Assembly: GCF_003460605.1 (NCBI RefSeq)
Contig: NZ_QTVN01000001.1
Coordinates: 248,001 to 312,000, forward strand
Direction: 5' to 3'
From: Ruminococcus sp. AF31-8BH
GTDB lineage: Bacteria; Bacillota; Clostridia; Lachnospirales; Lachnospiraceae
DNA length: 64,000 nt
Shown here: positions 1 to 64,000 of the stretch, in pieces
How positions within the stretch are numbered: position 1 is the stretch's first letter
Layout: every line of letters starts with the position of its first letter
The notes under the pieces: generated by a model
Database searches by the model: none
The model's input: the letters and a program-made list of their open reading frames with translations, nothing else
Told to the model about the DNA's origin: nothing
Position numbers and translations under genes: made by a program

Positions 1-73
1 TCAATCGGGAAAGCAAAGCCTTGATCCCCTGCACTACAATATATTCATCATCAATCACAACTAAACGATACAT
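1..73 (-). CDS. Response regulator, N-terminal fragment (runs off window)
   Basis: Only the first 24 codons are inside the window. They read as the opening beta strand of a receiver domain, with the acidic pair in VVIDDE that binds magnesium next to the phospho-acceptor pocket. An AAGGAGGA ribosome binding site lies just upstream of the ATG at 73, and the kinase gene ends 10 bases before it, so the two form a YesM/YesN-type pair in one operon. Partners of this kinase family are normally AraC-type DNA-binding regulators, but the output domain is not visible here. It probably controls part of the glycan locus. Confidence 0.85.
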   Translation of the reverse strand, partial: MYRLVVIDDEYIVVQGIKALLSRL

Positions 74-83
74 AAATTCCTCC

Positions 84-1817
84 TTATTTTACCGGAACTA
101 CAATCGTCACTTTCGTTCCCTTTCCCGGACTACTTTCAAAGGTTACTCCATATTTTTCTCCGTAATTCAGCTTTATACGCTCAATTACGTTTCGCACACC
201 GTAACCGTTCTCCAGTCTTGACATATCGTCAATTCCCACGCCATCGTCTTCAATGGTAAAGATCATATTGTTTTGCTCCTGCCAGCCTCGCAGGGAAATT
301 TTACCTTTACCGATTTTCGGCTCAAGACCGTGATACATGGCATTCTCAATAAACGGCTGGAAAATAAAGGTGATTGTCTCCCTCTGGAGGATTTCTCTGC
401 TGATATCCACAAACAGCTCAAAACGGTTATTGTACCTCATGTTCTGCAGCTTCATATAGCCCTGCATCCATTTTACGGAATCTGCAACCTTAATATATTT
501 ATTTCCGTTATTTAGTGCCAGCTTGAAATTATCGGAGAGTGCTTCCACCATCTCTGCCATCTGGTCATCCCCGTGCATAATTGCCACAAAATACAGAGAA
601 TCCAGGGTATTATAAAGAAAATGAGGATTAATCTGGGACTGCAAAAGCAAAAGCTCTGCCTCACGTTCATTCAGCTTTACAGCCATCAGATGCTCAGAAA
701 GCTCAAGATTCGTATTAACCATTTCCTTAAACTTCTGACCAATACGGCCAACCTCACTGTAATCAAACTCTTCTGTAATATGACGTTCACCCTCGCCAAC
801 CTGTGCAATAGTATTTTCCAGCTGCTTCAGAGGCTGACTAATAGTTCTGGAAATAATTCTCGCCATAATGAAGCCTACAATAAGAACACAGCCTGCTACA
901 AGAAATGAAAGCAGCCGAATTCCCTTGCTTTCCTCACTAAGTTCATTTTTTTCTACTACATTTACAATACTCCATCCTGTAGTATAGTTTGTAACAGAAG
1001 AGAAAAGATACAGACTGTTTTTTTCCGGATTGGAAAAGGCTTCCATAATAGCAGTTTCCCTCTTCTCATTTCCAACAAAATAAATCAGCTTGCCCTCCTC
1101 ATCCAACACCATAAAATTGCTGGAATTAAAGCTTTCATTTCCCATGACAAAGGATTTTCCCAAAAGCTTCTGGCTAAGGCCAACTACCATATATCCCATT
1201 CCCTCTCCATCAGAAGGATTGATCATATATTTTGCATAACAAAAGCCGGCTTTAGATCCCACCGCCAGAATGCTGTCCTTAAAAAACACTTCTCGTCCCT
1301 TAGCTTCATTGGCTGCCTTTACCCAGTCCTCTTTCAGGATATCCTTATCTGCATAATACATATAGAAGTCATAGGTTCCCTGATTGATATTGTTCAGCTG
1401 ATAAACATGTCCATACAAATCTGTAAATACAATATAGTTCACCCAAACCTGCTGACTGGCCATCTCATTTGCCACTTTTCGAAGCTTTGTCCGGTCACCG
1501 GAAGAAAATTTACTTCCTCCATATTTATTTCCGTTTTCCAGAATCTGCTGAAAAGACTTATCATTGAGAAAGCTTCGTCCAACATCCACAATATTTTTCA
1601 GATTCATATCCAGCACACGGCTGGAATTCTTAAGCGTAGATTGATAAGAAGCCCGGTAATTCTGCTCAATCGCATCAACAGAGGCTTTATATACAATATT
1701 CATCAAAACCCCAACACCTAAAAGGGTGATAAGAAACATGGAAAGAAAAATCTGGTTCTGAATACTCAGCTGCCTCCATGCTTTTTGTATTCCCGAAGCC
1801 TGTTTTTTCTTTTCCAT
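84..1817 (-). CDS. YesM-type sensor histidine kinase
   Basis: 577 aa membrane histidine kinase. An N-terminal transmembrane helix (about residues 24-46) is followed by an extracytoplasmic Cache-like sensor region (about 50-295), a second transmembrane helix (about 300-322), a HAMP segment, and a His_kinase domain with the phospho-acceptor in INPHFLYNTL (His399). The ATPase domain follows, with an N box FIENAMYHG and a G box DDGVGI. This is the two-helix-sensor architecture of kinases that detect extracellular sugars or transporter state in Firmicutes. It is the penultimate gene of the minus-strand run and directly precedes its response regulator. The ligand cannot be read from sequence; the neighbouring rhamnosidase suggests a plant oligosaccharide (inference). 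Confidence 0.9.
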   Translation of the reverse strand: MEKKKQASGIQKAWRQLSIQNQIFLSMFLITLLGVGVLMNIVYKASVDAIEQNYRASYQSTLKNSSRVLDMNLKNIVDVGRSFLNDKSFQQILENGNKYGGSKFSSGDRTKLRKVANEMASQQVWVNYIVFTDLYGHVYQLNNINQGTYDFYMYYADKDILKEDWVKAANEAKGREVFFKDSILAVGSKAGFCYAKYMINPSDGEGMGYMVVGLSQKLLGKSFVMGNESFNSSNFMVLDEEGKLIYFVGNEKRETAIMEAFSNPEKNSLYLFSSVTNYTTGWSIVNVVEKNELSEESKGIRLLSFLVAGCVLIVGFIMARIISRTISQPLKQLENTIAQVGEGERHITEEFDYSEVGRIGQKFKEMVNTNLELSEHLMAVKLNEREAELLLLQSQINPHFLYNTLDSLYFVAIMHGDDQMAEMVEALSDNFKLALNNGNKYIKVADSVKWMQGYMKLQNMRYNNRFELFVDISREILQRETITFIFQPFIENAMYHGLEPKIGKGKISLRGWQEQNNMIFTIEDDGVGIDDMSRLENGYGVRNVIERIKLNYGEKYGVTFESSPGKGTKVTIVVPVK

Positions 1818-1860
1818 ATTCTCATCACCCTTTCATATTGTGCCGCAAAAATATTTTAAA

Positions 1861-4527
1861 TTACTGTTCAAACACAATGTGGTAAGTTCCGCTTCCTGCT
1901 TCAGCACTCATGTAATCTGCTGCCTTCGTAAAGGTAAGCCCATCGCTTTTTACAACAGCTTTCGCCTGATCCAGACGAATCTGGGCAGTTGTGTTTACCG
2001 GAATCTGAACAGTCAAAAGAATCTGTGTTCCCTGGACTTCCCATTTTACACCAACATTGCCATAAATGCTATGATAATTTCCTTCTGTGTACTTCAGATT
2101 ACCTCCGATTCGCGGATAAAGCACTGCATGCTTGAAGCCCGGCTGCTCCGGATCTGCCTCGATTCCAGCCATTGCGCGGTACATCCACTCTCCGATGGCA
2201 CCGTATGCGTAATGATTGAAGGAGTTCATATCTGCGCTCCACATACTTCCGTCATCCTTCAGTCCATCCCAGTGTTCCCAGATTGTGGTAGCACCTTTCT
2301 TTACCTGATACAGCCAGGATGGGAAATCCTCCTTCAGAAGCAGATCATAAGCATCCTTCAGAGCATGGTTCTGACTCAGCGCATGGCAGAAATACGGAGT
2401 TCCTACAAATCCGGTAACCAGATGTCCGTTTTCCTTGGCCAGCAGTTTCTTCAAGCCTTCCACTGTTTTTTCAATATATTTCTCAGGAGTGAGCTGGAAA
2501 TACAGTGCCACAATATGTGCGGTCTGTGTCTGAGCTGTCATATTACCCTCTGCGTCAAAGAAGGTATCCTGGAATTTCTTCACGATCTTACTGTAAAGCT
2601 CCTCATATTCTGCTGCCACATCATCCTTTCCAAGAGCCTTCGCCATTTTTACGAAAAGTCCGGTGGAATATGCATAGTATGCAGTGCAGGTCAGATCATT
2701 TGGAGTTGCACCAAAATAGCTTCCCTCTTCTGCATCCAGAGCAACCCAGTCACCAAACTGCAGCTTATAATTCCAGATATAATCCACAGCATGGGCACGC
2801 ATGAAATCGATCCATCCCTTCATGCTATTATACTGTCTTTTCAGAATATCCTTGTCTCCATACATCAGATACATGGTCCACGGGTTGATGATTGCCGCAT
2901 CGGCCCATGCTGCTGCAGAATGAGGTCCCTGGCTGAGAAGCCAGTTGCCATCTGTTCGGCCTTCTTCAATGTTCGGAACTACGTGCGGTACGCCGCCCTC
3001 CGGTGTCTGGTCAACCTCCAGATCACGAAGCCATTTCTTATAGAAGGTATATGTATTCATCAGATAGGTTGCTGTACGGCAGAAAATCTGCGCATCGCCA
3101 GTCCAGCCAAGACGCTCATCACGCTGCGGACAGTCTGTAGGCACATCCAGGAAATTACTCTTCAGTCCCCACAGGAAGTTATGGTGAAGCTGGTTCAGAA
3201 GCGGGTTTGAGCACTCCAGCTTTCCGGTGGAAGCCATATCAGAATGCAATGTGCATGCAGTAAAGTTTTCTGCCTTTGGCTCTCCCGGATAGGAAACGAT
3301 CAGTGCATACTGAAATCCCATATATGTAAAGGTCGGATGCCAGGTAACAGTTCCCTCTTTGGCAAATGTATATTTCATAGTAGCCTTGGCAGCACGAAGG
3401 TTATCCAGATAAACATTTCCGTCTTTGTCCAGCACTTCAAAGCAGTGAAGCTCAATTACATCTCCTGGTTTTCCGGATGCAGTGACTTCAATGCGGCCTG
3501 CCATGTTCTGCGCAAAGTCCACAACCGTATCTCCTGCAGGAGTTTTAAAAATACGCTTTGCAGGAATGCGGTCCATTACGTGAACCTTGGCTGCATACTG
3601 AGCGCGCATTACCTCTGTATCAAAAAATACAAGCTGTACCGGCTTCCAGCTTCCGGAAGGTGTTCCTGCCTTTGACCAGTCTGGAATTTCCAGATTTGCA
3701 TCATAGGTTTCACCATCATAAATTTCTGCAAAAACAACAGGAGAATCACAGCCGGTCCAGGAGGTATCTGTGCAGATAGATTCTGTGGTTCCATCTGTAT
3801 AGCGGACCACGATCTCCATGGTAAAAGCTGTCTGATCACCATAATTGTTGCGAGCCTTTGTAAGTCCCATAACCCCCTTATACCAGCCAGGAGCAAGCAT
3901 AGCACCGGCACCGTTTATACCCTTCTGCAGATATTCTGTTACATCATAGGTCTGGTAAAGAAGATGTCTCCTATAAGAAGTCCAGCCAGGTGTCATTTCA
4001 TCCTCGCCAACCTTTCTGCCGTTCAGATAAAACTGATACAGGCCAAGGGCAGTGGTAAATGCATAGGCTTCCTTTACTTCTTTTTTAATTTCAAAGGTTC
4101 CTCTTACATAGGTTCCCTTGGAAACATTTTTGTAGGAATCGTCTGTCTCTGCTGATACGAAAGGAGCTTTCCATGCAGGTGCACCTTCCTCCCACTCACC
4201 ATTTGCGCCTGCAAGTGCAGTTACAAAGGAAGCGGTGTCACTCCACAAAGTTTCTTCCTCTCCGTCTGCGGCTTTCACGCGGACAAAATAGCGTTTCGCA
4301 TTTTCCAGGCTCCCCTTGGCATAAACATGAGCAGACTCCTCGGACTCTGTTTTTCCGCTGTTGTAAATCAAATCTGTAAAATCAGCATCCTTTGCAATCT
4401 GAAGCTCATAGGATTTCTGTTTTACATTTTTCTTATCGCTGACAAGCTCCCAGGCAAACTGCGGCATATGAGAAACACCTACAGGAGCTGTTTCATAATC
4501 CATATAAATTTTCTTAATTGCGAGCAT
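1861..4527 (-). CDS. GH78 alpha-L-rhamnosidase (copy 1)
   Basis: 888 aa, the usual length for multidomain bacterial GH78 enzymes, which release terminal alpha-L-rhamnose. N-terminal beta-sandwich domains (about 1-330) precede an (alpha/alpha)6 barrel whose hallmark DCPQRDERLGWTGD lies near residue 467. The acidic residues in that motif include the expected general acid, and a beta-sandwich closes the C-terminus (HAVLYPRIGG onward). There is no signal peptide, so it acts in the cytoplasm on imported oligosaccharides. The gene is 53 bases downstream of the BKACE gene and 43 bases upstream of the kinase gene, consistent with one operon. A second GH78 at 27707-30253 is clearly diverged, so the two probably differ in linkage or aglycone preference. 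Confidence 0.93.
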   Translation of the reverse strand: MLAIKKIYMDYETAPVGVSHMPQFAWELVSDKKNVKQKSYELQIAKDADFTDLIYNSGKTESEESAHVYAKGSLENAKRYFVRVKAADGEEETLWSDTASFVTALAGANGEWEEGAPAWKAPFVSAETDDSYKNVSKGTYVRGTFEIKKEVKEAYAFTTALGLYQFYLNGRKVGEDEMTPGWTSYRRHLLYQTYDVTEYLQKGINGAGAMLAPGWYKGVMGLTKARNNYGDQTAFTMEIVVRYTDGTTESICTDTSWTGCDSPVVFAEIYDGETYDANLEIPDWSKAGTPSGSWKPVQLVFFDTEVMRAQYAAKVHVMDRIPAKRIFKTPAGDTVVDFAQNMAGRIEVTASGKPGDVIELHCFEVLDKDGNVYLDNLRAAKATMKYTFAKEGTVTWHPTFTYMGFQYALIVSYPGEPKAENFTACTLHSDMASTGKLECSNPLLNQLHHNFLWGLKSNFLDVPTDCPQRDERLGWTGDAQIFCRTATYLMNTYTFYKKWLRDLEVDQTPEGGVPHVVPNIEEGRTDGNWLLSQGPHSAAAWADAAIINPWTMYLMYGDKDILKRQYNSMKGWIDFMRAHAVDYIWNYKLQFGDWVALDAEEGSYFGATPNDLTCTAYYAYSTGLFVKMAKALGKDDVAAEYEELYSKIVKKFQDTFFDAEGNMTAQTQTAHIVALYFQLTPEKYIEKTVEGLKKLLAKENGHLVTGFVGTPYFCHALSQNHALKDAYDLLLKEDFPSWLYQVKKGATTIWEHWDGLKDDGSMWSADMNSFNHYAYGAIGEWMYRAMAGIEADPEQPGFKHAVLYPRIGGNLKYTEGNYHSIYGNVGVKWEVQGTQILLTVQIPVNTTAQIRLDQAKAVVKSDGLTFTKAADYMSAEAGSGTYHIVFEQ

Positions 4528-4580
4528 TTCTTATCCTTGACCTTTCTTTATACAAACGATTCCTGTATGCAGGAATTCAT

Positions 4581-5381
4581 TTAGCGTTTTCTAAGCTTCA
4601 GCATCTGTCTTGCCTCATCTGGTGTTGCAGGCTCCAGACCCATAGCGCGGATCAGGTTCACCAGCTTCTCAACAACCTGCCAGTTGTACTGGGCATCCAC
4701 GCCATCTTCAAGATAATGGCTGTCTTCAAAACCTACACGGACTACAGTTGCGCCCATAGCGATAGCAGCTGCCAGGAATGTCCAGTTGTCACGTCCAAAA
4801 TGAGTAACACCCCAAAGTGCATCGGATGGAACAAAGGAGCGAAAAGCTGCCAACATTTCAGGTGTAGGCTGCATGCCACCCTTGTGACCGAATACCAGGT
4901 TGAATAACATGGGGTCTGCAAATGGCTGCTCAGATTTCACAACTGCCATATTATGCAGCATTCCGATATCAAAAACCTCAGTTTCCGGAAGAATCCCTCT
5001 TTTATAAACTGCATCTGCACAGTAGCGGATATCATCAAAGGAATTGATATATACAGCTTCTCCCAGGTTTGTGCTTCCACCGTTCAGTGATGCACTCTCT
5101 ACCTTGGGATAATCCAAGGGGTTACAGCGATCCTGAATATTCATGTCAGAGACACCACCTGTAGAAGCCTGAACAACTACATCTGTACGTTTCAAAATCT
5201 CGTCAAAGCACTCAGACATGTAAGAAATATCCGGTGTAAGGCTTCCATCCGGTTTACGGCAGTGAAGATGGCACATGGCTGCGCCAAGCTTTACGCTTTT
5301 CTCAACATCCTCTGCAAGTTTTACTGCATCCACACTGGTTCCTGCCTGTACAGGTGCCAGAGAAATAATTACTTTTCTCAT
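4581..5381 (-). CDS. BKACE (beta-keto acid cleavage enzyme, DUF849)
   Basis: 266 aa TIM-barrel protein of the Kce/BKACE family. Known members condense a beta-keto acid with acetyl-CoA and release acetoacetate plus a CoA ester, using a zinc held by an HxH motif; here CHLHCRKPDGS carries it, and THFGRDNW and RVGFED are the typical C-terminal blocks. The start at 5381 (MRKVIISLAP) is preferred because GGAGG lies 7-8 bases upstream; an upstream in-frame ATG at 5396 overlaps that site. It sits directly downstream of a DUF1537 acid-sugar kinase inside a glycosidase operon. A role in degrading a sugar-acid product is therefore an inference; the true substrate is unknown. Confidence 0.85.
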   Translation of the reverse strand: MRKVIISLAPVQAGTSVDAVKLAEDVEKSVKLGAAMCHLHCRKPDGSLTPDISYMSECFDEILKRTDVVVQASTGGVSDMNIQDRCNPLDYPKVESASLNGGSTNLGEAVYINSFDDIRYCADAVYKRGILPETEVFDIGMLHNMAVVKSEQPFADPMLFNLVFGHKGGMQPTPEMLAAFRSFVPSDALWGVTHFGRDNWTFLAAAIAMGATVVRVGFEDSHYLEDGVDAQYNWQVVEKLVNLIRAMGLEPATPDEARQMLKLRKR

Positions 5382-5464
5382 CTTATTACCTCCCATTTAG
5401 CATCTCCCCCTCACCCACCGCTTAGTATTCCGCGCACTTGAAGCTGGGGAATGCTTATCTACGT

Positions 5465-6958
5465 TCAAATTAATTCTTCCACGATTTCCTTCAGAGTACT
5501 TACTTCTCCTACATTGCCTGGGAAAATAATATAAGGCATTCCGGGGAATTTACTCTCTTCTCCGGTCATCCAAACCGGAATTCCCTTCTTCACCTGACCC
5601 ATAACCCGGGCTTTCTTTACATGAAGTGCCTTGGTTCCCACATCTGAGGATGTGATTCCGCCTTTTGCTATAATAAATTTAGGCTTCACCTGAAGCTTGC
5701 CGATAATGCTTGTCACAGCATTGGAAATTTTTACGGAAATCTGCAGTTTCTCCTCCGGAGTCATGTTCTCCGGTGCAAGAAGCTGTCTGCTTGTATAAAT
5801 TACGACGGTTCTGCCTGAAAGGATTTTTTCCTCTGCTGCCTCCACCGTTCTCTCTACCTCTTTCTCCAGACCATTTTCTTCAAAAACGGTGTTTACCTGA
5901 AATTCCATAAAGTCAACCTGTCCGTCCAGTTCCTTCAGACAGTTCAGCTGGTCTGTAGTCTTCTTCACATGGGAACCGATCAGAACGATCCCACCGTTTT
6001 TGGTCGCACCTTCCAGCTGTGCTTTTCCTAAAAGAGGCTGGTCCAAGATGCGTCCCATTACCTTGGTAAAAGCAGCTGCTGTTCTTGCCATATAATGTTT
6101 TCCTTCTTTCATAGCAAGCGCCAGTGCTGCACAAAAAACCTTCAGATCTGCGTAGGAAACTGCGTTCACAATAATCTTTGCCATATCTTTCGCAGATATA
6201 AGCTTTGCTTTGATTCCCTGTATATCCAGCGCATTCAGTTCCTCCAGAGAAATTGTGATGCAGTCTTCTTTTTTATATTTTCCGGCTGTTTTTTCCTCTA
6301 CATATTCCGTAAGGTCGGAGGATTTGTAGCCGAAGGTCTTGTCTTTTGCAAACTCTGTCATTCCGGCAGGAACCAGATTGTCCTGTTCTTTTACGTAATG
6401 GATATTATCCATTGTATAGCGTCCGCCTTCTGGGAAAAATGGACAGATAATCTCCCCATCAACAACAACGCCCTCGTTCTTTGTCAGGCCATCTGCCAGA
6501 AGCTGTGTTTCCAGCGGATAGTGACCTCTTAAAGTAGAATCTCCACGGGAAATAATCATAAAATCCTGTCCCAGTTCTCTGGCAACCTTTGCCACTCTTG
6601 CGGCAATATCCAGATGAACTCTTGTAGTTTCCTCTACAGAAAAGCTCCGTGAATTGGTGAGAATAAAAAACATGTTTTCTTTTTCCTCAAATCCCTTGCG
6701 AATGGATTCTTCTTCCCAGTCAGTATAAACCGACACATCATGAACGGTCTGCACACCAGTCGGATCATCATCCAGTACTACTATTTTTTTATGAAAACCT
6801 TCCATTGCCTGGGAAAGAAGCGCTTCTGCCTTATCGGCATCTGTTCTATCTCTTTCTGCGGCAGTCCGGAAGGGAATTACTTTGCATTCCATAGTTTCTA
6901 TAACTCTCCATTCTGTTGGTGTATTATCGCCCAACCAATTGTGGGACACAGTGTTCAT
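5465..6958 (-). CDS. Four-carbon acid sugar kinase family protein (DUF1537, OtnK/DtnK-like)
   Basis: 497 aa ATP-dependent kinase of the DUF1537 family. The N-terminal substrate domain carries the signature DDDPTG near residue 63 and SRGDSTLRGHYPLE near residue 145. The C-terminal nucleotide domain holds the glycine-rich AKGGITSSD and FPGNVGE motifs. Characterised relatives phosphorylate tetronates (erythronate, threonate) and 3-oxo-tetronates at O4. An extension of about 55 residues precedes the usual start of the family. The gene begins 2 bases after the GH127 stop, so the two are tightly coupled. No PdxA-type dehydrogenase or OtnC-type decarboxylase is visible next to it; the partner is BKACE, which is not the textbook pathway. 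Confidence 0.88.
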   Translation of the reverse strand: MNTVSHNWLGDNTPTEWRVIETMECKVIPFRTAAERDRTDADKAEALLSQAMEGFHKKIVVLDDDPTGVQTVHDVSVYTDWEEESIRKGFEEKENMFFILTNSRSFSVEETTRVHLDIAARVAKVARELGQDFMIISRGDSTLRGHYPLETQLLADGLTKNEGVVVDGEIICPFFPEGGRYTMDNIHYVKEQDNLVPAGMTEFAKDKTFGYKSSDLTEYVEEKTAGKYKKEDCITISLEELNALDIQGIKAKLISAKDMAKIIVNAVSYADLKVFCAALALAMKEGKHYMARTAAAFTKVMGRILDQPLLGKAQLEGATKNGGIVLIGSHVKKTTDQLNCLKELDGQVDFMEFQVNTVFEENGLEKEVERTVEAAEEKILSGRTVVIYTSRQLLAPENMTPEEKLQISVKISNAVTSIIGKLQVKPKFIIAKGGITSSDVGTKALHVKKARVMGQVKKGIPVWMTGEESKFPGMPYIIFPGNVGEVSTLKEIVEELI

Positions 6959-6960
6959 TT

Positions 6961-8922
6961 TTATACGGTATATGCAATTGGGAACCAGATTCTCATCTCG
7001 CCGTAATCACGATTATCCCAAGCATAATATGGGATCAGGCGTACATACTTTTTGCTCATACCGTGGTATTTCAGAGGCTGATATAGAGCATTTCTGTCAA
7101 ACTCAGAACGATCAATCGTGTATTCCTCTGTCTCAAGAGCTGTCATTTTTCTTCCCTCGATTTCAAATTCAACAGGAGCAAACTCTGCATTCAGATCCAG
7201 ATAAATATCATCCAGAGTCGTTGCATGGGTATCTACACTCTCGCAGCAATATACCAGCGGTCCACGTTCAATGGCAGCCTGTCCCACAGTTTCTTCAACC
7301 ATGTTATTAGCTACTGTATAGCGGATCTTCATATCCAGATTCAGCTGTACATCCATGTTTTGCAGATCCTCCACAAGAATATCCAAATAGGTTCCTGCAT
7401 CAGCTGCTGTTAGCTCACGGTTTGCGCCAGCGCCCTTAATAAAGCCGCCTGCAGCCCATCCCGGAACACGCAGTCTTAAGTGAACAGGCGCATTTACCTT
7501 CACATTCTTTGCTGTGAAGCGGATTGCTCCATCGAACGGATAATCTGTGGACTGCATCAGTGTGAATTCTCCTCCATTTTCCAGCTTCACCTGAGCTTCA
7601 CTTGCACCGTACATACCGGTCCATACGCTGTTATCAGATGTAAGATATGCATATTCACTGGACTGGGCAATGGTTCTCGCCAGGTTTGGAGGACAGCAGT
7701 AGCTGAGAATATATTCACTTCTTGTAAGTGGCCAGATCAGCTTATAATCAAGCTTCTTGGCGCGTCTTAACATATTTTCATAGAAAAATCTTTTTCCATC
7801 CAGACTCAGTGCAGCTAGGTTGGTATTCAACATCATTCGTTCCAGAATATCAAAGTATTCTGCCTTTGGCTCCAGCTGGAACATGCGGTATGCCCAGAAA
7901 ACGCCGCCAAGAGATGCACAGGTTTCATTGTATGCAGTAATATTCGGAAGCTGATATTCATAGCCATATGCCTGATGAACAAGCTGATGATCAAAAAAGT
8001 ATCCATACGGAGAAGCGCCATTATACAAGGCTCCACATCCGCCAGTAATATAAAGCTTTTTATCCACAAGACTTCTCCATACTTTGTGGAGAACGTTAAT
8101 ATAATCCGGATCTTCCTCTTCCAGACAAAGATCCGCCACACCTGCATAGAGATAATTGGCACGAACTGCATGTCCAAGAATTTTCTCATGTTGCTTCAGC
8201 GGAATCTTATCCTGATTGTCATCCAAGCCGTTCTTTACGCTGTCACGAAGCGCGATCGCCTGCTTCGCAAGCTTCAGATAACGTTCTTCGCCAGTGGTAC
8301 GATACATTTCCACAAGTCCCATATAATGGGAAGGGCAAACTGCAGTCTGAACCTCTCCTGTGCGCTCTGCCTCTTCATACAGATGCTCCAGATAATCTGC
8401 TGTTCTGGCTGCAATTGCAAGAAAGCTGTCCTTGCCTGTAATTCTTTTATGTACACAGGCTGCTGTAAACATATGTCCGAAGTTGTATACCTCGAAATCG
8501 TTAATATCTCCCATTCTGGAAACGCCGTTCCCGCTTCTTTCTCCAATGATCTGCTTGGTGGAAAGATAGCCGTCCGGCTGCTGTGCTCTTCCGATGAGAT
8601 CAATGTATTTTTCAATCTCGTCCTTCAGAAGCTGGTTATCTGTCTGATAAGCCGTATAAATGGCAGATTCCATCCATTTATAAAAGTCTCCGTCTCCGAA
8701 AACAGTTCCGTCAAAATCTCCCTGCGCATCTCCGGCGCAGATTTTGAAGTTCTCTACTACATGGCTGATATCCTTGCTGTCAAACATGTGCTTCAGCTGA
8801 GGCACAGTGCTGTTCGCGCAGGTATCAAAGCGTTCCTTCCAAAGACCGCCTGTCCATTTTACTTTCATCCCGTCCAGCGCATGTACCTTCGCGTAAGGGG
8901 ATTTGGTTGTATCTGTCAGCAT
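6961..8922 (-). CDS. GH127 beta-L-arabinofuranosidase
   Basis: 653 aa, the standard length of GH127 enzymes, which remove terminal beta-L-arabinofuranose through a cysteine nucleophile held by zinc. The diagnostic residues are present: Glu333 and Cys335 in YNETCASLGG, and the Cys pair 409/410 in SYCCPPNLAR, one of which is the family nucleophile. An (alpha/alpha)6 barrel occupies about residues 10-430 and beta-sandwich domains the rest. There is no signal peptide, so it is cytoplasmic. It is the first gene of an operon with its own promoter at 8990-9018, which shares a long element with the promoter of the racemase-like gene. The next gene (acid-sugar kinase) starts immediately after its stop. 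Confidence 0.94.
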   Translation of the reverse strand: MLTDTTKSPYAKVHALDGMKVKWTGGLWKERFDTCANSTVPQLKHMFDSKDISHVVENFKICAGDAQGDFDGTVFGDGDFYKWMESAIYTAYQTDNQLLKDEIEKYIDLIGRAQQPDGYLSTKQIIGERSGNGVSRMGDINDFEVYNFGHMFTAACVHKRITGKDSFLAIAARTADYLEHLYEEAERTGEVQTAVCPSHYMGLVEMYRTTGEERYLKLAKQAIALRDSVKNGLDDNQDKIPLKQHEKILGHAVRANYLYAGVADLCLEEEDPDYINVLHKVWRSLVDKKLYITGGCGALYNGASPYGYFFDHQLVHQAYGYEYQLPNITAYNETCASLGGVFWAYRMFQLEPKAEYFDILERMMLNTNLAALSLDGKRFFYENMLRRAKKLDYKLIWPLTRSEYILSYCCPPNLARTIAQSSEYAYLTSDNSVWTGMYGASEAQVKLENGGEFTLMQSTDYPFDGAIRFTAKNVKVNAPVHLRLRVPGWAAGGFIKGAGANRELTAADAGTYLDILVEDLQNMDVQLNLDMKIRYTVANNMVEETVGQAAIERGPLVYCCESVDTHATTLDDIYLDLNAEFAPVEFEIEGRKMTALETEEYTIDRSEFDRNALYQPLKYHGMSKKYVRLIPYYAWDNRDYGEMRIWFPIAYTV

Positions 8923-8989
8923 GATTTTTCTCCTTTAATTATGCAGTTTTGTTATAAACACACTGCTTGCACATTATATAATATAAAAA

Positions 8990-9042
8990 ATTTTACAGTT
9001 CTTTTTTTGAAATCTCAAGTCCACATTCTTTATTTTATGTCA
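8990..9042 (-). promoter_or_regulatory. Promoter and shared 28-bp element of the GH127 operon
   Basis: On the minus strand a -35 box TTGAGA (9013-9018) is followed after 17 bases by a -10 box TAAAAT (8990-8995). A 28-bp element (9015-9042), whose core reads AAATAAAGAA then GTGGACTTGA, overlaps and extends upstream of the -35. The same 28-bp arrangement occurs at 15912-15939 in the same position relative to the -35 there. A regulator bound here could contact RNA polymerase, consistent with activation by an AraC-type regulator, although repression by the GntR protein encoded just upstream is also possible. Confidence 0.6.
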
Positions 9043-9059
9043 TGTTTTCTTCGCATGCT

Positions 9060-9776
9060 CTAACCTTCTGCCCAGAACTGATAATGCTCTGCCAGAACGC
9101 TTTCGATTTTCTGATAATTTTTTTCCAGAAGAAGATTGATTATCTTTTGATGAAGCAGAATGAATGTCTCTTTCTGATTCTTCTCCAGAACCAGCTCCAC
9201 CGTTTTTTCCCTGGACGGAGTGGTAATTCGGTCTACATACTCATGTATGTTGCATAAAATAGGATTTTCCGTGCTTTCTACAAGAGTCAGATGAAAATCA
9301 ACATCAGCCTGCAACACCTGCTTGGCAGTAACATTTTCGCTCAAAACAACTGTTTTCAGATTATCGAATTTCTTCAAAATCTGGTTCATCTTTTCATCTG
9401 TGATTCCGCCTATAATCTGATACAGCATTCCGGTATCCAGAACTTTACGAACCTGAATAATGTCTATTCTCATATTCTTATCCAGAAGAATTCCGTACAG
9501 CATCGGGTCTAACATTTTATGATTGTAGGTATCGTTTACAAAGGTTCCTTCCGCTCTTTTTATGTAAACCACCCCATACGCTTCCAGAATTTTAATGGCT
9601 TCACGCACAGAATTTCTTCCAATACCAAAATTTTCACACAGCTCCGGCTCAGTAGGAAGTTTATCACCTGGCTGCAGGTTTCCGGCAATAATCGAATCTG
9701 TAATCTGTTTCACTACCTGATTTACAACGCTGTCTTTATGAAGCCGCTTTTTCAGTAAATTTTTCTTTTCGGGCAT
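9060..9776 (-). CDS. GntR/FadR-family transcriptional regulator
   Basis: 238 aa. A winged helix-turn-helix (about residues 14-80, with PTEPELCENFGIGRNSVREA as the recognition region) is followed by an all-helical FCD effector domain with an Asp/His metal or ligand site (DVDFHLTL, then LLHQKI and EHYQFW). FadR-subfamily FCD proteins commonly sense hexuronates or small sugar acids and release the operator on binding. It lies between the GH42 gene and the GH127/acid-sugar kinase/BKACE operon, so an acid-sugar effector is plausible (inference). The first ATG lies at the expected N-terminus; the gene is followed by the GH127 promoter. Confidence 0.9.
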   Translation of the reverse strand: MPEKKNLLKKRLHKDSVVNQVVKQITDSIIAGNLQPGDKLPTEPELCENFGIGRNSVREAIKILEAYGVVYIKRAEGTFVNDTYNHKMLDPMLYGILLDKNMRIDIIQVRKVLDTGMLYQIIGGITDEKMNQILKKFDNLKTVVLSENVTAKQVLQADVDFHLTLVESTENPILCNIHEYVDRITTPSREKTVELVLEKNQKETFILLHQKIINLLLEKNYQKIESVLAEHYQFWAEG

Positions 9777-9820
9777 ATTTGCTCCCCCTGACTTTTTATA
9801 ATATATACCGCACTATAAGC

Positions 9821-9859
9821 ACCGGAAATCGCACTGCGCAGGAGTAGGCGATTTTCGGT
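9821..9859. terminator. Intergenic hairpin after GH42, possible terminator
   Basis: Arms ACCGGAAATCGC (9821-9832) and GCGATTTTCGGT (9848-9859) pair at 11 of 12 positions around a 15-base loop. It lies between the end of the GH42 gene (9890) and the start of the GntR gene (9776). There is no good U-tract on the minus strand, so intrinsic termination is uncertain. The right arm shares a 12-mer with another intergenic palindrome at 40194-40205. Confidence 0.4.
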
Positions 9860-9889
9860 ATTTTAACTCTGGTATTATTATACACTACT

Positions 9890-11893
9890 TTACAGGCGTT
9901 TTAAAACAGCTACATCTCTTGCTTTCAAAATTAGTTTTTCATTTTCCGGCTGTGCCCCAATCAGATTTTCCCATTTGCCTTCCGGAAGCACTATCTGTTT
10001 CTCTTCCGCGTTATGATTCATGACAAAATAGAATTTGCCATTTTCATTTTCTCTGCTGGTTACCTCAATCCCTTCTTCCACCTGAAGTACCGGATGCACA
10101 TCCGTCTCCTCGCATACCTTATGAACAAATATCTTTAAGAATGCCTCATCCGGCTGTGTTCCAAGATAATACGCTTTTCCTTTTCCGTATTCGTTTACTG
10201 TGACACAGGGCTCTCCTGCATAAAAATCACTTCCATAAGTTCCAAGTGCCTTTGCATTTTCCAGTCTGAGACGGTCGCACAGGAAGCTGCAGCTGTAGAC
10301 TTCCTTATTTTTATTCATAATAATCTGATTGGTTTCTTCCGGATAAAGTGCATCTGTCTCTTCCACCCACAGACCAAATACATTGCGAAGCGGACCCGGA
10401 TATGCCCCAAAGATGCAGCGGTCTGTTTCATCTGCAATGCCTGTCATATAGGTTCCAATCAATGTTCCGCCGTTTTCCACAAATTTAGTTAATCGCTCTG
10501 CAAATCCAGGCTTTATCATGTATGCAAGAGGTGCAACTACAACCTTATAGGAATCCAGATCACTTGTGAATTTCACAATGTCCACTGCAATGTTCTGCTT
10601 GTGGAATGCACGATAATAATGAGCCACCTGAAGCAGGTAATCCATATCCTTAGTTGGGCCGCTGCAAAGCTCCAGTGCCCACCAGTTGTCCCAGTCAAAG
10701 AGAATTCCTACATCGGCATTTGTTCTCGCATCCAGAATCTGTCCGCCAAGCTGATGAAGCTCAGCTCCCAACTGCTCAAACTCCCTGAAAATCCTGGTAT
10801 CATCTGTTCCTGCATGGGAAATAATTGCACCATGGAATTTCTCCTGTCCGCCAACAGACTGACGCATCTGGAAATATAAAGAGCTGTCTGCACCATGGGC
10901 AATTCCCTGATATGCAAGAAGTCTTGCCTCTCCAGGTCTTTTCAGCTTATTATATGGCTGCCAGTTCTGTTGGTTTGGAGACTGCTCTGCAACCATGTAA
11001 GAAGCGCCGTCCTTTAGCCCTCTCATAATGTCATGCTTTAATGCCGGGAAAGCAGCGTCATCCTTTGGTGACGGATAGTTGTCCCACCCCACAATGTCCA
11101 TATTTCTGGTCAGCTGGAACTGATTCAGCTTTTTAATAAATCCGGAAATATTACTGAACACCGGAATGTCCGGAGTAATTCTGCGAAGTACGCCAGCTTC
11201 GTTTAAGAAGCATTCCTCTGTGGTATCCGTAACAAACCGCTGGTAATCCAGCTGCTTTGCCGGAAAAAATCTGTCATCATCATTTCTTTCTGTGGGAAGC
11301 ATGATGGTATCAAAATCATAAACTGTTCTCCCCCAGAAAGAGGTATTCCATCTCTTATTCAATTCTTCTGTGGTTCCATATTTCTTTTTCAGCCATGCAC
11401 GAAACTTCTTCTCACAATTTTCGCAGTGGCAAAATGTACTGTACTCATTAGCAACATGCCATGCCACAAGCCCAGGGTAGTCTTTGTACCGAAGTGCCAT
11501 CTGCTCTGCAAGAGCCGCTGCTCTTTCTCTGTATTTTTCGCTGTTTACACAATAAAAATTACGCATTCCGTGAGTACGCTTCAGTCCGTTATTATCCACA
11601 GGCATAATTTCCGGATATTTCTTGCTCATCCATTCCGGCTGTGCTGCAGTAGAAGTGGCAAGGCAAACGTAAATTTTATTTTCCCAGAGAATATCCAGAA
11701 TCTTATCCAGCCATTCAAAATTATAAACGCCTTCTTCCGGCTCAAGCTTTGCCCAGGAAAAAACGGGAAGAGCTACATAATTGATGTGGCATTTCTTGAA
11801 ATATTCCATATCCTTGCGGATGGTAGCCTCATCCCACTGATCCGGATTATAGTCTCCTCCGAAATAGAGTTCTTTTATTTTCTGTCCTTTCAT
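9890..11893 (-). CDS. GH42 beta-galactosidase (copy 1)
   Basis: 667 aa, typical of GH42. The TIM barrel starts with FGGDYNPDQW. The acid/base is Glu150 in WHVANEY and the nucleophile Glu303 in VAEQSPNQQNW. The zinc-type cysteine cluster FCHCENC follows the acid/base. A trimerisation/Rossmann-like domain (about 380-590) and a small C-terminal beta domain complete it. There is no signal peptide, so it is a cytoplasmic beta-galactosidase (or alpha-L-arabinopyranosidase, also known in this family) acting on imported galacto-oligosaccharides. It follows the second sugar importer by 28 bases, so the two are co-transcribed. It is only moderately similar to the GH42 at 15952-18006. Confidence 0.94.
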   Translation of the reverse strand: MKGQKIKELYFGGDYNPDQWDEATIRKDMEYFKKCHINYVALPVFSWAKLEPEEGVYNFEWLDKILDILWENKIYVCLATSTAAQPEWMSKKYPEIMPVDNNGLKRTHGMRNFYCVNSEKYRERAAALAEQMALRYKDYPGLVAWHVANEYSTFCHCENCEKKFRAWLKKKYGTTEELNKRWNTSFWGRTVYDFDTIMLPTERNDDDRFFPAKQLDYQRFVTDTTEECFLNEAGVLRRITPDIPVFSNISGFIKKLNQFQLTRNMDIVGWDNYPSPKDDAAFPALKHDIMRGLKDGASYMVAEQSPNQQNWQPYNKLKRPGEARLLAYQGIAHGADSSLYFQMRQSVGGQEKFHGAIISHAGTDDTRIFREFEQLGAELHQLGGQILDARTNADVGILFDWDNWWALELCSGPTKDMDYLLQVAHYYRAFHKQNIAVDIVKFTSDLDSYKVVVAPLAYMIKPGFAERLTKFVENGGTLIGTYMTGIADETDRCIFGAYPGPLRNVFGLWVEETDALYPEETNQIIMNKNKEVYSCSFLCDRLRLENAKALGTYGSDFYAGEPCVTVNEYGKGKAYYLGTQPDEAFLKIFVHKVCEETDVHPVLQVEEGIEVTSRENENGKFYFVMNHNAEEKQIVLPEGKWENLIGAQPENEKLILKARDVAVLKRL

Positions 11894-11920
11894 TCCGATG
11901 TCTCCTTAATTGTTTGTATT

Positions 11921-12736
11921 TTATTTAACAGATCCTGTCATACCTTCAACGAAGGATTTCTGTAAGGTAAAGAATACAATGATTGTAGGCAATGTGGAAA
12001 GCACAATACCAACCATTGTCATACCGTAATCCGGTGTAAATCCGGAGGCAAGGTTTGCTACAACCAGCGGCAGTGTAAATTTCGTATCACTCTGCAGTGC
12101 GATCAGAGGCCACATGTAGTTGTTCCAGCTTGCCATGAACATGAATATTCCGGCTGCTGCATATGTGGACTTCATCATTGGCATAAAAATTTTGAAAAAG
12201 ATCTGATATTCATTCAGTCCGTCCATTCTGGCTGCTTCCAGCGTATCCTTCGGGAAGGAATAGGCATTCTGCTTAAAGAAGAAAATCAAAAACGGAGAAC
12301 CGATTGCCGGAAGAATAATTGCCAGATAATTGTTTAAAAGTCCCATTTTGGAAAACATACGGAACATTGGAATAATCTTTGCTGCAAAAGGTACCATCAT
12401 GGATGCGATCAGCGCAAGAAAAAGAATTTCTTTTCCACGGCTTGGAAATACAACAAAGGCATAACCTGCAATGGAGCAGATTAAAAGACCTATACCGGTA
12501 ACGATTACCGCCAGTAAAAGGGAGTTTCCAAATGCTCTCCACAGATTGGAATAGTTAAAAGCATTTGTAACATTTTCTGCCAGTTTATTTCCAAAGGTGA
12601 GTTTTCCCATGGTAATGTCAGCAGAGCTATTAGTCATTCCTACAATCATCCAGTAAAATGGGAATACACAAAGTAATGACAATGTCATCAAAAATACATG
12701 TTTAAAACCTTCACCAATTAAATGTTTTTTATTCAT
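11921..12736 (-). CDS. ABC sugar transporter permease (MalG/CUT1 type)
   Basis: About 271 aa inner-membrane permease with six predicted helices and the EAA loop that docks the ATPase (TLEAARMDGLNEYQIFFKIFMPMM). CUT1 permeases of this type import oligosaccharides with a MalF-like partner, encoded immediately upstream with an 8-base overlap. In-frame starts exist at 12745 (GTG), 12739 and 12736; the last is preferred because AGGTG lies 6 bases upstream. No ATPase gene is nearby, so a shared MsmX-type ATPase encoded elsewhere is expected. Confidence 0.92.
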   Translation of the reverse strand: MNKKHLIGEGFKHVFLMTLSLLCVFPFYWMIVGMTNSSADITMGKLTFGNKLAENVTNAFNYSNLWRAFGNSLLLAVIVTGIGLLICSIAGYAFVVFPSRGKEILFLALIASMMVPFAAKIIPMFRMFSKMGLLNNYLAIILPAIGSPFLIFFFKQNAYSFPKDTLEAARMDGLNEYQIFFKIFMPMMKSTYAAAGIFMFMASWNNYMWPLIALQSDTKFTLPLVVANLASGFTPDYGMTMVGIVLSTLPTIIVFFTLQKSFVEGMTGSVK

Positions 12737-13613
12737 CATGATCACCTGTCACTTTCTTCTGAACGATTGTAATAAGTACAATGATCACCAGGACCACATA
12801 AGAAACAGCAGCTGCATATCCATAATTCGGAACATAGTTAAAGGACAGATCGTAAATGTACTCGGAAATAGTTCTGGTTGCATTTCCAGGACCGCCGCCA
12901 GTCAGATTTACAACCTCGTCAAACAGCTGAAGTGTGTTGGTTACTGCCATAATGCTGGTAAGGAAAATAATTGGCTTCAGGATCGGCATTGTGATCTTGA
13001 AGAAGGACTGTCTGAAATTAGCACCATCAATTTTGGCAGCTTCATATACTGACTTATCTGTATTTTGCAATGCAGATAAAAAGAAGATCATATAGTATCC
13101 GGAATAACGCCAGATCAGGGCAATGATGATAACAAATTTTGCCCAGACAGGATCCAAAATAAATGCAATTGGGGAATTAATCAGTCCAATTGATAACAGA
13201 ACATGGTTCACAACTCCATCTGTTGCAAAAATGTTCTTAAACAGAATTGCGTAAGAAATAGGAGAAGTTACGCATGGCAGAAAGATGCAGGTTCTGTAAA
13301 AGCCTTTCAGTTTTAAGGTTTCAGAATTCAATAAGACAGCAACTAATAATGCAAGAAGCAGCATGATCGGGATCTGGATCACTGCATAAAATAATGTGTT
13401 TCCGATTGTTGTTTTAAACCCGGTATCATTGAGCATTCTTACATAGTTGGCTACGCCGCCAAAGGTCAGATTATTTCCTTTTCCTGTTTTTAAGGATAAA
13501 AGAAATGCCTGCACCATAGGGATATAACTAAATGCCAGAATCAGCACAGAAGCAATAATTACCATTGTCCAGCCAATACGGGAATTCTTTTTTTCCAATG
13601 TGCTACCTTTCAT
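12729..13613 (-). CDS. ABC sugar transporter permease (MalF/CUT1 type)
   Basis: About 294 aa membrane protein with six helices and the EAA motif (VYEAAKIDGANFRQSFFKITMPILKP). It pairs with the MalG-type permease that overlaps its 3' end. The start at 13613 (MKGSTLEKKN) is chosen because GGAAAGGAG lies at proper spacing; the longer reading from 13640 has none. A short hairpin separates it from the solute-binding protein gene upstream, which should lower permease expression relative to the binding protein. The operon context (GH42 downstream) suggests a beta-galactoside or mixed plant oligosaccharide substrate. Confidence 0.92.
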   Translation of the reverse strand: MKGSTLEKKNSRIGWTMVIIASVLILAFSYIPMVQAFLLSLKTGKGNNLTFGGVANYVRMLNDTGFKTTIGNTLFYAVIQIPIMLLLALLVAVLLNSETLKLKGFYRTCIFLPCVTSPISYAILFKNIFATDGVVNHVLLSIGLINSPIAFILDPVWAKFVIIIALIWRYSGYYMIFFLSALQNTDKSVYEAAKIDGANFRQSFFKITMPILKPIIFLTSIMAVTNTLQLFDEVVNLTGGGPGNATRTISEYIYDLSFNYVPNYGYAAAVSYVVLVIIVLITIVQKKVTGDHDE

Positions 13614-13654
13614 GGAATCTCCTTTCCGTTCTATATCCATTATCTTTTTATTTT

Positions 13655-13686
13655 AGAAAAGGGGCGAATCACTCCGCCCCCTTAAT
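13655..13686 (-). terminator. Attenuating terminator between binding protein and permeases
   Basis: A G/C-rich hairpin (GGGGGCGG paired with CGCCCCTTTT on the minus strand) ends in a short T run and lies between the binding protein stop (13719) and the permease start (13613). It is a plausible partial terminator keeping the binding protein in excess, as is common in such operons. Confidence 0.65.
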
Positions 13687-13718
13687 TTCTTTATTTTAAT
13701 TATCTTGTTTACGTTTAT

Positions 13719-14999
13719 TTACTGAATAGTCTGGTTAAACTGCTCTTCTGCCGCTGCTAATTCAGTATCCAGATCGCTGCCATTAAGGATGTTAGGAGTC
13801 ACTGCAAGTAATGCGCTCTGGGCTTCTGCGCTGAATGCACCGGTGTTTACAGATGGAATTAAAGCTTCCCATTCTACCAGTGTTTTATTAATCTGCTGTC
13901 CGCTGAAGAAATCAGATGCAGCTTCTACAGCTTCACAATCAGATGCCGGAAGGTAAGTTCCGATGATGTTATTGCTCTTCATAAGAGAATCATACATCTC
14001 AACGCTTCCACCGAAAGTCTTGCCAAGGAATTTAGCTGCTGCTTCTGCATTCTTAGAGTTCTTCAGAACAAACCAGCTTGAACCACCCTGGTTGGAATAG
14101 TGAGTAGCACCTTCTGTACTCATCTTCGGAATAGGAGCCATTTTCCATTTTCCGCTCTGATCTTCACCAGCCATAATTGTAGATGTAATCCAGCTACCTC
14201 TCATAACACATGCTACATCACCATTGTTGATTGCTCCTGCAAATCCGGTCCAGTCACTTACTACCTGGCAGAAATCGGATTCATTAAGTTTTTTGAATAC
14301 ATCATAGCATTCTTTTAATGCATCATTATTTACGAAATCAGCATTTCCATCATTATCTGTGAACCATTTTCCAGTAGACTGAAGCATGATCTGGAACTCT
14401 GCAATATCATTCGGGTTGTAGGTCTGAAGCATATGTCCTTTTTCTTTCAGCTTCTCGCCAAGTGCAAGGTACTCATCCCATGTGAGATCCTGCATATCCT
14501 CATCGGTTACGCCGATTTCTTCCATATAATCGGTACGATAGAACAGTGCTGCAACACCAGTATCATATGGAACACCATATCCTACACCATCATAAGATAC
14601 CATGTCTTTCTTGTATGATGCAAAATCATCATAGTTAATATAATCATCCATTGGCAAAAATGCATCTGGATAAGACATCAGATATCCCTGTGCATTTAAA
14701 TCACTGATAGAAACAATATCCGGTAAATCATCTGTTACACCAGAAGCCAGTACAGTATGAATTTTCTGAAGGCAGTCTGCTTTGGACATTTCTACGAAAT
14801 TTACAGTTACATCGTCATCCAGGCTATCGGCAACTTCAAATGTTGTACCGTTCATAGTCTTATCCCATGACCACACAGTCAGTTCAACTGGCTCATCTGT
14901 TGTCTCAGCTACTACTGTCATTGCCGGTGCAACTACACTTAAGACCATACTTGCAGCTGCGCACATACTAATTGCTACACGAGATACTTTCTTTCTCAT
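13719..14999 (-). CDS. Extracellular sugar-binding protein (CUT1 ABC importer 1)
   Basis: 426 aa periplasmic-binding-protein fold (SBP_bac_1 type). The N-terminus MRKKVSRVAISMCAAASMVL is a Sec signal with a Lys/Arg start and a hydrophobic core, ending in a likely AXA-type cleavage near VVAE. No lipobox cysteine is visible; the Cys at residue 13 is preceded by Met and is not in a lipobox context. In a Gram-positive cell a binding protein normally needs a lipid anchor, so retention here must be by another route or the start is misread. First gene of its transcript; a TATAAT-like -10 lies at 15053-15058 on the minus strand with no clear -35, suggesting an activated promoter. Confidence 0.9.
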   Translation of the reverse strand: MRKKVSRVAISMCAAASMVLSVVAPAMTVVAETTDEPVELTVWSWDKTMNGTTFEVADSLDDDVTVNFVEMSKADCLQKIHTVLASGVTDDLPDIVSISDLNAQGYLMSYPDAFLPMDDYINYDDFASYKKDMVSYDGVGYGVPYDTGVAALFYRTDYMEEIGVTDEDMQDLTWDEYLALGEKLKEKGHMLQTYNPNDIAEFQIMLQSTGKWFTDNDGNADFVNNDALKECYDVFKKLNESDFCQVVSDWTGFAGAINNGDVACVMRGSWITSTIMAGEDQSGKWKMAPIPKMSTEGATHYSNQGGSSWFVLKNSKNAEAAAKFLGKTFGGSVEMYDSLMKSNNIIGTYLPASDCEAVEAASDFFSGQQINKTLVEWEALIPSVNTGAFSAEAQSALLAVTPNILNGSDLDTELAAAEEQFNQTIQ

Positions 15000-15171
15000 T
15001 TCTTCACCATGTCCTTTCTATTACGTATAACGTAGGATGTTTAACTTGTTGATATTATACTATCATTTTAGACAAGTTTTGTAAATACTGAATAATAGCT
15101 GATTTTAGGTTCTTCTTTTTATGAACTTTAGCTAATATCTTTACCAAAAAAATCCGTAAAAATTAAAGCTT

Positions 15172-15837
15172 TTACAGTCCCTTTGCTTTCAGTGCTGCAG
15201 CCAGTGCCTGTGCTCCAAAGCGAGGGCTGGACAGTACCGGCTTACCGATTTTCTCATGAATTGCATCTTCTGCATATGCCATAGATCCCTGCGCCAAAAG
15301 AATCACATCTACCTGATCTGCAATTTCTTCTGCCTTTGCACAAAGAAGTGCTTTAAATTTATCCTGGTCTGCACCGAATGCGTCTACAAGTCCGTCAACC
15401 AATTCTACATGGCTGTTCATTTCTCTTGCAACACGGGAGACTGTATTCTTGGTAGGCTCCAGTGTGGTAGGAAGAGTTGCAAGTACGCCTACTCTCTTAC
15501 CAAGGCGAGCTGCTTCACGGCACATTTCCTCATCAATACGAACGATCGGGATACCTGTATAGCGTCCGATATTCTGTGCGGCATCTGCAACTTCTCCAAC
15601 AGAAGAGCAGCAGTTTAAAATTGCATCCGCTCCGTCAGAAACAGCCTGCATGTACATTCCGACAAGGCGAGCTGCTGCACCTGCAGTTACATAGCCATGC
15701 TCTCTTACCTCTGCAAGAATAGACGGATCCTGATAGTTGAGAATTTCCGGTGTATCTCCGAGATTTTTTCTGATTTCTTCGTTTACACACTCAATAAGCT
15801 CTGGTGTTGTGCTGGTATAAACAATTCCTAATTTCAT
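15172..15837 (-). CDS. Asp/Glu/hydantoin racemase family protein
   Basis: 221 aa alpha/beta protein of the Asp/Glu racemase superfamily. The first active-site cysteine region is present (NCCSSVGEVAD, about residue 80), but the second position reads LAQGSMAY with no cysteine. Two-cysteine racemization is therefore doubtful, and a one-cysteine member (isomerase or decarboxylase-like) is more likely. It has its own promoter with the 28-bp element shared with the GH127/DUF1537/BKACE operon, linking it to sugar-acid metabolism (inference). It separates the GH42 at 15952 from the second importer. I cannot assign a substrate. Confidence 0.8.
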   Translation of the reverse strand: MKLGIVYTSTTPELIECVNEEIRKNLGDTPEILNYQDPSILAEVREHGYVTAGAAARLVGMYMQAVSDGADAILNCCSSVGEVADAAQNIGRYTGIPIVRIDEEMCREAARLGKRVGVLATLPTTLEPTKNTVSRVAREMNSHVELVDGLVDAFGADQDKFKALLCAKAEEIADQVDVILLAQGSMAYAEDAIHEKIGKPVLSSPRFGAQALAAALKAKGL

Positions 15838-15885
15838 TTTACTTGTCTCCTTCTATAAAATTTTTACGCTTCTAAAACTGTAAAA

Positions 15886-15939
15886 ATTGTACGATTATTT
15901 TATATTTATCGTCAAGTCCAATTTCTTTATTTAGTGTCA
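15886..15939 (-). promoter_or_regulatory. Promoter and shared 28-bp element of the racemase-like gene
   Basis: Minus-strand -35 TTGACG (15910-15915) and -10 TACAAT (15886-15891) with an 18-base spacer. A 28-bp element (15912-15939) overlaps the -35 and matches the element at 9015-9042 over most positions (core AAATAAAGAA, then TTGGACTTGA). Identical placement relative to both promoters argues for one regulator acting on both. Confidence 0.62.
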
Positions 15940-15951
15940 CATTTATTATTG

Positions 15952-18006
15952 TTATGGCTGTTTACAAATCACCGCCACATCATAAGCAGCTAGCGATAAT
16001 ATTCCGTTAATATCTTCTCCTGTGAGCAAATTCCTGCCTGTTACATTCTTTATCAGGGATTTTTCTCTGCCATGATTCAGATAGAATTCATAGGTAGTGT
16101 CTTCTCCCTGACGTTGATGGTATTCCACTTCTCCCGGAAGATCCTTAACTGCAATTCCGGCATCAGCAAGCATTGTTTCAAACAGACTTCCCATTTCTTC
16201 AGGTGCAACTCTTGCTGCTATGTAATAGGCACGACCATTTTCTCCGGTATGAGTATCGCTTTCCCATTCTTTTACAGTTAATGCGGCACTTCCCTCATAG
16301 AAATCAGTTCCATAGGAAGCCAGGATCTGTGCATCCTGAACCCGTAAGATTTCTGCGTAATCATATACAGTCCATTTTTTTCCATCAGGAAAACACAAGC
16401 TGTTTCTATCAGAGGAATATAAGGTGTCAATTTCCTCACTAATCACTCCGAACAACTCTGCCAGCCCGTCTCCTGGAAAACCGCCAAGATAGCACAAGGT
16501 ATCTTTATCCACATATCCGGTAAAATAAGTGGCTAGAAGCTGACCGCCGTTTTTCACAAATTTCTGCAGATTTTCTGTGGTTCCCGACTGGAGAAGATAA
16601 AGCATAGGCGCTACAACTACTTTATAATCACTAAGATCATCACTGGAACCAACCACATCCATTTCTACTCCCAGCTTTTGAAATTCTTTCCAGATTCCAA
16701 TGCAGGTTTTTTCATAGTTTTTTGTGTTTTCACTTAATGCTTTTACATCCTGGATTGCCCAACGGTTGTCCCAGTCAAATAACAGAGCTGTTTTTGCTTT
16801 TACCAGTGTTCCTGCTGCAGGGGCAATTTTTTTGAGCAAAGCACCAACCTCTGCCACCTCCCTGAAAATTCTGGTATCATCCTTTCCAAGGTGATCTACA
16901 ACAGCTCCATGATACTGCTCAAAGGAGCCGCGGCCTTTTCTCCACTGAAAATACTGAGCAGTATCGGAACCACAGGCAATTGCCTGCATACACGCAAGCT
17001 TGTGAACGCCAGGTCTTTTTACTTTATTATACGGATGCCAGTTTACCAGCCCAGGTGCACTTTCCATCAGCATAAAGGGCTTGTCCTTTTTCAACCCGCG
17101 CATCACTGCGTGATGAAACCCATTTTCTGTCATGGTTTCATACAAGCTTTCATAATCATTGTTGTATTGTGGATAGCTGTCCCAGGAGATCACATCCAGA
17201 AACGGTGCCATTTTTCGGTAATCAAGACCATTGTAAAGCATCATAAAATTTGCTGTCACAGGGATATCCGGGGTAATCTCTTTGAGTACTTGAATTTCAG
17301 AATTCATAAAATCATTCATATTCCAGGTAGTAAATCGTTTCCACTCCAGGTTCAGCCCCATAATACTGCCTTCACCATTTGCAAATGGCGGCTCAATCTG
17401 ATCAAAATCATTGTAACGATGACTCCAGAAGGTTGTCCACCATGCCTGATTTAATTTGTCGATTTCATGATCAAACTGCTCGCTCAGGTACTTCTGAAAA
17501 CGCTCTACGCACAGAGGACAATAGCACTCTCCGCCTAACTCATTGGAAACATGCCACATAATAAGACCAGGATGCTGTCCGAATTTTTCAGCCAGCAGTT
17601 TGTCCATAAGTGCTGTTTTTTTGCGATATTCCGGTGAGGACATGCAGTGATTGTGACGCACCCCATGATGATTTCGCTGGCCGTTTTTTCCAACTCGCAT
17701 TGCTTCCGGATACTTTTTATCCAACCATGCAGGTCTTGCGCCGGATGGTGTGGCAAGGATCGTATAAATGCCGTTTTCATATAAACTGTCCATAATTTTT
17801 TTCAGCCACTCGAAGTGAAATTCGCCTTCCCTAGGCTCATATACGGACCAAGAAAAAACGCCAAGTGTAACACAGTTCACACCTACTTTTTTCATCATTC
17901 TGATATCTTCTTCCAGAATGTCAGGACGATCCAGCCACTGTTCCGGATTATAGTCTCCACCATGGACAAAACCATTTAATTTGGAGAATAAAATTTGCTT
18001 TTCCAT
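15952..18006 (-). CDS. GH42 beta-galactosidase (copy 2)
   Basis: 684 aa. The family motifs are intact: VHGGDYNPEQW at the start of the barrel, acid/base Glu156 in WHVSNELGG, the cysteine cluster ECYCPLC, and nucleophile Glu315 in LMESAPGLVNW. There is no signal peptide, so it works on imported substrates. It lies 22 bases after the GH106-like gene in the long glycosidase operon. Its difference from the copy at 9890 suggests a different galactoside or arabinopyranoside linkage; the exact specificity is not readable. Confidence 0.94.
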   Translation of the reverse strand: MEKQILFSKLNGFVHGGDYNPEQWLDRPDILEEDIRMMKKVGVNCVTLGVFSWSVYEPREGEFHFEWLKKIMDSLYENGIYTILATPSGARPAWLDKKYPEAMRVGKNGQRNHHGVRHNHCMSSPEYRKKTALMDKLLAEKFGQHPGLIMWHVSNELGGECYCPLCVERFQKYLSEQFDHEIDKLNQAWWTTFWSHRYNDFDQIEPPFANGEGSIMGLNLEWKRFTTWNMNDFMNSEIQVLKEITPDIPVTANFMMLYNGLDYRKMAPFLDVISWDSYPQYNNDYESLYETMTENGFHHAVMRGLKKDKPFMLMESAPGLVNWHPYNKVKRPGVHKLACMQAIACGSDTAQYFQWRKGRGSFEQYHGAVVDHLGKDDTRIFREVAEVGALLKKIAPAAGTLVKAKTALLFDWDNRWAIQDVKALSENTKNYEKTCIGIWKEFQKLGVEMDVVGSSDDLSDYKVVVAPMLYLLQSGTTENLQKFVKNGGQLLATYFTGYVDKDTLCYLGGFPGDGLAELFGVISEEIDTLYSSDRNSLCFPDGKKWTVYDYAEILRVQDAQILASYGTDFYEGSAALTVKEWESDTHTGENGRAYYIAARVAPEEMGSLFETMLADAGIAVKDLPGEVEYHQRQGEDTTYEFYLNHGREKSLIKNVTGRNLLTGEDINGILSLAAYDVAVICKQP

Positions 18007-18027
18007 AATTTATATTTCCTTTCATTC

Positions 18028-20670
18028 TCAAATATACGTCTCTATCACCGGTGCTTCTGTAATTCCGGTTGCAGGTAGCTGCAGGTGAGTAGATGCACCA
18101 TCTTTCAACTTCCAAACCAGAGTAGTATCCACCTTGATTTCAAGATGGTTTTCACCGTCCAGAAGTGCATCTGTAATCTCCACTTTTGCAGGGAAACCAG
18201 CCAGATAACCCACGTCTTCTCCGTTTAATTTCACCTTCAGGCAATCCGCCGCTTCCGGGAATTTCAAGCTATAATGCTCTCCTTCGTTCTTCTTCCAGTT
18301 GAAGCTTCCTGTATATAGATAGCTTCCCGTATAAGCTGGAAAATAACCCCTTCCGTTCATGTTTGGAAGCTCTTTATCTGCTTTTAGCTGCAGAGTTTTT
18401 CCCCCTTTGGTAGTTACTTTCCACGGAATATAGAGAGTAGTCTGTTTCTCAAGACGAAGTATATCAGGCTCAATTTTTTGTCCTTCTTCTTTAATATGCT
18501 TTATTGATTCCAGACATAAAAAGCAGCTCTCTCCAGGCTCCAGACTTCCCAGAATCTGATGTGCATAGCCTTCTGTCTGTGCCGGATAAGACTTCAAATC
18601 AAAGCTTTTAGCGCGATTAAACCAGGAATCATAAAGGGTCAGTCCATCCTGTTTTTCATCCTGTACAAGCAAAGCAAAATCAGCTCTTCTGAACACGCTT
18701 TCGTTAAATAGCATTGCGCAAAGCCCTTCCTCTGTCTGGTTCACGATCATACGAAGATCCTGAAGGTTTTCGGAAATTGTTCCCTGACCGCTATCTGTAA
18801 CTGCAAGTTTACGCATCCTATGCTTTTCACTTTCTGCCACAGCTTTTTGGGCCAGATTATCTAATGTTACAATTTCCACCCACTTAGAAAATGCTTCTGG
18901 CAGTTCTGTTCCTTTGGTAGTTTTTTCAGGCAATTTATCAATTATGTAAACCTTTAATTTATTTTTCTGATTGGCTTCTATAAACTGTACTACACGCTCA
19001 TCCAAACACTGCACATATGGAAGAATCAGACTTGCGTAGGTCTTGTCCAGAATCTTCAGAACTCCATTTTCTACGATAGCTTCTGCAAAAACATCTGCCG
19101 GAATCACATCATAATCCAGCTGTTTTTCCATAAGGGCACGGCCTGGTTTCTGGAAGTACATTGCTTCGCCGCACCACTCGCTTTCTCCGTGATAAAGGAT
19201 TGCCGCATCTGCCAGATGGATTCCATTGCTGAGAAAATGGGCACTCCTGTTCATGTATTGCATGAGCCAGGTGAAACACTCAAATCCCGGATTATTACCG
19301 CCTGCATAAAAATGCGGCGGACAATCAGGATCCGGATATTTCATGGAAAAAGCATGTGGCGTGAACTCATTAATTCCTCTTACAAGCATATGGTTAGTCA
19401 GCCATTTCATAAAGGAATTCCCTTCTGCCCATCCATAGTTTCCGAAGATTTCACACAGCGCACGGTCTTTTTTGTTTTTCTGAATATGAGCTGCCGAGCT
19501 TCCTAATTTGGCCAGTCCGAAATGGAAAAATTCGCCGTCGCGGTCTCCTGCAATCCATTGATGAACCGGTTGTGTAAATCCCGGTACAATCTGATGATGA
19601 ACAACATCAATGCCAGCCATATGCTGTCCTTCCATTTCCCTGAAATAATGTCCGATGCTGCAGCCCATCCGTGCATGTGCATTGTCATCTTCAATAATAT
19701 GTCCGATATATTCTACACCATGTACCTGACACCAGCTTCCAATCTGACCGCTGAAGCAGGTGTGTACCAAATGGGTCATTGCATCCATATATTCTGTACG
19801 AACCTTTGTGGTTTTTTCTTCAGAATCGTACCACAATGCAGGAAGATTGGTGAGAAATTCCTCTTTCCAGGTCTCTGTTAGTTTTCTTTCCAGCTCATCG
19901 CTCCAAGGCAATCTGATATCTTTCTGGCCTAACATGTTGTCAAAGGGATAGCCTTTTACGTTGCCAAGCTCTGGCTCATCAGAGAAGAAGCCAGCAATCA
20001 CATTTCCGAAATATTTACTGTAGCGAGCGTAATGCTTTTCATAAACTTCATCCAACAATACCTTGACAGATGAGGAATCGATCAGATTCATATAATGATC
20101 TCTTCCGCCCCCGGTTCTGGTGGTAAATAAGATAAAAAGGCGATAAGCTCCTTCCGGAAGATCAAAGTACACAAAACCGTTTTCCATGGTATCTGTAAGA
20201 TCCAAAATGCCGCTTCCTCTTACTGCCAAGGTCTGTCCATCTGGCTTTGGTACTGCCAGAATTCCCAGTAGTCTTCCATCTGAAGGAATAAAATTTTCCA
20301 CCAGGACTGCACCGCTGCGGCAGGGACCCATAATGTCCATATGTCGCTCTACAAGGTACAGCTTTGACTTTTCCGGGTGCTTTTCAAATCCGCCGTTAGC
20401 ATATCCGGTTGGAAACTTTTTGTCATCCAGAATCCAGAGACGAAGCCCTCTTTTTTCAGCTTCTGCACAAATAAAATCCAGATTTTCCCACCACTTAGGG
20501 CCACAGAAATCCGGATGTGGTCTGGATTCCAGACACACCTCACGGATACCGCATTTCTCTATTTTATCCAGCTCTTTTCCGATTGTTTCATTATCTTCCC
20601 CTTTCATCCAAAGGAATGGCAAAATGTGGCTGGTACACTTTCCCTGAAGCAAAGCTTGTAAATGTTTCAT
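18028..20670 (-). CDS. Large GH106-like glycoside hydrolase, substrate unknown
   Basis: 880 aa. The N-terminal two thirds read as a TIM barrel related to the GH106/GH101-like clan: an early CGIREVCLESRPHPDF strand, FFSDEPELG near residue 237 with candidate catalytic acids, EYIGHIIEDDNAHARMG near residue 338, and GNYGWAEGNSFMKWL near residue 418. A Rossmann-like domain (about 500-620) and a C-terminal jelly-roll (GSYLYTGSFNW to the end) follow. It has no signal peptide. GH106 members are alpha-L-rhamnosidases, which would fit the two GH78 neighbours, but the match is by architecture and scattered motifs only. It is part of the glycosidase operon (22 bases from GH42). Confidence 0.6.
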   Translation of the reverse strand: MKHLQALLQGKCTSHILPFLWMKGEDNETIGKELDKIEKCGIREVCLESRPHPDFCGPKWWENLDFICAEAEKRGLRLWILDDKKFPTGYANGGFEKHPEKSKLYLVERHMDIMGPCRSGAVLVENFIPSDGRLLGILAVPKPDGQTLAVRGSGILDLTDTMENGFVYFDLPEGAYRLFILFTTRTGGGRDHYMNLIDSSSVKVLLDEVYEKHYARYSKYFGNVIAGFFSDEPELGNVKGYPFDNMLGQKDIRLPWSDELERKLTETWKEEFLTNLPALWYDSEEKTTKVRTEYMDAMTHLVHTCFSGQIGSWCQVHGVEYIGHIIEDDNAHARMGCSIGHYFREMEGQHMAGIDVVHHQIVPGFTQPVHQWIAGDRDGEFFHFGLAKLGSSAAHIQKNKKDRALCEIFGNYGWAEGNSFMKWLTNHMLVRGINEFTPHAFSMKYPDPDCPPHFYAGGNNPGFECFTWLMQYMNRSAHFLSNGIHLADAAILYHGESEWCGEAMYFQKPGRALMEKQLDYDVIPADVFAEAIVENGVLKILDKTYASLILPYVQCLDERVVQFIEANQKNKLKVYIIDKLPEKTTKGTELPEAFSKWVEIVTLDNLAQKAVAESEKHRMRKLAVTDSGQGTISENLQDLRMIVNQTEEGLCAMLFNESVFRRADFALLVQDEKQDGLTLYDSWFNRAKSFDLKSYPAQTEGYAHQILGSLEPGESCFLCLESIKHIKEEGQKIEPDILRLEKQTTLYIPWKVTTKGGKTLQLKADKELPNMNGRGYFPAYTGSYLYTGSFNWKKNEGEHYSLKFPEAADCLKVKLNGEDVGYLAGFPAKVEITDALLDGENHLEIKVDTTLVWKLKDGASTHLQLPATGITEAPVIETYI

Positions 20671-20739
20671 ACGATCTCCTGTTTCTTTTGTATCATAATA
20701 TTGGTTCGTTTATGTGCGATTATTTTTATCAGAATCAGA

Positions 20740-21771
20740 TCAAAATTTCTTATTTGCTGCTACGCATATGGTTCTGTATTCGCCGTATGTATTGGTAGGA
20801 TCTCCTTCTTTCCAAGGGCGGGTTGCACAGTAAAAATGGTACAAGGTGTCATCCTTTTTTACAATAGATGCCTTGTGTACATGACCGCTATAATAAGTTC
20901 CCTCCGAGCCAAAAGAAAGGATTGGTTCCCTTACCTTTTCCCAGTGAAGAAGATCAGCAGACAGGGCCAGTCCTTCCTGTGCATGACTGTGTCCATCCTC
21001 ATAAATCTTGCCATAACCAAAGTAAAAGTTCACCCAAATATTTCCGTCTTTCACAATATATGGATCAGACACAAAACGCTCATCCCAGGATTCCCGGTTT
21101 ACCTTCATCACTGGATTTCCTTCATATCTTTCCCAGTGAAGAAGATCCTTTGAGGTTGCAACACCTGTCTGTTCTGTCCAGCGTTCTTCTTTGTCTTTTG
21201 CATTATAAAACATGTACCAAATGTCATTATTGCGGATAATGCAGGCTTTATAGAGTCCGCCTGCTTCCCAGTCGGCACCGTCTTTCCAGGAGAAGCAAGG
21301 CTTATCAGGAAAGTGCCAATCCAGCAGTTCTTCGTCTTCTGTCCACGCCAGACCAATTTCAGCCGGGCCACTTTCATAGCCTGTGGAAGGATAAGAATGA
21401 TAAACCAGCCAATATTTTCCATCTACTTTTCCAAGCTTTGGAATCTGATTAAAATCATCACTTTCTTTAATCATCCAGGTGGCTGCACCGCCAATGCGAT
21501 CCCAACGGTCGGAATCCAGATTTCGTTTGAGAATTACGCCTTTATGCTCCCAGTGAAGAAGATCATCACTGGTTGCTAAGGCTGACTGATATCCTTTGCC
21601 GTCGAAGCCTGTATACAACATGTAATACTTGTTCTGATGCCAGAAAACAAATGGAATATCTACTGCTTTTTCATCAAATGCACCAAGAATTCCGGATCCA
21701 TGAAGTACTGGTTTTTCATAACGGTAAGGAGTCAGATACTTCTGTATTTTCGGGTCTGTTAATTCGATCAT
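20740..21771 (-). CDS. Five-bladed beta-propeller glycoside hydrolase (GH43/GH32-like)
   Basis: 343 aa without signal peptide. Repeated blade motifs DLLHWE occur four times (near residues 90, 210, 280 and in the related ELLDWHFP), with aromatic YYMLYTG, YWLVYHS, IWYMFYN and WVNFYFG strands, which is the propeller pattern of GH43, GH32/68, GH117 and GH130-like enzymes. Candidate acids lie in GAFDEKAVDIPFV, EAGGLYKA and ERFVSDPY. The family cannot be fixed further by eye; an exo-acting arabinosidase, galactosidase or similar is likely given the context. It sits between GH2 (29 bases) and the GH106-like gene. Confidence 0.75.
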   Translation of the reverse strand: MIELTDPKIQKYLTPYRYEKPVLHGSGILGAFDEKAVDIPFVFWHQNKYYMLYTGFDGKGYQSALATSDDLLHWEHKGVILKRNLDSDRWDRIGGAATWMIKESDDFNQIPKLGKVDGKYWLVYHSYPSTGYESGPAEIGLAWTEDEELLDWHFPDKPCFSWKDGADWEAGGLYKACIIRNNDIWYMFYNAKDKEERWTEQTGVATSKDLLHWERYEGNPVMKVNRESWDERFVSDPYIVKDGNIWVNFYFGYGKIYEDGHSHAQEGLALSADLLHWEKVREPILSFGSEGTYYSGHVHKASIVKKDDTLYHFYCATRPWKEGDPTNTYGEYRTICVAANKKF

Positions 21772-21799
21772 TTTATGTATTCTCCTGTTTTATAATCTA

Positions 21800-24700
21800 T
21801 TATTTATCAACCTGGCATGTTTTAGGGACTGTGCACAGCTTCATCTTAACAGTGCCGCAGGTGCCGTCTCTTATAATAATTGGAGGCTTTCTCACATTTC
21901 CCCAGGATATATGCGGGTAGGAAAAATCCTGGTTTATCATCAGCTTAACAGGCTCTGTATGATTCGTTCCAAGTACTCGCAGATAGTCAAGAACTATATA
22001 ACAATCTGTGGCGTCTTCCGCTTTTTCCCCACACACCTCAATACGAATCGTATGCTCTCCATAAGGCAGGTCTTTAATAGAAAAAATCGGCAAATGATAA
22101 CACTTATCGTAACCTGCAGAACAGCAGGAGAAATCAACTCCGGCACTTCTCTGGCTGATATGGGATGCTTTCTTTTCCCCGTCTACATATACGTCTGCCA
22201 TACCAAACGCAGGATCCTGAGGGCCGTACCATAGGATTCCGGTGCCCTGAAATTTACAGGTAAATGCGGCGCCTTTTTCCCTGCTCCACATCTCCGTTCC
22301 GTGGTCACTTTCCTTCTTATCCGTTACCTGATACCAGGTTCCGGTATAGGCAATTCGCGAATCAGATTCCAGAATTTTTTCTTCTTTCGGATCGAGCACT
22401 TCCAAACGGATATTAGCTTTGGAGACTTCCCGACTTCCATTCTGATCGGACTTCTTTTTGGCACCGAATATTTTCAGCATTCCAATTTTTTCAGCATCTT
22501 TTTCCCTATTAAATGCATCCTGTATTTTAGTTCGATTCTCATTATAAACATACGCTTCTGCAACATCCTCTTTGGTACTTTTGAAATCATTACTTCCATG
22601 ATATTCTCCATCATAACGCCCAAAAAGAATATCATCTCGCATGTCTTCTCCCCAGGAAGTCACTGGCATTTCACCCCAGATATTGGATCTGGTAAAGCGC
22701 TTTGCAGTTCCCTGATTTCGTGAAATATGGTCCGTGGGATAAAGAGAAATTCGTCCCTCCTGATCCGGATCCAGATTTCTTCTCCAGGATAAAGTGTCCA
22801 CAGATGGATCCAGAATATATGCTATTCCAAGCTCATCCAGCCCGCCGCAATCTACGCCTACACGAAGCTTCATCTGCTTGGGAAGATGCTTTTCCAGGTG
22901 AAGGATCTGATATGTTGTGTAGAAGGTTCCGTCATTTTGAATCTCTATTATCCACTCTATAGATAGCGTTTTTTCATATCTGCCTTGAATTCGAACTTCT
23001 ACAAAATCCTGTTTTTCTTTCACCGCAAAAGAAGTCATATACCAGGCTCCAAGCTTCAGGTATGGTACATTTAATATTGGACCGCCAACCAGAATTTTAT
23101 TATTTTGCCTTGCCCAGCCGCCGGTCAGAAGACCGGTTTTAACATTGAAAGAAAACTTAAAATCATTTCCTGTTATGAAAACTTCCTGGTTTTCTTTATG
23201 AATCTTTAAAGCTTTTATATTTTCTGTTTCATCTGCACTTAACTCAAACAGCGGAGCTTCCACATAATCTCGGGAAAACACCTTCATTTCATCTATCTGG
23301 CAGTTATTTCTATCCAGGAATTCCAGTGTCACCGGAGACTGATTCTCTGCATTTTCCAGCGACAGTAAAACCTTAATCACCTTTCCCGGCGCACATTCCG
23401 GAAGCTTCCAGATACCGTTTTCGTCACCGCATTTCCACTGCACTTTGACTTCATTTAAATTGGTGTGACAGAAACGATTTTCTATAATCAACAGAACCTT
23501 TTTCTCCTGAGCCTTTACTTCGCTGTGAATAACTTTAATTGGAGAATAGGCTTTTCTGGTCATGTAAAACTCCGGTTTCTTTCTTCTCCAGACATCAATA
23601 ATTCCCCATTCCATCTGTCCGTTCCCACCATCATAAAGATCCGTTTCATCGATTCCAGCCCAGATTGCACCGCCAAGAGCACCCTCTGTATTCCAGATAT
23701 TATCCCAGAAAATACGGATGCTTTCGCCCCAGTAGCTTCTGATGTTTGGATCTCTTCGCATCTCCTCACGGTTGTAGCAGGCTACATGCACATATTCGTC
23801 ATGAAGCACAGGCATATCTTTTCCAGGTGCACCTCCCACACTTAAATTGTCCTTTTTTCCTGCCAGATCAGCATTGTATTCAGAGTAATGAATGCTCCAG
23901 ATATCCGGCATTTCATGTTCTTCCCGAATAGTCATTGGATAGCTGAATTTTGTCATTCTGGTAGGATCCTTCAAATGCGCAAAGCGATTAAGAAGATCAA
24001 AGTTATGACCTCCAAAGGACTCATTACAAAGAGACCAGATAATTACACAAGGATGATTGTAATCCCTTGCCATTGTTTCTGCAAAATGACTGAGATAACG
24101 GTTTGTTTCCTTAGGATCACGCTGTGTATAGGGCAATGTCCTTGCAATAAATGCCAGTGCCAGTTCATCCTCCACATAAATTCCATGCTCATCACACTGG
24201 TCAAGAAAATATTCGCTTGGCGGATAATGGGAGGTTCGAATATAGTTGCAGTTTGCTTCTTTAAACAATGCTACATCCTGTTCAATCAGCTCATTGGTCA
24301 ATGCACGTCCATTTCTTGGACTGATTTCATGGCGGCACACACCGCGTAATTTCACCTCATTATGGTTTACAAATAGACGATTACCCTTGCGTTCCAGCTT
24401 TCTGAGACCCACCTTTTTTTCTGCCTTTTCCAGTAGTTCCCAGGTACCAGAGATAGAATCTAATTTATATAATATAAGTTCAAATCTGTATAGTCTTGGG
24501 TGCTCTGCATCCCAGAGAACCGGGTTGGCTACGTACAGCTGATCGGTGTAATAGCCTTTTATTTTATTGTCTAAAACCAGAGATTTCTCCTTTGTTTTTA
24601 TACCGTTTGGATCATATAAAGCAAACTCAGCTTTATATACAGCATTACCAGCAAGCTGACCTTTTTCCTTCCCGACAGCCATTTCTGCAGACTGTATTTT

Positions 24701-25297
24701 CCCCTTCTTATCTATGCTTCCAGGCATATCTGCCAGATCCATATCCACCCGCAGGCTGCAGGTTTCCATATCCTCGTCAAACAACGGTGACAGATAAAGT
24801 GCGTTCACATAAGCTTCCGGCAATACATACAGCCAACTGCTGTGAAGCATTCCTCCATGGCTATAGGCACTGACAATATCTGCTTCTTCATCCACATCAA
24901 TAGCAAGAGAAAACGTCTGTTTTCCACATACTTCCTCCGTAATGTCCACATTCCATGTAATAAATCCGTTTTCATGATATGCCACCTGTTTTCCATCCAC
25001 ATAGACTGTGGCAAAACCATTAATCCCCTGGAATTTCAGCACAATACGGCTATTTTCCTCTCTCTTTGGAAGCTGTATCTTCCTCTCATAGCTGTAGTGC
25101 TGTGATAATCCCTTTTTGTGAAGAATTCCCATGTCAAAGGGCACCTGAACCTGTTGTACTGCACCGTCTTTTTTGTCTGTTACTTTCCAGCTTCCATCCA
25201 GGCAGATTACTGAATTTTCTGCCGCTTTACTCCATTTTGGAAGGGGAATCACTCTTGGCATAGGATAATTTTTTAATTCATCTATAGTCATATTCAT
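21800..25297 (-). CDS. GH2 beta-galactosidase-like enzyme, intact catalytic pair
   Basis: 1165 aa. A jelly-roll sugar-binding domain (about 1-170) and an Ig-like domain (to about 310) precede the TIM barrel. The acid/base is Glu426 in WSLCNESFGG and the nucleophile Glu501 in LHDEYVH. The C-terminal half holds beta domains and a galactose-binding-like module (about residues 985-1120) of the kind that binds ligand or stabilises oligomers. There is no signal peptide. The start ATG overlaps the stop of the upstream paralogue by 4 bases (ATGA), so translation is coupled. It probably cleaves beta-galactosides or beta-glucuronides/arabinosides; exact specificity is open. Confidence 0.9.
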   Translation of the reverse strand: MNMTIDELKNYPMPRVIPLPKWSKAAENSVICLDGSWKVTDKKDGAVQQVQVPFDMGILHKKGLSQHYSYERKIQLPKREENSRIVLKFQGINGFATVYVDGKQVAYHENGFITWNVDITEEVCGKQTFSLAIDVDEEADIVSAYSHGGMLHSSWLYVLPEAYVNALYLSPLFDEDMETCSLRVDMDLADMPGSIDKKGKIQSAEMAVGKEKGQLAGNAVYKAEFALYDPNGIKTKEKSLVLDNKIKGYYTDQLYVANPVLWDAEHPRLYRFELILYKLDSISGTWELLEKAEKKVGLRKLERKGNRLFVNHNEVKLRGVCRHEISPRNGRALTNELIEQDVALFKEANCNYIRTSHYPPSEYFLDQCDEHGIYVEDELALAFIARTLPYTQRDPKETNRYLSHFAETMARDYNHPCVIIWSLCNESFGGHNFDLLNRFAHLKDPTRMTKFSYPMTIREEHEMPDIWSIHYSEYNADLAGKKDNLSVGGAPGKDMPVLHDEYVHVACYNREEMRRDPNIRSYWGESIRIFWDNIWNTEGALGGAIWAGIDETDLYDGGNGQMEWGIIDVWRRKKPEFYMTRKAYSPIKVIHSEVKAQEKKVLLIIENRFCHTNLNEVKVQWKCGDENGIWKLPECAPGKVIKVLLSLENAENQSPVTLEFLDRNNCQIDEMKVFSRDYVEAPLFELSADETENIKALKIHKENQEVFITGNDFKFSFNVKTGLLTGGWARQNNKILVGGPILNVPYLKLGAWYMTSFAVKEKQDFVEVRIQGRYEKTLSIEWIIEIQNDGTFYTTYQILHLEKHLPKQMKLRVGVDCGGLDELGIAYILDPSVDTLSWRRNLDPDQEGRISLYPTDHISRNQGTAKRFTRSNIWGEMPVTSWGEDMRDDILFGRYDGEYHGSNDFKSTKEDVAEAYVYNENRTKIQDAFNREKDAEKIGMLKIFGAKKKSDQNGSREVSKANIRLEVLDPKEEKILESDSRIAYTGTWYQVTDKKESDHGTEMWSREKGAAFTCKFQGTGILWYGPQDPAFGMADVYVDGEKKASHISQRSAGVDFSCCSAGYDKCYHLPIFSIKDLPYGEHTIRIEVCGEKAEDATDCYIVLDYLRVLGTNHTEPVKLMINQDFSYPHISWGNVRKPPIIIRDGTCGTVKMKLCTVPKTCQVDK

Positions 25298-27666
25298 TTG
25301 TCTTCCTCCAACAGCATTTGTATTCTGAAAGACTCCCGCACGCCTGGAATCAGCTTTACATCAGGTCTTCGAACGCAGCCTCGTACCATTCTGGGATAAT
25401 TGAAATCTACTGCAATATTCATTTTGAATCCACCTGTGTAGCTGCTTCCTTCCAATACTGCATAATCAATCGAAGTATATGTATTCTGCGCTTTTTCTTC
25501 TTTTGCTCCGGTTACTTCTATGCGAAGTGTATGTTCTTTTTCTTCCAGTCCATGTACTTCTGCCAGTATCTGTCTGTAGCGTTTTTCATAGCCTCTGCTC
25601 ATTCCCGGAAAATCTACTTTCGGTGGGTACTGACTCACATCTTTCTTCCAGAGTTCTCCGTCCAAATATACGTTACACATCCCATATAAAATATCCCATG
25701 GCCCATAAACAGTGATCCCTGTCCCTGTAAAACTCAGTTCTGCGTAATCTCCTGCTGTATTGCTTAATGTCTCAGATCCGTTAAGATTTCCACAGTAATC
25801 TTCCATTTTTATCCAATTACCTACATAATTTATTCGCGGATCCAAATTATTTACAATAGCTCCTTCTGTTAATTCAGGTGCCGGTTCTAACCGAACCTTA
25901 CACCCCTGAAAAACCCTTCGTACTCTATCCGGTTCTGTTACATAATAAGCTCCACCCTTCTCTCCTAAGCCACCACTTGAAATGCCGATTTCTGCTTTCA
26001 CGCGGTGTGGCATATGGCGGAATAGCTTCTGAACTTCATATGCAGTTTCTAGTATTCCATTCTGAAAAAGAGTAAGATAAAAACAAAGATCAAGGGTATT
26101 TTCATAGGTTCCGCTTATCTTTATCTGTACATTTTCTGCCCCATCCACAGAACAAATTTCAAGGCTTCTCCCTATCCATTTTCCAAGTAAGAATCCTGCT
26201 GTATTCAAAAACGGGCCGCCTTTTATCAGTACTTTTTTTCCTTGTTTTTGTATAAGCCCAGCTTCCTTTAGCAGACATTTTTTTCTGGAAAAAACATAAA
26301 AAGTATTGTCATTTTCTATGTAAAGAGCATCTTCCGTCCACTGAATTTTCCAGTTTGTATTACGGATTTCATTCTGCCTTCTGAAACAATTTATCTTTGT
26401 TTCCACCACAGAATTCTCATTTTCCAACTCCGCGTATGCTTCTTTTGAAGCTGCTCCATATGCATTTTTCAAGTGATAATATTCTGGCTTCGGATTATGA
26501 TTCACGTCCAGAATTCCCCATTCATAATCCATCAGCCCTTCAAAGCTGCCGTCCTCATCCACGCCAGCCAGCACTGCTCCACCGAGGCACCCTGAAGTCC
26601 GAGCTGATTTTTCTACAAAAGTACGAATACTTTTTCCCCAGAAATCACGGATTCCAGGATCTCTTTGAATTTCATCCCGGTTATGACATACTACCGGTGA
26701 CCAGACCTCGTGAAGTACAGGCACTGGATAGTCTGCATCTGCAATCATATATCCAATCTCATTTTCTGCCCCGGGTGTGTGGAAAATCACCATCTGATCA
26801 TATGTCTTGTCAAAAGAAAGGCGCCAGTCAATATCATGAACCGGCCATACATCCATCTGTGGTTCTTCTTCCGGAATGGACATTGGCAAGTGGAAGGTCA
26901 TTAGGCGAATATCATCCAGTTCCCTGATGCGGTCACGAATGATTCCAAAATTTACTCCCCATGCGCAATCATGTCCCAGTGACCAGAGAAGCACACTGGT
27001 ATGGCTTCCATTTGCAAGCAATTCTTCTGCTGCTGTTTCAAATTCTTTTTGCATATGTGGCAGCTCACTGATGTTTTTTTTGGTCTGTCCCAGTTCATAG
27101 AAAGGAGCTGTATTTTCCACCCAGAAGCCCATTTCATCACACAGCTCCAACATTTTTTCACTGAATGGATAGTAAATACTGCGGATAAAATTAATGTGTG
27201 CTGCCTTAAATAATTCCAGATCACGGCGCAAAACAGTCTCCCAATTTTCCATCTTAGAATCTGGTTCACGGTAACAGATTCCCAGCAGCTTTACAGGCTT
27301 ATGATTCCAAAAAACCTGCTGATTTTGCCGCTTCAAAGAACGAAATCCAAGCTTTTGTCCATGCCTTATATAGGTCTTCTCATTATTCCTATCTGATAAC
27401 TCAAGCACTATATTCACCTGGTACAAAGCCGGATTTTCAGGTGTCCAGCACTGTACTCCCTGGCATTTAAATACAGCCGTTTTCACTCTGGCAGTGTCTT
27501 GTCTGAGCTCACCTTTTTCTTTCACAAGGACACTATTTTTATCTCTGATTTCCAGAAAGGCGGCAACATTTTCTTCATTTGTACTTTCTCTGTATTTTAT
27601 GGTCAATTCCATCTGTCCCTCTGGATTTTCTGCCGTATCCAGCCATATCAGCTCCTGTTTTCTCAT
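25294..27666 (-). CDS. GH2-like protein lacking both catalytic residues and the N-terminal domain
   Basis: 790 aa paralogue of the downstream GH2. It starts directly with the Ig-like domain and lacks the N-terminal sugar-binding jelly-roll. The TIM barrel is clear, but the acid/base motif WSLCNES is WSLGHDC (Asp233 in place of Glu, His in place of Asn) and the nucleophile motif LHDEYVH is LHEVWSP (Val321 in place of Glu, with Glu320 one position earlier). The flanking sequence is conserved (RDEIQRDPGIRDFWGKSIR), as is the C-terminal galactose-binding-like module, so this is not a decayed frame. It is probably a pseudoenzyme or partner subunit of the overlapping GH2, or uses altered chemistry. 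It follows GH78 by 40 bases. Confidence 0.85.
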   Translation of the reverse strand: MRKQELIWLDTAENPEGQMELTIKYRESTNEENVAAFLEIRDKNSVLVKEKGELRQDTARVKTAVFKCQGVQCWTPENPALYQVNIVLELSDRNNEKTYIRHGQKLGFRSLKRQNQQVFWNHKPVKLLGICYREPDSKMENWETVLRRDLELFKAAHINFIRSIYYPFSEKMLELCDEMGFWVENTAPFYELGQTKKNISELPHMQKEFETAAEELLANGSHTSVLLWSLGHDCAWGVNFGIIRDRIRELDDIRLMTFHLPMSIPEEEPQMDVWPVHDIDWRLSFDKTYDQMVIFHTPGAENEIGYMIADADYPVPVLHEVWSPVVCHNRDEIQRDPGIRDFWGKSIRTFVEKSARTSGCLGGAVLAGVDEDGSFEGLMDYEWGILDVNHNPKPEYYHLKNAYGAASKEAYAELENENSVVETKINCFRRQNEIRNTNWKIQWTEDALYIENDNTFYVFSRKKCLLKEAGLIQKQGKKVLIKGGPFLNTAGFLLGKWIGRSLEICSVDGAENVQIKISGTYENTLDLCFYLTLFQNGILETAYEVQKLFRHMPHRVKAEIGISSGGLGEKGGAYYVTEPDRVRRVFQGCKVRLEPAPELTEGAIVNNLDPRINYVGNWIKMEDYCGNLNGSETLSNTAGDYAELSFTGTGITVYGPWDILYGMCNVYLDGELWKKDVSQYPPKVDFPGMSRGYEKRYRQILAEVHGLEEKEHTLRIEVTGAKEEKAQNTYTSIDYAVLEGSSYTGGFKMNIAVDFNYPRMVRGCVRRPDVKLIPGVRESFRIQMLLEEDK

Positions 27667-27706
27667 TGCTTATTCCCCCGACGATCTATCCTTATTGTTT
27701 TCTTAT

Positions 27707-30253
27707 TTATATCTCATACTCATAATATCCGCTTCCCACAGTCATGATTTCCTTCCCATCTGGTGATTCCAAATGCGCCGTAAGTCCCGGCGGAATCTCG
27801 CAGAAAACTCTGGTCTTCTCATTTTCCTTTTTCCACTTTACATTGATTTTTCCATAGGGATGCATAGTCCAGGCATTTACCCAGTCCACGCCTTTTTCCG
27901 GGTGCGGACGAATTCGAATTTCTTCAAATGGGAGCCCATCGCGAACCAGCTCCAATCCTCCAAGAGATCCATAAAACCATTCCTCAATGCTTCCAAGCAT
28001 CAGGTGATTCTGAGAGCCATGAATGTTCCCAGGTTCTGGTCCATCCCATTCCTCAGTAAGGGTTGTTGCTCCATTTACTACCTGATAGCCGTATCCTGGT
28101 CTATCTGTAATATTTGTCATCTCATTCAGCACATCTGACATACCATATTTCATCAGCGCAGCAATCAAAAACGGATGTCCCACATCTCCTGCTGTAATAG
28201 CATATCCTCTTTTTACCACATCATCCTTCAGCTGTGAGACTACTTTTTCCAGATATTTCTCCGGCACTAATCCCACAATCAGACTCATGGCCTGGGCTGC
28301 CTGACTCCCGTTGGCATAACGCCCGGTTTGATCATCCAGAAACTGCTGATTATATTCTTCAAAGACAGATTTCATCTTCTTCCTATATTCCTCTGCATCT
28401 TCATTTTTCCCAAGGAGTCCGGCAATTTCTGACATTACCTGAAGATCATAATAGTAAATACAGGTTGCCACAACCGGAACCGGTGTATTCTGAGAGTGGG
28501 GTGTGCAAGGACCGATATCCAGCCAGTCTCCAAGTCCGTGATGAAGCACTTCATGGTGCGTTTTGGAAGAAAGGTACTCCACATATTTCTTCATTACCGG
28601 GAAATATTTTTCCAGTAATGCAAGATCTCCGTAGCGTTTGTATGCATACCAGGGAGCCAGCACACAGGCACTTCCCCACTCAGGTGAATCCAGAAATCCC
28701 TTATGCCATTTATCAAATCCAGTCACATATTCCGGACAAATATCCGGTATCAGACCATTTTCCCGTTGGGAATCTGCCATATCTCCTTCAATTTTTGCAT
28801 ACAAATTATGCACATCCAGATTATACATAATGGAAGGTCCGATCAGATGTGTCTGCTCCAGCCAGCCCAGCTTTTCCCTATGCGGGCAGTCTGTGAAATA
28901 ACTTTTCGTATTGCTTTTGATTGCCTGTAAAACAATCTCATGTATTTGATTAAACAATGTATTAGAGCAAGAAAAATCACCTGCCTGGTCGATATCAGGG
29001 TAAATAAATTCACCCTGCAGGGTAACTTCTTTCTCTGGTATGGCTCCCATCATTTCCACATAACGGAACCCTGTATAGGTAAAATCCGGTGCAAATTCCT
29101 GTTCTTTTTCCCCATTTAAAATGTATGTCCAGGCGTAGTCTTTTCCTGTTATAGACTGATCAATCCGTCCGTTTTTATCTAACTTTTCCGCAGTTTTCAG
29201 AATCACCTTCTGTCCTGCTTTTCTGCCATCTGTTTTCAGGAAAATCCTTGCCCATCCGGAAAAATTTTTTCCTAGATCGTACTGCCATACCCCTGTTTCT
29301 ACTTCTCTCACACTAACAGGTTGATAGATTTCTTTTATCTTTAATGGTTCCATTGGTGCCGGTTTCAGTTCCCCTGAAGGTGGTTCCACACACACGACAG
29401 CTTCCCAAATTTCCGATGTATCTGAGTTCAAATATTCCTTTGTCCATCTTCTTCCATCGAAATCTTCTCCACCGTAAATACAGCAAAATTTAATCGGACT
29501 TTTTGCTCTTTTCCAGGATTCATCCGTCACCACATATTCCCGGCTGTCGTCCTCATAAACCAGTTCCAGCTGGCACAAAAACTTGGCTTTTCCGTAGGAG
29601 CGTTGGAAATACACATAGCGACCTCCCGGAACATTAAACATACAATCCCCCAGCTTTACCAGAATTATATTCTCTATATTTTCCCCTTCTGCAAAATATT
29701 CTGTCACATCATATGCCGTATAAAAGCAGGTCTTTCGAAAGTCTGTCCAGCCAGGTTCCATTACATGATCAGACACTCTTTCTCCATTAATCCAACACTC
29801 AAAAGCCCCCATTCCACACACATAAAGCTTGGCCAGCTTCACCGCCTTTTTACAGCCAAATTTCTTCCGGTACAGGTGATATTCATGGTCCTTTGTCTCA
29901 CCAATGAACTTCCCTTTCCAGTCCTCGCGATTATAATAGGCGGTCTCAAAGGAGCTCTCTTCCTCTGCAGTTATCACACCCTCATCGCTGGAAAATATAC
30001 AGCTTACATGCCAGGTCATTCTTTTTCCTGACTGAAGCTCCTTTCCTTCATACTGAATTCCAGCCATCCGGGAAGATTCTACAGTTCCGCTGTCCCAAAC
30101 AGAATTTCCCTGCTCATCCCAGACCTGCACCCGATAGCTTTCCTGGCGCACATTCCTTTTTTCTGTCTCAACTCTCCAGCCAAATACAGGTTTTTTACTT
30201 CCTACCAGGATATTTTCCCGGCGATTATCTGTCATCAGATCGTACAGTTTCAT
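27707..30253 (-). CDS. GH78 alpha-L-rhamnosidase (copy 2)
   Basis: 848 aa, first glycosidase after the importer genes. Beta-sandwich domains at the N-terminus (about 1-330) are followed by the catalytic barrel with the family hallmark FTDCPHREKLGW near residue 459, then GLGDWLDIG and TTLTEEWDG carrying further conserved acids, and a C-terminal beta domain. No signal peptide, hence cytoplasmic. It is separated from the binding protein gene by a strong terminator, so it is expressed by read-through or from a weak promoter in the 200-base gap. Rhamnose removal is the expected first or second step on imported branched fragments. Confidence 0.92.
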   Translation of the reverse strand: MKLYDLMTDNRRENILVGSKKPVFGWRVETEKRNVRQESYRVQVWDEQGNSVWDSGTVESSRMAGIQYEGKELQSGKRMTWHVSCIFSSDEGVITAEEESSFETAYYNREDWKGKFIGETKDHEYHLYRKKFGCKKAVKLAKLYVCGMGAFECWINGERVSDHVMEPGWTDFRKTCFYTAYDVTEYFAEGENIENIILVKLGDCMFNVPGGRYVYFQRSYGKAKFLCQLELVYEDDSREYVVTDESWKRAKSPIKFCCIYGGEDFDGRRWTKEYLNSDTSEIWEAVVCVEPPSGELKPAPMEPLKIKEIYQPVSVREVETGVWQYDLGKNFSGWARIFLKTDGRKAGQKVILKTAEKLDKNGRIDQSITGKDYAWTYILNGEKEQEFAPDFTYTGFRYVEMMGAIPEKEVTLQGEFIYPDIDQAGDFSCSNTLFNQIHEIVLQAIKSNTKSYFTDCPHREKLGWLEQTHLIGPSIMYNLDVHNLYAKIEGDMADSQRENGLIPDICPEYVTGFDKWHKGFLDSPEWGSACVLAPWYAYKRYGDLALLEKYFPVMKKYVEYLSSKTHHEVLHHGLGDWLDIGPCTPHSQNTPVPVVATCIYYYDLQVMSEIAGLLGKNEDAEEYRKKMKSVFEEYNQQFLDDQTGRYANGSQAAQAMSLIVGLVPEKYLEKVVSQLKDDVVKRGYAITAGDVGHPFLIAALMKYGMSDVLNEMTNITDRPGYGYQVVNGATTLTEEWDGPEPGNIHGSQNHLMLGSIEEWFYGSLGGLELVRDGLPFEEIRIRPHPEKGVDWVNAWTMHPYGKINVKWKKENEKTRVFCEIPPGLTAHLESPDGKEIMTVGSGYYEYEI

Positions 30254-30355
30254 TGCATATTCCTCCCTCTTTATGGATAATTTATTATAAAATTTACCTG
30301 ATATATTTTGAATGGAAAAAACGTATATCTCCTATGTAGATTTTTCATATCCCCC

Positions 30356-30417
30356 ACATTAAAAAGCCCTCCCCAGCGAAAGCACATAACCTGTGCCTTT
30401 CCGCTGGAGAGGGCTTC
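30356..30417 (-). terminator. Strong intrinsic terminator after binding protein gene
   Basis: A long stem (about 22 bases per arm, with AAGCCCTC pairing with GAGGGCTT at its base and GTGC/GCAC near the loop) is followed on the minus strand by TTTTT. It lies 40-100 bases downstream of the binding protein stop at 30458 and upstream of GH78, so it should separate high importer expression from lower glycosidase expression. Confidence 0.88.
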
Positions 30418-30457
30418 TCTTTATGAAAGCAGAATTTTTAAAGCCTTATTGTTTATC

Positions 30458-32167
30458 TTATTTAACAGTTTTCTCATTCAGAGTTTCAATGATTTCATCA
30501 AAGTCTTCATCTGTCTGGCTCTTGATGTCATCAATGTAATCTTCCCATGCATCGTCATCATTAATGTCGTTCTCACCTGTGATAAACTGAAGCGCAAGCT
30601 CTTTTACTCGTGTCTCGCAGGTTCCGCCATATCCAAGCTCTGCTTTTGCAGAAGACTCTTCGGCAGTCAGATAGGTAACCGGTGCTCTGTCGTATGGGGA
30701 AACAGAATCCTCTCCGCCGTTGGCATCAGACTCAACCCAGTATTTTCCTTCATAGTAACCTTTTTCAGCATTCCACCATGGCTCCGGATTAGAAGCAACC
30801 TCAAGCATTGCGTTGAAATCAATCGGGTTAAATGGAATACCGGTTCTGCAAACGCTAGAAGAGGTAAGTCCATACTCAGCGGATTTTGTTGCAGGTGTTG
30901 CATCGTTCAGAATATCATCTACGAAAGTCTTAGTTCCATCAGCTTCTGTATAGGTTTCGCCTTCAACACCCCAGTTCATAAGGTTTACCATCTCATCAGA
31001 ATACTGATAGTCAATCATTGCTACTGCATATTCCGGATGCTCGGTTTCTGCGCTGATATAAATACCCATATTTGCATTCAGAGATTTTGCTGCCTGTCTG
31101 GAACCCCATTTCCAGGCAGTACCATACTCTGTATTCTCTGGAAGATATGCAAGACCCCATTCCATGTTGTCATCTGTCTTAGCAGCATTCCAGCTCGCTA
31201 CAGATCCAGACCAAAGTGTCGGGCAAATACCGCCAACATTTGTGGTAGCCTTTGTCTGGCCCTGATTGAAGTCTGCTGTTGCAAACTCAGGATCAATATA
31301 TCCAGCCTCATATAAGCTGTTCAGATATTTCAGGCACTCACGGAAGTTATCCTCGATCGGTCCAAATACCCATTCCTCACCATTGTAGTACAGGCAGTCC
31401 CATGTATGGAAAATTCCAACAAATCCACGGTACAGGGAATAATCTTTTGTGTTGTTGATAATAACATAATCAAGATCAAGTGATCCATCGTCAATCTTTG
31501 CCTGCATGTCAGAGCAAAGCTGTGTAAACTCATCCAGTGTAGCAGCCGGCTGCCAGCCGTTTTCCTTAAGAAGATCAAAACGATATGCAAATGCTGTGAA
31601 GGACTGTGCTCCCTGGATATCATCCGGGTTGTAGAAGCCATCCATAAAGTAATACATGGATCCGTCCTCATTCTTTGCAAAATTCTCGCCACCGTTTGTC
31701 TCTTTCATATATTCCGGATAGTAAACCATATAATCGGAATAATCAGCAAGATTTAATAAGGTTCCGTCCTCACCGTACTCATTGACAGCTGATCCCTTTG
31801 TTACAGTAGCAATATCCGGAACTGAACCGGACTGAAGTACAACCAGCTCATTTGCCTGATAGTCCGTTGCAGGTGTTCTTGTCCATGTGATATCAAGCTT
31901 GCAGCCAAGGTAATTCTCCATAGCCTCCTGCCATTTTTCCTGAACCAGTGTTCCATCAGAAGACTGCTGATAATCTGCGATGCTTACTTCCAGATGTAAG
32001 GTTCCGTCCTCAAGCTCCGGAAGCTCAATGCCATTATCTGCAGCTGTTGCTTTTGGTGCTGAATCCTCTGCCCATACAGCAGTTGTTCCCATGGTTGTGA
32101 AAAGTCCTGCAGCCATTGCTACTGACATTCCCATAGCGGTAAGTCTTTTGGTGGTTTCTCTCTTCAT
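30458..32167 (-). CDS. Extracellular sugar-binding protein (LplA-like, CUT1 importer 2)
   Basis: About 569 aa, the long-form binding protein typical of LplABC/YtcQ importers for complex oligosaccharides. A Sec-type signal (MKRETTKRLTAMGMSVAMAA) ends near VWAEDS, again without a lipobox cysteine. The start at 32167 is chosen over 32179 because GGAGG lies at good spacing. EF-hand-like acidic stretches near the C-terminus (ENDINDDDAWEDYIDDI) could bind calcium. It follows the two permease genes in one transcript. The substrate is not directly readable; the downstream GH78/GH2/GH42 enzymes point to branched plant oligosaccharides. Confidence 0.9.
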   Translation of the reverse strand: MKRETTKRLTAMGMSVAMAAGLFTTMGTTAVWAEDSAPKATAADNGIELPELEDGTLHLEVSIADYQQSSDGTLVQEKWQEAMENYLGCKLDITWTRTPATDYQANELVVLQSGSVPDIATVTKGSAVNEYGEDGTLLNLADYSDYMVYYPEYMKETNGGENFAKNEDGSMYYFMDGFYNPDDIQGAQSFTAFAYRFDLLKENGWQPAATLDEFTQLCSDMQAKIDDGSLDLDYVIINNTKDYSLYRGFVGIFHTWDCLYYNGEEWVFGPIEDNFRECLKYLNSLYEAGYIDPEFATADFNQGQTKATTNVGGICPTLWSGSVASWNAAKTDDNMEWGLAYLPENTEYGTAWKWGSRQAAKSLNANMGIYISAETEHPEYAVAMIDYQYSDEMVNLMNWGVEGETYTEADGTKTFVDDILNDATPATKSAEYGLTSSSVCRTGIPFNPIDFNAMLEVASNPEPWWNAEKGYYEGKYWVESDANGGEDSVSPYDRAPVTYLTAEESSAKAELGYGGTCETRVKELALQFITGENDINDDDAWEDYIDDIKSQTDEDFDEIIETLNEKTVK

Positions 32168-32265
32168 AATTTCCTCCATTTTCTTTTTTAGACATTGTTG
32201 AATAGTAAACGTGTGTCTTTTATTTATAAGGAAAGCTGTCCCCCAGCTTCCGTATAATCTGAATA

Positions 32266-33171
32266 TCAGCCCTTAACAGCTCCTACCTGTACGCCCTGTG
32301 CAAAGTATTTCTGGATGAACGGATATACCAGAAGGATTGGTCCTATGGTTGCGATTACGCAGGCATACTGTACATTCAGACTGTTTAGGTTACCGTTACT
32401 GATCATCTGCTGTGCATCACTCATGTTTGCAGTACCAGATGTAAATACAATTTTTCTAAGAAGCATCTGAATCGGCTGTTTTGCAGGATCCTTAATGTAA
32501 AGAAGTGCTTCATAGTAGCTGTTCCATACGCCAACAACGGAAAACAGACCGAAGGTTGCGTACAATGCTTTTGAAAGGGGCACATAAATCTTTGTAAGAA
32601 TCTGGAACTCACTGGCTCCGTCAATTCGGGCGGCTTCCCTTATTTCCGGGGAAATTCCCTGATAGAACGAACGATAAATGAAAATATTGTAAGCACTTAC
32701 CGCATTTGGCAAAATCAGTGACCACCAGCTGTCATACAGACCCAGATTCTGGATCAGCAGGTAAGTAGGAACTGTACCACCACTGAAAAACATAGTGATC
32801 AGCAGGATAATGGACAATGGTTTTCTCAGTACGAATTCCGGTGCCATCATAACGTAAGCCATAAGGGAATTCAGCACCAGGCTGACGATCATAGTTCCCA
32901 CGGCGATTACAATCGTGTTCCAGTAAGCTCCCAGGATATTCTCATCCTTGAATAAAGCTTTGTATCCGTCCAAATGAAATTCCTTTGGAAAGAAAGTAAC
33001 CTGACCGGTTGTGATCATGCGGTTGCTAGACAGTGAAGTGGCAATTACATTCAGGAACGGATACAGAAATATAATCGATACAATGATCATGAATGCAATG
33101 AGGAACACGTCAAATGCTCTGCTGCCAATATGTATTTTGTTATTCTGTTTTTTTGCTTTTCCAAATGACAT
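32266..33171 (-). CDS. ABC sugar transporter permease (LplC/YtcP type)
   Basis: 301 aa permease with six helices and the EAA loop (REAARIDGASEFQILTKIYVPLSKA). LplC/YtcP-type permeases pair with LplB, encoded 12 bases upstream, and with a long binding protein, encoded downstream. The C-terminal YPFIQKYFAQGVQVGAVKG is typical. No ATPase gene is nearby, so a shared MsmX-like ATPase is presumed. Confidence 0.93.
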   Translation of the reverse strand: MSFGKAKKQNNKIHIGSRAFDVFLIAFMIIVSIIFLYPFLNVIATSLSSNRMITTGQVTFFPKEFHLDGYKALFKDENILGAYWNTIVIAVGTMIVSLVLNSLMAYVMMAPEFVLRKPLSIILLITMFFSGGTVPTYLLIQNLGLYDSWWSLILPNAVSAYNIFIYRSFYQGISPEIREAARIDGASEFQILTKIYVPLSKALYATFGLFSVVGVWNSYYEALLYIKDPAKQPIQMLLRKIVFTSGTANMSDAQQMISNGNLNSLNVQYACVIATIGPILLVYPFIQKYFAQGVQVGAVKG

Positions 33172-33183
33172 GAATTTTTCCTC

Positions 33184-34140
33184 CTACCACAAACTGTTTT
33201 CCGGGTTGATTTTCCTGGTAATCATGTTTGCTCCAAATACAAGAGCAAAACCAATGACTGAAATAAACAGGTTTACGGCTGTTGCATACGAGAATTTACC
33301 TTCCACGATACCTTTCTGGTAAACAAAGGTTCCGATTACTTCCAGCTGACTTCTGTTTGTGTCGTTCTGCATCAGAAGGATCTTGGTATAATCACTGTTC
33401 AGCACGTTTCCAAGATTCATGATCAGAAGAATCGTAGTGGTTGGCTTAATAGTCGGCCAGATAATATTTTTGATCTTCTGCCAGCGGTTTGCACCGTCAA
33501 TATTTGCTACATCATATAAGGTTACGTCTACATTGGATAGTGCAGACAAATACATGATGGAACTCCATCCTACTGTCTGCCATACCTGTGAACCGAGATA
33601 TAAAGGAAGGAAATACTGGCTTCCATTATTCATGTCCACTCTCGCCATTCCCAAAAAGTCTCTCACATCGTTGAAAAGTCCGGTAGTAGAGCCAAATCCA
33701 TTTAGCATGGAACAGATAACTACTACAGAAAGGAAATGAGGAATATAAGAAATTGTCTGTACCGCACTTTTGAATACCTTTCCTCTTAACTCATTCAGCA
33801 GAATGGCAAAAATAATTGCCGCCGGGAACGTAAATAGCAGATTCAGAACTCCGATTTTCAGTGTGTTCCATATAATCTGTCCACTGTTTACATTTTTAAA
33901 AAATTTAATAAAATTTTTCAGCACAGGCTCCAGCCAGTTGCTGCCCCAGACACCTTTTGATGCTTTATAATTCTTAAATGCGATCAGAATTCCGTACATT
34001 GGAACATATTTGAAAATGATCAGCATGATCAGCGGTGCCAGTGCCATAATGCAAAGGGCTTTCTGTTTCCATAGCAGCTGCCAGAATGTTTTTTTCTTTG
34101 CCGCATATGGAATAGACGTGGTATTTGACCTTTTCGCCAT
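33184..34140 (-). CDS. ABC sugar transporter permease (LplB/YteP type)
   Basis: 318 aa permease, six helices, EAA loop VANIDGANRWQKIKNIIWPTIKP, and the N-terminal ALCIMALAPLIMLIIFKYVPMYG helix typical of LplB. It is the first gene of the importer operon, transcribed away from the divergent kinase gene at 34362; the intervening 221 bases hold both promoters (minus-strand -35 TTCCAT and -10 TACAAT near 34180-34215). Confidence 0.93.
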   Translation of the reverse strand: MAKRSNTTSIPYAAKKKTFWQLLWKQKALCIMALAPLIMLIIFKYVPMYGILIAFKNYKASKGVWGSNWLEPVLKNFIKFFKNVNSGQIIWNTLKIGVLNLLFTFPAAIIFAILLNELRGKVFKSAVQTISYIPHFLSVVVICSMLNGFGSTTGLFNDVRDFLGMARVDMNNGSQYFLPLYLGSQVWQTVGWSSIMYLSALSNVDVTLYDVANIDGANRWQKIKNIIWPTIKPTTTILLIMNLGNVLNSDYTKILLMQNDTNRSQLEVIGTFVYQKGIVEGKFSYATAVNLFISVIGFALVFGANMITRKINPENSLW

Positions 34141-34361
34141 ATTTCTCTCTCCTTCCGGTCTTGTTTTTCTGATGTAATTATTGTATTGTATAAATCGCAG
34201 TGTTTGAATGGAAGATTCATAATTTTTTCATGTATATTTTACATTTTTTTCAGAGTTTTCCCGCTAAATATGGAATATTCTCAGGTTTGTCCAATAATTT
34301 TCCATGACACCCTGTAAAGGATTTATTGTAAAATAGGATTAAGAAAGGACAGGCATTATAT

Positions 34362-36203
34362 ATGAAAAAGCACAAAACAATCCTGCTTCCCCTTGGACGG
34401 CAGTTTTCTATTATCTTAGTATTATTTATTGTCTGCACGGCAGGCATTACACTATACAACACTCAGGATTACGTTCGGGTACAGACTGACTTTCTTAGCA
34501 GCAGTCTGGACTCTTACTCCTCGCAGCTTGCCAAAAATACCCAGGAAGCCTACGATAGCTACGAAAATATATGCTATAGCGCGGCATACAGCTCTGTAGT
34601 TCAGGATTTTCTCAGCAGTAAGAACAGGCAGAGTTCCTATGAAGCTTATCAGGAACTGCGAACACAGCTGGAAAATACCTTCCTTCTGAATCCATATATT
34701 TCTGATATTGCAGTTTACGGACAGGACGGAACCTTTGCCTCCCTTGGAGGATCTGCATTCAGCTACAAGCCCTTTGCCGATAAGCTTGAGGAAACCTCGT
34801 TTCCCTACTGCACCGTTGGCACCACCTTAATAAACGGAACCAACTGCCACATCCTTGCCATGCCAATCTGTACCTTAGGTACCGGACAGAGCCAGCGCCT
34901 TGGCATCCTTTTTCTGGCCATTGACATTAATCATCTGCTTAGCAACTCTATGACCAATATGAATAGCCAGAAGCTTTATGAACCGGAAATCCTGTTTGCA
35001 AATGCACAGCAAGAACTGATTTATGGAACAAAAAGCCTTTACCGTACCGTTCTTAACACCCCCGCGCCTCAGTCTGAAACAGACACCTACGAAGTAAAAG
35101 CAAACAGCTCCCCGGTAACCTATATCGCAAAATGCTATTCCTTTCGCAAGCTTGGACTTTCCCTTTATGTACTTGTAGACAAAAGTCAGCTAACCAGCCA
35201 GATCCAGACTATTTCCCTGCGTCAGTTTCTCGCTACAGGCGCAATACTTCTGCTGGTTTTCCTCTTTGTAACCTTCCTTTACAAGCCATTTTTGGATTCG
35301 CTGAAGCAGCTGATTGATTTTATGAAAAGTATTTCTGCCGGAAACAGAAAAGCAATCAGAAAAGGTGCCCAGATTCATCAGGGCTTAATTGGATCTACCG
35401 AAATCAACGATATTTTTAACGCATTTAACGAAATGCTGATCAAAACTGAAGAACTGAATCATGCCATTTTTGATTCCTATACCAGAATGTATGAATTGGA
35501 AGCCAACAACCGCAAAACAGAAATTGCATTTCTGCGAAGCCAGATCAATCCGCACTTTCTTTACAATACGCTTACCATGATCTGCGGTATGGCTGCGGAG
35601 GGCATGACTGATAAGATTATTCTGGTTACAGGTGCTCTTTCCCAGATTTTTCGATACAGCATTAAAGGAAATGACATGGTTCCTCTGCGGGAAGAACTGG
35701 AAATCGTAAAATCTTATCTGATGATCCAAAAGGAACGCTTTGCAGACCGCTTCACAATTGAATATAATTTTTCTGATGATGCCTATGACTGCCTGATACC
35801 CAAAATGGTCATCCAGCCACTTGTAGAAAATGCAATTGTCCATGGACTGGAAAAAAGTCTGAAGCCTGGCTCTATTCTGATCGGTGCCGGACGAAATCCC
35901 CAGCACGGTTATCTGGCCATCTGGATTTTTGATACCGGTGTGGGAATGCCTCCGGAAAAATTACAGGAGCTGCGCCATTCCATTGCGGCTTCCGTTCATG
36001 ACAAAACCGGAGATGCTTCTGCTGATCTGGCAAAAATGGATGCGCAGAATCACGACAGCATCGGAATTCTAAATGTCAATAGCCGTATGGTGCTTTATTA
36101 TGGAGCTGACTACACTCTTATCATTGACTCTGAAGAAGGTGTGGGAACTAATATTCAGCTGCGGGTTCCTTATCAGACAAATGATTTTTCACAAACATCA
36201 TAA
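34362..36203 (+). CDS. YesM-type sensor histidine kinase (second system)
   Basis: 613 aa. A transmembrane helix (about 13-31), an extracytoplasmic sensor domain (about 35-285), a second helix (about 290-307), HAMP, and the phospho-acceptor INPHFLYNTL (His398), then an ATPase domain with VENAIVHGLE and FDTGVGMPPEK. It is encoded divergently from the LplB/LplC importer, so that importer and the following glycosidases are its likely targets. The response regulator follows after 42 bases and a lipoprotein overlaps the regulator, giving a three-gene sensing unit. The first ATG is well placed after AGAAAGGACAGG. Confidence 0.92.
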   Translation: MKKHKTILLPLGRQFSIILVLFIVCTAGITLYNTQDYVRVQTDFLSSSLDSYSSQLAKNTQEAYDSYENICYSAAYSSVVQDFLSSKNRQSSYEAYQELRTQLENTFLLNPYISDIAVYGQDGTFASLGGSAFSYKPFADKLEETSFPYCTVGTTLINGTNCHILAMPICTLGTGQSQRLGILFLAIDINHLLSNSMTNMNSQKLYEPEILFANAQQELIYGTKSLYRTVLNTPAPQSETDTYEVKANSSPVTYIAKCYSFRKLGLSLYVLVDKSQLTSQIQTISLRQFLATGAILLLVFLFVTFLYKPFLDSLKQLIDFMKSISAGNRKAIRKGAQIHQGLIGSTEINDIFNAFNEMLIKTEELNHAIFDSYTRMYELEANNRKTEIAFLRSQINPHFLYNTLTMICGMAAEGMTDKIILVTGALSQIFRYSIKGNDMVPLREELEIVKSYLMIQKERFADRFTIEYNFSDDAYDCLIPKMVIQPLVENAIVHGLEKSLKPGSILIGAGRNPQHGYLAIWIFDTGVGMPPEKLQELRHSIAASVHDKTGDASADLAKMDAQNHDSIGILNVNSRMVLYYGADYTLIIDSEEGVGTNIQLRVPYQTNDFSQTS

Positions 36204-36245
36204 CCGTTCACCCCTTCACCAGGGCATCTAAAGGAGAATATTTAT

Positions 36246-37025
36246 ATGTATCAGGCAATTGTAATTGACGATGAAAAATGGGTTGTAAAAAGTCTGATTG
36301 CTACCATCAAAAATCAGGACTATTTTGAAATCACTACTGAATTTTATGACGGCCTGTCCGGTCTTGAATATATCCGTATTCACCAGCCTGCACTTGCATT
36401 TGTGGATGTAAGGCTTCCTGGCATGGGTGGACTGGAAATTCTGCAGGCAGCTCATGCGGAAGGCTTATCAACTCTTTTCATTATGATAAGTGGACATGCT
36501 GAATTTGCGTTTGCTCAAAAAGCAATGTTTCACAATGCGATCGGATACTGTCTGAAGCCATTTTCCCGAAGTGAGCTTATGGATTCCATGCAAAAGGCCT
36601 ATCAGCTTCTTCAGGAGCAGGAGCAAAAAACAGAAAATCAAGAAGTTTCTTTGGAAGAGCAGCCAAACATTTTTCATCCTCAGCATCTTGTTTCTTCCCA
36701 CAAGTCTGTGCAGATGATGATTGATTATACAGAGAAGCATTATCAGGAAGATATTTCCATACAAAATCTTGCAGAATACTGCAGCATCAATCCTAATTAT
36801 GCCAGTCAGATTTTTCGTCAGGAAACAGGAGGAACCTTTGTCAGCTATCTGACTAGCCTTCGGATTGAGCATGCTGCATGGCTTCTTGCACACAGTGACC
36901 AAACCGTATTTGCCATTGCCACTCAGGTTGGCTACAGTGACTATTTTTATTTTGCAAAGGTGTTCAAAAAAGTAAAAGGATGCACACCTACCGCTTATCG
37001 AAAGGATTCTGAAGAACATGTATAA
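36246..37025 (+). CDS. AraC-type response regulator (YesN-like)
   Basis: 259 aa, short for the family because the linker is brief. The receiver domain (1-120) has Asp8/Asp9, phospho-acceptor Asp54 in FVDVRLPGMGG and Lys in LKPFSRSEL. The C-terminal AraC domain has two helix-turn-helix units (about 158-255: SINPNYASQIFRQETGG and AIATQVGYSDYFYFAKVFKK). AraC regulators of this type usually activate sugar importers by binding direct repeats upstream of -35. GGAG lies upstream of the ATG. Its 3' end overlaps the next gene by 8 bases. Confidence 0.93.
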   Translation: MYQAIVIDDEKWVVKSLIATIKNQDYFEITTEFYDGLSGLEYIRIHQPALAFVDVRLPGMGGLEILQAAHAEGLSTLFIMISGHAEFAFAQKAMFHNAIGYCLKPFSRSELMDSMQKAYQLLQEQEQKTENQEVSLEEQPNIFHPQHLVSSHKSVQMMIDYTEKHYQEDISIQNLAEYCSINPNYASQIFRQETGGTFVSYLTSLRIEHAAWLLAHSDQTVFAIATQVGYSDYFYFAKVFKKVKGCTPTAYRKDSEEHV

Positions 37026-38670
37026 TCTTATTTCTAAACAGTTATTGGGGATTTCCATTGCAGCCGCTTTGATTTTCACAACCACCGGTTGTGGTTCCTC
37101 TTCAACTACTACAAAAACCAGCCGTCAGGCGCTTCCTGAATCCATTCAGAATCTGTCCTTTGATGAGCATTTAAATATCAGTGTTGGCTACTGGAATATT
37201 GAAGAGATGGAAAAAGCAGCCGAACCAGATGCTATGACTCAATATATTGAAGATTTATTTAATATTACGCTGGAACCGATAGCAGTAACCTGGTCAAATT
37301 ACAAAGAGCGTTATCAGATTTTAAGTGCTACCGGAAGCCTTCCTGATGTTTTTGCCACATTAACACTTTCTTCCAACGACAATAATGACTCCGCAACCTT
37401 TTCCGATTTTATCAATACCGGTGCCATCCGTGCTCTGCCGGAGGATCTGACAAATTATCCGCATCTGAATGAGGTTTTGGATTCTGTATCCTACACAAAA
37501 TATACAGACGGCAAATATTATGCTATTCCCCGTGTTTCCTTCCTGGATCCCGTTCTTGGTGCTACAGATGCTGCCATGCTGGTCCGCCGGGACTGGATGG
37601 ATAGCCTTGGAATCTCCGATCCGGAAAGCTTTCAGGATTTTGCAGACATGACAATTGCTTTTGCCAAAAATGATCCGGACGGAAATGGCATTGATGATAC
37701 GCTTGGTTACAATGTTAATTCCATAAATGCACTTGGAAAATGGGTGATTCTTGGCATCGCTCCTGAATGCAATGTTTATTCCTGGACGGAAAATAACGGT
37801 TTCTATGTTCCTTCCTGGTCCACTGATGCATTCAAGCAAGTAGTAAAGAATTATCGCCTGCTGTACGAAGAGGGCGGTCTGGATCCTGATTTTTACACCA
37901 AATCCCCCTCTGCTGTTATGGACGACTTCGCAGCAGGACGGCTCGGTGCCCTGGAATATAAATCCTCCCCTCCTTCACTTATGGAATTAAAAAACAGATG
38001 GGATGCCTTAAATGACAAGTCCTTCGAGGACTGTGTGGATGTACTCCCTGTTTTTCCCGCACAAGACGGAATTCGATACAGTAATTCCTCCAGCAGCTTC
38101 TGGTCAGAATCTTATATTTCCTCGGATGTAGACGATACAAAGGCAGAGCGCATTCTTGCTCTATTTGAATTTCTTCTTTCTGATGAAGGACAGGATTTCT
38201 GTCACTATGGATTAGAGGGAATTGATTATGAAAAAGATAAAGATGGAAATTATTCCTGCCTTCTGGATACAAAAGGAGAAAGCCTTACCACAGCTCTTGC
38301 CAGAAAATATCCATCTTCTATTTTGTTTTCCAATATTGCAACCTGGGGCGGAAGCTGGAAAGATTTTGAAGTCAATGATATGAATACGCTCCGTTATGGA
38401 AAATTTGCAACTATTCTTGCTTCTGAATCCGCTAATTACTGCAAGGAGCACACTACGCAGGTCAGCCGCCCTTATGCATTTATGAGCTATCCAAAAGAAC
38501 CAACAGAGGAATTTAGCACCTCCAATGCATTTAAACAATTCATAAGCTGTATTATCGGAAATGACGATGCCGTAGACATGTGGGAAAATGTGTTAACGCA
38601 AATGCGCTCTGACGGACTGGACGAATATATTCAAAGGCAAAATGAAAATTTCGCAGAATCACAAAATTAA
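37018..38670 (+). CDS. Sugar-binding lipoprotein linked to the two-component system
   Basis: 550 aa LplA-like binding protein with a true lipobox (LIFTTTGCGSSS, Cys at about residue 25), so it is anchored to the membrane. It starts inside the response-regulator gene (8-base overlap), so it is translated with the two-component system and not with permeases; no permease genes follow. An acidic DNDNNDS-like loop and DPDGNGIDD (about residue 220) could bind calcium. The position suggests a ligand-presenting sensor subunit for the kinase, although it could also feed the divergent importer, whose own binding protein lacks a lipobox. Confidence 0.88.
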   Translation: MYNLISKQLLGISIAAALIFTTTGCGSSSTTTKTSRQALPESIQNLSFDEHLNISVGYWNIEEMEKAAEPDAMTQYIEDLFNITLEPIAVTWSNYKERYQILSATGSLPDVFATLTLSSNDNNDSATFSDFINTGAIRALPEDLTNYPHLNEVLDSVSYTKYTDGKYYAIPRVSFLDPVLGATDAAMLVRRDWMDSLGISDPESFQDFADMTIAFAKNDPDGNGIDDTLGYNVNSINALGKWVILGIAPECNVYSWTENNGFYVPSWSTDAFKQVVKNYRLLYEEGGLDPDFYTKSPSAVMDDFAAGRLGALEYKSSPPSLMELKNRWDALNDKSFEDCVDVLPVFPAQDGIRYSNSSSSFWSESYISSDVDDTKAERILALFEFLLSDEGQDFCHYGLEGIDYEKDKDGNYSCLLDTKGESLTTALARKYPSSILFSNIATWGGSWKDFEVNDMNTLRYGKFATILASESANYCKEHTTQVSRPYAFMSYPKEPTEEFSTSNAFKQFISCIIGNDDAVDMWENVLTQMRSDGLDEYIQRQNENFAESQN

Positions 38671-38673
38671 TTT

Positions 38674-38726
38674 AAAAATCCCCACCTGAAGCTTTGCTTA
38701 TACAGCAATCATTTCAGTGGGGATTT
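38674..38726. terminator. Bidirectional terminator between lipoprotein and GH29 genes
   Basis: Arms AAATCCCCACcTGAA and TTCAgTGGGGATTT pair almost perfectly around a loop of about 20 bases; A-rich and T-rich flanks serve both directions. It separates the convergent genes ending at 38670 and 38740. Confidence 0.85.
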
Positions 38727-38739
38727 CGTATGGAAAAAA

Positions 38740-40176
38740 TCAATTAATTTTCAAAACATAAGCACAATCACAAGGCTTCTTTTCCGGTGCTTTTACATAA
38801 AGCCCGTCTTCTTTTCTGTAAAAAGCAAGCTCACCTTCATTTCCCAGCATAGTTACCTTCTTAATCTCACCGTCAAGAGCACCACCCTTACGAAGTGTAC
38901 GGATACGGAACTCTCCATCCTCGGGCCAGCCAAATGCAATAGCATAAAGAGCATCGCCATGTGTGGTAAAGCGGAAGTCCTGAGCAGTAAGAGTATCACT
39001 ATGCACATCAACAGCATCGCCCTTATCAAGCTGCTCCTGAATTTTTCCCACATCATAATTGGCATCATCTACTGTAGTAGGACCTTCTGCTGCCACCTTA
39101 AATGGCCTTGTCTCATAAATTGCTTCACCGTTTAAGGCCAGCCAGTCTCCGATTTCTTCCAGAATACGCACTGCATCCGGATGGAAGGAACCATCCGCAT
39201 ATGGGCCTACATTTAATAGAAGGTTTCCATTCTTGGATACAATATCGCAAAGCTGATGGATAATCCTCTCTGCTGATTTATATTTCGGATTTTGTACCAT
39301 ACACCAGGTAATATTATCCTCCAGACGGTCGTCAGACTGCCATGGGAAGTCCTTTGGGGAAGAAAATCTTCCGCACTCAATATCATAAACACCGATATCC
39401 TTAGGATAGTCCTCCTGCTTGTATGTAATGATTCCGTCCTTAATTCCTCTGGTGTTGTAATAATATTCGGCTACATCATAACGGTAATCTTCCTGGATAA
39501 TGCAGGTACGGCTGTCAAAATACACCTCATCCGGCTCATACTTGTCGATAACCTCCAACACCTTATCCCGCCAGCTTTTGCAAAATGCTTCGTCCGGATA
39601 GCGATAAGGAATATAGCGATTTGTCTCAAGAGGCAGTGCAGGACCGTAATATTTTTCGTTTTCCGGAATATACACATCCGCCTCATTATCCGTTGACATA
39701 AACCATCCCCACAGCCACTGATGGTGAAAGGTTGCCACTGTACGAATTCCCTGCTTGCGAAAGGCCTCTGTGCATTCTCCCACAATATCACGGTGAGGAC
39801 CATAATTCATACTATTAATTGGATTAACTGCGCTGTCCCACATGGAAAAATTATCTGCATGCTCACTAACTGCACCGGCATATTTTGCACCGGAACGCTT
39901 TACAAGAGAAGCCCACTGATCCGGATCAAATTTTTCTCCTTTGAGCATATCATAAAAGTCCTTATAGCCAAAGTCATGAAGACTTCCATAGGTTTTCTCA
40001 TGGTACTGGTTCTGCTCTAAGCCTTTGCAGTACATATTTCTGGAATACCACTCGTTTTGATATGCCGGAACGCTATATGGTCCCCAGTGAAAAAATAATC
40101 CAAACTTTGCATCTCGAAACCACTTTGGTGCTTCTCTTTTTACATTGTTCCAATTGACTTCTCTCATGTTTTCCAA
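38740..40176 (-). CDS. GH29 alpha-L-fucosidase
   Basis: 478 aa TIM-barrel fucosidase. Family features: WFRDAKFGLFFHWGPYSVPAY at the start, GAKYAGAVSEHADNFSMWDS, and the nucleophile Asp221 in EVYFDSRTC. NGNLLLNVGPYADGSFHP marks the barrel end, and a small C-terminal beta domain follows. No signal peptide, so it is cytoplasmic, like the other hydrolases. It hydrolyses terminal alpha-L-fucose (GH29 also includes alpha-L-galactosidase-like activities). It follows the esterase gene after a palindromic gap of about 57 bases on the same strand. Confidence 0.92.
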   Translation of the reverse strand: MENMREVNWNNVKREAPKWFRDAKFGLFFHWGPYSVPAYQNEWYSRNMYCKGLEQNQYHEKTYGSLHDFGYKDFYDMLKGEKFDPDQWASLVKRSGAKYAGAVSEHADNFSMWDSAVNPINSMNYGPHRDIVGECTEAFRKQGIRTVATFHHQWLWGWFMSTDNEADVYIPENEKYYGPALPLETNRYIPYRYPDEAFCKSWRDKVLEVIDKYEPDEVYFDSRTCIIQEDYRYDVAEYYYNTRGIKDGIITYKQEDYPKDIGVYDIECGRFSSPKDFPWQSDDRLEDNITWCMVQNPKYKSAERIIHQLCDIVSKNGNLLLNVGPYADGSFHPDAVRILEEIGDWLALNGEAIYETRPFKVAAEGPTTVDDANYDVGKIQEQLDKGDAVDVHSDTLTAQDFRFTTHGDALYAIAFGWPEDGEFRIRTLRKGGALDGEIKKVTMLGNEGELAFYRKEDGLYVKAPEKKPCDCAYVLKIN

Positions 40177-40185
40177 TACTCCATT

Positions 40186-40223
40186 CTGCCCGCAGGCGAT
40201 TTTCGTTGCACTGCCGTGGGCAG
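40186..40223. repeat. Intergenic palindrome between esterase and fucosidase genes
   Basis: Arms CTGCCCGCAG (40186-40195) and CTGCCGTGGGCAG (40211-40223) are complementary with a 3-base bulge. The 12-mer AGGCGATTTTCG inside it (40194-40205) also occurs in the palindrome at 9846-9857, suggesting related REP-like intergenic elements. There is no U-tract. Confidence 0.4.
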
Positions 40224-40233
40224 GCTGAATTTA

Positions 40234-41664
40234 TTATAATTTTATTGATTTCTTATAGAAAGACAGAAGCGGCAAAAAGGTCACTTCGTCCACTGGTGGC
40301 TGTTTAATCGGATCTGCCTGCCATACAAAGGAAAGCTCTGCTTCATCCTCCACTTCTCGGGCTAATTCCAGATAAAGATGATTTTTGTTCTCTCTGTTTC
40401 CGCGAATGTGAAGGATCTCCACCTCACCCTGACTGTCTGTCAAAGTAAACCCGCTGTCTTTTCCCTCTGCTGAGTAAACCAGGAAACAATTCTTAACATG
40501 ATCGCAGGTAAGCTTCAGCCAGATTCCGCTTCCCTCCAGCTGAAAGCTCTTTTTTTCCGCTTCGTCTGCTCTCTCAACCTTTACAAGCTCAGGCGGCTGA
40601 TACTCTTCCTTTCCATTTAACACATGGGCACATTGCTTCGCCAGCTTTTCTCCAAGCGCTACATTAGCCTGTGCTGTATTATGAATTCCATCGCAAAGGC
40701 TTAAATTGGAAGTTGTCAAAACAGAAACTCCCGGAATCTCCTTCGCAGCTCTTGCCTGGGCATCACGCACCATTCCCCAGCACTCGTCATTGATTCCATT
40801 GATCTGTCTGTTCAGCTGCATGGTAAAAAATGGGATCTCATATCCCAGTTCTTTTCTGGTTGCTTCCACGTACTCTCTAAAATGCTCCAGATATTTTTCT
40901 GCCGGTCCCGGATTGGTATCTGAGCAGCCCTGATACCAAAGCACTCCTGCATATCTTCCCCCGGTCTCATGAATCTTATCCACCATATTTAAGTACAAAT
41001 CTCCGTCCTTTGGATTCCATCTTTCCATAGGAGAACCGCCAAGAGAAGTCTGAATCAATCCCACAGGCATTCCTGTCATTTTCCCATAAGTCTTTCCAAA
41101 CGCAAGATAAGGAGATACCCCCGGCACACCCATCTCTTCGTTGGCTAGCGATCCGGCAAAAGTACTTTCATTCATAGGATGGCTTGCAATATCCCACTTG
41201 CTTCTGTTACGATACAAATGCACATCCATGCTAGGTGGATCAATGCAAAAATCCCTGCTGTATCCCGCTGAATTAGATTGACCTGCAATAATAAACAGGT
41301 TTCCTACTCCCAGATGGAGCACACAGTCTCCACGATAGAGCCATGTGAGATCCGGAACAGTGCTCTTTGTTTCCAGGCTGGTATCAATCCTGTAAGGTCC
41401 TCCGGCCGGAATCTCCAGCGTCACCTCAAATTCTCCCTGAAACTTCTCATTACATGTGAAATGATCTGCATTTGTCCAGGGAATTACCGTCATATTGTCA
41501 TCCTCACTCATAACCCTCACAACCGGAGTAACCCTTTCAACCCCCACTTCAATTGCTGCCGGATGAACCTGAAAGTTTCCCTTTAAAGCCACAGTTGCCT
41601 TACCATTCTCCTGCTGCAAAATTTCCCAATCTGCCGGAGCCTTCGTTAACGTAATTCCATGCAT
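40234..41664 (-). CDS. SGNH carbohydrate acetylesterase (sialate O-acetylesterase-like)
   Basis: 476 aa cytoplasmic SGNH hydrolase. The nucleophile serine lies in FIIAGQSNSAGYSRD (about residue 136), the glycine block in QTSLGGSPMERW, and the C-terminal catalytic Asp/His in SLCDGIHNTAQANVALG. N- and C-terminal beta domains flank the core. Relatives remove O-acetyl groups from sialic acid or from plant glycans; without sialic-acid genes nearby, de-acetylation of imported pectic or xylan-type fragments is the better guess. The start at 41664 (MHGITLTKAP) is preferred to 41691 for its ribosome binding site. A -10-like TATAAT lies at 41766-41771 upstream. Confidence 0.85.
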   Translation of the reverse strand: MHGITLTKAPADWEILQQENGKATVALKGNFQVHPAAIEVGVERVTPVVRVMSEDDNMTVIPWTNADHFTCNEKFQGEFEVTLEIPAGGPYRIDTSLETKSTVPDLTWLYRGDCVLHLGVGNLFIIAGQSNSAGYSRDFCIDPPSMDVHLYRNRSKWDIASHPMNESTFAGSLANEEMGVPGVSPYLAFGKTYGKMTGMPVGLIQTSLGGSPMERWNPKDGDLYLNMVDKIHETGGRYAGVLWYQGCSDTNPGPAEKYLEHFREYVEATRKELGYEIPFFTMQLNRQINGINDECWGMVRDAQARAAKEIPGVSVLTTSNLSLCDGIHNTAQANVALGEKLAKQCAHVLNGKEEYQPPELVKVERADEAEKKSFQLEGSGIWLKLTCDHVKNCFLVYSAEGKDSGFTLTDSQGEVEILHIRGNRENKNHLYLELAREVEDEAELSFVWQADPIKQPPVDEVTFLPLLSFYKKSIKL

Positions 41665-41986
41665 TTTATTACCCTCTCTTTCTGGCTGCATAATCTATTT
41701 AAACACATACACTGCTTACTTTAATACCTGACCAAAGCACAAATTCCATGCTCGTCTTATTTTTCATTATAAAGTCTTTTCAAATTCATTGGTATATTCA
41801 TTTTTCAGACCATTATGTAAATTTTTCAGATATATGAAACTGCCTGCACCTCTTACAAGTAGTCTTGAACCAGGATTTTATGAATATAGGACAAGCCCCA
41901 TGAACACTGTCCTGACCTTTTATAGGCCAGCTTGTTCATGGGGCTTGCATATAGGAGACGGACTAAACCATCTTAAATACAAATTG
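41665..41986. other. 322-base intergenic region with a 15-bp perfect inverted repeat
   Basis: No gene is seen. It holds a TATAAT -10 candidate for the esterase gene (41766-41771, minus strand, no clear -35) and the inverted repeat described separately at 41884-41956. The rest is A/T-rich without obvious structure. Confidence 0.6.
41884..41956. repeat. Perfect 15-bp inverted repeat flanked by 8-bp direct repeats
   Basis: CAAGCCCCATGAACA (41892-41906) and its exact complement (41933-41947) enclose 26 bases, and ATATAGGA occurs directly on both sides (41884-41891 and 41949-41956). It lies 30-100 bases downstream of the FGGY kinase gene. It could be a terminator, but neither strand has a U-tract; the flanking direct repeats look like a target duplication around a miniature element. 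Confidence 0.6.
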
Positions 41987-43462
41987 TTATTTGTTTGTAA
42001 TCACGGAAGCCACAGCCTTCTTCCATCCGGCATACTTCTGTGCCCGTTTCTTTGCATCCATATCCGGCTTATAAGAAACCCGGTTCAATTTTCCGAAGAT
42101 ACTGTCATCCCAGACACCAAGCTGCAATCCTGCCGCATATGCCGGTCCAATTGCAGAAAGCTCCTCTGAATCCGGAACCAGTACCCCGGCATCTGCGATA
42201 TTACTCTGAAACTGCATTAAGTAATCATTTCTGGTGGGACCGCCATCTACGCGAAGCTCCTTCACCGGAACACCTGCATCCTCGGCCATTGCCTGTACAA
42301 CATCTGTAATCTGATAAGCAATACACTCAAGTGCGGCTCTCACAAACTCGGCTTTACGGGTGGTACGGCTCATTCCTACAACAGATGCTCTTGCCTCGCT
42401 ATCCCAGTAGGGCGCACCAAGACCACTAAATGCCGGAACCAGATACAGGCTATCCTCCTGAATTGCAGCCTTCGCCAATGGACCAGTCTCCCCAGGTGAA
42501 GCAATAATCTGCAGATCATCCTTCAGCCAGGTAATAACAGCACCTGTATAATTCAGGTTGCCCTCAAGCACATAGTTCACCTTGCCGCCGATTTTCCATG
42601 CCAGAGAAGTAACAACCCCGTGTGTACTCAGAATCGGCTTCTCACCGATGTTCATCATGATAGAAGAACCGGTACCATAGGTAGACTTGATCATGCCAGG
42701 CTGCAAACATCCCTGTCCAAATAAAGATCCGTGAGAATCACCCAGTACACCGTGAATCGGAATTTTGTGAGGAAGCAATCCCTCAAAATCAGTTTCTCCA
42801 AAACAAGCATCAGAATCTGTCACCTCAGCCATATTTGCCGAATCAATACCAAACAGCTTACAGATCTCATCATCCCACTTCAGATCAAAAATATTAAACA
42901 GCTGGGTCCTGGAAGCATTGGAATAATCTGTTCTGTACTCCTTACCCTCTGTCAGCTTAAACACCAGCCAGCTGTCAATAGTACCATGACAGATTTCGTG
43001 GCGTTCTGCTGCCTCCTTTGCACCTTCTTCATTTTCCAGAAGCCATGCAATTTTAGAAGCCGGGAAATATGGAGAAAGATTCATTCCTGTTTTCTGGCGG
43101 ATCACCTCAGCCGCACCGGCAGCCTCCACACGGGCACATACATCTACTGCACGGGCACACTGCCATACAACTGCATTTCCATAAGGCTTACCTGTAATAC
43201 GGTTCCATGCAAGGGAAGTTTCACGCTGGTTGCTGATGCCAAGACCAACCACACATTCTTTTTCAACACCCTCAAGCAGTTCCCGTACAACCTCAAGTAC
43301 ATTGCTGTAAATCTCCTCCGGATCATGGGAAACCCATCCCTTCTCATTGATGATCTGCTTATGCGGACGGTCTGTGCGGCGCATAATACTGCCAGTCTCA
43401 TCGAAAAGAAGCGCCTTGGTACCCTGGGTACTCTGATCAATACTTATGATATATTTTGCCAT
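41987..43462 (-). CDS. FGGY-family carbohydrate kinase (glycerol kinase-like)
   Basis: 491 aa sugar kinase with two FGGY domains. The N-terminal phosphate loop reads SIDQSTQGTKALLFDETG, the substrate region GISNQRETSLAWNR and HGTIDSWLVFKLT, the second phosphate site GDSHGSLFGQG, and the adenosine site RVDGGPTRNDYLMQ. It resembles GlpK, but the local context (sugar isomerase and split transketolase) argues for a ketose kinase rather than glycerol kinase. The start at 43462 (MAKYIISIDQ) follows AAGAGGAT; an in-frame start at 43492 has no ribosome site. It is separated from the transketolase gene by a highly folded 105-base element at 43496-43600. Confidence 0.88.
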   Translation of the reverse strand: MAKYIISIDQSTQGTKALLFDETGSIMRRTDRPHKQIINEKGWVSHDPEEIYSNVLEVVRELLEGVEKECVVGLGISNQRETSLAWNRITGKPYGNAVVWQCARAVDVCARVEAAGAAEVIRQKTGMNLSPYFPASKIAWLLENEEGAKEAAERHEICHGTIDSWLVFKLTEGKEYRTDYSNASRTQLFNIFDLKWDDEICKLFGIDSANMAEVTDSDACFGETDFEGLLPHKIPIHGVLGDSHGSLFGQGCLQPGMIKSTYGTGSSIMMNIGEKPILSTHGVVTSLAWKIGGKVNYVLEGNLNYTGAVITWLKDDLQIIASPGETGPLAKAAIQEDSLYLVPAFSGLGAPYWDSEARASVVGMSRTTRKAEFVRAALECIAYQITDVVQAMAEDAGVPVKELRVDGGPTRNDYLMQFQSNIADAGVLVPDSEELSAIGPAYAAGLQLGVWDDSIFGKLNRVSYKPDMDAKKRAQKYAGWKKAVASVITNK

Positions 43463-43495
43463 TTTTGCTATCCTCTTTTTTCTAAAATACAACGA

Positions 43496-43600
43496 CAGGC
43501 GTGCCTGACCAGGTACCCCTGCTGTCCTCGCACCTTACGATGCATGCACAGCCTTTGGATCCCCTGGATCTGCATTTCTGCAGTCTGTCAGTCACGCCTG
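43496..43600 (-). ncRNA. Unassigned structured RNA element upstream of the FGGY kinase
   Basis: Read on the minus strand, a basal stem pairs CAGGCGTG with CACGCCTG (8 bp), continues past one A/G mismatch with CTGAC/GTCAG (5 bp), and encloses four hairpins: CTGCA-GAAA-TGCAG, GATCC-AGG-GGATC, GCTGT...ACAGC containing GCATC-GTAA-GGTGC, and CAGG-GGTA-CCTG. Two loops are GNRA tetraloops. About 70 percent of bases pair. It lies wholly within the 187-base gap between the transketolase and kinase genes and leaves the kinase ribosome site free. It matches no riboswitch class I can recall by motif. Alternatives are an mRNA-processing element or a REP/MITE-like DNA palindrome. Confidence 0.6.
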
Positions 43601-43649
43601 AGCCTGTTCATTATTTATCTGTAAAATCTTTCAAGAAAAATCCCGGCTC

Positions 43650-44582
43650 TTATTTCAGAGCTTCAACTGCCTTCTTGGCAATTCCCTCAGCATTTAATCC
43701 ATAATAATCAAATACTTCCTGTGAGGTTCCTGTGATAACCGGAGCATCCGGAAGAGCCATGTTCAGCACTTTTCTCGGGCACTCTGCACCAACAACCTGT
43801 GCAACCATAGAGCCAAGTCCGCCAAACGGTGCATGCTCCTCAACTGTGATAACAGCCTTTACATTCTTGGCAGCCTTCACAACGCCCTCAGCATCCAGAG
43901 GCTTCACGCAGTACATATCCAGTACAGTTGCGGAAATTCCCTGAGTCTCCAGTAATTTGGCAGCCTCGAAAGCCGGGCGAACCATCTCGCCGCATGCGAT
44001 GATCGCAACATCTGTTCCCTCTTTCAGAACAGTAGCCTTATCCATTTCAAACGGACAGTTATCCTCTGTATAAATATCCTCAACCGGATTTCTTCCTACG
44101 CGGATATAAGAAGGCTTCTCATCCTTTAACAGAGCCTCAACCAGATGTTTTGTCTGATGACGGTCACTTGGAAGATATACTCGCATATTTGGAATTGCAG
44201 CCATAGCAGCAATGTCCTGTGCGGAATGATGGCTCATTCCAAGCGCGCCATAGCTTACACCGCCGCTGATACCGATCAGGGTAACATTGGTGTTGGAGTA
44301 TGCAACATCAATCTTAGCCTGCTCATAGCTTCTTGTTGATAAGAAGCAAGCCGGGGAGCATGCGAAAGGTTTCTTGCCGCATTTTGCAAGACCTGCTGAA
44401 ATACTCACCAGGTTCTGCTCCGCAATACCTGTCTCAACAAACTGTTCCGGGAAATTATCTGCAAATGGTGTCATAGATGCAGAGCCTCTGGAATCACTGC
44501 AAAGCACCATAATATCCTTATCGTCTTTCGCCTTATCCATCAATACTTCACAAATTGCCTGTCTGTTTGGAATCTTATTCAT
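43650..44582 (-). CDS. Transketolase, C-terminal subunit
   Basis: 310 aa. It carries the pyrimidine-binding and C-terminal domains of a split transketolase: RQAICEVLMDKAKDDKDI, FVETGIAEQNLVSISAGLA with the Glu that activates thiamine diphosphate, and VEEHAPFGGLGSMVAQV. It works as a heterotetramer with the N-terminal subunit encoded directly upstream with an 8-base overlap. The start at 44582 follows AGGAGG; the longer reading from 44630 has none. It transfers two-carbon units between ketose and aldose phosphates. The neighbours suggest it acts on the phosphorylated product of the adjacent isomerase/kinase. Confidence 0.93.
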   Translation of the reverse strand: MNKIPNRQAICEVLMDKAKDDKDIMVLCSDSRGSASMTPFADNFPEQFVETGIAEQNLVSISAGLAKCGKKPFACSPACFLSTRSYEQAKIDVAYSNTNVTLIGISGGVSYGALGMSHHSAQDIAAMAAIPNMRVYLPSDRHQTKHLVEALLKDEKPSYIRVGRNPVEDIYTEDNCPFEMDKATVLKEGTDVAIIACGEMVRPAFEAAKLLETQGISATVLDMYCVKPLDAEGVVKAAKNVKAVITVEEHAPFGGLGSMVAQVVGAECPRKVLNMALPDAPVITGTSQEVFDYYGLNAEGIAKKAVEALK

Positions 44583-45408
44583 GAAGAGCTGCCTCCTTTC
44601 TTGCTGCAAAATCCGCAATGATCTGATCATATTCTTCCTGGGTCGGAACCTTGTGATGCCAGTTTGCTTTGTTTTCCATTACAGAAGATCCACAGCCCTT
44701 TACAGTATTGGCGATCACTGCCGTTGGTTTTCCTTTTACTGTTTTTGCTTCCTCAAAAGCCGCATTTAACTGGTCAATATCATTTCCGTCTTTTACATCA
44801 ATTACATGCCATCCAAAGGAACGGATACGTTCATGAAGATCGTCATGTCCCATAACATCCTCTGTATTTCCGGAAATCTGAAGACGGTTACGGTCGATTA
44901 CTGCGCAAAGGTTGTCCAGCTTGTACTGATGTCCTGCCATGAAGCCTTCCCATACAGAGCCTTCAGCTAACTCACCGTCACCCATTACTGTATAAACACG
45001 GTAATCTCTGTTGTCCTTTTTGCCTGCAAGAGCCATGCCCACACAAACCGGAAGTCCATGTCCGAGAGATCCGGAATTCATTTCGATTCCAGGAAGCTTA
45101 TTGTTCGGATGTCCGATATATTTAGAACCAAATTTAGAGAAGTTTGCTTTGATATCATCCAGATCCAGAAATCCTCTTGCTGCAAGTACTGCATAATATG
45201 CTTCTACAGAATGACCCTTGCTGAGTACAAAGCGATCGCGATCCGGATCATCAAGCCTTTCCGGAGAAACATTCATCTGGCAGAAATACAGGCTGATCAG
45301 AGTATCGATCACGCTCATATCACCACCGATATGACCGCCCTTTCCGGCAACGATAATGTCTACAGTATCTTTTCTTAAATCAAAAGATTTTGCCTTTAAA
45401 TTTTCCAT
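44575..45408 (-). CDS. Transketolase, N-terminal subunit
   Basis: 277 aa. It holds the thiamine diphosphate/magnesium domain: GHIGGDMSVIDTL, SKGHSVEAYYA, GSLGHGLPVCVGMA, and the metal motif GDGELAEGSVWE followed by DRNRLQISG. It is one half of the split enzyme. Translation is coupled to the isomerase gene: an ATG overlaps the upstream TGA (45411-45414), but the ATG at 45408 has better spacing from AGAGGTG. Split transketolases are common in Clostridia, so the split alone is not diagnostic of a special substrate. Confidence 0.93.
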   Translation of the reverse strand: MENLKAKSFDLRKDTVDIIVAGKGGHIGGDMSVIDTLISLYFCQMNVSPERLDDPDRDRFVLSKGHSVEAYYAVLAARGFLDLDDIKANFSKFGSKYIGHPNNKLPGIEMNSGSLGHGLPVCVGMALAGKKDNRDYRVYTVMGDGELAEGSVWEGFMAGHQYKLDNLCAVIDRNRLQISGNTEDVMGHDDLHERIRSFGWHVIDVKDGNDIDQLNAAFEEAKTVKGKPTAVIANTVKGCGSSVMENKANWHHKVPTQEEYDQIIADFAARKEAALHE

Positions 45409-45410
45409 TC

Positions 45411-46811
45411 TCATTCACCTCTTAAATATGCTTTCACATCTTCTTCAATAGGATCATATAAATCAGGAGTGATGCCCATATATTTGCATGCCTCGTAAAG
45501 TACCGGAACTACATCCTTGTGGATACCTACACAGTGATGGATATATGGACCCTCTACGATCTTAGCTTCCAGACGTTTGATATTCTCTACCTCAACCCAC
45601 AGGTAAGTTCCCATTCCTTTCGGTCCATCAACACCTTTGGCTTTTCCAAGAAGCATGGAGTATTCTCCGTTATCACCATCAAAACGTGCCAAAGTAACTT
45701 CCCCATGTTTTGCTTCTGCTGTAATGCTTCCCGGATGGCTGAATGCCAACGGATAAGTAAGCTTCGGTGTTTCTCTTGCAACAGAAATCGGCCATGGTCC
45801 GCAATGCTGAAGAAGCTCGCCGTTCTCAATATCAGGATGACGGATAGTCCAGTCTGCGAAGAAGCTTCTTGTGTCATCAAGTGCTGCTGCCTCAACAAGA
45901 AGAGCTGTAATTGCACCATGAATATCGGTCTCACATACAACCGGAATTCCCTCTTCGTTCAAAAGAGCATTTGCTGCACATGGCATAATTCCGATTTCAC
46001 TCTGCAGCTGGTTCCAGCACTGGATTGCAGCTGCCTGGCAGCCATATTTCTTAATGAGATTTCCCATCGCAACCTTAAGGGCAGCTACGTTCTCAAGCTC
46101 GTTGTCTTTTACACAGATTTCCATGTTTGCACGGCAATACTCAACAACCTTTGCGACCTCAGTTCCCTCTGCTTTTGCTTTCTTCATCTCATCTGTAAGC
46201 TCAGGCATTGGGATAGGGGTCAGCTGAATGTTGAATTTCTCAAGAAGCTCACCCTCGTTGCACATGGTAGACCAGAACTCGTATGGTCTTGTTGAAATCT
46301 GAAGAATTCTCATGTTGCGGAAGGTTTTTACTACATTACAGACAGCCATGAAATCGCGAAGGCCTCTCTCGAATACAGGATCGTTCAGTCTGCAGTTTGT
46401 CATATAAGTAAATGGAACACGGAATCTTCTAAGTACTTTACCTGTTGCAAAAAGTCCGCACTGGGTGTCACGAAGGCGAACGCCGTTCTCATCTGGTCTT
46501 TCATCAAGAGGTCCCCACAGAAGAACCGGTACGTTTAATTCCTTTGCAAGTCTTGCACACTCGAACTCAGTTCCGAAATTGCAATGAGGAAGGAAAAGTC
46601 CGTCGATTTTTTCTTTTTTGAATTTCTCTGCAATTTTGATGCGGCCCGCTTCGTCATAAAGAAGACCTTCTTCATTTACATCTGTGATATCTACAAAATC
46701 AATTCCTAACTCTCTTAATCTGTCTGCAGTAAGTCCACGATACTTAACTGCGTCCGGTGCGCTGAAAATGCTTCTTCTGGTTGGCGCGTAACCAATTTTA
46801 ATGTTTGCCAT
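45411..46811 (-). CDS. L-fucose/L-arabinose isomerase-like protein
   Basis: 466 aa, FucI/AraA superfamily. The N-terminal Rossmann-like domain (IKIGYAPTRRSIFS, FLPHCNFGTEFE), the substrate domain, and the metal-binding acid in VVCETDIHGAIT (about residue 305) are visible, with the C-terminal HHCVGIHKD His block. Members of this superfamily interconvert aldoses and ketoses, but several, like this one, diverge from FucI and AraA, so the sugar is open. The start at 46811 (MANIKIGYAP) follows AGGAGG at 9 bases; 46820 is too close to the site. It is first in the operon with transketolase and kinase genes. Confidence 0.85.
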   Translation of the reverse strand: MANIKIGYAPTRRSIFSAPDAVKYRGLTADRLRELGIDFVDITDVNEEGLLYDEAGRIKIAEKFKKEKIDGLFLPHCNFGTEFECARLAKELNVPVLLWGPLDERPDENGVRLRDTQCGLFATGKVLRRFRVPFTYMTNCRLNDPVFERGLRDFMAVCNVVKTFRNMRILQISTRPYEFWSTMCNEGELLEKFNIQLTPIPMPELTDEMKKAKAEGTEVAKVVEYCRANMEICVKDNELENVAALKVAMGNLIKKYGCQAAAIQCWNQLQSEIGIMPCAANALLNEEGIPVVCETDIHGAITALLVEAAALDDTRSFFADWTIRHPDIENGELLQHCGPWPISVARETPKLTYPLAFSHPGSITAEAKHGEVTLARFDGDNGEYSMLLGKAKGVDGPKGMGTYLWVEVENIKRLEAKIVEGPYIHHCVGIHKDVVPVLYEACKYMGITPDLYDPIEEDVKAYLRGE

Positions 46812-47153
46812 TTTTTGCATTCCTCCTTGTGATTTTAAGTTTTTGTATGTACATTTTGTTTGTCCGATTTCAGGAAAGCTCTAATTGTCTCACAACTTTT
46901 GCTATTTCTTCATATCGTCTTTGCTTTTCCTTATGGCTCTAGTATAGGTCTCTTTCAACTTTATTCCAATAAAAAATAAAGTGTTTTCAACTTTATTTTT
47001 ACTTTATTTCTTGCAAATATATTGTTTATTTTTCATTTAAGAAGTACAATATATACAACATAGAAAACTTCTGCCTGGAAAATCTAAACATTTTCCACAG
47101 AAATCACTTTAAACTGGCAAAATCACTGTAACTTTATCCGGGAGGTGCCGCAA
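46812..47153. promoter_or_regulatory. Divergent promoter region of isomerase operon and lacI-type gene, with repeated operators
   Basis: Minus-strand promoter: -35 TTGGAA (46964-46969) and -10 TATACT (46941-46946), 17-base spacer. Plus-strand promoter: -35 TTGTTT (47022-47027) and -10 TACAAT (47045-47050), 17-base spacer. Between and over the minus -35 lie four half-sites: ACTTTATT at 46958-46965, 46990-46997 and 47001-47008, and its complement AATAAAGT at 46975-46982. They form inverted pairs suited to a dimeric or tetrameric repressor, probably the adjacent LacI protein. No gene is seen in this gap. Confidence 0.65.
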
Positions 47154-48161
47154 ATGTCCATTACTGCCAAACAACTGGCTGAAAAACTGAATCTTTCACA
47201 GACTGCTGTCTCCATGGCACTGAACAATAAGCCTGGCGTCAGCACCGAAACCCGCCGCATGGTAGTAGAAGCCGCAGAGAAATACGGCTATGACTTTACC
47301 AGGCTTTCTTTAAAGAAAAATAAAGTCGGAAGCATCTATGCAGTCAGCTACCGTTCCCATAATGCCATCATGTCCTATTCCCCTATTTTTGACGCAATGG
47401 TTGAGGGCATGGAGTCCATGGTGCAAAAAGGCAACTACAAGCTGAAGGTCATCACCTTCTATGAGAAAAGGGACAACCTGGAGCATTATCTGGAAGATCT
47501 TCGAACTACAGATTGTGTGGGGATCATTTTATTTGGTACAGAAATGCGTGAAGAAATGGTTCGACCGTTTTTAAAGCTTCCTTTCCCGGTAGTAATTCTG
47601 GATGCTTACTTTGAAAATCTGAACTGCAATTATGTAGTCCCAAACAACCGCCAGGGAGCGTACCTGGCCACAGATTACCTGATCAGCCGCAGAATGAAAC
47701 AGCCTGGATATCTGCAGTCTGCATATCCTCTTCGTAACTTTTCTGAAAGACTTGAGGGCTTTTATCATGCAGTCCATGCCAATGGAATGTCTCGTTCCCG
47801 CTGCATTATCCACCAGCTTTCCCCGTCTATTGATGGTGCAATGGCAGACATGCTGGCTGTGATCGACCGCGGCGATGCCCTGGCAGACTGCTATTTCGCA
47901 GATAATGACCTGATTGCAATCGGCACCATCAAGGCTCTGCGCCTGCGGGGCTACAAGATTCCGGAACAAATTGCAGTAGTTGGCTTTGACAATGTTTCCG
48001 AAGGACGCATTATTGATCCTGCGCTTACTACCATCAGCGTCCCCAGGCATTATATGGGACAGGTTGCGGCCAGAGAATTGCTCTCCCAAATTGAAGAGCC
48101 AAGACAGCACACCTGCAAAATCGAGGTTTCTGCAAATCTGGTTAAACGATTTTCGGTATAA
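47154..48161 (+). CDS. LacI-family transcriptional regulator
   Basis: 335 aa. The N-terminal HTH (MSITAKQLAEKLNLSQTAVS) and hinge (EKYGYDFTRLS) are followed by a periplasmic-binding-protein-like effector domain (about 60-335) with a typical VGFDNVSEGRIIDPALTTI end. The ATG at 47154 is chosen because GGGAGG lies 8 bases upstream; a GTG at 47145 overlaps it. It is divergent from the isomerase/transketolase/kinase operon and likely represses that operon and itself until the sugar or sugar phosphate is present. Confidence 0.93.
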   Translation: MSITAKQLAEKLNLSQTAVSMALNNKPGVSTETRRMVVEAAEKYGYDFTRLSLKKNKVGSIYAVSYRSHNAIMSYSPIFDAMVEGMESMVQKGNYKLKVITFYEKRDNLEHYLEDLRTTDCVGIILFGTEMREEMVRPFLKLPFPVVILDAYFENLNCNYVVPNNRQGAYLATDYLISRRMKQPGYLQSAYPLRNFSERLEGFYHAVHANGMSRSRCIIHQLSPSIDGAMADMLAVIDRGDALADCYFADNDLIAIGTIKALRLRGYKIPEQIAVVGFDNVSEGRIIDPALTTISVPRHYMGQVAARELLSQIEEPRQHTCKIEVSANLVKRFSV

Positions 48162-48255
48162 TGCCTTATTTTTCAAATAATTCTGGAATCTAAAGATATT
48201 TTCCCCTTCCTATATTAGGTTCCTGATATTTTGACCCGGATATCTTCAATTTATA

Positions 48256-48284
48256 CTGACAAATCTTTACAGATATGGTATACT
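48256..48284 (+). promoter_or_regulatory. Promoter of the LytTR-PAS gene
   Basis: -35 CTGACA (48256-48261), 17-base spacer ending in TGG, -10 TATACT (48279-48284). It lies 29 bases before the gene start at 48313. Confidence 0.6.
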
Positions 48285-48312
48285 TACAATAAAAATCGGG
48301 AGGGGCATTTAT

Positions 48313-49014
48313 ATGGATGAGAAAGTATTAAAGTTTTTCAAGAAATATAATATCCATATTAATGATATCAAATATTTGCTTAGACAGAATAATAAGACTT
48401 GTATCTATACAACTGACGAACGTGTAATAAAAACTTTTATCACAGTGAAGGACCTGTTCAAGGAGCTTAGACCTTATAACTATATTTGCATCAATAAGGG
48501 AACTGTAGTTGCCAAAGAACAGATTAAATACATAGAAAACTGTACCTATCACATGCTGGACGGCACCTGTCTGGAAGGTCGTAAACGTGGTGCCGCCAGT
48601 CATAAACAGCTAAACAAAGCTTTGCGTCATGAGTTTTCCAAAATTACATCCACTGATGTCTGTACACGTTTCTCCGTATTGGATAACATGCCCCTTGCCT
48701 TTTGCGTGATCGAGCTTATTTTCAATGAAAACGGAGCCGGAATTGATTTCGTGTTTCGTTATTGTAACAAAGAACTGCTCTTTCTGGGAAAGAAAATGCC
48801 GGAAGAAGTGCTGGGGCACTCTCTCTATCAGGTATTTCCCCAAAATAATAAAAAGCTTCTGGCTGCCTATACCGATGTTGCAGTAAACGGTAAAAGCTAT
48901 CACCTTCAGACATATAGTGTCCAGCTTCAAAAACAACTTATTCTCAAATGCTTCCAGCCTGTGGAGAATTTTTGCGCATGTATTTTGGTTCCGGCTGATG
49001 ATTTTTTGAAATAG
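48313..49014 (+). CDS. LytTR DNA-binding protein with C-terminal PAS-like domain
   Basis: 233 aa with no receiver domain. Residues 17-100 match the LytTR DNA-binding fold: IKYLLRQNNKTCIYTTDERV, then FIKELRPYNYICINKGTVV-like strands and DGTCLEGRKRGAASHKQLNKA. Residues about 120-230 look like a PAS domain (DNMPLAFCVIELIFNENGAG, then EEVLGHSLYQVFPQNNKKL). Signal input is therefore probably direct small-molecule or redox binding at the PAS pocket. GGGAGGGG lies upstream of the ATG. It is convergent with the sirtuin operon and shares a bidirectional terminator with it; its targets are unknown. Confidence 0.75.
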   Translation: MDEKVLKFFKKYNIHINDIKYLLRQNNKTCIYTTDERVIKTFITVKDLFKELRPYNYICINKGTVVAKEQIKYIENCTYHMLDGTCLEGRKRGAASHKQLNKALRHEFSKITSTDVCTRFSVLDNMPLAFCVIELIFNENGAGIDFVFRYCNKELLFLGKKMPEEVLGHSLYQVFPQNNKKLLAAYTDVAVNGKSYHLQTYSVQLQKQLILKCFQPVENFCACILVPADDFLK

Positions 49015-49020
49015 CAGGCA

Positions 49021-49050
49021 AAGGGGCTGTCTATTTCCCGACAGCCCCTT
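49021..49050. terminator. Bidirectional terminator between LytTR-PAS and sirtuin genes
   Basis: AAGGGGCTGTC (49021-49031) pairs perfectly with GACAGCCCCTT (49040-49050) around an 8-base loop. The right arm reaches into the sirtuin stop codon, so the two convergent transcripts end on one hairpin. Confidence 0.85.
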
Positions 49051-49984
49051 ATATAGTTATGCTACTTGAAAATGGATTATTCAGAACCACTCCGATATCT
49101 TCATTCATGCAGACAGACTTTCTCCTTATTTCTTCCGGCGCATATGCTTCACCCTGGTTCAGACACACATAAAATGCATGTTGAAATGTGCTTGTCATCT
49201 GCCAAAACGGATATTTTATAATACCAGGAGTATTATATCCTACCCCAAGTTCAAGGAACACTATTTTCTGCTTTTTATGATCCTGTATAAATTTCTCGTA
49301 CTTTTCTGCTGCCCGGTGCCATCCGTTATCTTCAACAAATGTCTGATCCGATCTAAGATTCATACTCATTGGCTTACCACAGCGCGGGCAATATGGAATC
49401 AGCCCCGCCGGAACCGTAAGCTTTATTTCTCCGTCTTCCGGTTTTTGCAGTTCCCCGTCTTTTATCTGAAATCCCTGACTCAGCACCATTTTTTTAATCT
49501 TGTCTTCATTGTCATAGGTTTCCTTATGGCAAGGCTCACTACATTGAAACAACCCATAATCGCCCTGTGTATAAAATATTCTGTTTTTATCAAAGCCGGC
49601 CTTCTGGAAACAATGATCCACATTTGTTGTCAGAACAAAATAATCCTTCTCTTTCACCAGATCATACAGGTTCTGATATACTGGTCTGGGAGCATTCATA
49701 TAACGGTTGATATAGATATACCTGCACCAGTATCCCCAGTGCTTTTCCAATGTTTTATATGGGTAGAAGCCTCCTGCATACATATCGGAAAATCCATATT
49801 TCTTTCTGAAATCCGAAAAATATTTTTCAAATCTTTCACCGTTATACACAAAGCCGGCTGATGTGGAAAATCCCGCACCAGCCCCTATTACAACAGCATC
49901 TGCTTCCCCAATTTTTTCTTTTATCTGTAAGATCTTATCCGAGTAACTGTTTGTAGAGTCGTTCATCTTCCTCTTTAAAAACAT
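49049..49984 (-). CDS. SirTM-type sirtuin, probable protein ADP-ribosyltransferase
   Basis: 311 aa Sir2-fold protein. GAGAGFSTSAGF binds NAD, TTNVDHCF is the family Asn/Asp block (Asn121), and zinc ligands lie in CSEPC and CPRCG. The catalytic His of deacetylating sirtuins is replaced by Gln140 (FYTQGDYG), the substitution described for class M (SirTM) enzymes, which ADP-ribosylate a lipoylated carrier protein. It overlaps the macrodomain gene by 50 bases and is the last gene of the operon. A start at 49966 is also possible (GAGG close by). The GcvH-L/LplA2 partners of classical SirTM operons are not nearby. Confidence 0.88.
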   Translation of the reverse strand: MFLKRKMNDSTNSYSDKILQIKEKIGEADAVVIGAGAGFSTSAGFVYNGERFEKYFSDFRKKYGFSDMYAGGFYPYKTLEKHWGYWCRYIYINRYMNAPRPVYQNLYDLVKEKDYFVLTTNVDHCFQKAGFDKNRIFYTQGDYGLFQCSEPCHKETYDNEDKIKKMVLSQGFQIKDGELQKPEDGEIKLTVPAGLIPYCPRCGKPMSMNLRSDQTFVEDNGWHRAAEKYEKFIQDHKKQKIVFLELGVGYNTPGIIKYPFWQMTSTFQHAFYVCLNQGEAYAPEEIRRKSVCMNEDIGVVLNNPFSSSITI

Positions 49985-50708
49985 TAAATATCACCTTTAT
50001 CTTTGATTTTGTCTTTTCTTTATATTGCTTTACTGTCTGCACTGCAAGCTCAGCAGCTCTTTTATTTGGGAACATAAACACCCCCGTTGAAATGCAGCAA
50101 AAAGCAATACTCTTTACCTCATTCTCATCAGCTATCCTAAGACATGATTCATAGCAGGATATCAATAAATGCTCATGTTTCTTTGTCAGCTTTCCCTGTA
50201 CGATCGGACCAACTGTATGAATCACATGATCACATGGCAGATTAAATGCTGGGGTGATCTTTGCCTGCCCTGTCGGTTCTTCATGTCTCTGTTTTATCAT
50301 CATATGATTGCAATAGTTTCGAAGCTGAATTCCTGCATAGGTATGAATGCAATTATCAATACAGTCATGGCAAGGCTGATAGCAGCCTGTCATACCGCTG
50401 TTGGCCGCATTTACGATTGCTCCCACTCTAAGTCTTGTAATATCACCCCTCCAGATAGAAAGATCAGGTTGTACCTCCCTGATATCTGCCAATGTGACAG
50501 TGCCTTTCTTCTCATTTTCTTCTGAAAGGTACGCATCCTGAATCTGCAAAAATGCGTGGTCCATTTCCCCTGGCATTCTTATATTCATAAGCGATCTGAG
50601 CAGCATTCTCTGCTCGCCTGCATCTGATGGGATCTGCATATTCTCATATTCCGGTCGCTCTTTCAATAAGCCTTTAATTAAATATTTTCTTCTGTCATCC
50701 TGATTCAT
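49935..50708 (-). CDS. Zinc-dependent macrodomain protein ADP-ribose hydrolase
   Basis: 257 aa. An N-terminal helical extension (1-75) precedes the macrodomain: GDITRLRVGAIVNAANSGMTG, the cysteine/histidine-rich loop CYQPCHDCIDNCIH that carries the zinc ligands of Zn-macro enzymes, and the phosphate loop CISTGVFMFPNKRAAELA. These proteins reverse SirTM-type protein ADP-ribosylation. It overlaps the flavin-ferredoxin gene by 4 bases (ATGA) and the sirtuin gene by 50, so the three are co-translated. Writer and eraser encoded together indicate reversible modification of a protein target. Confidence 0.9.
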   Translation of the reverse strand: MNQDDRRKYLIKGLLKERPEYENMQIPSDAGEQRMLLRSLMNIRMPGEMDHAFLQIQDAYLSEENEKKGTVTLADIREVQPDLSIWRGDITRLRVGAIVNAANSGMTGCYQPCHDCIDNCIHTYAGIQLRNYCNHMMIKQRHEEPTGQAKITPAFNLPCDHVIHTVGPIVQGKLTKKHEHLLISCYESCLRIADENEVKSIAFCCISTGVFMFPNKRAAELAVQTVKQYKEKTKSKIKVIFNVFKEEDERLYKQLLG

Positions 50709-51316
50709 TTCCTGACCACCGCTTTCACCGGACAGTTTTCATAACAGTTTCCACAGTGCAGACAGTGCTCCTGCCAGATGACAAAAGGTGTTCCCTTCTC
50801 AATACATTTTTGTGGACAATGTTTTATACATGTCCCGCAGCCGATACAGGATTCCGTTATGTAATATCCCTTTTCTTTTACATTTACATTTCCCAGAATA
50901 TATGTCTCCCGGAAAATTGGATTTACGCCAAGATTAAAATACTCCACTTCAGCCTTATCAATACAGAAAATAATTCCGATTTCTCTTGTATCCCCTGGAT
51001 ATACATTAGCAAGATATGGCTGTTCTTCAAAAATGATATCCATCCATTTTTTCTGTTCATTCTCTGCTACTGCGTAAGCCTTTCCTGACAAACGAATCAT
51101 TTCTTTATATTTGGTATAAGCAAGAATCTGAACTCTGCCATCTTCCATTAATTCTTTACAAAAGTTTTTACCTCTGGCAGTGAAAAAATAGAATGCATCT
51201 GGCTCATAATGAATCGCACTGATATTCCGTATCTGTGGTGCTCCTTCACTGTCCACTGTCGCAAATGCAAGTACTCCCACCAGTTCCATTTTTTTCAGAC
51301 ATGTTACTAAATCCAC
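50705..51316 (-). CDS. Pyridoxamine-phosphate-oxidase-like flavin domain fused to two [4Fe-4S] clusters
   Basis: About 203 aa. Residues 1-140 form a split-barrel FMN-binding domain (LVGVLAFATVDSEGAPQIRNIS, AFYFFTARGKNF). Residues 155-200 carry two ferredoxin motifs, CIGCGTCIKHCP and CLHCGNCYENCP. It is likely a small electron-transfer or reductase protein. The start is a GTG at 51316, preferred because GGAGGAG lies 8 bases upstream and the radical-SAM stop is only 2 bases away; the longer frame runs into the radical-SAM coding region. It overlaps the macrodomain gene by 4 bases. Its role with ADP-ribosylation is unknown. Confidence 0.82.
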   Translation of the reverse strand: MDLVTCLKKMELVGVLAFATVDSEGAPQIRNISAIHYEPDAFYFFTARGKNFCKELMEDGRVQILAYTKYKEMIRLSGKAYAVAENEQKKWMDIIFEEQPYLANVYPGDTREIGIIFCIDKAEVEYFNLGVNPIFRETYILGNVNVKEKGYYITESCIGCGTCIKHCPQKCIEKGTPFVIWQEHCLHCGNCYENCPVKAVVRK

Positions 51317-51317
51317 T

Positions 51318-52090
51318 TTATCGCTCCTCCAATATCTCCCCGGTAATCTCATTTTTTGTCTTCCAGCACTGCGGATCTGCCCCATAAAAGTTACCGCTTG
51401 TTCCATTGGCAACTGCCGGACATCCCCGGCACCATGCCTTAAGTTCACATTTGCTGCATTTTACAAATTTATCATAATCTCTGTATTTTTCCATCTGACA
51501 GATCCAGACGTCTGCCAGTCGGTCTTCAAAAATATTGGCCACTTTACTGTCTGTCACCCTTCTGCATGCCATAATATCTCCATTGGAAGATATGGTAATA
51601 TGACAGTTTCCACAGTTACAGCCACCATAGATCATTCCTGCCTCTGTACTCTTGGGAAGCTTAAACTGTCCCGTTTCATATTCATACAGCGTCCACAAAT
51701 GATCCTTTTTATTAAAATAGGTCGCACATCCTGCCTTTTCATATGCCTTATACTTTGCATCACAGACTTCCAGAAGTTTTCTGTATTCTTCCGATGTCAT
51801 GCTTGTGTCAACTTCACCACCTGTAGGCACATAGCGGGAAAATGCAAAAACCTTTACTTTCGCTTTTACAACTTCATCAATAATATCCGGTATCTCTTCC
51901 ATATTTGTTTTGGATACCGTACTCATAATTACACTTTTTATTCCTGCTCTGTTCAGACATCCGATTTTTTCAATCGTCAGATCAAAACTTCCCGGCTTTC
52001 TGAACCAGTCATGAGTTTCTCGCATTCCATCAAGGGACATCTGGTACTTCTCACAACCACAAACAATGTGTGGAGACGTGTTTTTGAATG
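51318..52090 (-). pseudogene. Radical SAM/SPASM protein, 5' end lost at a recombination junction
   Basis: The frame from about 52090 reads as the C-terminal two thirds of a radical SAM protein (EKYQMSLDGMRETHDWF, GSFDLTIEKIG, STVSKTNMEEIPDI) and ends in a SPASM-type auxiliary-cluster domain with cysteines in GCNCGNCH, MACRR, and CSKCELKAWCRGCPA. The N-terminal CxxxCxxC that binds the SAM cluster is missing. Upstream of about 52075 the DNA instead encodes a tyrosine recombinase in another frame, so an in-frame ATG at 52193 lies in foreign sequence. SPASM proteins usually modify peptides. The gene is probably inactive, though it still leads the flavin-ferredoxin/macrodomain/sirtuin operon. Confidence 0.8.
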
Positions 52091-52737
52091 CCTGCTCTTT
52101 CGGCGCTTTCACGAAAAAACTGAATGACACTATCTTTTGTAAGATAATCCCCTGTCCATGAACTTGGGAACAGAATCCCTCTTGGCCTGCCACATTGAAA
52201 CCAGTATTCTGTCAATATTTCAAGCGTCCGGTCTGCAAGCAAAGTATAACGGTCAGATCGGCTTTTTCCATCGCGGATGTGTATGGTTTTGTTCGTGCGT
52301 GAAATATCATCATAATGAAGGTGTGTGACTTCTGAAACACGAAGTCCACCTGAATACATAGTAGCGATCATAGCTTTATGCTTCAGATTTGGTGTAGCAT
52401 CAAGAATAGCTGATATTTCTGCTTTTGTAAGCACCGTTGGTAACTTTCTGTCCCTTTTCATACGAGGTATGTCATCATCATCCCAATTCATCTTCAATAC
52501 TTTTTTGTAAAAGAAGCGGATTCCTAAATGGTAGTGATTGTATGTTTCTGGTGAAATCCCAGAAAGTTTCTTTTCAGTTAGGAATATATCAACATCGTCA
52601 GTTGTTAATGCATCTATATCCTTGGCTGTGTGGTTCAAAAAATGAGCAACACTGGTACAGTATGCATGAATCGTGGAATCCTTGAGATTCCGTTTATTCG
52701 CAGCAGATCTAATCTGATTAAAAATTTCTTCGTACAT
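52066..52737 (-). pseudogene. Tyrosine recombinase, 3' truncated (possibly of an IS91-linked type)
   Basis: About 220 residues remain. The core-binding domain (1-95: SAANKRNLKDSTIHAYCTSV) and the start of the catalytic domain with the first Arg (SGGLRVSEVTHL) are present, but the reading ends after RAGIQKHVSTH where the family continues with THxLRHxFA and the tyrosine. HxxR, His/Trp and Tyr are all absent, so it cannot cut DNA. A good AGG-rich ribosome site precedes the ATG at 52737, inside a perfect inverted repeat. Such integrases often travel beside HUH transposases in Firmicutes, but none is visible here. Confidence 0.82.
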
Positions 52738-52745
52738 AATAAAAT

Positions 52746-52794
52746 CCTCCATGTAAAGTAAATCGTAAATGTATAAACACTGCTTACATGGAGG
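52746..52794 (-). promoter_or_regulatory. 11-bp inverted repeat covering the recombinase ribosome binding site
   Basis: CCTCCATGTAA (52746-52756) and TTACATGGAGG (52784-52794) are exact complements 27 bases apart. In the minus-strand transcript the TTACATGGAGG copy contains the ribosome site of the recombinase, so folding would hide it. It may instead be a binding site for the recombinase. Confidence 0.55.
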
Positions 52795-53006
52795 AGCATT
52801 AGCATAATAAAACTGCTTGCCAGAAAGGCAGCTCAATGGTATTCTTATCATAGGCAGTGGGGATGTCGATCCTGTTTGATTGTTGGTTGTGGTGACTTAA
52901 CAATACTACTTGTAGGACTTGGTTTCCACTGCTTTTTATTAAGTTATAGAAAAACTGCGCCACAGCCTTGGCAGGCCATCGCGCAGCGATTTTGTTCAAC
53001 TTGAAG

Positions 53007-53525
53007 TTATAGTGCAATCTTTTTCCATTTTCTAATCTTGGTTCTAAAGGTTCCGAACGGAGCAACTGTATTAACATGTATGAATTTGTATACTTCCCAG
53101 ACAGCTGTTTTAGTTGCTTCGTCAGCCCATTTTCTCATATGTGGTTTAAATAATTCTTCATCACTCAGAGAATCAATCATTGCATAAATAGAGTTGATAT
53201 TCTCATTCAATCTGTCTTTCAATTCTTGCAGTGACAGCTGAGCATATGTATCTGTAAACCATTGATATAATTCGCCAAGCTGATTCCACTTAAAATTATC
53301 CGAAGGAGTATTGACAGGAATACCCTTTCTTTCGTCTGATTCCCATTTAATAACAAGAGTTGTCCAGCCAACCTGATAAGCAAGATTTTCTGCCGGAGTT
53401 CGATCGACCTCATCAATTCTCTTATCTTTTAAATGCTCCGGAATATCATTAAATTCTGAAATATACTTTGCAAAGCTTTTATTTATCTCGTTTTTAAGCT
53501 CGTCTTTATTCTCATATGTTCTCAA
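53007..53525 (-). CDS. ClbS/DfsB-family four-helix-bundle protein (DUF1706)
   Basis: 172 aa, full length for the family. Amphipathic helices are evident, with the conserved region DRTPAENLAYQVGWTTLVIKWE and a C-terminal FIHVNTVAPFGTFRTKIRKW. ClbS protects colibactin producers by acting on the toxin's warhead, and DfsB-type proteins are related DinB-fold bundles; most family members have no known role. It stands alone, not near any biosynthetic genes, so a resistance role is possible but unproven. A palindrome-rich stretch (52860-53006) separates it from the recombinase fragment. Confidence 0.85.
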   Translation of the reverse strand: MRTYENKDELKNEINKSFAKYISEFNDIPEHLKDKRIDEVDRTPAENLAYQVGWTTLVIKWESDERKGIPVNTPSDNFKWNQLGELYQWFTDTYAQLSLQELKDRLNENINSIYAMIDSLSDEELFKPHMRKWADEATKTAVWEVYKFIHVNTVAPFGTFRTKIRKWKKIAL

Positions 53526-53579
53526 TAGTCTATCTCCTCAGCTTCCGATTTTCCAGTTTCAAAAAAAGGATTTTTCAAA

Positions 53580-54182
53580 TTAGTCTTTGCAAATAACCCT
53601 TGAACCTTCACCATCAATTACAATTCCCTGATGGTTGTTAATAGGGCATAGATTCAAATCCGAAAACTCAGTCATTATTTTCTCGGTAACTTTCTTAAAT
53701 GGTGCTGTAAGATAATGCGGAAGAACATAGAAATCAATCAAATCAAGCCCTGCATCATCTTCTTGTGAGTAGTCCTCCGGCTTTTCATCCATTTGCTCGA
53801 TATATTGGATGCTTGGAGCGCATATAATTGCGCCTGCCGACTCGCCGATCATCAATTTTCCATTTGCCAATTCCTTTTTCAGCAACCCATCAGTTCTTGT
53901 TTTACGGAGTTGGTCCATAAGAAAGAAAGAATTTCCGCCGGTAAAATATATCACATCTGCATCTTCAAAAACAGACTGTATCGTTGAATAAGCCTCCGTT
54001 GAAATATCAATTTCAGTTACGATTGCTCCCAACTTTTTGAATAATTTTCGAGCCGAGCCGACATAACCGGTGTAGCCTTCACGCAACGAAGCTGTTGGAA
54101 TAAATGCGACTTTCTTATTTTCAATTTCTTCCTTTATCAGACTTCCTACACTTGAAAAATGCGAACATAAAAATAGTTTCAT
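53580..54182 (-). CDS. Peptidase S51-like (dipeptidase E / class I amidotransferase fold)
   Basis: 200 aa. The nucleophile serine lies in GESAGAIICAP (about residue 114) with the preceding FTGGNSFFLMDQLRKT loop, and an Asp/His element in DFYVLPHY near residue 152, as in dipeptidase E. Such enzymes split Asp-X dipeptides or act as esterase-like hydrolases. The ATG at 54182 follows AAAGGAG; a TTG one codon earlier is less likely. It is one of three unrelated accessory genes between the broken recombinase and the integrase. Confidence 0.85.
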   Translation of the reverse strand: MKLFLCSHFSSVGSLIKEEIENKKVAFIPTASLREGYTGYVGSARKLFKKLGAIVTEIDISTEAYSTIQSVFEDADVIYFTGGNSFFLMDQLRKTRTDGLLKKELANGKLMIGESAGAIICAPSIQYIEQMDEKPEDYSQEDDAGLDLIDFYVLPHYLTAPFKKVTEKIMTEFSDLNLCPINNHQGIVIDGEGSRVICKD

Positions 54183-54222
54183 CAATATTCTCCTTTATAA
54201 ATTTATATTTCTGTTTGTTTTA

Positions 54223-54255
54223 AAAATGGGCAACTCCGATTGGAATTGCCCACTC
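54223..54255 (-). terminator. Terminator of the MetRS-tail fragment
   Basis: On the minus strand GGGCAATTCC pairs with GGAGTTGCCC around a 4-base loop and is followed by ATTTTT. It lies downstream of the fragment ending at 54402. Confidence 0.8.
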
Positions 54256-54401
54256 ATTGCACTAATTATGCGATTTTTTCTTGCTTGCACCGATTTCTGC
54301 ATCAAATGATGTAAGTTTGATGTAAATCGCTGTTTTTTCAGTTTTTTATCAAATGAAGTACGTCCCGTCTATTTGGTAAAACGGTACATCTTTACATCAT
54401 C

Positions 54402-54872
54402 TTAATAGAGCTTTGCACCTGCTGGAATATGGTCATCAACCATCAGAAGATGGAGCTTTTCTTCGCCTTCTTCTTCGTGGATAGCACTGAGGAGCATACC
54501 GCAAGAGTCAATGCCCATCATAGCTCTCGGTGGAAGATTTGTGATAGCGATAAGAGTCTTTCCAACCAGTTCTTCCGGCTCATAATAAGCGTGAATACCG
54601 CTTAAAATGGTTCTATCTGTGCCTGTTCCGTCATCAAGAGTGAACTGTAACAGTTTCTTTGACTTCGGTACTGCGACACACTCTTTGACCTTTACTGCAC
54701 GGAAATCTGACTTGCTGAATGTGTCAAAGTCAACTGCTTCCTCAAATAAAGGCTCTATCTTTACCTTAGAAAAATCAATCTTTTCAGGCTCAGTTTTTAC
54801 ATTTTTTTCAGGTGCTTCAGAAGCTGTATTATTTACATCATTTTTCTTATTTACACCATCTAAGGACTTCAT
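54402..54872 (-). pseudogene. Methionyl-tRNA synthetase C-terminal tRNA-binding domain fragment
   Basis: 156 aa. Residues 45-156 form the EMAP/tRNA-binding domain found at the C-terminus of MetRS (SKSDFRAVKVKECVAVPKSKKLL, LSGIHAYYEPEELVGKTLI, MGIDSCGMLLSA). The first 45 residues are low-complexity linker. There is no ribosome binding site before the ATG and no synthetase core upstream in any frame (a TAG precedes the ATG by six codons), so it is best read as the 3' remnant of a metG gene left by rearrangement. A genuine stand-alone tRNA-binding protein (CsaA-like) is the alternative. Confidence 0.6.
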
Positions 54873-55148
54873 TGTCGGGAATTTTTTTGATTGCTAAGCT
54901 AACTCTTGTATATCCTTGCAAACCCTTGGAAAATAGGCTTTCCCGGATTCTATATACTTGGTCACTCTTGGACGTTTTTTTGACTTTTGTGCGTCTAAAA
55001 GATGTCATTCGCCTTAAAATACGTCTTTTTATTTTAAGACATGTACTGCCGTGTCAAACACTTCAATACTAGATGAGTATAGCATATTTATCCCAGTATG
55101 AATAGGTATATTTTCAATCTTCAAAGAGTTCAATCGCAGGACTCTTTT

Positions 55149-56384
55149 CTAAAAAATATCCATATTTTTTGATAATTTCTCAATTACTGATTTGGTAACA
55201 TCTGGGTTTGCTTCTGCATATATGTTCATGGTAGTCGATACATCAGCATGTCCCATTACCTCTTGAATTACTTTGATGTTGGTTTCATTCTCGCAAAATC
55301 TTGATGCAAACGTGTGTCTGAAGATATGGCAGGAGAATCTTGGAATCATAACAGGTTCTCTCTTCTCCTTTTTAGCAGCCACCTCTTCTTCTGAATTATG
55401 TGTATCCACAATTCTCTTGATTGCCCGGTTTACTGCTGCTGGGTTATGTGGCATCCCAAATCGGTTTGTAAATACAAAATTGGTCATTCCATCCACATTC
55501 TCAACGCAAAAGCCTTCCTGCTTCTGTCTCTCATATTCTTCCTGAAGCACATCATATACCTGCTGCATCATAGGTATTCTACGATTACCAGCTTCTGTCT
55601 TTGGCAAAGATACTCTAAACTCACATTTATATGAATCATCCGCTCTCTGGTAATAGGTCAAGCTATGATTGATATCAATGATTCGATTTTCCAAATCAAT
55701 ATCATCCCAGCGTATCCCAATTGCTTCTCCTATTCTGCATCCAGTTCCTAACAAAAATACAAAGAATGGATACCAGTGATAAAAGAACGGATTCTTTGCT
55801 ACATACTCCATGAATTTTCTCTGCTGATCCACAGTCAACGCTCGCCTTGTTTTTCTGGCACCACCATTACGCTTTTTTACTTCACAGTATGCTCCGTCTA
55901 CCGGATTCTTCCTTATGATATCATCTCTGACAGCAAGTTGAAATGTAGGTCTTAGTACTGTGTTAATTGTCTCAAGCGTATTAATCTGTAATCCCTGATT
56001 ATTAATCAAGTCTGTATAAAAGAATAACACGTCTGAGTATTTCACATCTCTTACTTTCTTCTTGCCAAATGTATCACGAATAAAATGATTCCATGTATAC
56101 AAATAATTACTGTAAGTAGTGCTACGCAATTCTGTTTTAGTTGATATGTACCTGTCAAACAAAAAGTTTACATCAGCTTTTCCTGCGACATAGATATCAA
56201 GTCCATCCAACTGGTCTTTTTGTAACTGTTCTTCTCTTTCTCGAAGCCTCACCAAAGACTTTGCATAAATGGTTCTTTTCTTGCCTAATGGATCAATATA
56301 TACATATGAGTATCTTCCGTCGCCTTTTCTGTAACCCTCACCCTTTCTTAATACTCTGCCTTTACCATCTTTTCTACAAGCCAT
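55149..56384 (-). CDS. Tyrosine-type integrase of the mobile element
   Basis: 411 aa. An N-terminal arm-binding domain (YVYIDPLGKKRTIYAKS), a SAM-like core-binding domain (about 60-165), and a complete catalytic domain: Arg in GTGCRIGEAIG, HIFRHTFASRF, GHADVSTTMN and the tyrosine in MNIYAEANP near residue 391. It is Tn916/phage-type and appears functional. It points outward, with its 3' end toward the presumed attachment site at 55050-55140, and marks the left end of the element that extends rightward. The ATG follows GGAGAG. Confidence 0.93.
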   Translation of the reverse strand: MACRKDGKGRVLRKGEGYRKGDGRYSYVYIDPLGKKRTIYAKSLVRLREREEQLQKDQLDGLDIYVAGKADVNFLFDRYISTKTELRSTTYSNYLYTWNHFIRDTFGKKKVRDVKYSDVLFFYTDLINNQGLQINTLETINTVLRPTFQLAVRDDIIRKNPVDGAYCEVKKRNGGARKTRRALTVDQQRKFMEYVAKNPFFYHWYPFFVFLLGTGCRIGEAIGIRWDDIDLENRIIDINHSLTYYQRADDSYKCEFRVSLPKTEAGNRRIPMMQQVYDVLQEEYERQKQEGFCVENVDGMTNFVFTNRFGMPHNPAAVNRAIKRIVDTHNSEEEVAAKKEKREPVMIPRFSCHIFRHTFASRFCENETNIKVIQEVMGHADVSTTMNIYAEANPDVTKSVIEKLSKNMDIF

Positions 56385-56416
56385 TATTCTCTCCTTTCCG
56401 GAGAAAAGAGCCTGTT

Positions 56417-56593
56417 CTACTGATTAGCCTGCTGCTTCATTTGTAATTCAACACCCATTCTAATCAATTGCGAAATGGATAGATTATGAGTCTCAGCATA
56501 CTCAACCATTATCTGGTATTCCTCTTCTTTGAATTTAACAGTTACCTTATGATCAAAAGGTTTATCTGCTTTTGGTCTTCCAGTTCTAGCCAT
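56417..56593 (-). CDS. Small ribbon-helix-helix protein
   Basis: 58 aa: it begins MARTGRPKADKPF, continues with the beta-strand KVTVKFKEEEY, and ends in two helices (AETHNLSISQLIRMGVEL). This is the pattern of an Arc/CopG-type DNA-binding protein that dimerises through the strand. AAGGAGG lies 6 bases before the ATG. It is just upstream of the integrase gene and is a candidate regulator of integrase or excision, or an antitoxin-like protein for the nearby MazF toxin. Confidence 0.8.
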   Translation of the reverse strand: MARTGRPKADKPFDHKVTVKFKEEEYQIMVEYAETHNLSISQLIRMGVELQMKQQANQ

Positions 56594-56727
56594 CTGTATG
56601 CCTCCTTCATATCTTAGTCATATTATACTTTTGGTCTGACCGAAAGTCAATACATTTTTTCTCTCTTGGCTCATTTTTCTCCATACTTGTTTGTATTTCT
56701 TCTATATCAATGCGTCATTTCTCATAA

Positions 56728-56940
56728 TTACTTATAAAACTCGTCATCTACAATATGGAAAGTCTCCAGATATTCATCAATAATATCCAGATTAACCAAC
56801 ACCAGCTGATTCACTTTATAACATGCCTTTGCATCCTTCGCTAACTGCATAAACTTTGACACACTCATTGAATACATCTCTGCTCCTTCTGAATATCTGA
56901 CAAATCTTTTATTATTAGTCTTTTTAGTTCTGCTGTCCAT
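56728..56940 (-). CDS. DUF6462-like small excisionase-type protein
   Basis: 70 aa basic protein with a helix-turn-helix-like segment (YSEGAEMYSMSVSKFMQLAK) and LVNLDIIDEYLETF. It resembles the MerR/excisionase-like proteins of unknown function common in Lachnospiraceae mobile elements. It overlaps the 3' end of the MazF gene by 17 bases. A role in excision or integrase control is likely by position; evidence beyond that is weak. Confidence 0.7.
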   Translation of the reverse strand: MDSRTKKTNNKRFVRYSEGAEMYSMSVSKFMQLAKDAKACYKVNQLVLVNLDIIDEYLETFHIVDDEFYK

Positions 56941-57361
56941 TTGCTAACTCCTCCATTACCATTTTGCGAGCTACAGGTAACAGATCAAACTGTCGTATCA
57001 ATGCTCTGTCTATTTCTTCTCTCACGCCGGAATCCTCAATGATAGTTCCACTTTTTGCTCTAATGCAGCCTTTTGAAATTGTCTGTGCATCTTCAGGCAT
57101 AAAATCAGATATCTTACTTAATCCAAATCCACTCACATCCTTCGGATTTAAAATCACATGTACCGGAATATCCTTTAACTTACTGCTCAAAGGGACTACT
57201 GACACCTGTGGTGCACCATCATGATTACTGGCATCACATGAAATAATTATTCCTGGTCTGATTCCTCCCTGGATGCCATGTGGATTTTTTCCAAAATCTG
57301 CATACACGACATCAAATTTATTATACTTACCATATCTTCTTTTTTCTGTTCGTCTGCTCAT
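56924..57361 (-). CDS. PemK/MazF-family toxin-like protein
   Basis: 145 aa with the SH3-like MazF barrel: KFDVVYADFGKNP, IQGGIRPGIIISCDASNHDG, VSVVPLSSKLKDIPVHVIL, and a C-terminal dimer helix (SGVREEIDRALIRQFDLLPV). MazF toxins are sequence-specific endoribonucleases. No canonical MazE antitoxin lies directly upstream; the neighbours are a resolvase-fold protein (3 bases) and the DUF6462 protein (overlap). Either one of these or the RHH protein at 56417 may act as partner, or the toxin is an addiction device with a distant antitoxin. Confidence 0.85.
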   Translation of the reverse strand: MSRRTEKRRYGKYNKFDVVYADFGKNPHGIQGGIRPGIIISCDASNHDGAPQVSVVPLSSKLKDIPVHVILNPKDVSGFGLSKISDFMPEDAQTISKGCIRAKSGTIIEDSGVREEIDRALIRQFDLLPVARKMVMEELANGQQN

Positions 57362-57363
57362 AT

Positions 57364-57735
57364 CTATGCTCCCTTCTTGATGTGCATATCCAATCTGCCC
57401 TCATCTACAGTCACCACAATGCCGCCTGCTTCAATAACCAGTCCTACCTTAAAATAAGCATCCGCAACACTGCTGGATATAGCTGCCATATTCGCAACAA
57501 CTACTCCACTGATTTGCTTTTTGCGGATCATATTCACAATCTGATTCCACTGGCGATCAACATCTCTCTGCGAAAAGCCATTGCGTCTTATCTTTCCCAC
57601 GATTGAATATTCTTTTCTCTTTACAAATTCATGTATATATTTGCTCTGCTTGTCTTCAAGCATATTTACTTTTTCCAATGGAGCCTGCACTGAAAGATAT
57701 TCTATGCAATCCATCTTTTTAATCTTTCTTCTCAT
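57364..57735 (-). CDS. Resolvase-fold protein without catalytic domain end
   Basis: 123 aa. Residues 40-120 resemble the serine-recombinase N-terminal fold (RDVDRQWNQIVNMIRKKQISGVVVANMAAISSSVADAYFKVGLVIEAGGIVVTVDEGRL), but the conserved early YxRxS motif is replaced by VGKIRRNGFSQR and no DNA-binding tail follows. It is probably a regulatory or structural relic of a resolvase. AGGAGG lies before the ATG. It sits between the Xre gene at 57746 and MazF and overlaps neither. Confidence 0.6.
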   Translation of the reverse strand: MRRKIKKMDCIEYLSVQAPLEKVNMLEDKQSKYIHEFVKRKEYSIVGKIRRNGFSQRDVDRQWNQIVNMIRKKQISGVVVANMAAISSSVADAYFKVGLVIEAGGIVVTVDEGRLDMHIKKGA

Positions 57736-57745
57736 TCTCTGCCTC

Positions 57746-58066
57746 CTATGCTGACTTCAAAGCCTGCTCTATCATAAAATCAAATGTCTTTTCCAAATAA
57801 TCCTGCTTATCTGCAGGTAACCGCTTTAGCCTCGAATCTAATGAATCCGGTGTACAGTCTATTGCAAGTAAGCTATTTGCGTCTGTTTCATAAACTTCCA
57901 TAAGCATATACAAATTTTTCATGCTCAAGTTTCTTCCTCCTTGCTCCACCTGTCCAAGCGTCGAAACACTTATTCCGGTTTTAGCGGCAACCTCTTCAAT
58001 GAGAAGTCCTTTGTCCTTACGGATATCACGAATCACCGGACCAATTTTATATCCTTCATATTTCAT
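57746..58066 (-). CDS. Xre-family helix-turn-helix regulator
   Basis: 106 aa. The HTH occupies about residues 7-65 (IGPVIRDIRKDKGLLIEEVA, then TGISVSTLGQVEQGG); the rest is a helical tail. The start at 58066 (MKYEGYKIGP) has GGAGGG at 7 bases; 58081 is the longer reading. It overlaps the 3' end of the small protein at 58056. It is likely a mobile-element regulator. Confidence 0.88.
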   Translation of the reverse strand: MKYEGYKIGPVIRDIRKDKGLLIEEVAAKTGISVSTLGQVEQGGRNLSMKNLYMLMEVYETDANSLLAIDCTPDSLDSRLKRLPADKQDYLEKTFDFMIEQALKSA

Positions 58067-58277
58067 CGTCGTACCCTCCATTGTCCCGTGCCATTTCTCT
58101 AAGCATCTCTACCGCCGCATCTTCTGTCTCATACTGACCAAGCCACTTCCCACTCGAATCATGTACTACTGTACCAAATGCAGTCTGTGTAAATCTGCAA
58201 TCCTTCACAGCCGGGACTTGTTTGTCCCGACCCGAAAGATTTCCTGCTGCTTCTCTACTAGAGAACTCCTTTAGCAT
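58056..58277 (-). CDS. Small protein of unknown function
   Basis: 73 aa. It contains a beta-rich middle (FGTVVHDSSGKWLGQYETEDAAVEMLREMA) that looks like a small alpha/beta substrate-binding-like fold but matches nothing I recognise. Its ATG overlaps the stop of the upstream resolvase-like gene and its end overlaps the Xre gene by 11 bases, so it is part of a tightly packed operon. Real translation is likely from the overlaps, but function is unknown. Confidence 0.6.
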   Translation of the reverse strand: MLKEFSSREAAGNLSGRDKQVPAVKDCRFTQTAFGTVVHDSSGKWLGQYETEDAAVEMLREMARDNGGYDDEI

Positions 58278-58678
58278 CCGAAGTCCTCTGCATGAGATAC
58301 AGTAATTGGCACCGGACCGACTTCAAGAGAATAGAGCCATATGCCCATATCAGTAATGGTATTCACAAATTCTTCCAGATCATAAATGTCATCTGTGATC
58401 TCATTCAGGCTTCTGACTACTACAACCTCAAAGTCTTCCTCTTTAAGTGTTGAAAAGAAAGCATTCAGACCTTCTCTGTCATAGTCCCTTGTCATTGAAC
58501 GATCACAATACGCATCATTGATTATTACTCCATTAGGCATTGCCTGATCACGCATACTTTCAACCATTTGAACTACATTAAGTTCTGCTCTGCGTGACTT
58601 TACAAATGCAATACCCTTTGCAAGCTCCTGATTATCTGTACCTTCGTTTCCTACTACGTTAAAATCTCTTTTATTCAT
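58271..58678 (-). CDS. Resolvase-fold protein lacking the catalytic serine
   Basis: 135 aa. The fold of a serine recombinase N-terminal domain is visible (AFVKSRRAELNVVQMVESMRDQ, DYDREGLNAFFSTLKEEDFEVVVVRSLNEITDD, FVNTITDMGIWLYSLEVG), but the conserved serine of YxRxS is Lys-Ser-Arg-like and mis-spaced, and there is no C-terminal DNA-binding domain. The ATG at 58678 follows AAAGGAG at 8 bases; the longer frame from 58762 has none. It overlaps the small protein by 7 bases. Confidence 0.65.
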   Translation of the reverse strand: MNKRDFNVVGNEGTDNQELAKGIAFVKSRRAELNVVQMVESMRDQAMPNGVIINDAYCDRSMTRDYDREGLNAFFSTLKEEDFEVVVVRSLNEITDDIYDLEEFVNTITDMGIWLYSLEVGPVPITVSHAEDFGC

Positions 58679-58828
58679 TTTGTTGTCTCCTTTACGATTT
58701 CGTATTGGAGAGTTTTGGCGCCTCCACTCTCGTGGTGTGCTGTATCTCAAGCACATGTTCATTCTAGTCTCTTACTGCTTTATTGCCGACCGTGTACAGG
58801 CGACAATTATGTCGTGTAAACACGACAA

Positions 58829-59176
58829 TCACTTTCCAACTGACACGCTTTTCATCGCTTTCATCATTGCAAGGCACTGTCTTATCTGCAATTCATCCAT
58901 ATCTGAAAGAACATCCATTGCCTCAGATAACAGTTCTGAATTTTCTTCATTCTTTCCATACATTATGAAATCAACAGATACACCAAGTACGATTGCCAGA
59001 TTATCTAATGTCTGTGTCTTAAAATCTCCACCATTTTCAATCGCAGATATTGCCTGTCTGCCTATACCTACTCTATGAGCTAACTCATCCTGTGATAATC
59101 CTATCGCCTTTCTACTGTCAGCAATTCGTAATCCTCTCTCATAATCCTTTTCTCTTGTCTGTGCTTTACTGCTCAT
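58829..59176 (-). CDS. Xre-family helix-turn-helix regulator
   Basis: 115 aa. The HTH (about 15-70: RIADSRKAIGLSQDELAHRV, then GIGRQAISAIENGG) is followed by a helical oligomerisation tail (ENSELLSEAMDVLSDMDELQIRQCLAMMKAM). The ATG at 59176 follows CAAGGAGG; the longer reading from 59299 is rejected. It is probably a repressor for the element's small-gene cluster. Confidence 0.88.
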   Translation of the reverse strand: MSSKAQTREKDYERGLRIADSRKAIGLSQDELAHRVGIGRQAISAIENGGDFKTQTLDNLAIVLGVSVDFIMYGKNEENSELLSEAMDVLSDMDELQIRQCLAMMKAMKSVSVGK

Positions 59177-59346
59177 AAATCCTCCTTGCCGCCCTTGGAA
59201 ACGAACAAGTCGGATTACCTTTACAGCACTAAAAAAGACGCACGAGGAAACCAGTATCATAAATACTGTTCGTTTCCCCTGCGTCTCTGGTGCTTCCATC
59301 TTTTGATGTGCCCTTATCAGGTGGGCTATAATTTAATTTTCAATCG

Positions 59347-59550
59347 TTATATTCTGAAAGTTCCATTCTCAGAATGTTCCTTCATCATTCCCTCGGAATA
59401 CTTCTTGAGTATCATCACTCGCTTGCATCTGTCACACTTAATTCCAATATTCTGAAGTGCCACAGCGGAATCATCACCGCATACAAAATATTCCATCATT
59501 AACTTGTTGCATTTTTTACATCTAATTTCTATAACATTTTCTTTGTTCAA
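59347..59550 (-). CDS. Small zinc-ribbon protein
   Basis: 67 aa with two CxxC knuckles (RCKKCNKLMME and KCDRCKRVMILKK), which should bind one zinc and may bind nucleic acid; it is similar in size to Com-type phage translation regulators. A TTG start at 59550 is preferred because AAGGAG lies 9 bases upstream; the ATG at 59571 has no ribosome site. Confidence 0.6.
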   Translation of the reverse strand: MNKENVIEIRCKKCNKLMMEYFVCGDDSAVALQNIGIKCDRCKRVMILKKYSEGMMKEHSENGTFRI

Positions 59551-59726
59551 TTCAGTTCGCTCCTTATTCATACAAAATCATCAATCTACAATTCTGTACT
59601 CGTAAAGGAAAGGGAAATCACCTTTGCAAGCCTTTTGCCGAGAGTTCCGATGAATGTCTGCACATTCCCCGGCTTTGCTGATCTAAAGCCAACTGATATG
59701 AATTGTGCTGTAAGCACACAATCACA

Positions 59727-59972
59727 TCAGGCTCCGGCTCTTTCCATAAACCACATATTGTTATCTTCATAGAAAAGGAATATTTCCTTTCCATCTACCA
59801 CGCAGGTATAACGCTCTCCAACGCCACCAGCCCTTGTACTGGCTGCTCTACGCTTGTCTTTTACTCGTGTAATCTCATACTTTCTGCCATCTTCCCATGT
59901 TATCTCTTTGGGAATGAGCAGTCCGTCCTTTGAAAACTCTGCAAGTACATCAACATATACCTTATTGCTCAA
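59727..59972 (-). CDS. Small beta-rich protein linked to the Y-family polymerase
   Basis: 81 aa, no recognised domain. It reads as a short beta protein (VDVLAEFSKDGLLIPKEITWEDG, VKDKRRAASTRAGGVGERYTCVVDG, EIFLFYEDNNMWFMERA). Similar small proteins commonly follow Y-family polymerase genes in Clostridia, sometimes taking the place of YolD. A TTG start at 59972 is chosen because AAGGAAGG lies 8 bases upstream; the ATG at 60104 would overlap the LexA-like gene. Confidence 0.6.
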   Translation of the reverse strand: MSNKVYVDVLAEFSKDGLLIPKEITWEDGRKYEITRVKDKRRAASTRAGGVGERYTCVVDGKEIFLFYEDNNMWFMERAGA

Positions 59973-59986
59973 TGTAATCACCTTCC

Positions 59987-60229
59987 TTACAAGATTGCTA
60001 TTGCTCTGGAAGCATCCATCTTCCTTGCTATATAGCCTTTTTCTTCTAATATTTTCAGATGTGCATAAACACTTGAAGTCGATGCCACCCCTACCATCTT
60101 GCATATCTCCCTGATAGTAGGAGCATAGCCATTCACACGCTGATATTGCATAATGCTTTCATACACATTCTGCTGCTTCTCCGTCAATGGTGCTCTGTCT
60201 ACCAGATTAATTCTTGCTGCTTCGCTCAT
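59987..60229 (-). CDS. LexA DNA-binding domain only
   Basis: 80 aa. It is nearly a perfect LexA head: LTEKQQNVYESIMQYQRVNG, APTIREICKMVGVASTSSVY, AHLKILEEKGYIARKMDASR, but it stops where the S24 cleavage domain should begin. It would bind LexA-type operators without being cleavable, acting as a constitutive repressor or competitor of SOS regulators. It is co-directional with the Y-family polymerase gene 42 bases upstream. Confidence 0.85.
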   Translation of the reverse strand: MSEAARINLVDRAPLTEKQQNVYESIMQYQRVNGYAPTIREICKMVGVASTSSVYAHLKILEEKGYIARKMDASRAIAIL

Positions 60230-60271
60230 GTTCCGCCTCCCTCTTCTTTACTCTATTGGCACTTCTCGTTG

Positions 60272-61522
60272 CTAACCTGAAAAGTACCCATGTGGATGTA
60301 CTGTGTGTTCTTCTTTTGCATTGACTGCCGACAGAATCCTGTCCCGGTACATGAGTCCCCTCTGGATACTGTAAAATCCAAATCTTCTGCGAATCTCATC
60401 CACAGCATTATCCATCTTCATCTGCTTTTCCCGTTTCTCCACACTTGAGAACAAATCTATCTGCTCCCAATAATTATCTGTTACCAGATCTGCACCTCTG
60501 ACACCAACACTACGGATTGGCTTGCTCCAGTTATAGTTTTCCTTAAATATCTGATAAGCATATGCAGCTATCTCTCCGGTGATGTTTGTTGCATGGTCAA
60601 TCTTTTTCTGACGGGTAAAAGAGAATAACTCATTATCCCTGACACTTATCTCAACCACTCTGCACCGGAATCCATTCTCACGAAGTCTTGCTGCAACACT
60701 CTCAGCCAGAATATAAAGAACAATCTTTACATCCTCATCGCATACTAAATCCTTTGGTGTCGTTGTGCTGTTTCCCACCGATTTGATTGGAGCGTGGGTA
60801 TTCTCCAGCTTGACAGGTGAATCATCATAGCCATTAGCAAACGACCATAAGATACTGCCCATCTTTCCAAGGTGACTATTAAGCACATCTTCATCTGCCC
60901 TTGCAAGATCACCTATGGTTTTGATACCAAATAATGCAAGCTTTCTGTTCGTACTTTTGCCAACGTATAGAAGATCTGCCACCGGAAGTGACCATGCCTT
61001 CTGCTTAAACTCACTCTTATACATAGTTGTGATTGCATCCGGCTTCTTGTAGTCAGAACCCAGCTTTGCAAATATCTTATTGAAAGAAACACCAACACTT
61101 ACTGTGATGCCAAGCTCTGACTTCATTCTCCTGCTGATTTCCTGTGCGATAAGCAATCCATCTCCTTTAAGGGAACTGCTCCCTGTCACATCAAGCCAGC
61201 ACTCATCAATCCCATATGGCTCCTGCCTGTCCGTATATTCTGCATATATCTCATGTGCCATTCTTGAGAACCGAAGATATAAGTCCATTCTTGGTGAAAC
61301 AAATGTTATGTCAGGGCAGACCTGCTTTGCCTGCCAGAGTGCCATTCCTGTTTTCACACCGTACTTCTTAGCAATATAGTCGGCTGTTAAGACAATCCCA
61401 TGTCTTGCCTCCGGGTCACCGCCTACTGCCAGTGGCTTTCCTGCAAGCTCCGGATGATGCAGATGCTCAATCGAGGCATAACAACAGTTGATATCTGAAT
61501 GAAGTATTACCCTGTCTCCCAT
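60272..61522 (-). CDS. Y-family (UmuC/DinB-like) translesion DNA polymerase
   Basis: 416 aa. Catalytic carboxylates lie in HSDINCCYASIE (Asp10) and GIDECWLDVTG (Asp/Glu at about residue 105), with the little-finger domain in the C-terminal third. It copies past damaged bases and is usually under SOS control. The start at 61522 (MGDRVILHSD) follows AGGAGG at 8 bases. Its promoter at 61602-61630 lies beside a perfect 14-bp palindrome that the divergent S24 repressor could bind. The following LexA head-only and small beta genes make a compact SOS cassette. Confidence 0.93.
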   Translation of the reverse strand: MGDRVILHSDINCCYASIEHLHHPELAGKPLAVGGDPEARHGIVLTADYIAKKYGVKTGMALWQAKQVCPDITFVSPRMDLYLRFSRMAHEIYAEYTDRQEPYGIDECWLDVTGSSSLKGDGLLIAQEISRRMKSELGITVSVGVSFNKIFAKLGSDYKKPDAITTMYKSEFKQKAWSLPVADLLYVGKSTNRKLALFGIKTIGDLARADEDVLNSHLGKMGSILWSFANGYDDSPVKLENTHAPIKSVGNSTTTPKDLVCDEDVKIVLYILAESVAARLRENGFRCRVVEISVRDNELFSFTRQKKIDHATNITGEIAAYAYQIFKENYNWSKPIRSVGVRGADLVTDNYWEQIDLFSSVEKREKQMKMDNAVDEIRRRFGFYSIQRGLMYRDRILSAVNAKEEHTVHPHGYFSG

Positions 61523-61601
61523 CTTCATCACCTCCTGCATTTAATCTGTCACTACCATAACCTTTAGTCCAAGTATATGAGTAATGTTTCTTACAGGGCA
61601 T

Positions 61602-61645
61602 AGTATAACCCCAAGAATAATCGACTGTCAACGGACACATGTGTC
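61602..61645 (-). promoter_or_regulatory. Promoter of the Y-family polymerase with palindromic operator
   Basis: Minus-strand -35 TTGACA (61625-61630) and -10 TATACT (61602-61607), 17-base spacer. A perfect palindrome GGACACATGTGTCC (61632-61645) lies one base upstream of the -35, placed for a cleavable S24 or LexA-type repressor. Confidence 0.72.
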
Positions 61646-61672
61646 CTTTTTCCCATTATATTGGATTTTTAA

Positions 61673-61701
61673 CTTGAATAATTGGCACTATTGCTATATA
61701 C
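61673..61701 (+). promoter_or_regulatory. Promoter of the S24 repressor gene
   Basis: -35 TTGAAT (61673-61678) and -10 TATACT (61696-61701) with a 17-base spacer, 57 bases before the repressor ATG. The palindrome at 61632-61645 lies 28 bases upstream and may also autoregulate. Confidence 0.62.
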
Positions 61702-61757
61702 TATGGAGTGAAAAGAGACATTTGAAATCAACAAAATGAAAGAAAAGAGGCGTATGC

Positions 61758-62492
61758 ATGTACTCAATCGGAGAAATCATTTCATCATATAGAAAAAAGA
61801 AAGGCTTGCTCCAGCAGGATCTCGCTGATGAATTAGCTAAGGAAGGTGTTACCATTTCCTACAAAGCTATATCTAACTGGGAAAGAAATCTTGCTGAACC
61901 AAGCGTTACCATATTTTACAAGGTGTGTAGAATCCTTGGTATTACTAATATGTATGAAGCATATTTTGGAGTAAATCCTGCTGATCCTTTTTCATCACTT
62001 ACTGATGAAGGCAGGGAAAAAGCTATGGATTATATTAATCTGCTCCACGCATCCGGAATGTATGAAAAGCAGACTGCTAAGATAATTCCATTCCGAAGCA
62101 TTGATATTTTTGAAAATGCTGTATCAGCTGGAACCGGTAACTTCCTTGTAGACGGACCGAAAGAGACTGTATGTATAGATGAATCTATCTTACCGGAAGA
62201 TACTACTTTCGGTGTCCGTATTAGTGGTGACAGTATGGAACCTGAATTCCACGATGGTCAGATTGCATGGGTATTACAGCAGGAATCTGTTGCTAATGGA
62301 GAAATCGGCATCTTCGCTCTTAACGGAGAAGCCTATATTAAGAAATTACAAAACGATAAAGACGGAATCTTCCTTATCTCGCTTAATGAAAAGTATGCAC
62401 CTATCAAGGTTGGAGAAAACGACCGCTTAGACATATTTGGAAAAGTTCTTGGAAAATCTGATGCTTCTGCTATTACAGGACATTACCGATAA
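61758..62492 (+). CDS. S24-family repressor (Xre HTH plus self-cleaving peptidase)
   Basis: 244 aa phage-type or LexA-like repressor. The N-terminal Xre HTH (about 5-65: SYRKKKGLLQQDLADELAKE, then YKAISNWERNLAEPS) is linked to an S24 domain with the predicted Ala-Gly cleavage site AVSAGTG (Ala124-Gly125), the catalytic Ser159 in ISGDSMEP and Lys195/196 in AYIKKLQ. Cleavage under SOS would release genes of the element and the polymerase. It is divergent from the polymerase gene with the shared palindrome between them. Confidence 0.92.
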   Translation: MYSIGEIISSYRKKKGLLQQDLADELAKEGVTISYKAISNWERNLAEPSVTIFYKVCRILGITNMYEAYFGVNPADPFSSLTDEGREKAMDYINLLHASGMYEKQTAKIIPFRSIDIFENAVSAGTGNFLVDGPKETVCIDESILPEDTTFGVRISGDSMEPEFHDGQIAWVLQQESVANGEIGIFALNGEAYIKKLQNDKDGIFLISLNEKYAPIKVGENDRLDIFGKVLGKSDASAITGHYR

Positions 62493-62574
62493 ATCGCAAG
62501 TCCTTTTTATTAGACACATTATTTTTCATAATTGACAATAAGAAAATATATATAGAACTGAAAGAAGGGATTTT

Positions 62575-62775
62575 ATGGCGGTTACTAATAATATCAAAGA
62601 AATCCGCGAACAGCGTGGCATTTACCAGGATGACCTTGCCGCTGCTATTGGATACAGCACCAAAACTGTCGGCAGGATAGAGCGTGGGGACAGCACCCCA
62701 TCTGCCGAATTTATGCTGCGGATATCAAAGTACTTTAATATGCTGGTGGAAGATGTATTCCATGTGGAAGATTGA
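62575..62775 (+). CDS. Small Xre-family regulator (Cro-like)
   Basis: 66 aa, almost all HTH: NIKEIREQRGIYQDDLAAAI, then GYSTKTVGRIERGDSTPS. Its size and position 82 bases after the S24 repressor gene suggest a Cro-type partner or an independent element regulator. AAAGAAGGG lies upstream of the ATG. Confidence 0.85.
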   Translation: MAVTNNIKEIREQRGIYQDDLAAAIGYSTKTVGRIERGDSTPSAEFMLRISKYFNMLVEDVFHVED

Positions 62776-62858
62776 GTCGGAGCAGCAATCCGGTTCACCT
62801 TCTATTTTGGACAGCTTTTCATGTCCTTATCAACAACTATAGTTTTTTTGATAAATGC

Positions 62859-62889
62859 TTGACTGTAAACCTTGTTTATAGCTTATTAT
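62859..62889 (+). promoter_or_regulatory. MerR-type promoter with operator in a 19-base spacer
   Basis: -35 TTGACT (62859-62864) and -10 TATTAT (62884-62889) are 19 bases apart, the overlong spacing typical of MerR-activated promoters. The spacer holds the palindrome TAAAC-CTT-GTTTA (62866-62878). The first gene downstream is the MerR gene itself, so autoregulation is likely. Confidence 0.65.
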
Positions 62890-62925
62890 TAAGTAAAATA
62901 GAGTTGCTCGAAAGGAGGGCATAAT

Positions 62926-63687
62926 ATGACTATAAAAGACGTAGAAGAGCGAACAGGTTTATCCCGTTCTAATATCCGTTTTTATGAAAAGGAAAAACTT
63001 ATTGAGCCTTCGAGAAATGAAAGTAATGGTTATAGAGATTATTCTAAAAATGATGTGGAAAATATAAAGAAGATTGCATATCTACGTACATTGGGAATTT
63101 CTATTGAAGATATACGAAATATTATATCCGAAAAAGTAACATTGCAGGAAATGCTTGAGAAGCAAAAGGAAGTATTAAAAAATCAGATTACTGATTTGAA
63201 TAAGGCGAAACTCATGTGCGAAAAAATGCTGGATGAAGGAAGTATTAGTTATGAAAAATTACAGGTAGAACAGTATGTAACAGATTTTCATGACTATTGG
63301 AAAGATAATCGAACTGTTTTCAAACTGGATTCAGTCAGCTTTTTGTATATATGGGGAAGTATGCTTACCTGGACTATGATTACCGCACTATGCTTGATTA
63401 TTGGGGCTTTGTCTTATTCTAAGTTGCCGACAGAAATTCCAGTACAATGGAGTAAAGGAGTGGCAACATCCCTAGTTAATAAAAACTGGATTTTTATTTG
63501 TCCTGTTATATGTATCATAATCCGTTATTTATTAAAACCTTTTATCTATGCGAAATTGCAGATGAACAATTATTATGGAGAAATTATAACAGAGTATTTG
63601 ACAAATTATATGTGTTTTATGGGTTATAGGACAAAACGTGTTGATGGGTTAATCCCATTCAACAAACGTTCTGTCATAATTATGTAA
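62926..63687 (+). CDS. MerR-family regulator with membrane domain, 3' end replaced by IS
   Basis: 253 aa as read. The N-terminal MerR HTH (IKDVEERTGLSRSNIRFYEK) and coiled coil (to about 125) are followed by two or more transmembrane helices (about 140-165 and 185-205) with a DUF1648-like SKLPTEIPVQWSKG segment. From about residue 235 the sequence (YRTKRVDGLIPFNKRSVIIM) no longer looks like the membrane domain and runs into the IS end, so the normal C-terminus is lost. AAAGGAGGG precedes the ATG. It probably senses a membrane-active signal and regulates itself or a lost neighbour. Confidence 0.75.
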   Translation: MTIKDVEERTGLSRSNIRFYEKEKLIEPSRNESNGYRDYSKNDVENIKKIAYLRTLGISIEDIRNIISEKVTLQEMLEKQKEVLKNQITDLNKAKLMCEKMLDEGSISYEKLQVEQYVTDFHDYWKDNRTVFKLDSVSFLYIWGSMLTWTMITALCLIIGALSYSKLPTEIPVQWSKGVATSLVNKNWIFICPVICIIIRYLLKPFIYAKLQMNNYYGEIITEYLTNYMCFMGYRTKRVDGLIPFNKRSVIIM

Positions 63688-64000
63688 ATCACTCCATACA
63701 ATGGCATCGCCCCAACTAGAAAGACTTTTTTCAAGTTTATTCTTTTCATTCATTTTTTGATATATTGCCGCAATGCTTTTATCGGTTGGCATAACATTTA
63801 TTATTTCAGACAATGAAAGCGGTTCAGGCGAGTGCATATAGCACCACCAGTAAACCGCTTTTATTCTTCTTTCAACAGATAATCCTCTATGATTTCTAAG
63901 CATTTCCCTAAGTCTGGAATTGACACTGCCTTCAATTCTGTTATTGGTAGAAGGTGTGTTAAATTTGTCCCTTAATTCTTTGTCCAGATAAGTAAACAGC
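63649..64000 (-). mobile_element. IS1249-like transposase, C-terminal part (runs off window)
   Basis: 117 codons are inside the window, open at the 64000 end. The visible sequence is the C-terminal part of an IS256/IS1249-group transposase: KFNTPSTNNRIEGSVNSRLR, EMLRNHRGLSVERRIKAVYW, SEPLSLSEIINVMP-like and QWGDAIVWSDLH-like blocks, ending FVEWD. The stop is at 63649, inside the tail of the MerR gene. The insertion truncated that gene or arrived beside it. Confidence 0.85.

Follow-up and report, generated by a model that had tools for sequence, protein, structure and literature searches.

A structured intercistronic RNA ahead of an FGGY kinase gene in Ruminococcus sp. AF31-8BH and its counterpart in the Blautia group

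The question raised by this locus is what fills the gap between a transketolase gene and an FGGY kinase gene that stand in one operon-like series on the minus strand (isomerase, transketolase N, transketolase C, FGGY kinase, SASA esterase, alpha-L-fucosidase), and what it could mean for the expression of the kinase. The window referred to throughout is the whole analysed stretch of DNA from Ruminococcus sp. AF31-8BH, 64,000 nucleotides in length. A sequence-only reading of the window had described in this gap a 13-bp basal stem with one A/G mismatch enclosing four hairpins, two of them capped by GNRA tetraloops, and had proposed a cis-regulatory RNA of no known class, with a REP/MITE palindrome as the alternative. 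The 187 nt that part the kinase ATG from the transketolase stop, the mismatched basal stem and, by inspection, the ribosome site of the kinase just outside that stem are all present as it had described them (Table 1).

Table 1. Genes and RNA features around the transketolase C/kinase junction, in window coordinates
Feature	Positions	Strand	Basis or remark
alpha-L-fucosidase	38740-40176	-	
SASA esterase	40234-41691	-	
Second stem-loop, 16-bp stem, kinase/SASA esterase gap	41891-41948	-	Gap fold z -4.3
FGGY kinase, GlpK-like, 491 aa	41987-43462	-	Profile scores; Pfam FGGY_N and FGGY_C
Gap, transketolase C stop to kinase ATG (43462)	43463-43649	-	187 nt
Kinase Shine-Dalgarno AGAGGA	about 43471-43476	-	By inspection; outside basal stem
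RNA element, three-way junction (P1 with P1b, P2, P3)	43496-43600	- (sense)	MFE -56.6 kcal/mol
Outer helix P0: ACAG 43604-43607 with UUGU 43489-43492	43489-43607	-	MFE
Basal stem 5' arm: P1 43593-43600, mismatch A43592, P1b 43587-43591	43587-43600	-	Inverted repeat I2
Hairpin P2, CUGCA-GAAA-UGCAG	43570-43583	-	Stem the same in L001, loop AUAAA there
Junction strand J2/3, AUC	43567-43569	-	UCC common with L001 extends to 43566
Arm P3, GUAA terminal loop 43535-43538	43510-43566	-	Long helix in window and L001
Basal stem 3' arm, mismatch G43504	43496-43509	-	Inverted repeat I2
Transketolase C-subunit	43650-44597	-	Transket_pyr and Transketolase_C
Transketolase N-subunit	44575-45414	-	Domain match
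Probable sugar isomerase	45411-46820	-	Weak SftI / Fucose_iso_C similarity
LacI-family regulator, divergent	47145-48161	+	Domain match

The operon and its parted junction

The kinase scored 584.9 bits against NF000756, exceeding the cut-off of 498, and 571.7 bits against the GlpK equivalog TIGR01311, under the cut-off of 590.35, and the weak similarities of the isomerase to the sulfoquinovose isomerase SftI and to Fucose_iso_C both fall under the curated cut-offs. The combination of isomerase, GlpK-like kinase and split transketolase presumably resembles the D-apiose pathway (Carter et al. 2018). A literature search on this link gave nothing useful, and the pathway identity is therefore not claimed.

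Using the kinase as query, the best 80 of 359 related loci in species genomes were collected and their gene order was compared with that of the window. In 60 of the 80, the gene immediately 5' of the kinase is transketolase C; the gap is at most 13 nt in 40 of these, 14-39 nt in one and at least 40 nt in 19, the last group including L001 (JAQXQS010000005.1), a locus of the Clostridia MAG SUG1437 from the Blautia group (genome G001). Among kinases in this gene order, those next in similarity (L007, L008, L011-L014; 74-76% identity) are parted from transketolase C by 1-3 nt, and to judge from these distances the separation of the genes appears to be derived in the lineage of the window.

Stable folds are frequent among the longer gaps. 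A fold z below -3 was found in 13 of the 18 long-gap loci other than L001 against 60 of 178 control same-strand gaps (Fisher p 0.002), and in 11 of 16 (p 0.012) when L030 and L035, near-duplicates of L017 and L033, were left out; this comparison was made post hoc, with curated starts for the junction and crude gene calls for the control, and crude calls on both sides gave no clear difference (4/9 vs 62/183, or 6/14 vs 60/178). Read with these limits, the counts suggest, short of proof, a preference for a stable hairpin at the point where the transketolase C and kinase genes part. In L017, L030, L031, L038 and L063 the transketolase C/kinase gap is occupied by unrelated, strongly folding inserts of 111-342 nt.

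The gap on the other side of the kinase, towards the SASA esterase gene, also holds a stem-loop, which has no U tract directly 3' of it and is present with a few changes in L072 (JAQXQS010000175.1), a locus of the same MAG as L001. With this very stable stem-loop 3' of the kinase gene, the kinase message would have a structure of this sort on either side.

A branched fold on the sense strand

In its minimum free energy structure, at -56.6 kcal/mol, the element forms a three-way junction and has two hairpin loops. Forcing the GAUCC/GGAUC hairpin, and with it the four-hairpin fold, gave -52.1, that is 4.5 kcal/mol worse, and four hairpins were accordingly rejected as the ground state; by inspection, L001 is devoid of the complementarity for that hairpin. 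The basal arms are 14 nt each and 93% complementary, comprising 13 pairs and the A/G mismatch, and in the window copy they surround a 77-nt branched loop. The outer helix is predicted in L001 too. Both GNRA loops of the original description occur in the fold (GAAA and GUAA), but the GAAA loop of P2 is AUAAA in L001 and the GNRA loop is therefore not conserved.

The minus strand of 43480-43620 (141 nt) folds at -60.9 kcal/mol with a z of -6.0, and none of 200 dinucleotide shuffles was as low, while the plus strand of the element region reached a z of -3.2 with 1 of 200 shuffles as low. Sense against antisense, the fold energies are -56.7 vs -41.7 kcal/mol in the window and -46.5 vs -39.8 kcal/mol in L001, for which the corresponding z values are -6.3 on the sense strand and -5.1 on the opposite one. 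The element ranks third by z among 192 strand-segments taken from the ORF-free gaps of the window, of which 10 had a z below -4; the fold is therefore strong, yet stable folds are not rare in the window. Taken together, the element is a real structured RNA on the sense strand. Elsewhere in the window, a very stable hairpin at 30334-30443 (z -8.15 for 30300-30480, minus strand), which the segment scan showed to be strong on either strand, resembles a bidirectional terminator.

Comparison with Rfam 15 gave no match near the element at gathering scores and none in 43400-43700 up to an E-value of 10, ribozymes included. A catalogued RNA family was rejected on this ground, and the statement that the element belongs to no known class is borne out. 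The sole gathering-score match in the window is an HTH-XRE RNA at 59608-59683 (minus strand, 93.1 bits). The compact branched fold and its conserved core would suit a self-cleaving ribozyme or an independent small RNA; such a reading is, however, very improbable in view of the empty Rfam comparison and of the promoter scan, in which no sigma-70-like promoter was found in 43300-43800.

Conservation in a second species and copy number

L001 is the only one of the best 80 of 359 loci with the element at the same transketolase C/kinase junction, and the genus sample of its MAG includes genomes of Blautia caecimuris and Blautia sp. Marseille-P3087. The element is thus conserved at the same site in a second species. 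Identity between the window and L001 over the whole element amounts to 73 of 106 columns (73/100 ungapped), the longest identical run being 19. The identity at fourfold-degenerate sites, against which these figures were judged, is 116/225 (0.516) for the kinase, 87/142 (0.613) for transketolase C, 77/117 for transketolase N and 150/200 (0.75) for the isomerase. Whole-element identity exceeds the kinase rate (p 1e-5 to 2e-4), gives p 0.07 over all columns and 0.01 ungapped against the transketolase C rate and has no excess over the isomerase rate; an identical run of 19 arose in 3, 63 and 1807 of 20000 simulations at 0.516, 0.613 and 0.75, respectively. The core blocks are identical at 52 of 57 positions, with a binomial p of 4e-7 at 0.613 that is too good because the blocks were picked after the alignment had been viewed. 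Most of the conservation lies in the core blocks; over the element as a whole it is moderate. The sequence from the transketolase stop to the element aligns poorly (2, 10 and 8 of 30 in three comparison windows), and the stretch GGATAGCAAAAATGG near the Shine-Dalgarno and start of the kinase is identical in L001. Further upstream in the operon, the intergenic region between the LacI-family and isomerase genes (46821-47144) contains 144 nt at 87% identity with L001 and is probably the promoter and operator.

Stems P1b and P2 have no change between the two species, and the sequence of P3 is mostly different in L001 and still paired as a long helix. Folded alone against mononucleotide shuffles, P3 has a z of -4.6 in the window and -5.2 in L001, with 0 of 2000 shuffles as low in each case. 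A fixed junction and fixed stems combined with a free outer arm suggest that the core sequence is recognised as well as the shape. RNAalifold on the two sequences gave 29 consensus pairs, 2 of them changed on both sides; pair 15/116 of alignment A1, in the basal stem, and pair 9/120, in P0, are each G-C in the window and A-U in L001. With two sequences this covariation support is thin, and the shuffle control (a), in which 263 of 500 shuffles reached the observed value, carries no information at that sample size.

The MAG has two kinase copies, the one at L001 being complete and 93% identical to that of the window, and the one at L072 being cut by the contig end and 96% identical over 269 residues; the SASA esterase and fucosidase genes of L072 are 98-99% identical to those of the window. 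The pair could reflect a strain mixture or a second operon, and the missing 5' part of the L072 locus might hold a third copy of the element.

The proposal that a REP, MITE or other mobile palindrome had landed between transketolase C and the kinase draws on the palindromic inserts of other species at this junction, one of which (L038) is multi-copy. The element itself behaves otherwise. Covariance model R1 found one copy in G001 up to E 10, and BLAST of G001 gave no second copy, the best of its 6 other matches having an E-value of 0.69; the 64-kb window is likewise without a second copy (next best 22 nt, E 0.07), and plasmid and phage records gave no match to the element. As a positive control, the L038 insert (L038:548-817) returned 13 matches including itself in its own genome, G841. 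The single copy in the MAG of L001 argues against REP/MITE, with the proviso that MAG assemblies can lose identical repeats, and so do the shared site in two diverged species and the better folding of the sense strand in both. The element is not a dispersed repeat in G001; the palindrome reading suggested at the outset was therefore set aside as the main one, and a mobile origin is improbable.

Wider searches returned few matches. Models R1 and R2 were built from the two sequences, so that the 78 bits given by R2 to the window element are by construction. No convincing copy was found with either model in the other 79 kinase loci of the best 80 of 359, the weak matches being L028 (E 2.8) and L016 (E 3.5) with R1 and L041, L026 and L067 (E 0.26-0.81) with R2. 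In 299 family genomes R1 gave three matches at E up to 0.1, namely G001 and, with E-values of 0.03 and 0.1, L203 and L204; with the limit set to 0.01 it gave one in 397 family genomes and one in 391 class genomes, both G001. Among 64 genus genomes at E up to 1, R1 matched 7 and R2 matched 3, all except G001 at E 0.006 or worse, and R2 at E up to 0.1 found G001 alone among 392 order genomes. The weak matches L203 (G257), L205 (G335) and L206 (G008), of which the last two are the best genus matches other than G001, fall within long same-strand reading frames and were discounted as chance; further weak matches are L204, L207 and L208, each viewed as an alignment, and L209, L210, L232 and L233. 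In viral contigs a 15-base pattern occurred in at least 120 stretches (L082-L201), a 16-base pattern in 11 (L211-L221) and a longer gapped pattern in none, and none of the 131 viral-contig loci among the matches listed matched R1 at E up to 1. Since the samples have genomes in common (299 and 397 for the family, 64 twice for the genus, 391 for the class and 392 for the order), Infernal filters were stricter above 40 genomes and the models derive from two sequences, the rarity of the element holds among these genome samples.

Proposed ratio control, possible ligand sensing and known intercistronic structures

The reading that we put forward, tentatively and at a little short of an even chance, is that of a lineage-specific intercistronic mRNA element which uncouples the kinase from the transketolase and determines the ratio between the two. 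One operon mRNA would carry isomerase, transketolase N, transketolase C and kinase, in which the element parts genes that touch in most related loci, and translational coupling of the kinase to the transketolase would be lost. The very stable structure may then protect processed transcript ends or cause partial termination, either of which could fix the kinase to transketolase ratio, and the conserved junction probably has a specific binding partner, be it a nuclease, another protein or a metabolite. The stable, unrelated hairpins that several other species have at this junction agree with an ordinary stabiliser or attenuator between cistrons no less well than with a riboswitch. Where the two genes are parted, a stable hairpin is often present and is in most cases unrelated, as if control of the ratio had evolved more than once.

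Besides the thin covariation and the post hoc figures for core blocks and hairpins, two observations count against ratio control. The unchanged P1b and P2 are more than a pure stabiliser needs, and the two copies disagree under a published tail rule. Counted by eye in the first 8 nt after the basal stem, the window has 4 U with a longest run of 2, and L001 has 7 U with a run of 5 (6 U and a run of 3 with a shorter L001 stem). The rule for a stabiliser of selective RNA processing and stabilisation (SRPS), as worded in the excerpted text of PMC8219983, is a U content of at most 5 and a poly(U) tail of at most 3; applied to 8-nt tails it makes the window copy a stabiliser and the L001 copy a terminator, and the 10-nt tail of the window (6/10 U) falls outside the stabiliser rule. 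An intrinsic-terminator scan of 43300-43800, which admits loops of 3-8 nt only, found none at the element and one 5-pair site at the transketolase stop (43646-43661), where 0.6 are expected by chance.

A plain stabiliser would not seem to call for so much conservation in the core blocks, and for this reason two further explanations were kept. In a riboswitch, the three-way junction would act as the aptamer, binding a metabolite of the pathway such as the substrate or product of the kinase, and would gate kinase translation or read-through. Many aptamers have a conserved junction and stems with variable arms, and here variation falls on P3 and the outer pairs, with the junction and adjoining stems almost unchanged. 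The position just 5' of one cistron, the U-rich run after the basal stem in L001 and a possible pairing of the J2/3 UCC with the Shine-Dalgarno GGA in both species (3-4 bp only, by inspection) are in keeping with it. However, no second, mutually exclusive fold was found for the element, and part of the Shine-Dalgarno is unpaired in the window whereas most of it is paired in L001; no pairing common to both was seen, and no consistent Shine-Dalgarno sequestration emerged. The element is moreover confined to two species among the samples searched, with none in the other 79 related kinase loci, and the divergent LacI-family gene would be the likelier regulator of the operon. A riboswitch is thus plausible and rather unlikely. 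The bolder form, an orphan class of riboswitch or regulatory RNA restricted to a small number of Blautia-group bacteria, in which the three-way-junction core would sense a metabolite of the isomerase, kinase and transketolase pathway and adjust the kinase alone, is more doubtful again. The second explanation, a site for an RNA-binding protein serving autoregulation or a dedicated regulator, would account for the conservation of the core blocks; we regard it as improbable. Of the cis-regulatory RNA envisaged by the sequence-only reading, the sense-strand structure, the conserved position and the placement for separate control of the kinase hold, and its riboswitch part stays at the level of plausibility.

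Overall, a single window, compared with one orthologue whose synonymous sites are highly diverged, sufficed to build a case for a functional RNA, and RNAs confined to very few species, as this one is among the samples searched, escape family-based discovery. Ratio control remains the preferred reading, and the element is most likely an uncatalogued and more elaborate form among the known intercistronic control structures.

Comparison with known systems sets out both likeness and difference. The purine and TPP riboswitch classes have a three-way junction, with a conserved junction and a variable arm as in the element, which differs from them in having no Rfam match up to E 10 and in being known here from a predicted fold. 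REP/MITE-like palindromes such as that of L038 share with the element the gene junction and a strong fold; the element, in contrast, is single-copy in G001, has an asymmetric branched fold and has a core conserved between species. Internal terminators for the stoichiometry of ABC transporters in cellulolytic Clostridia, as far as the excerpt of PMC9045158 describes them, also lie within the operon, and the tail of L001 is U-rich; the window copy differs in having no continuous U tract at the stem and in enclosing a 77-nt branched loop. There is likeness in placement to SRPS stem-loops, whose criterion of a stable structure with dG below -5 kcal/mol between cistrons of one operon would take in the element, at -56.6 between same-strand genes. 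According to the excerpted text of PMC4423207, intergenic stem-loops at processing sites set operon stoichiometry in C. cellulolyticum and have orthologues among related Clostridium species, and the excerpt of PMC8219983 also describes orthologous intergenic stem-loops setting operon stoichiometry in Clostridium. The SRPS stem-loops of the cip-cel operon of Clostridium (Ruminiclostridium) cellulolyticum, in that part of PMC4423207, resemble the element in standing between cistrons of a carbohydrate operon in Clostridia and in having orthologous copies in related species, whereas they are stem-loops at mapped processing sites and the element is a predicted branched fold with a conserved junction.
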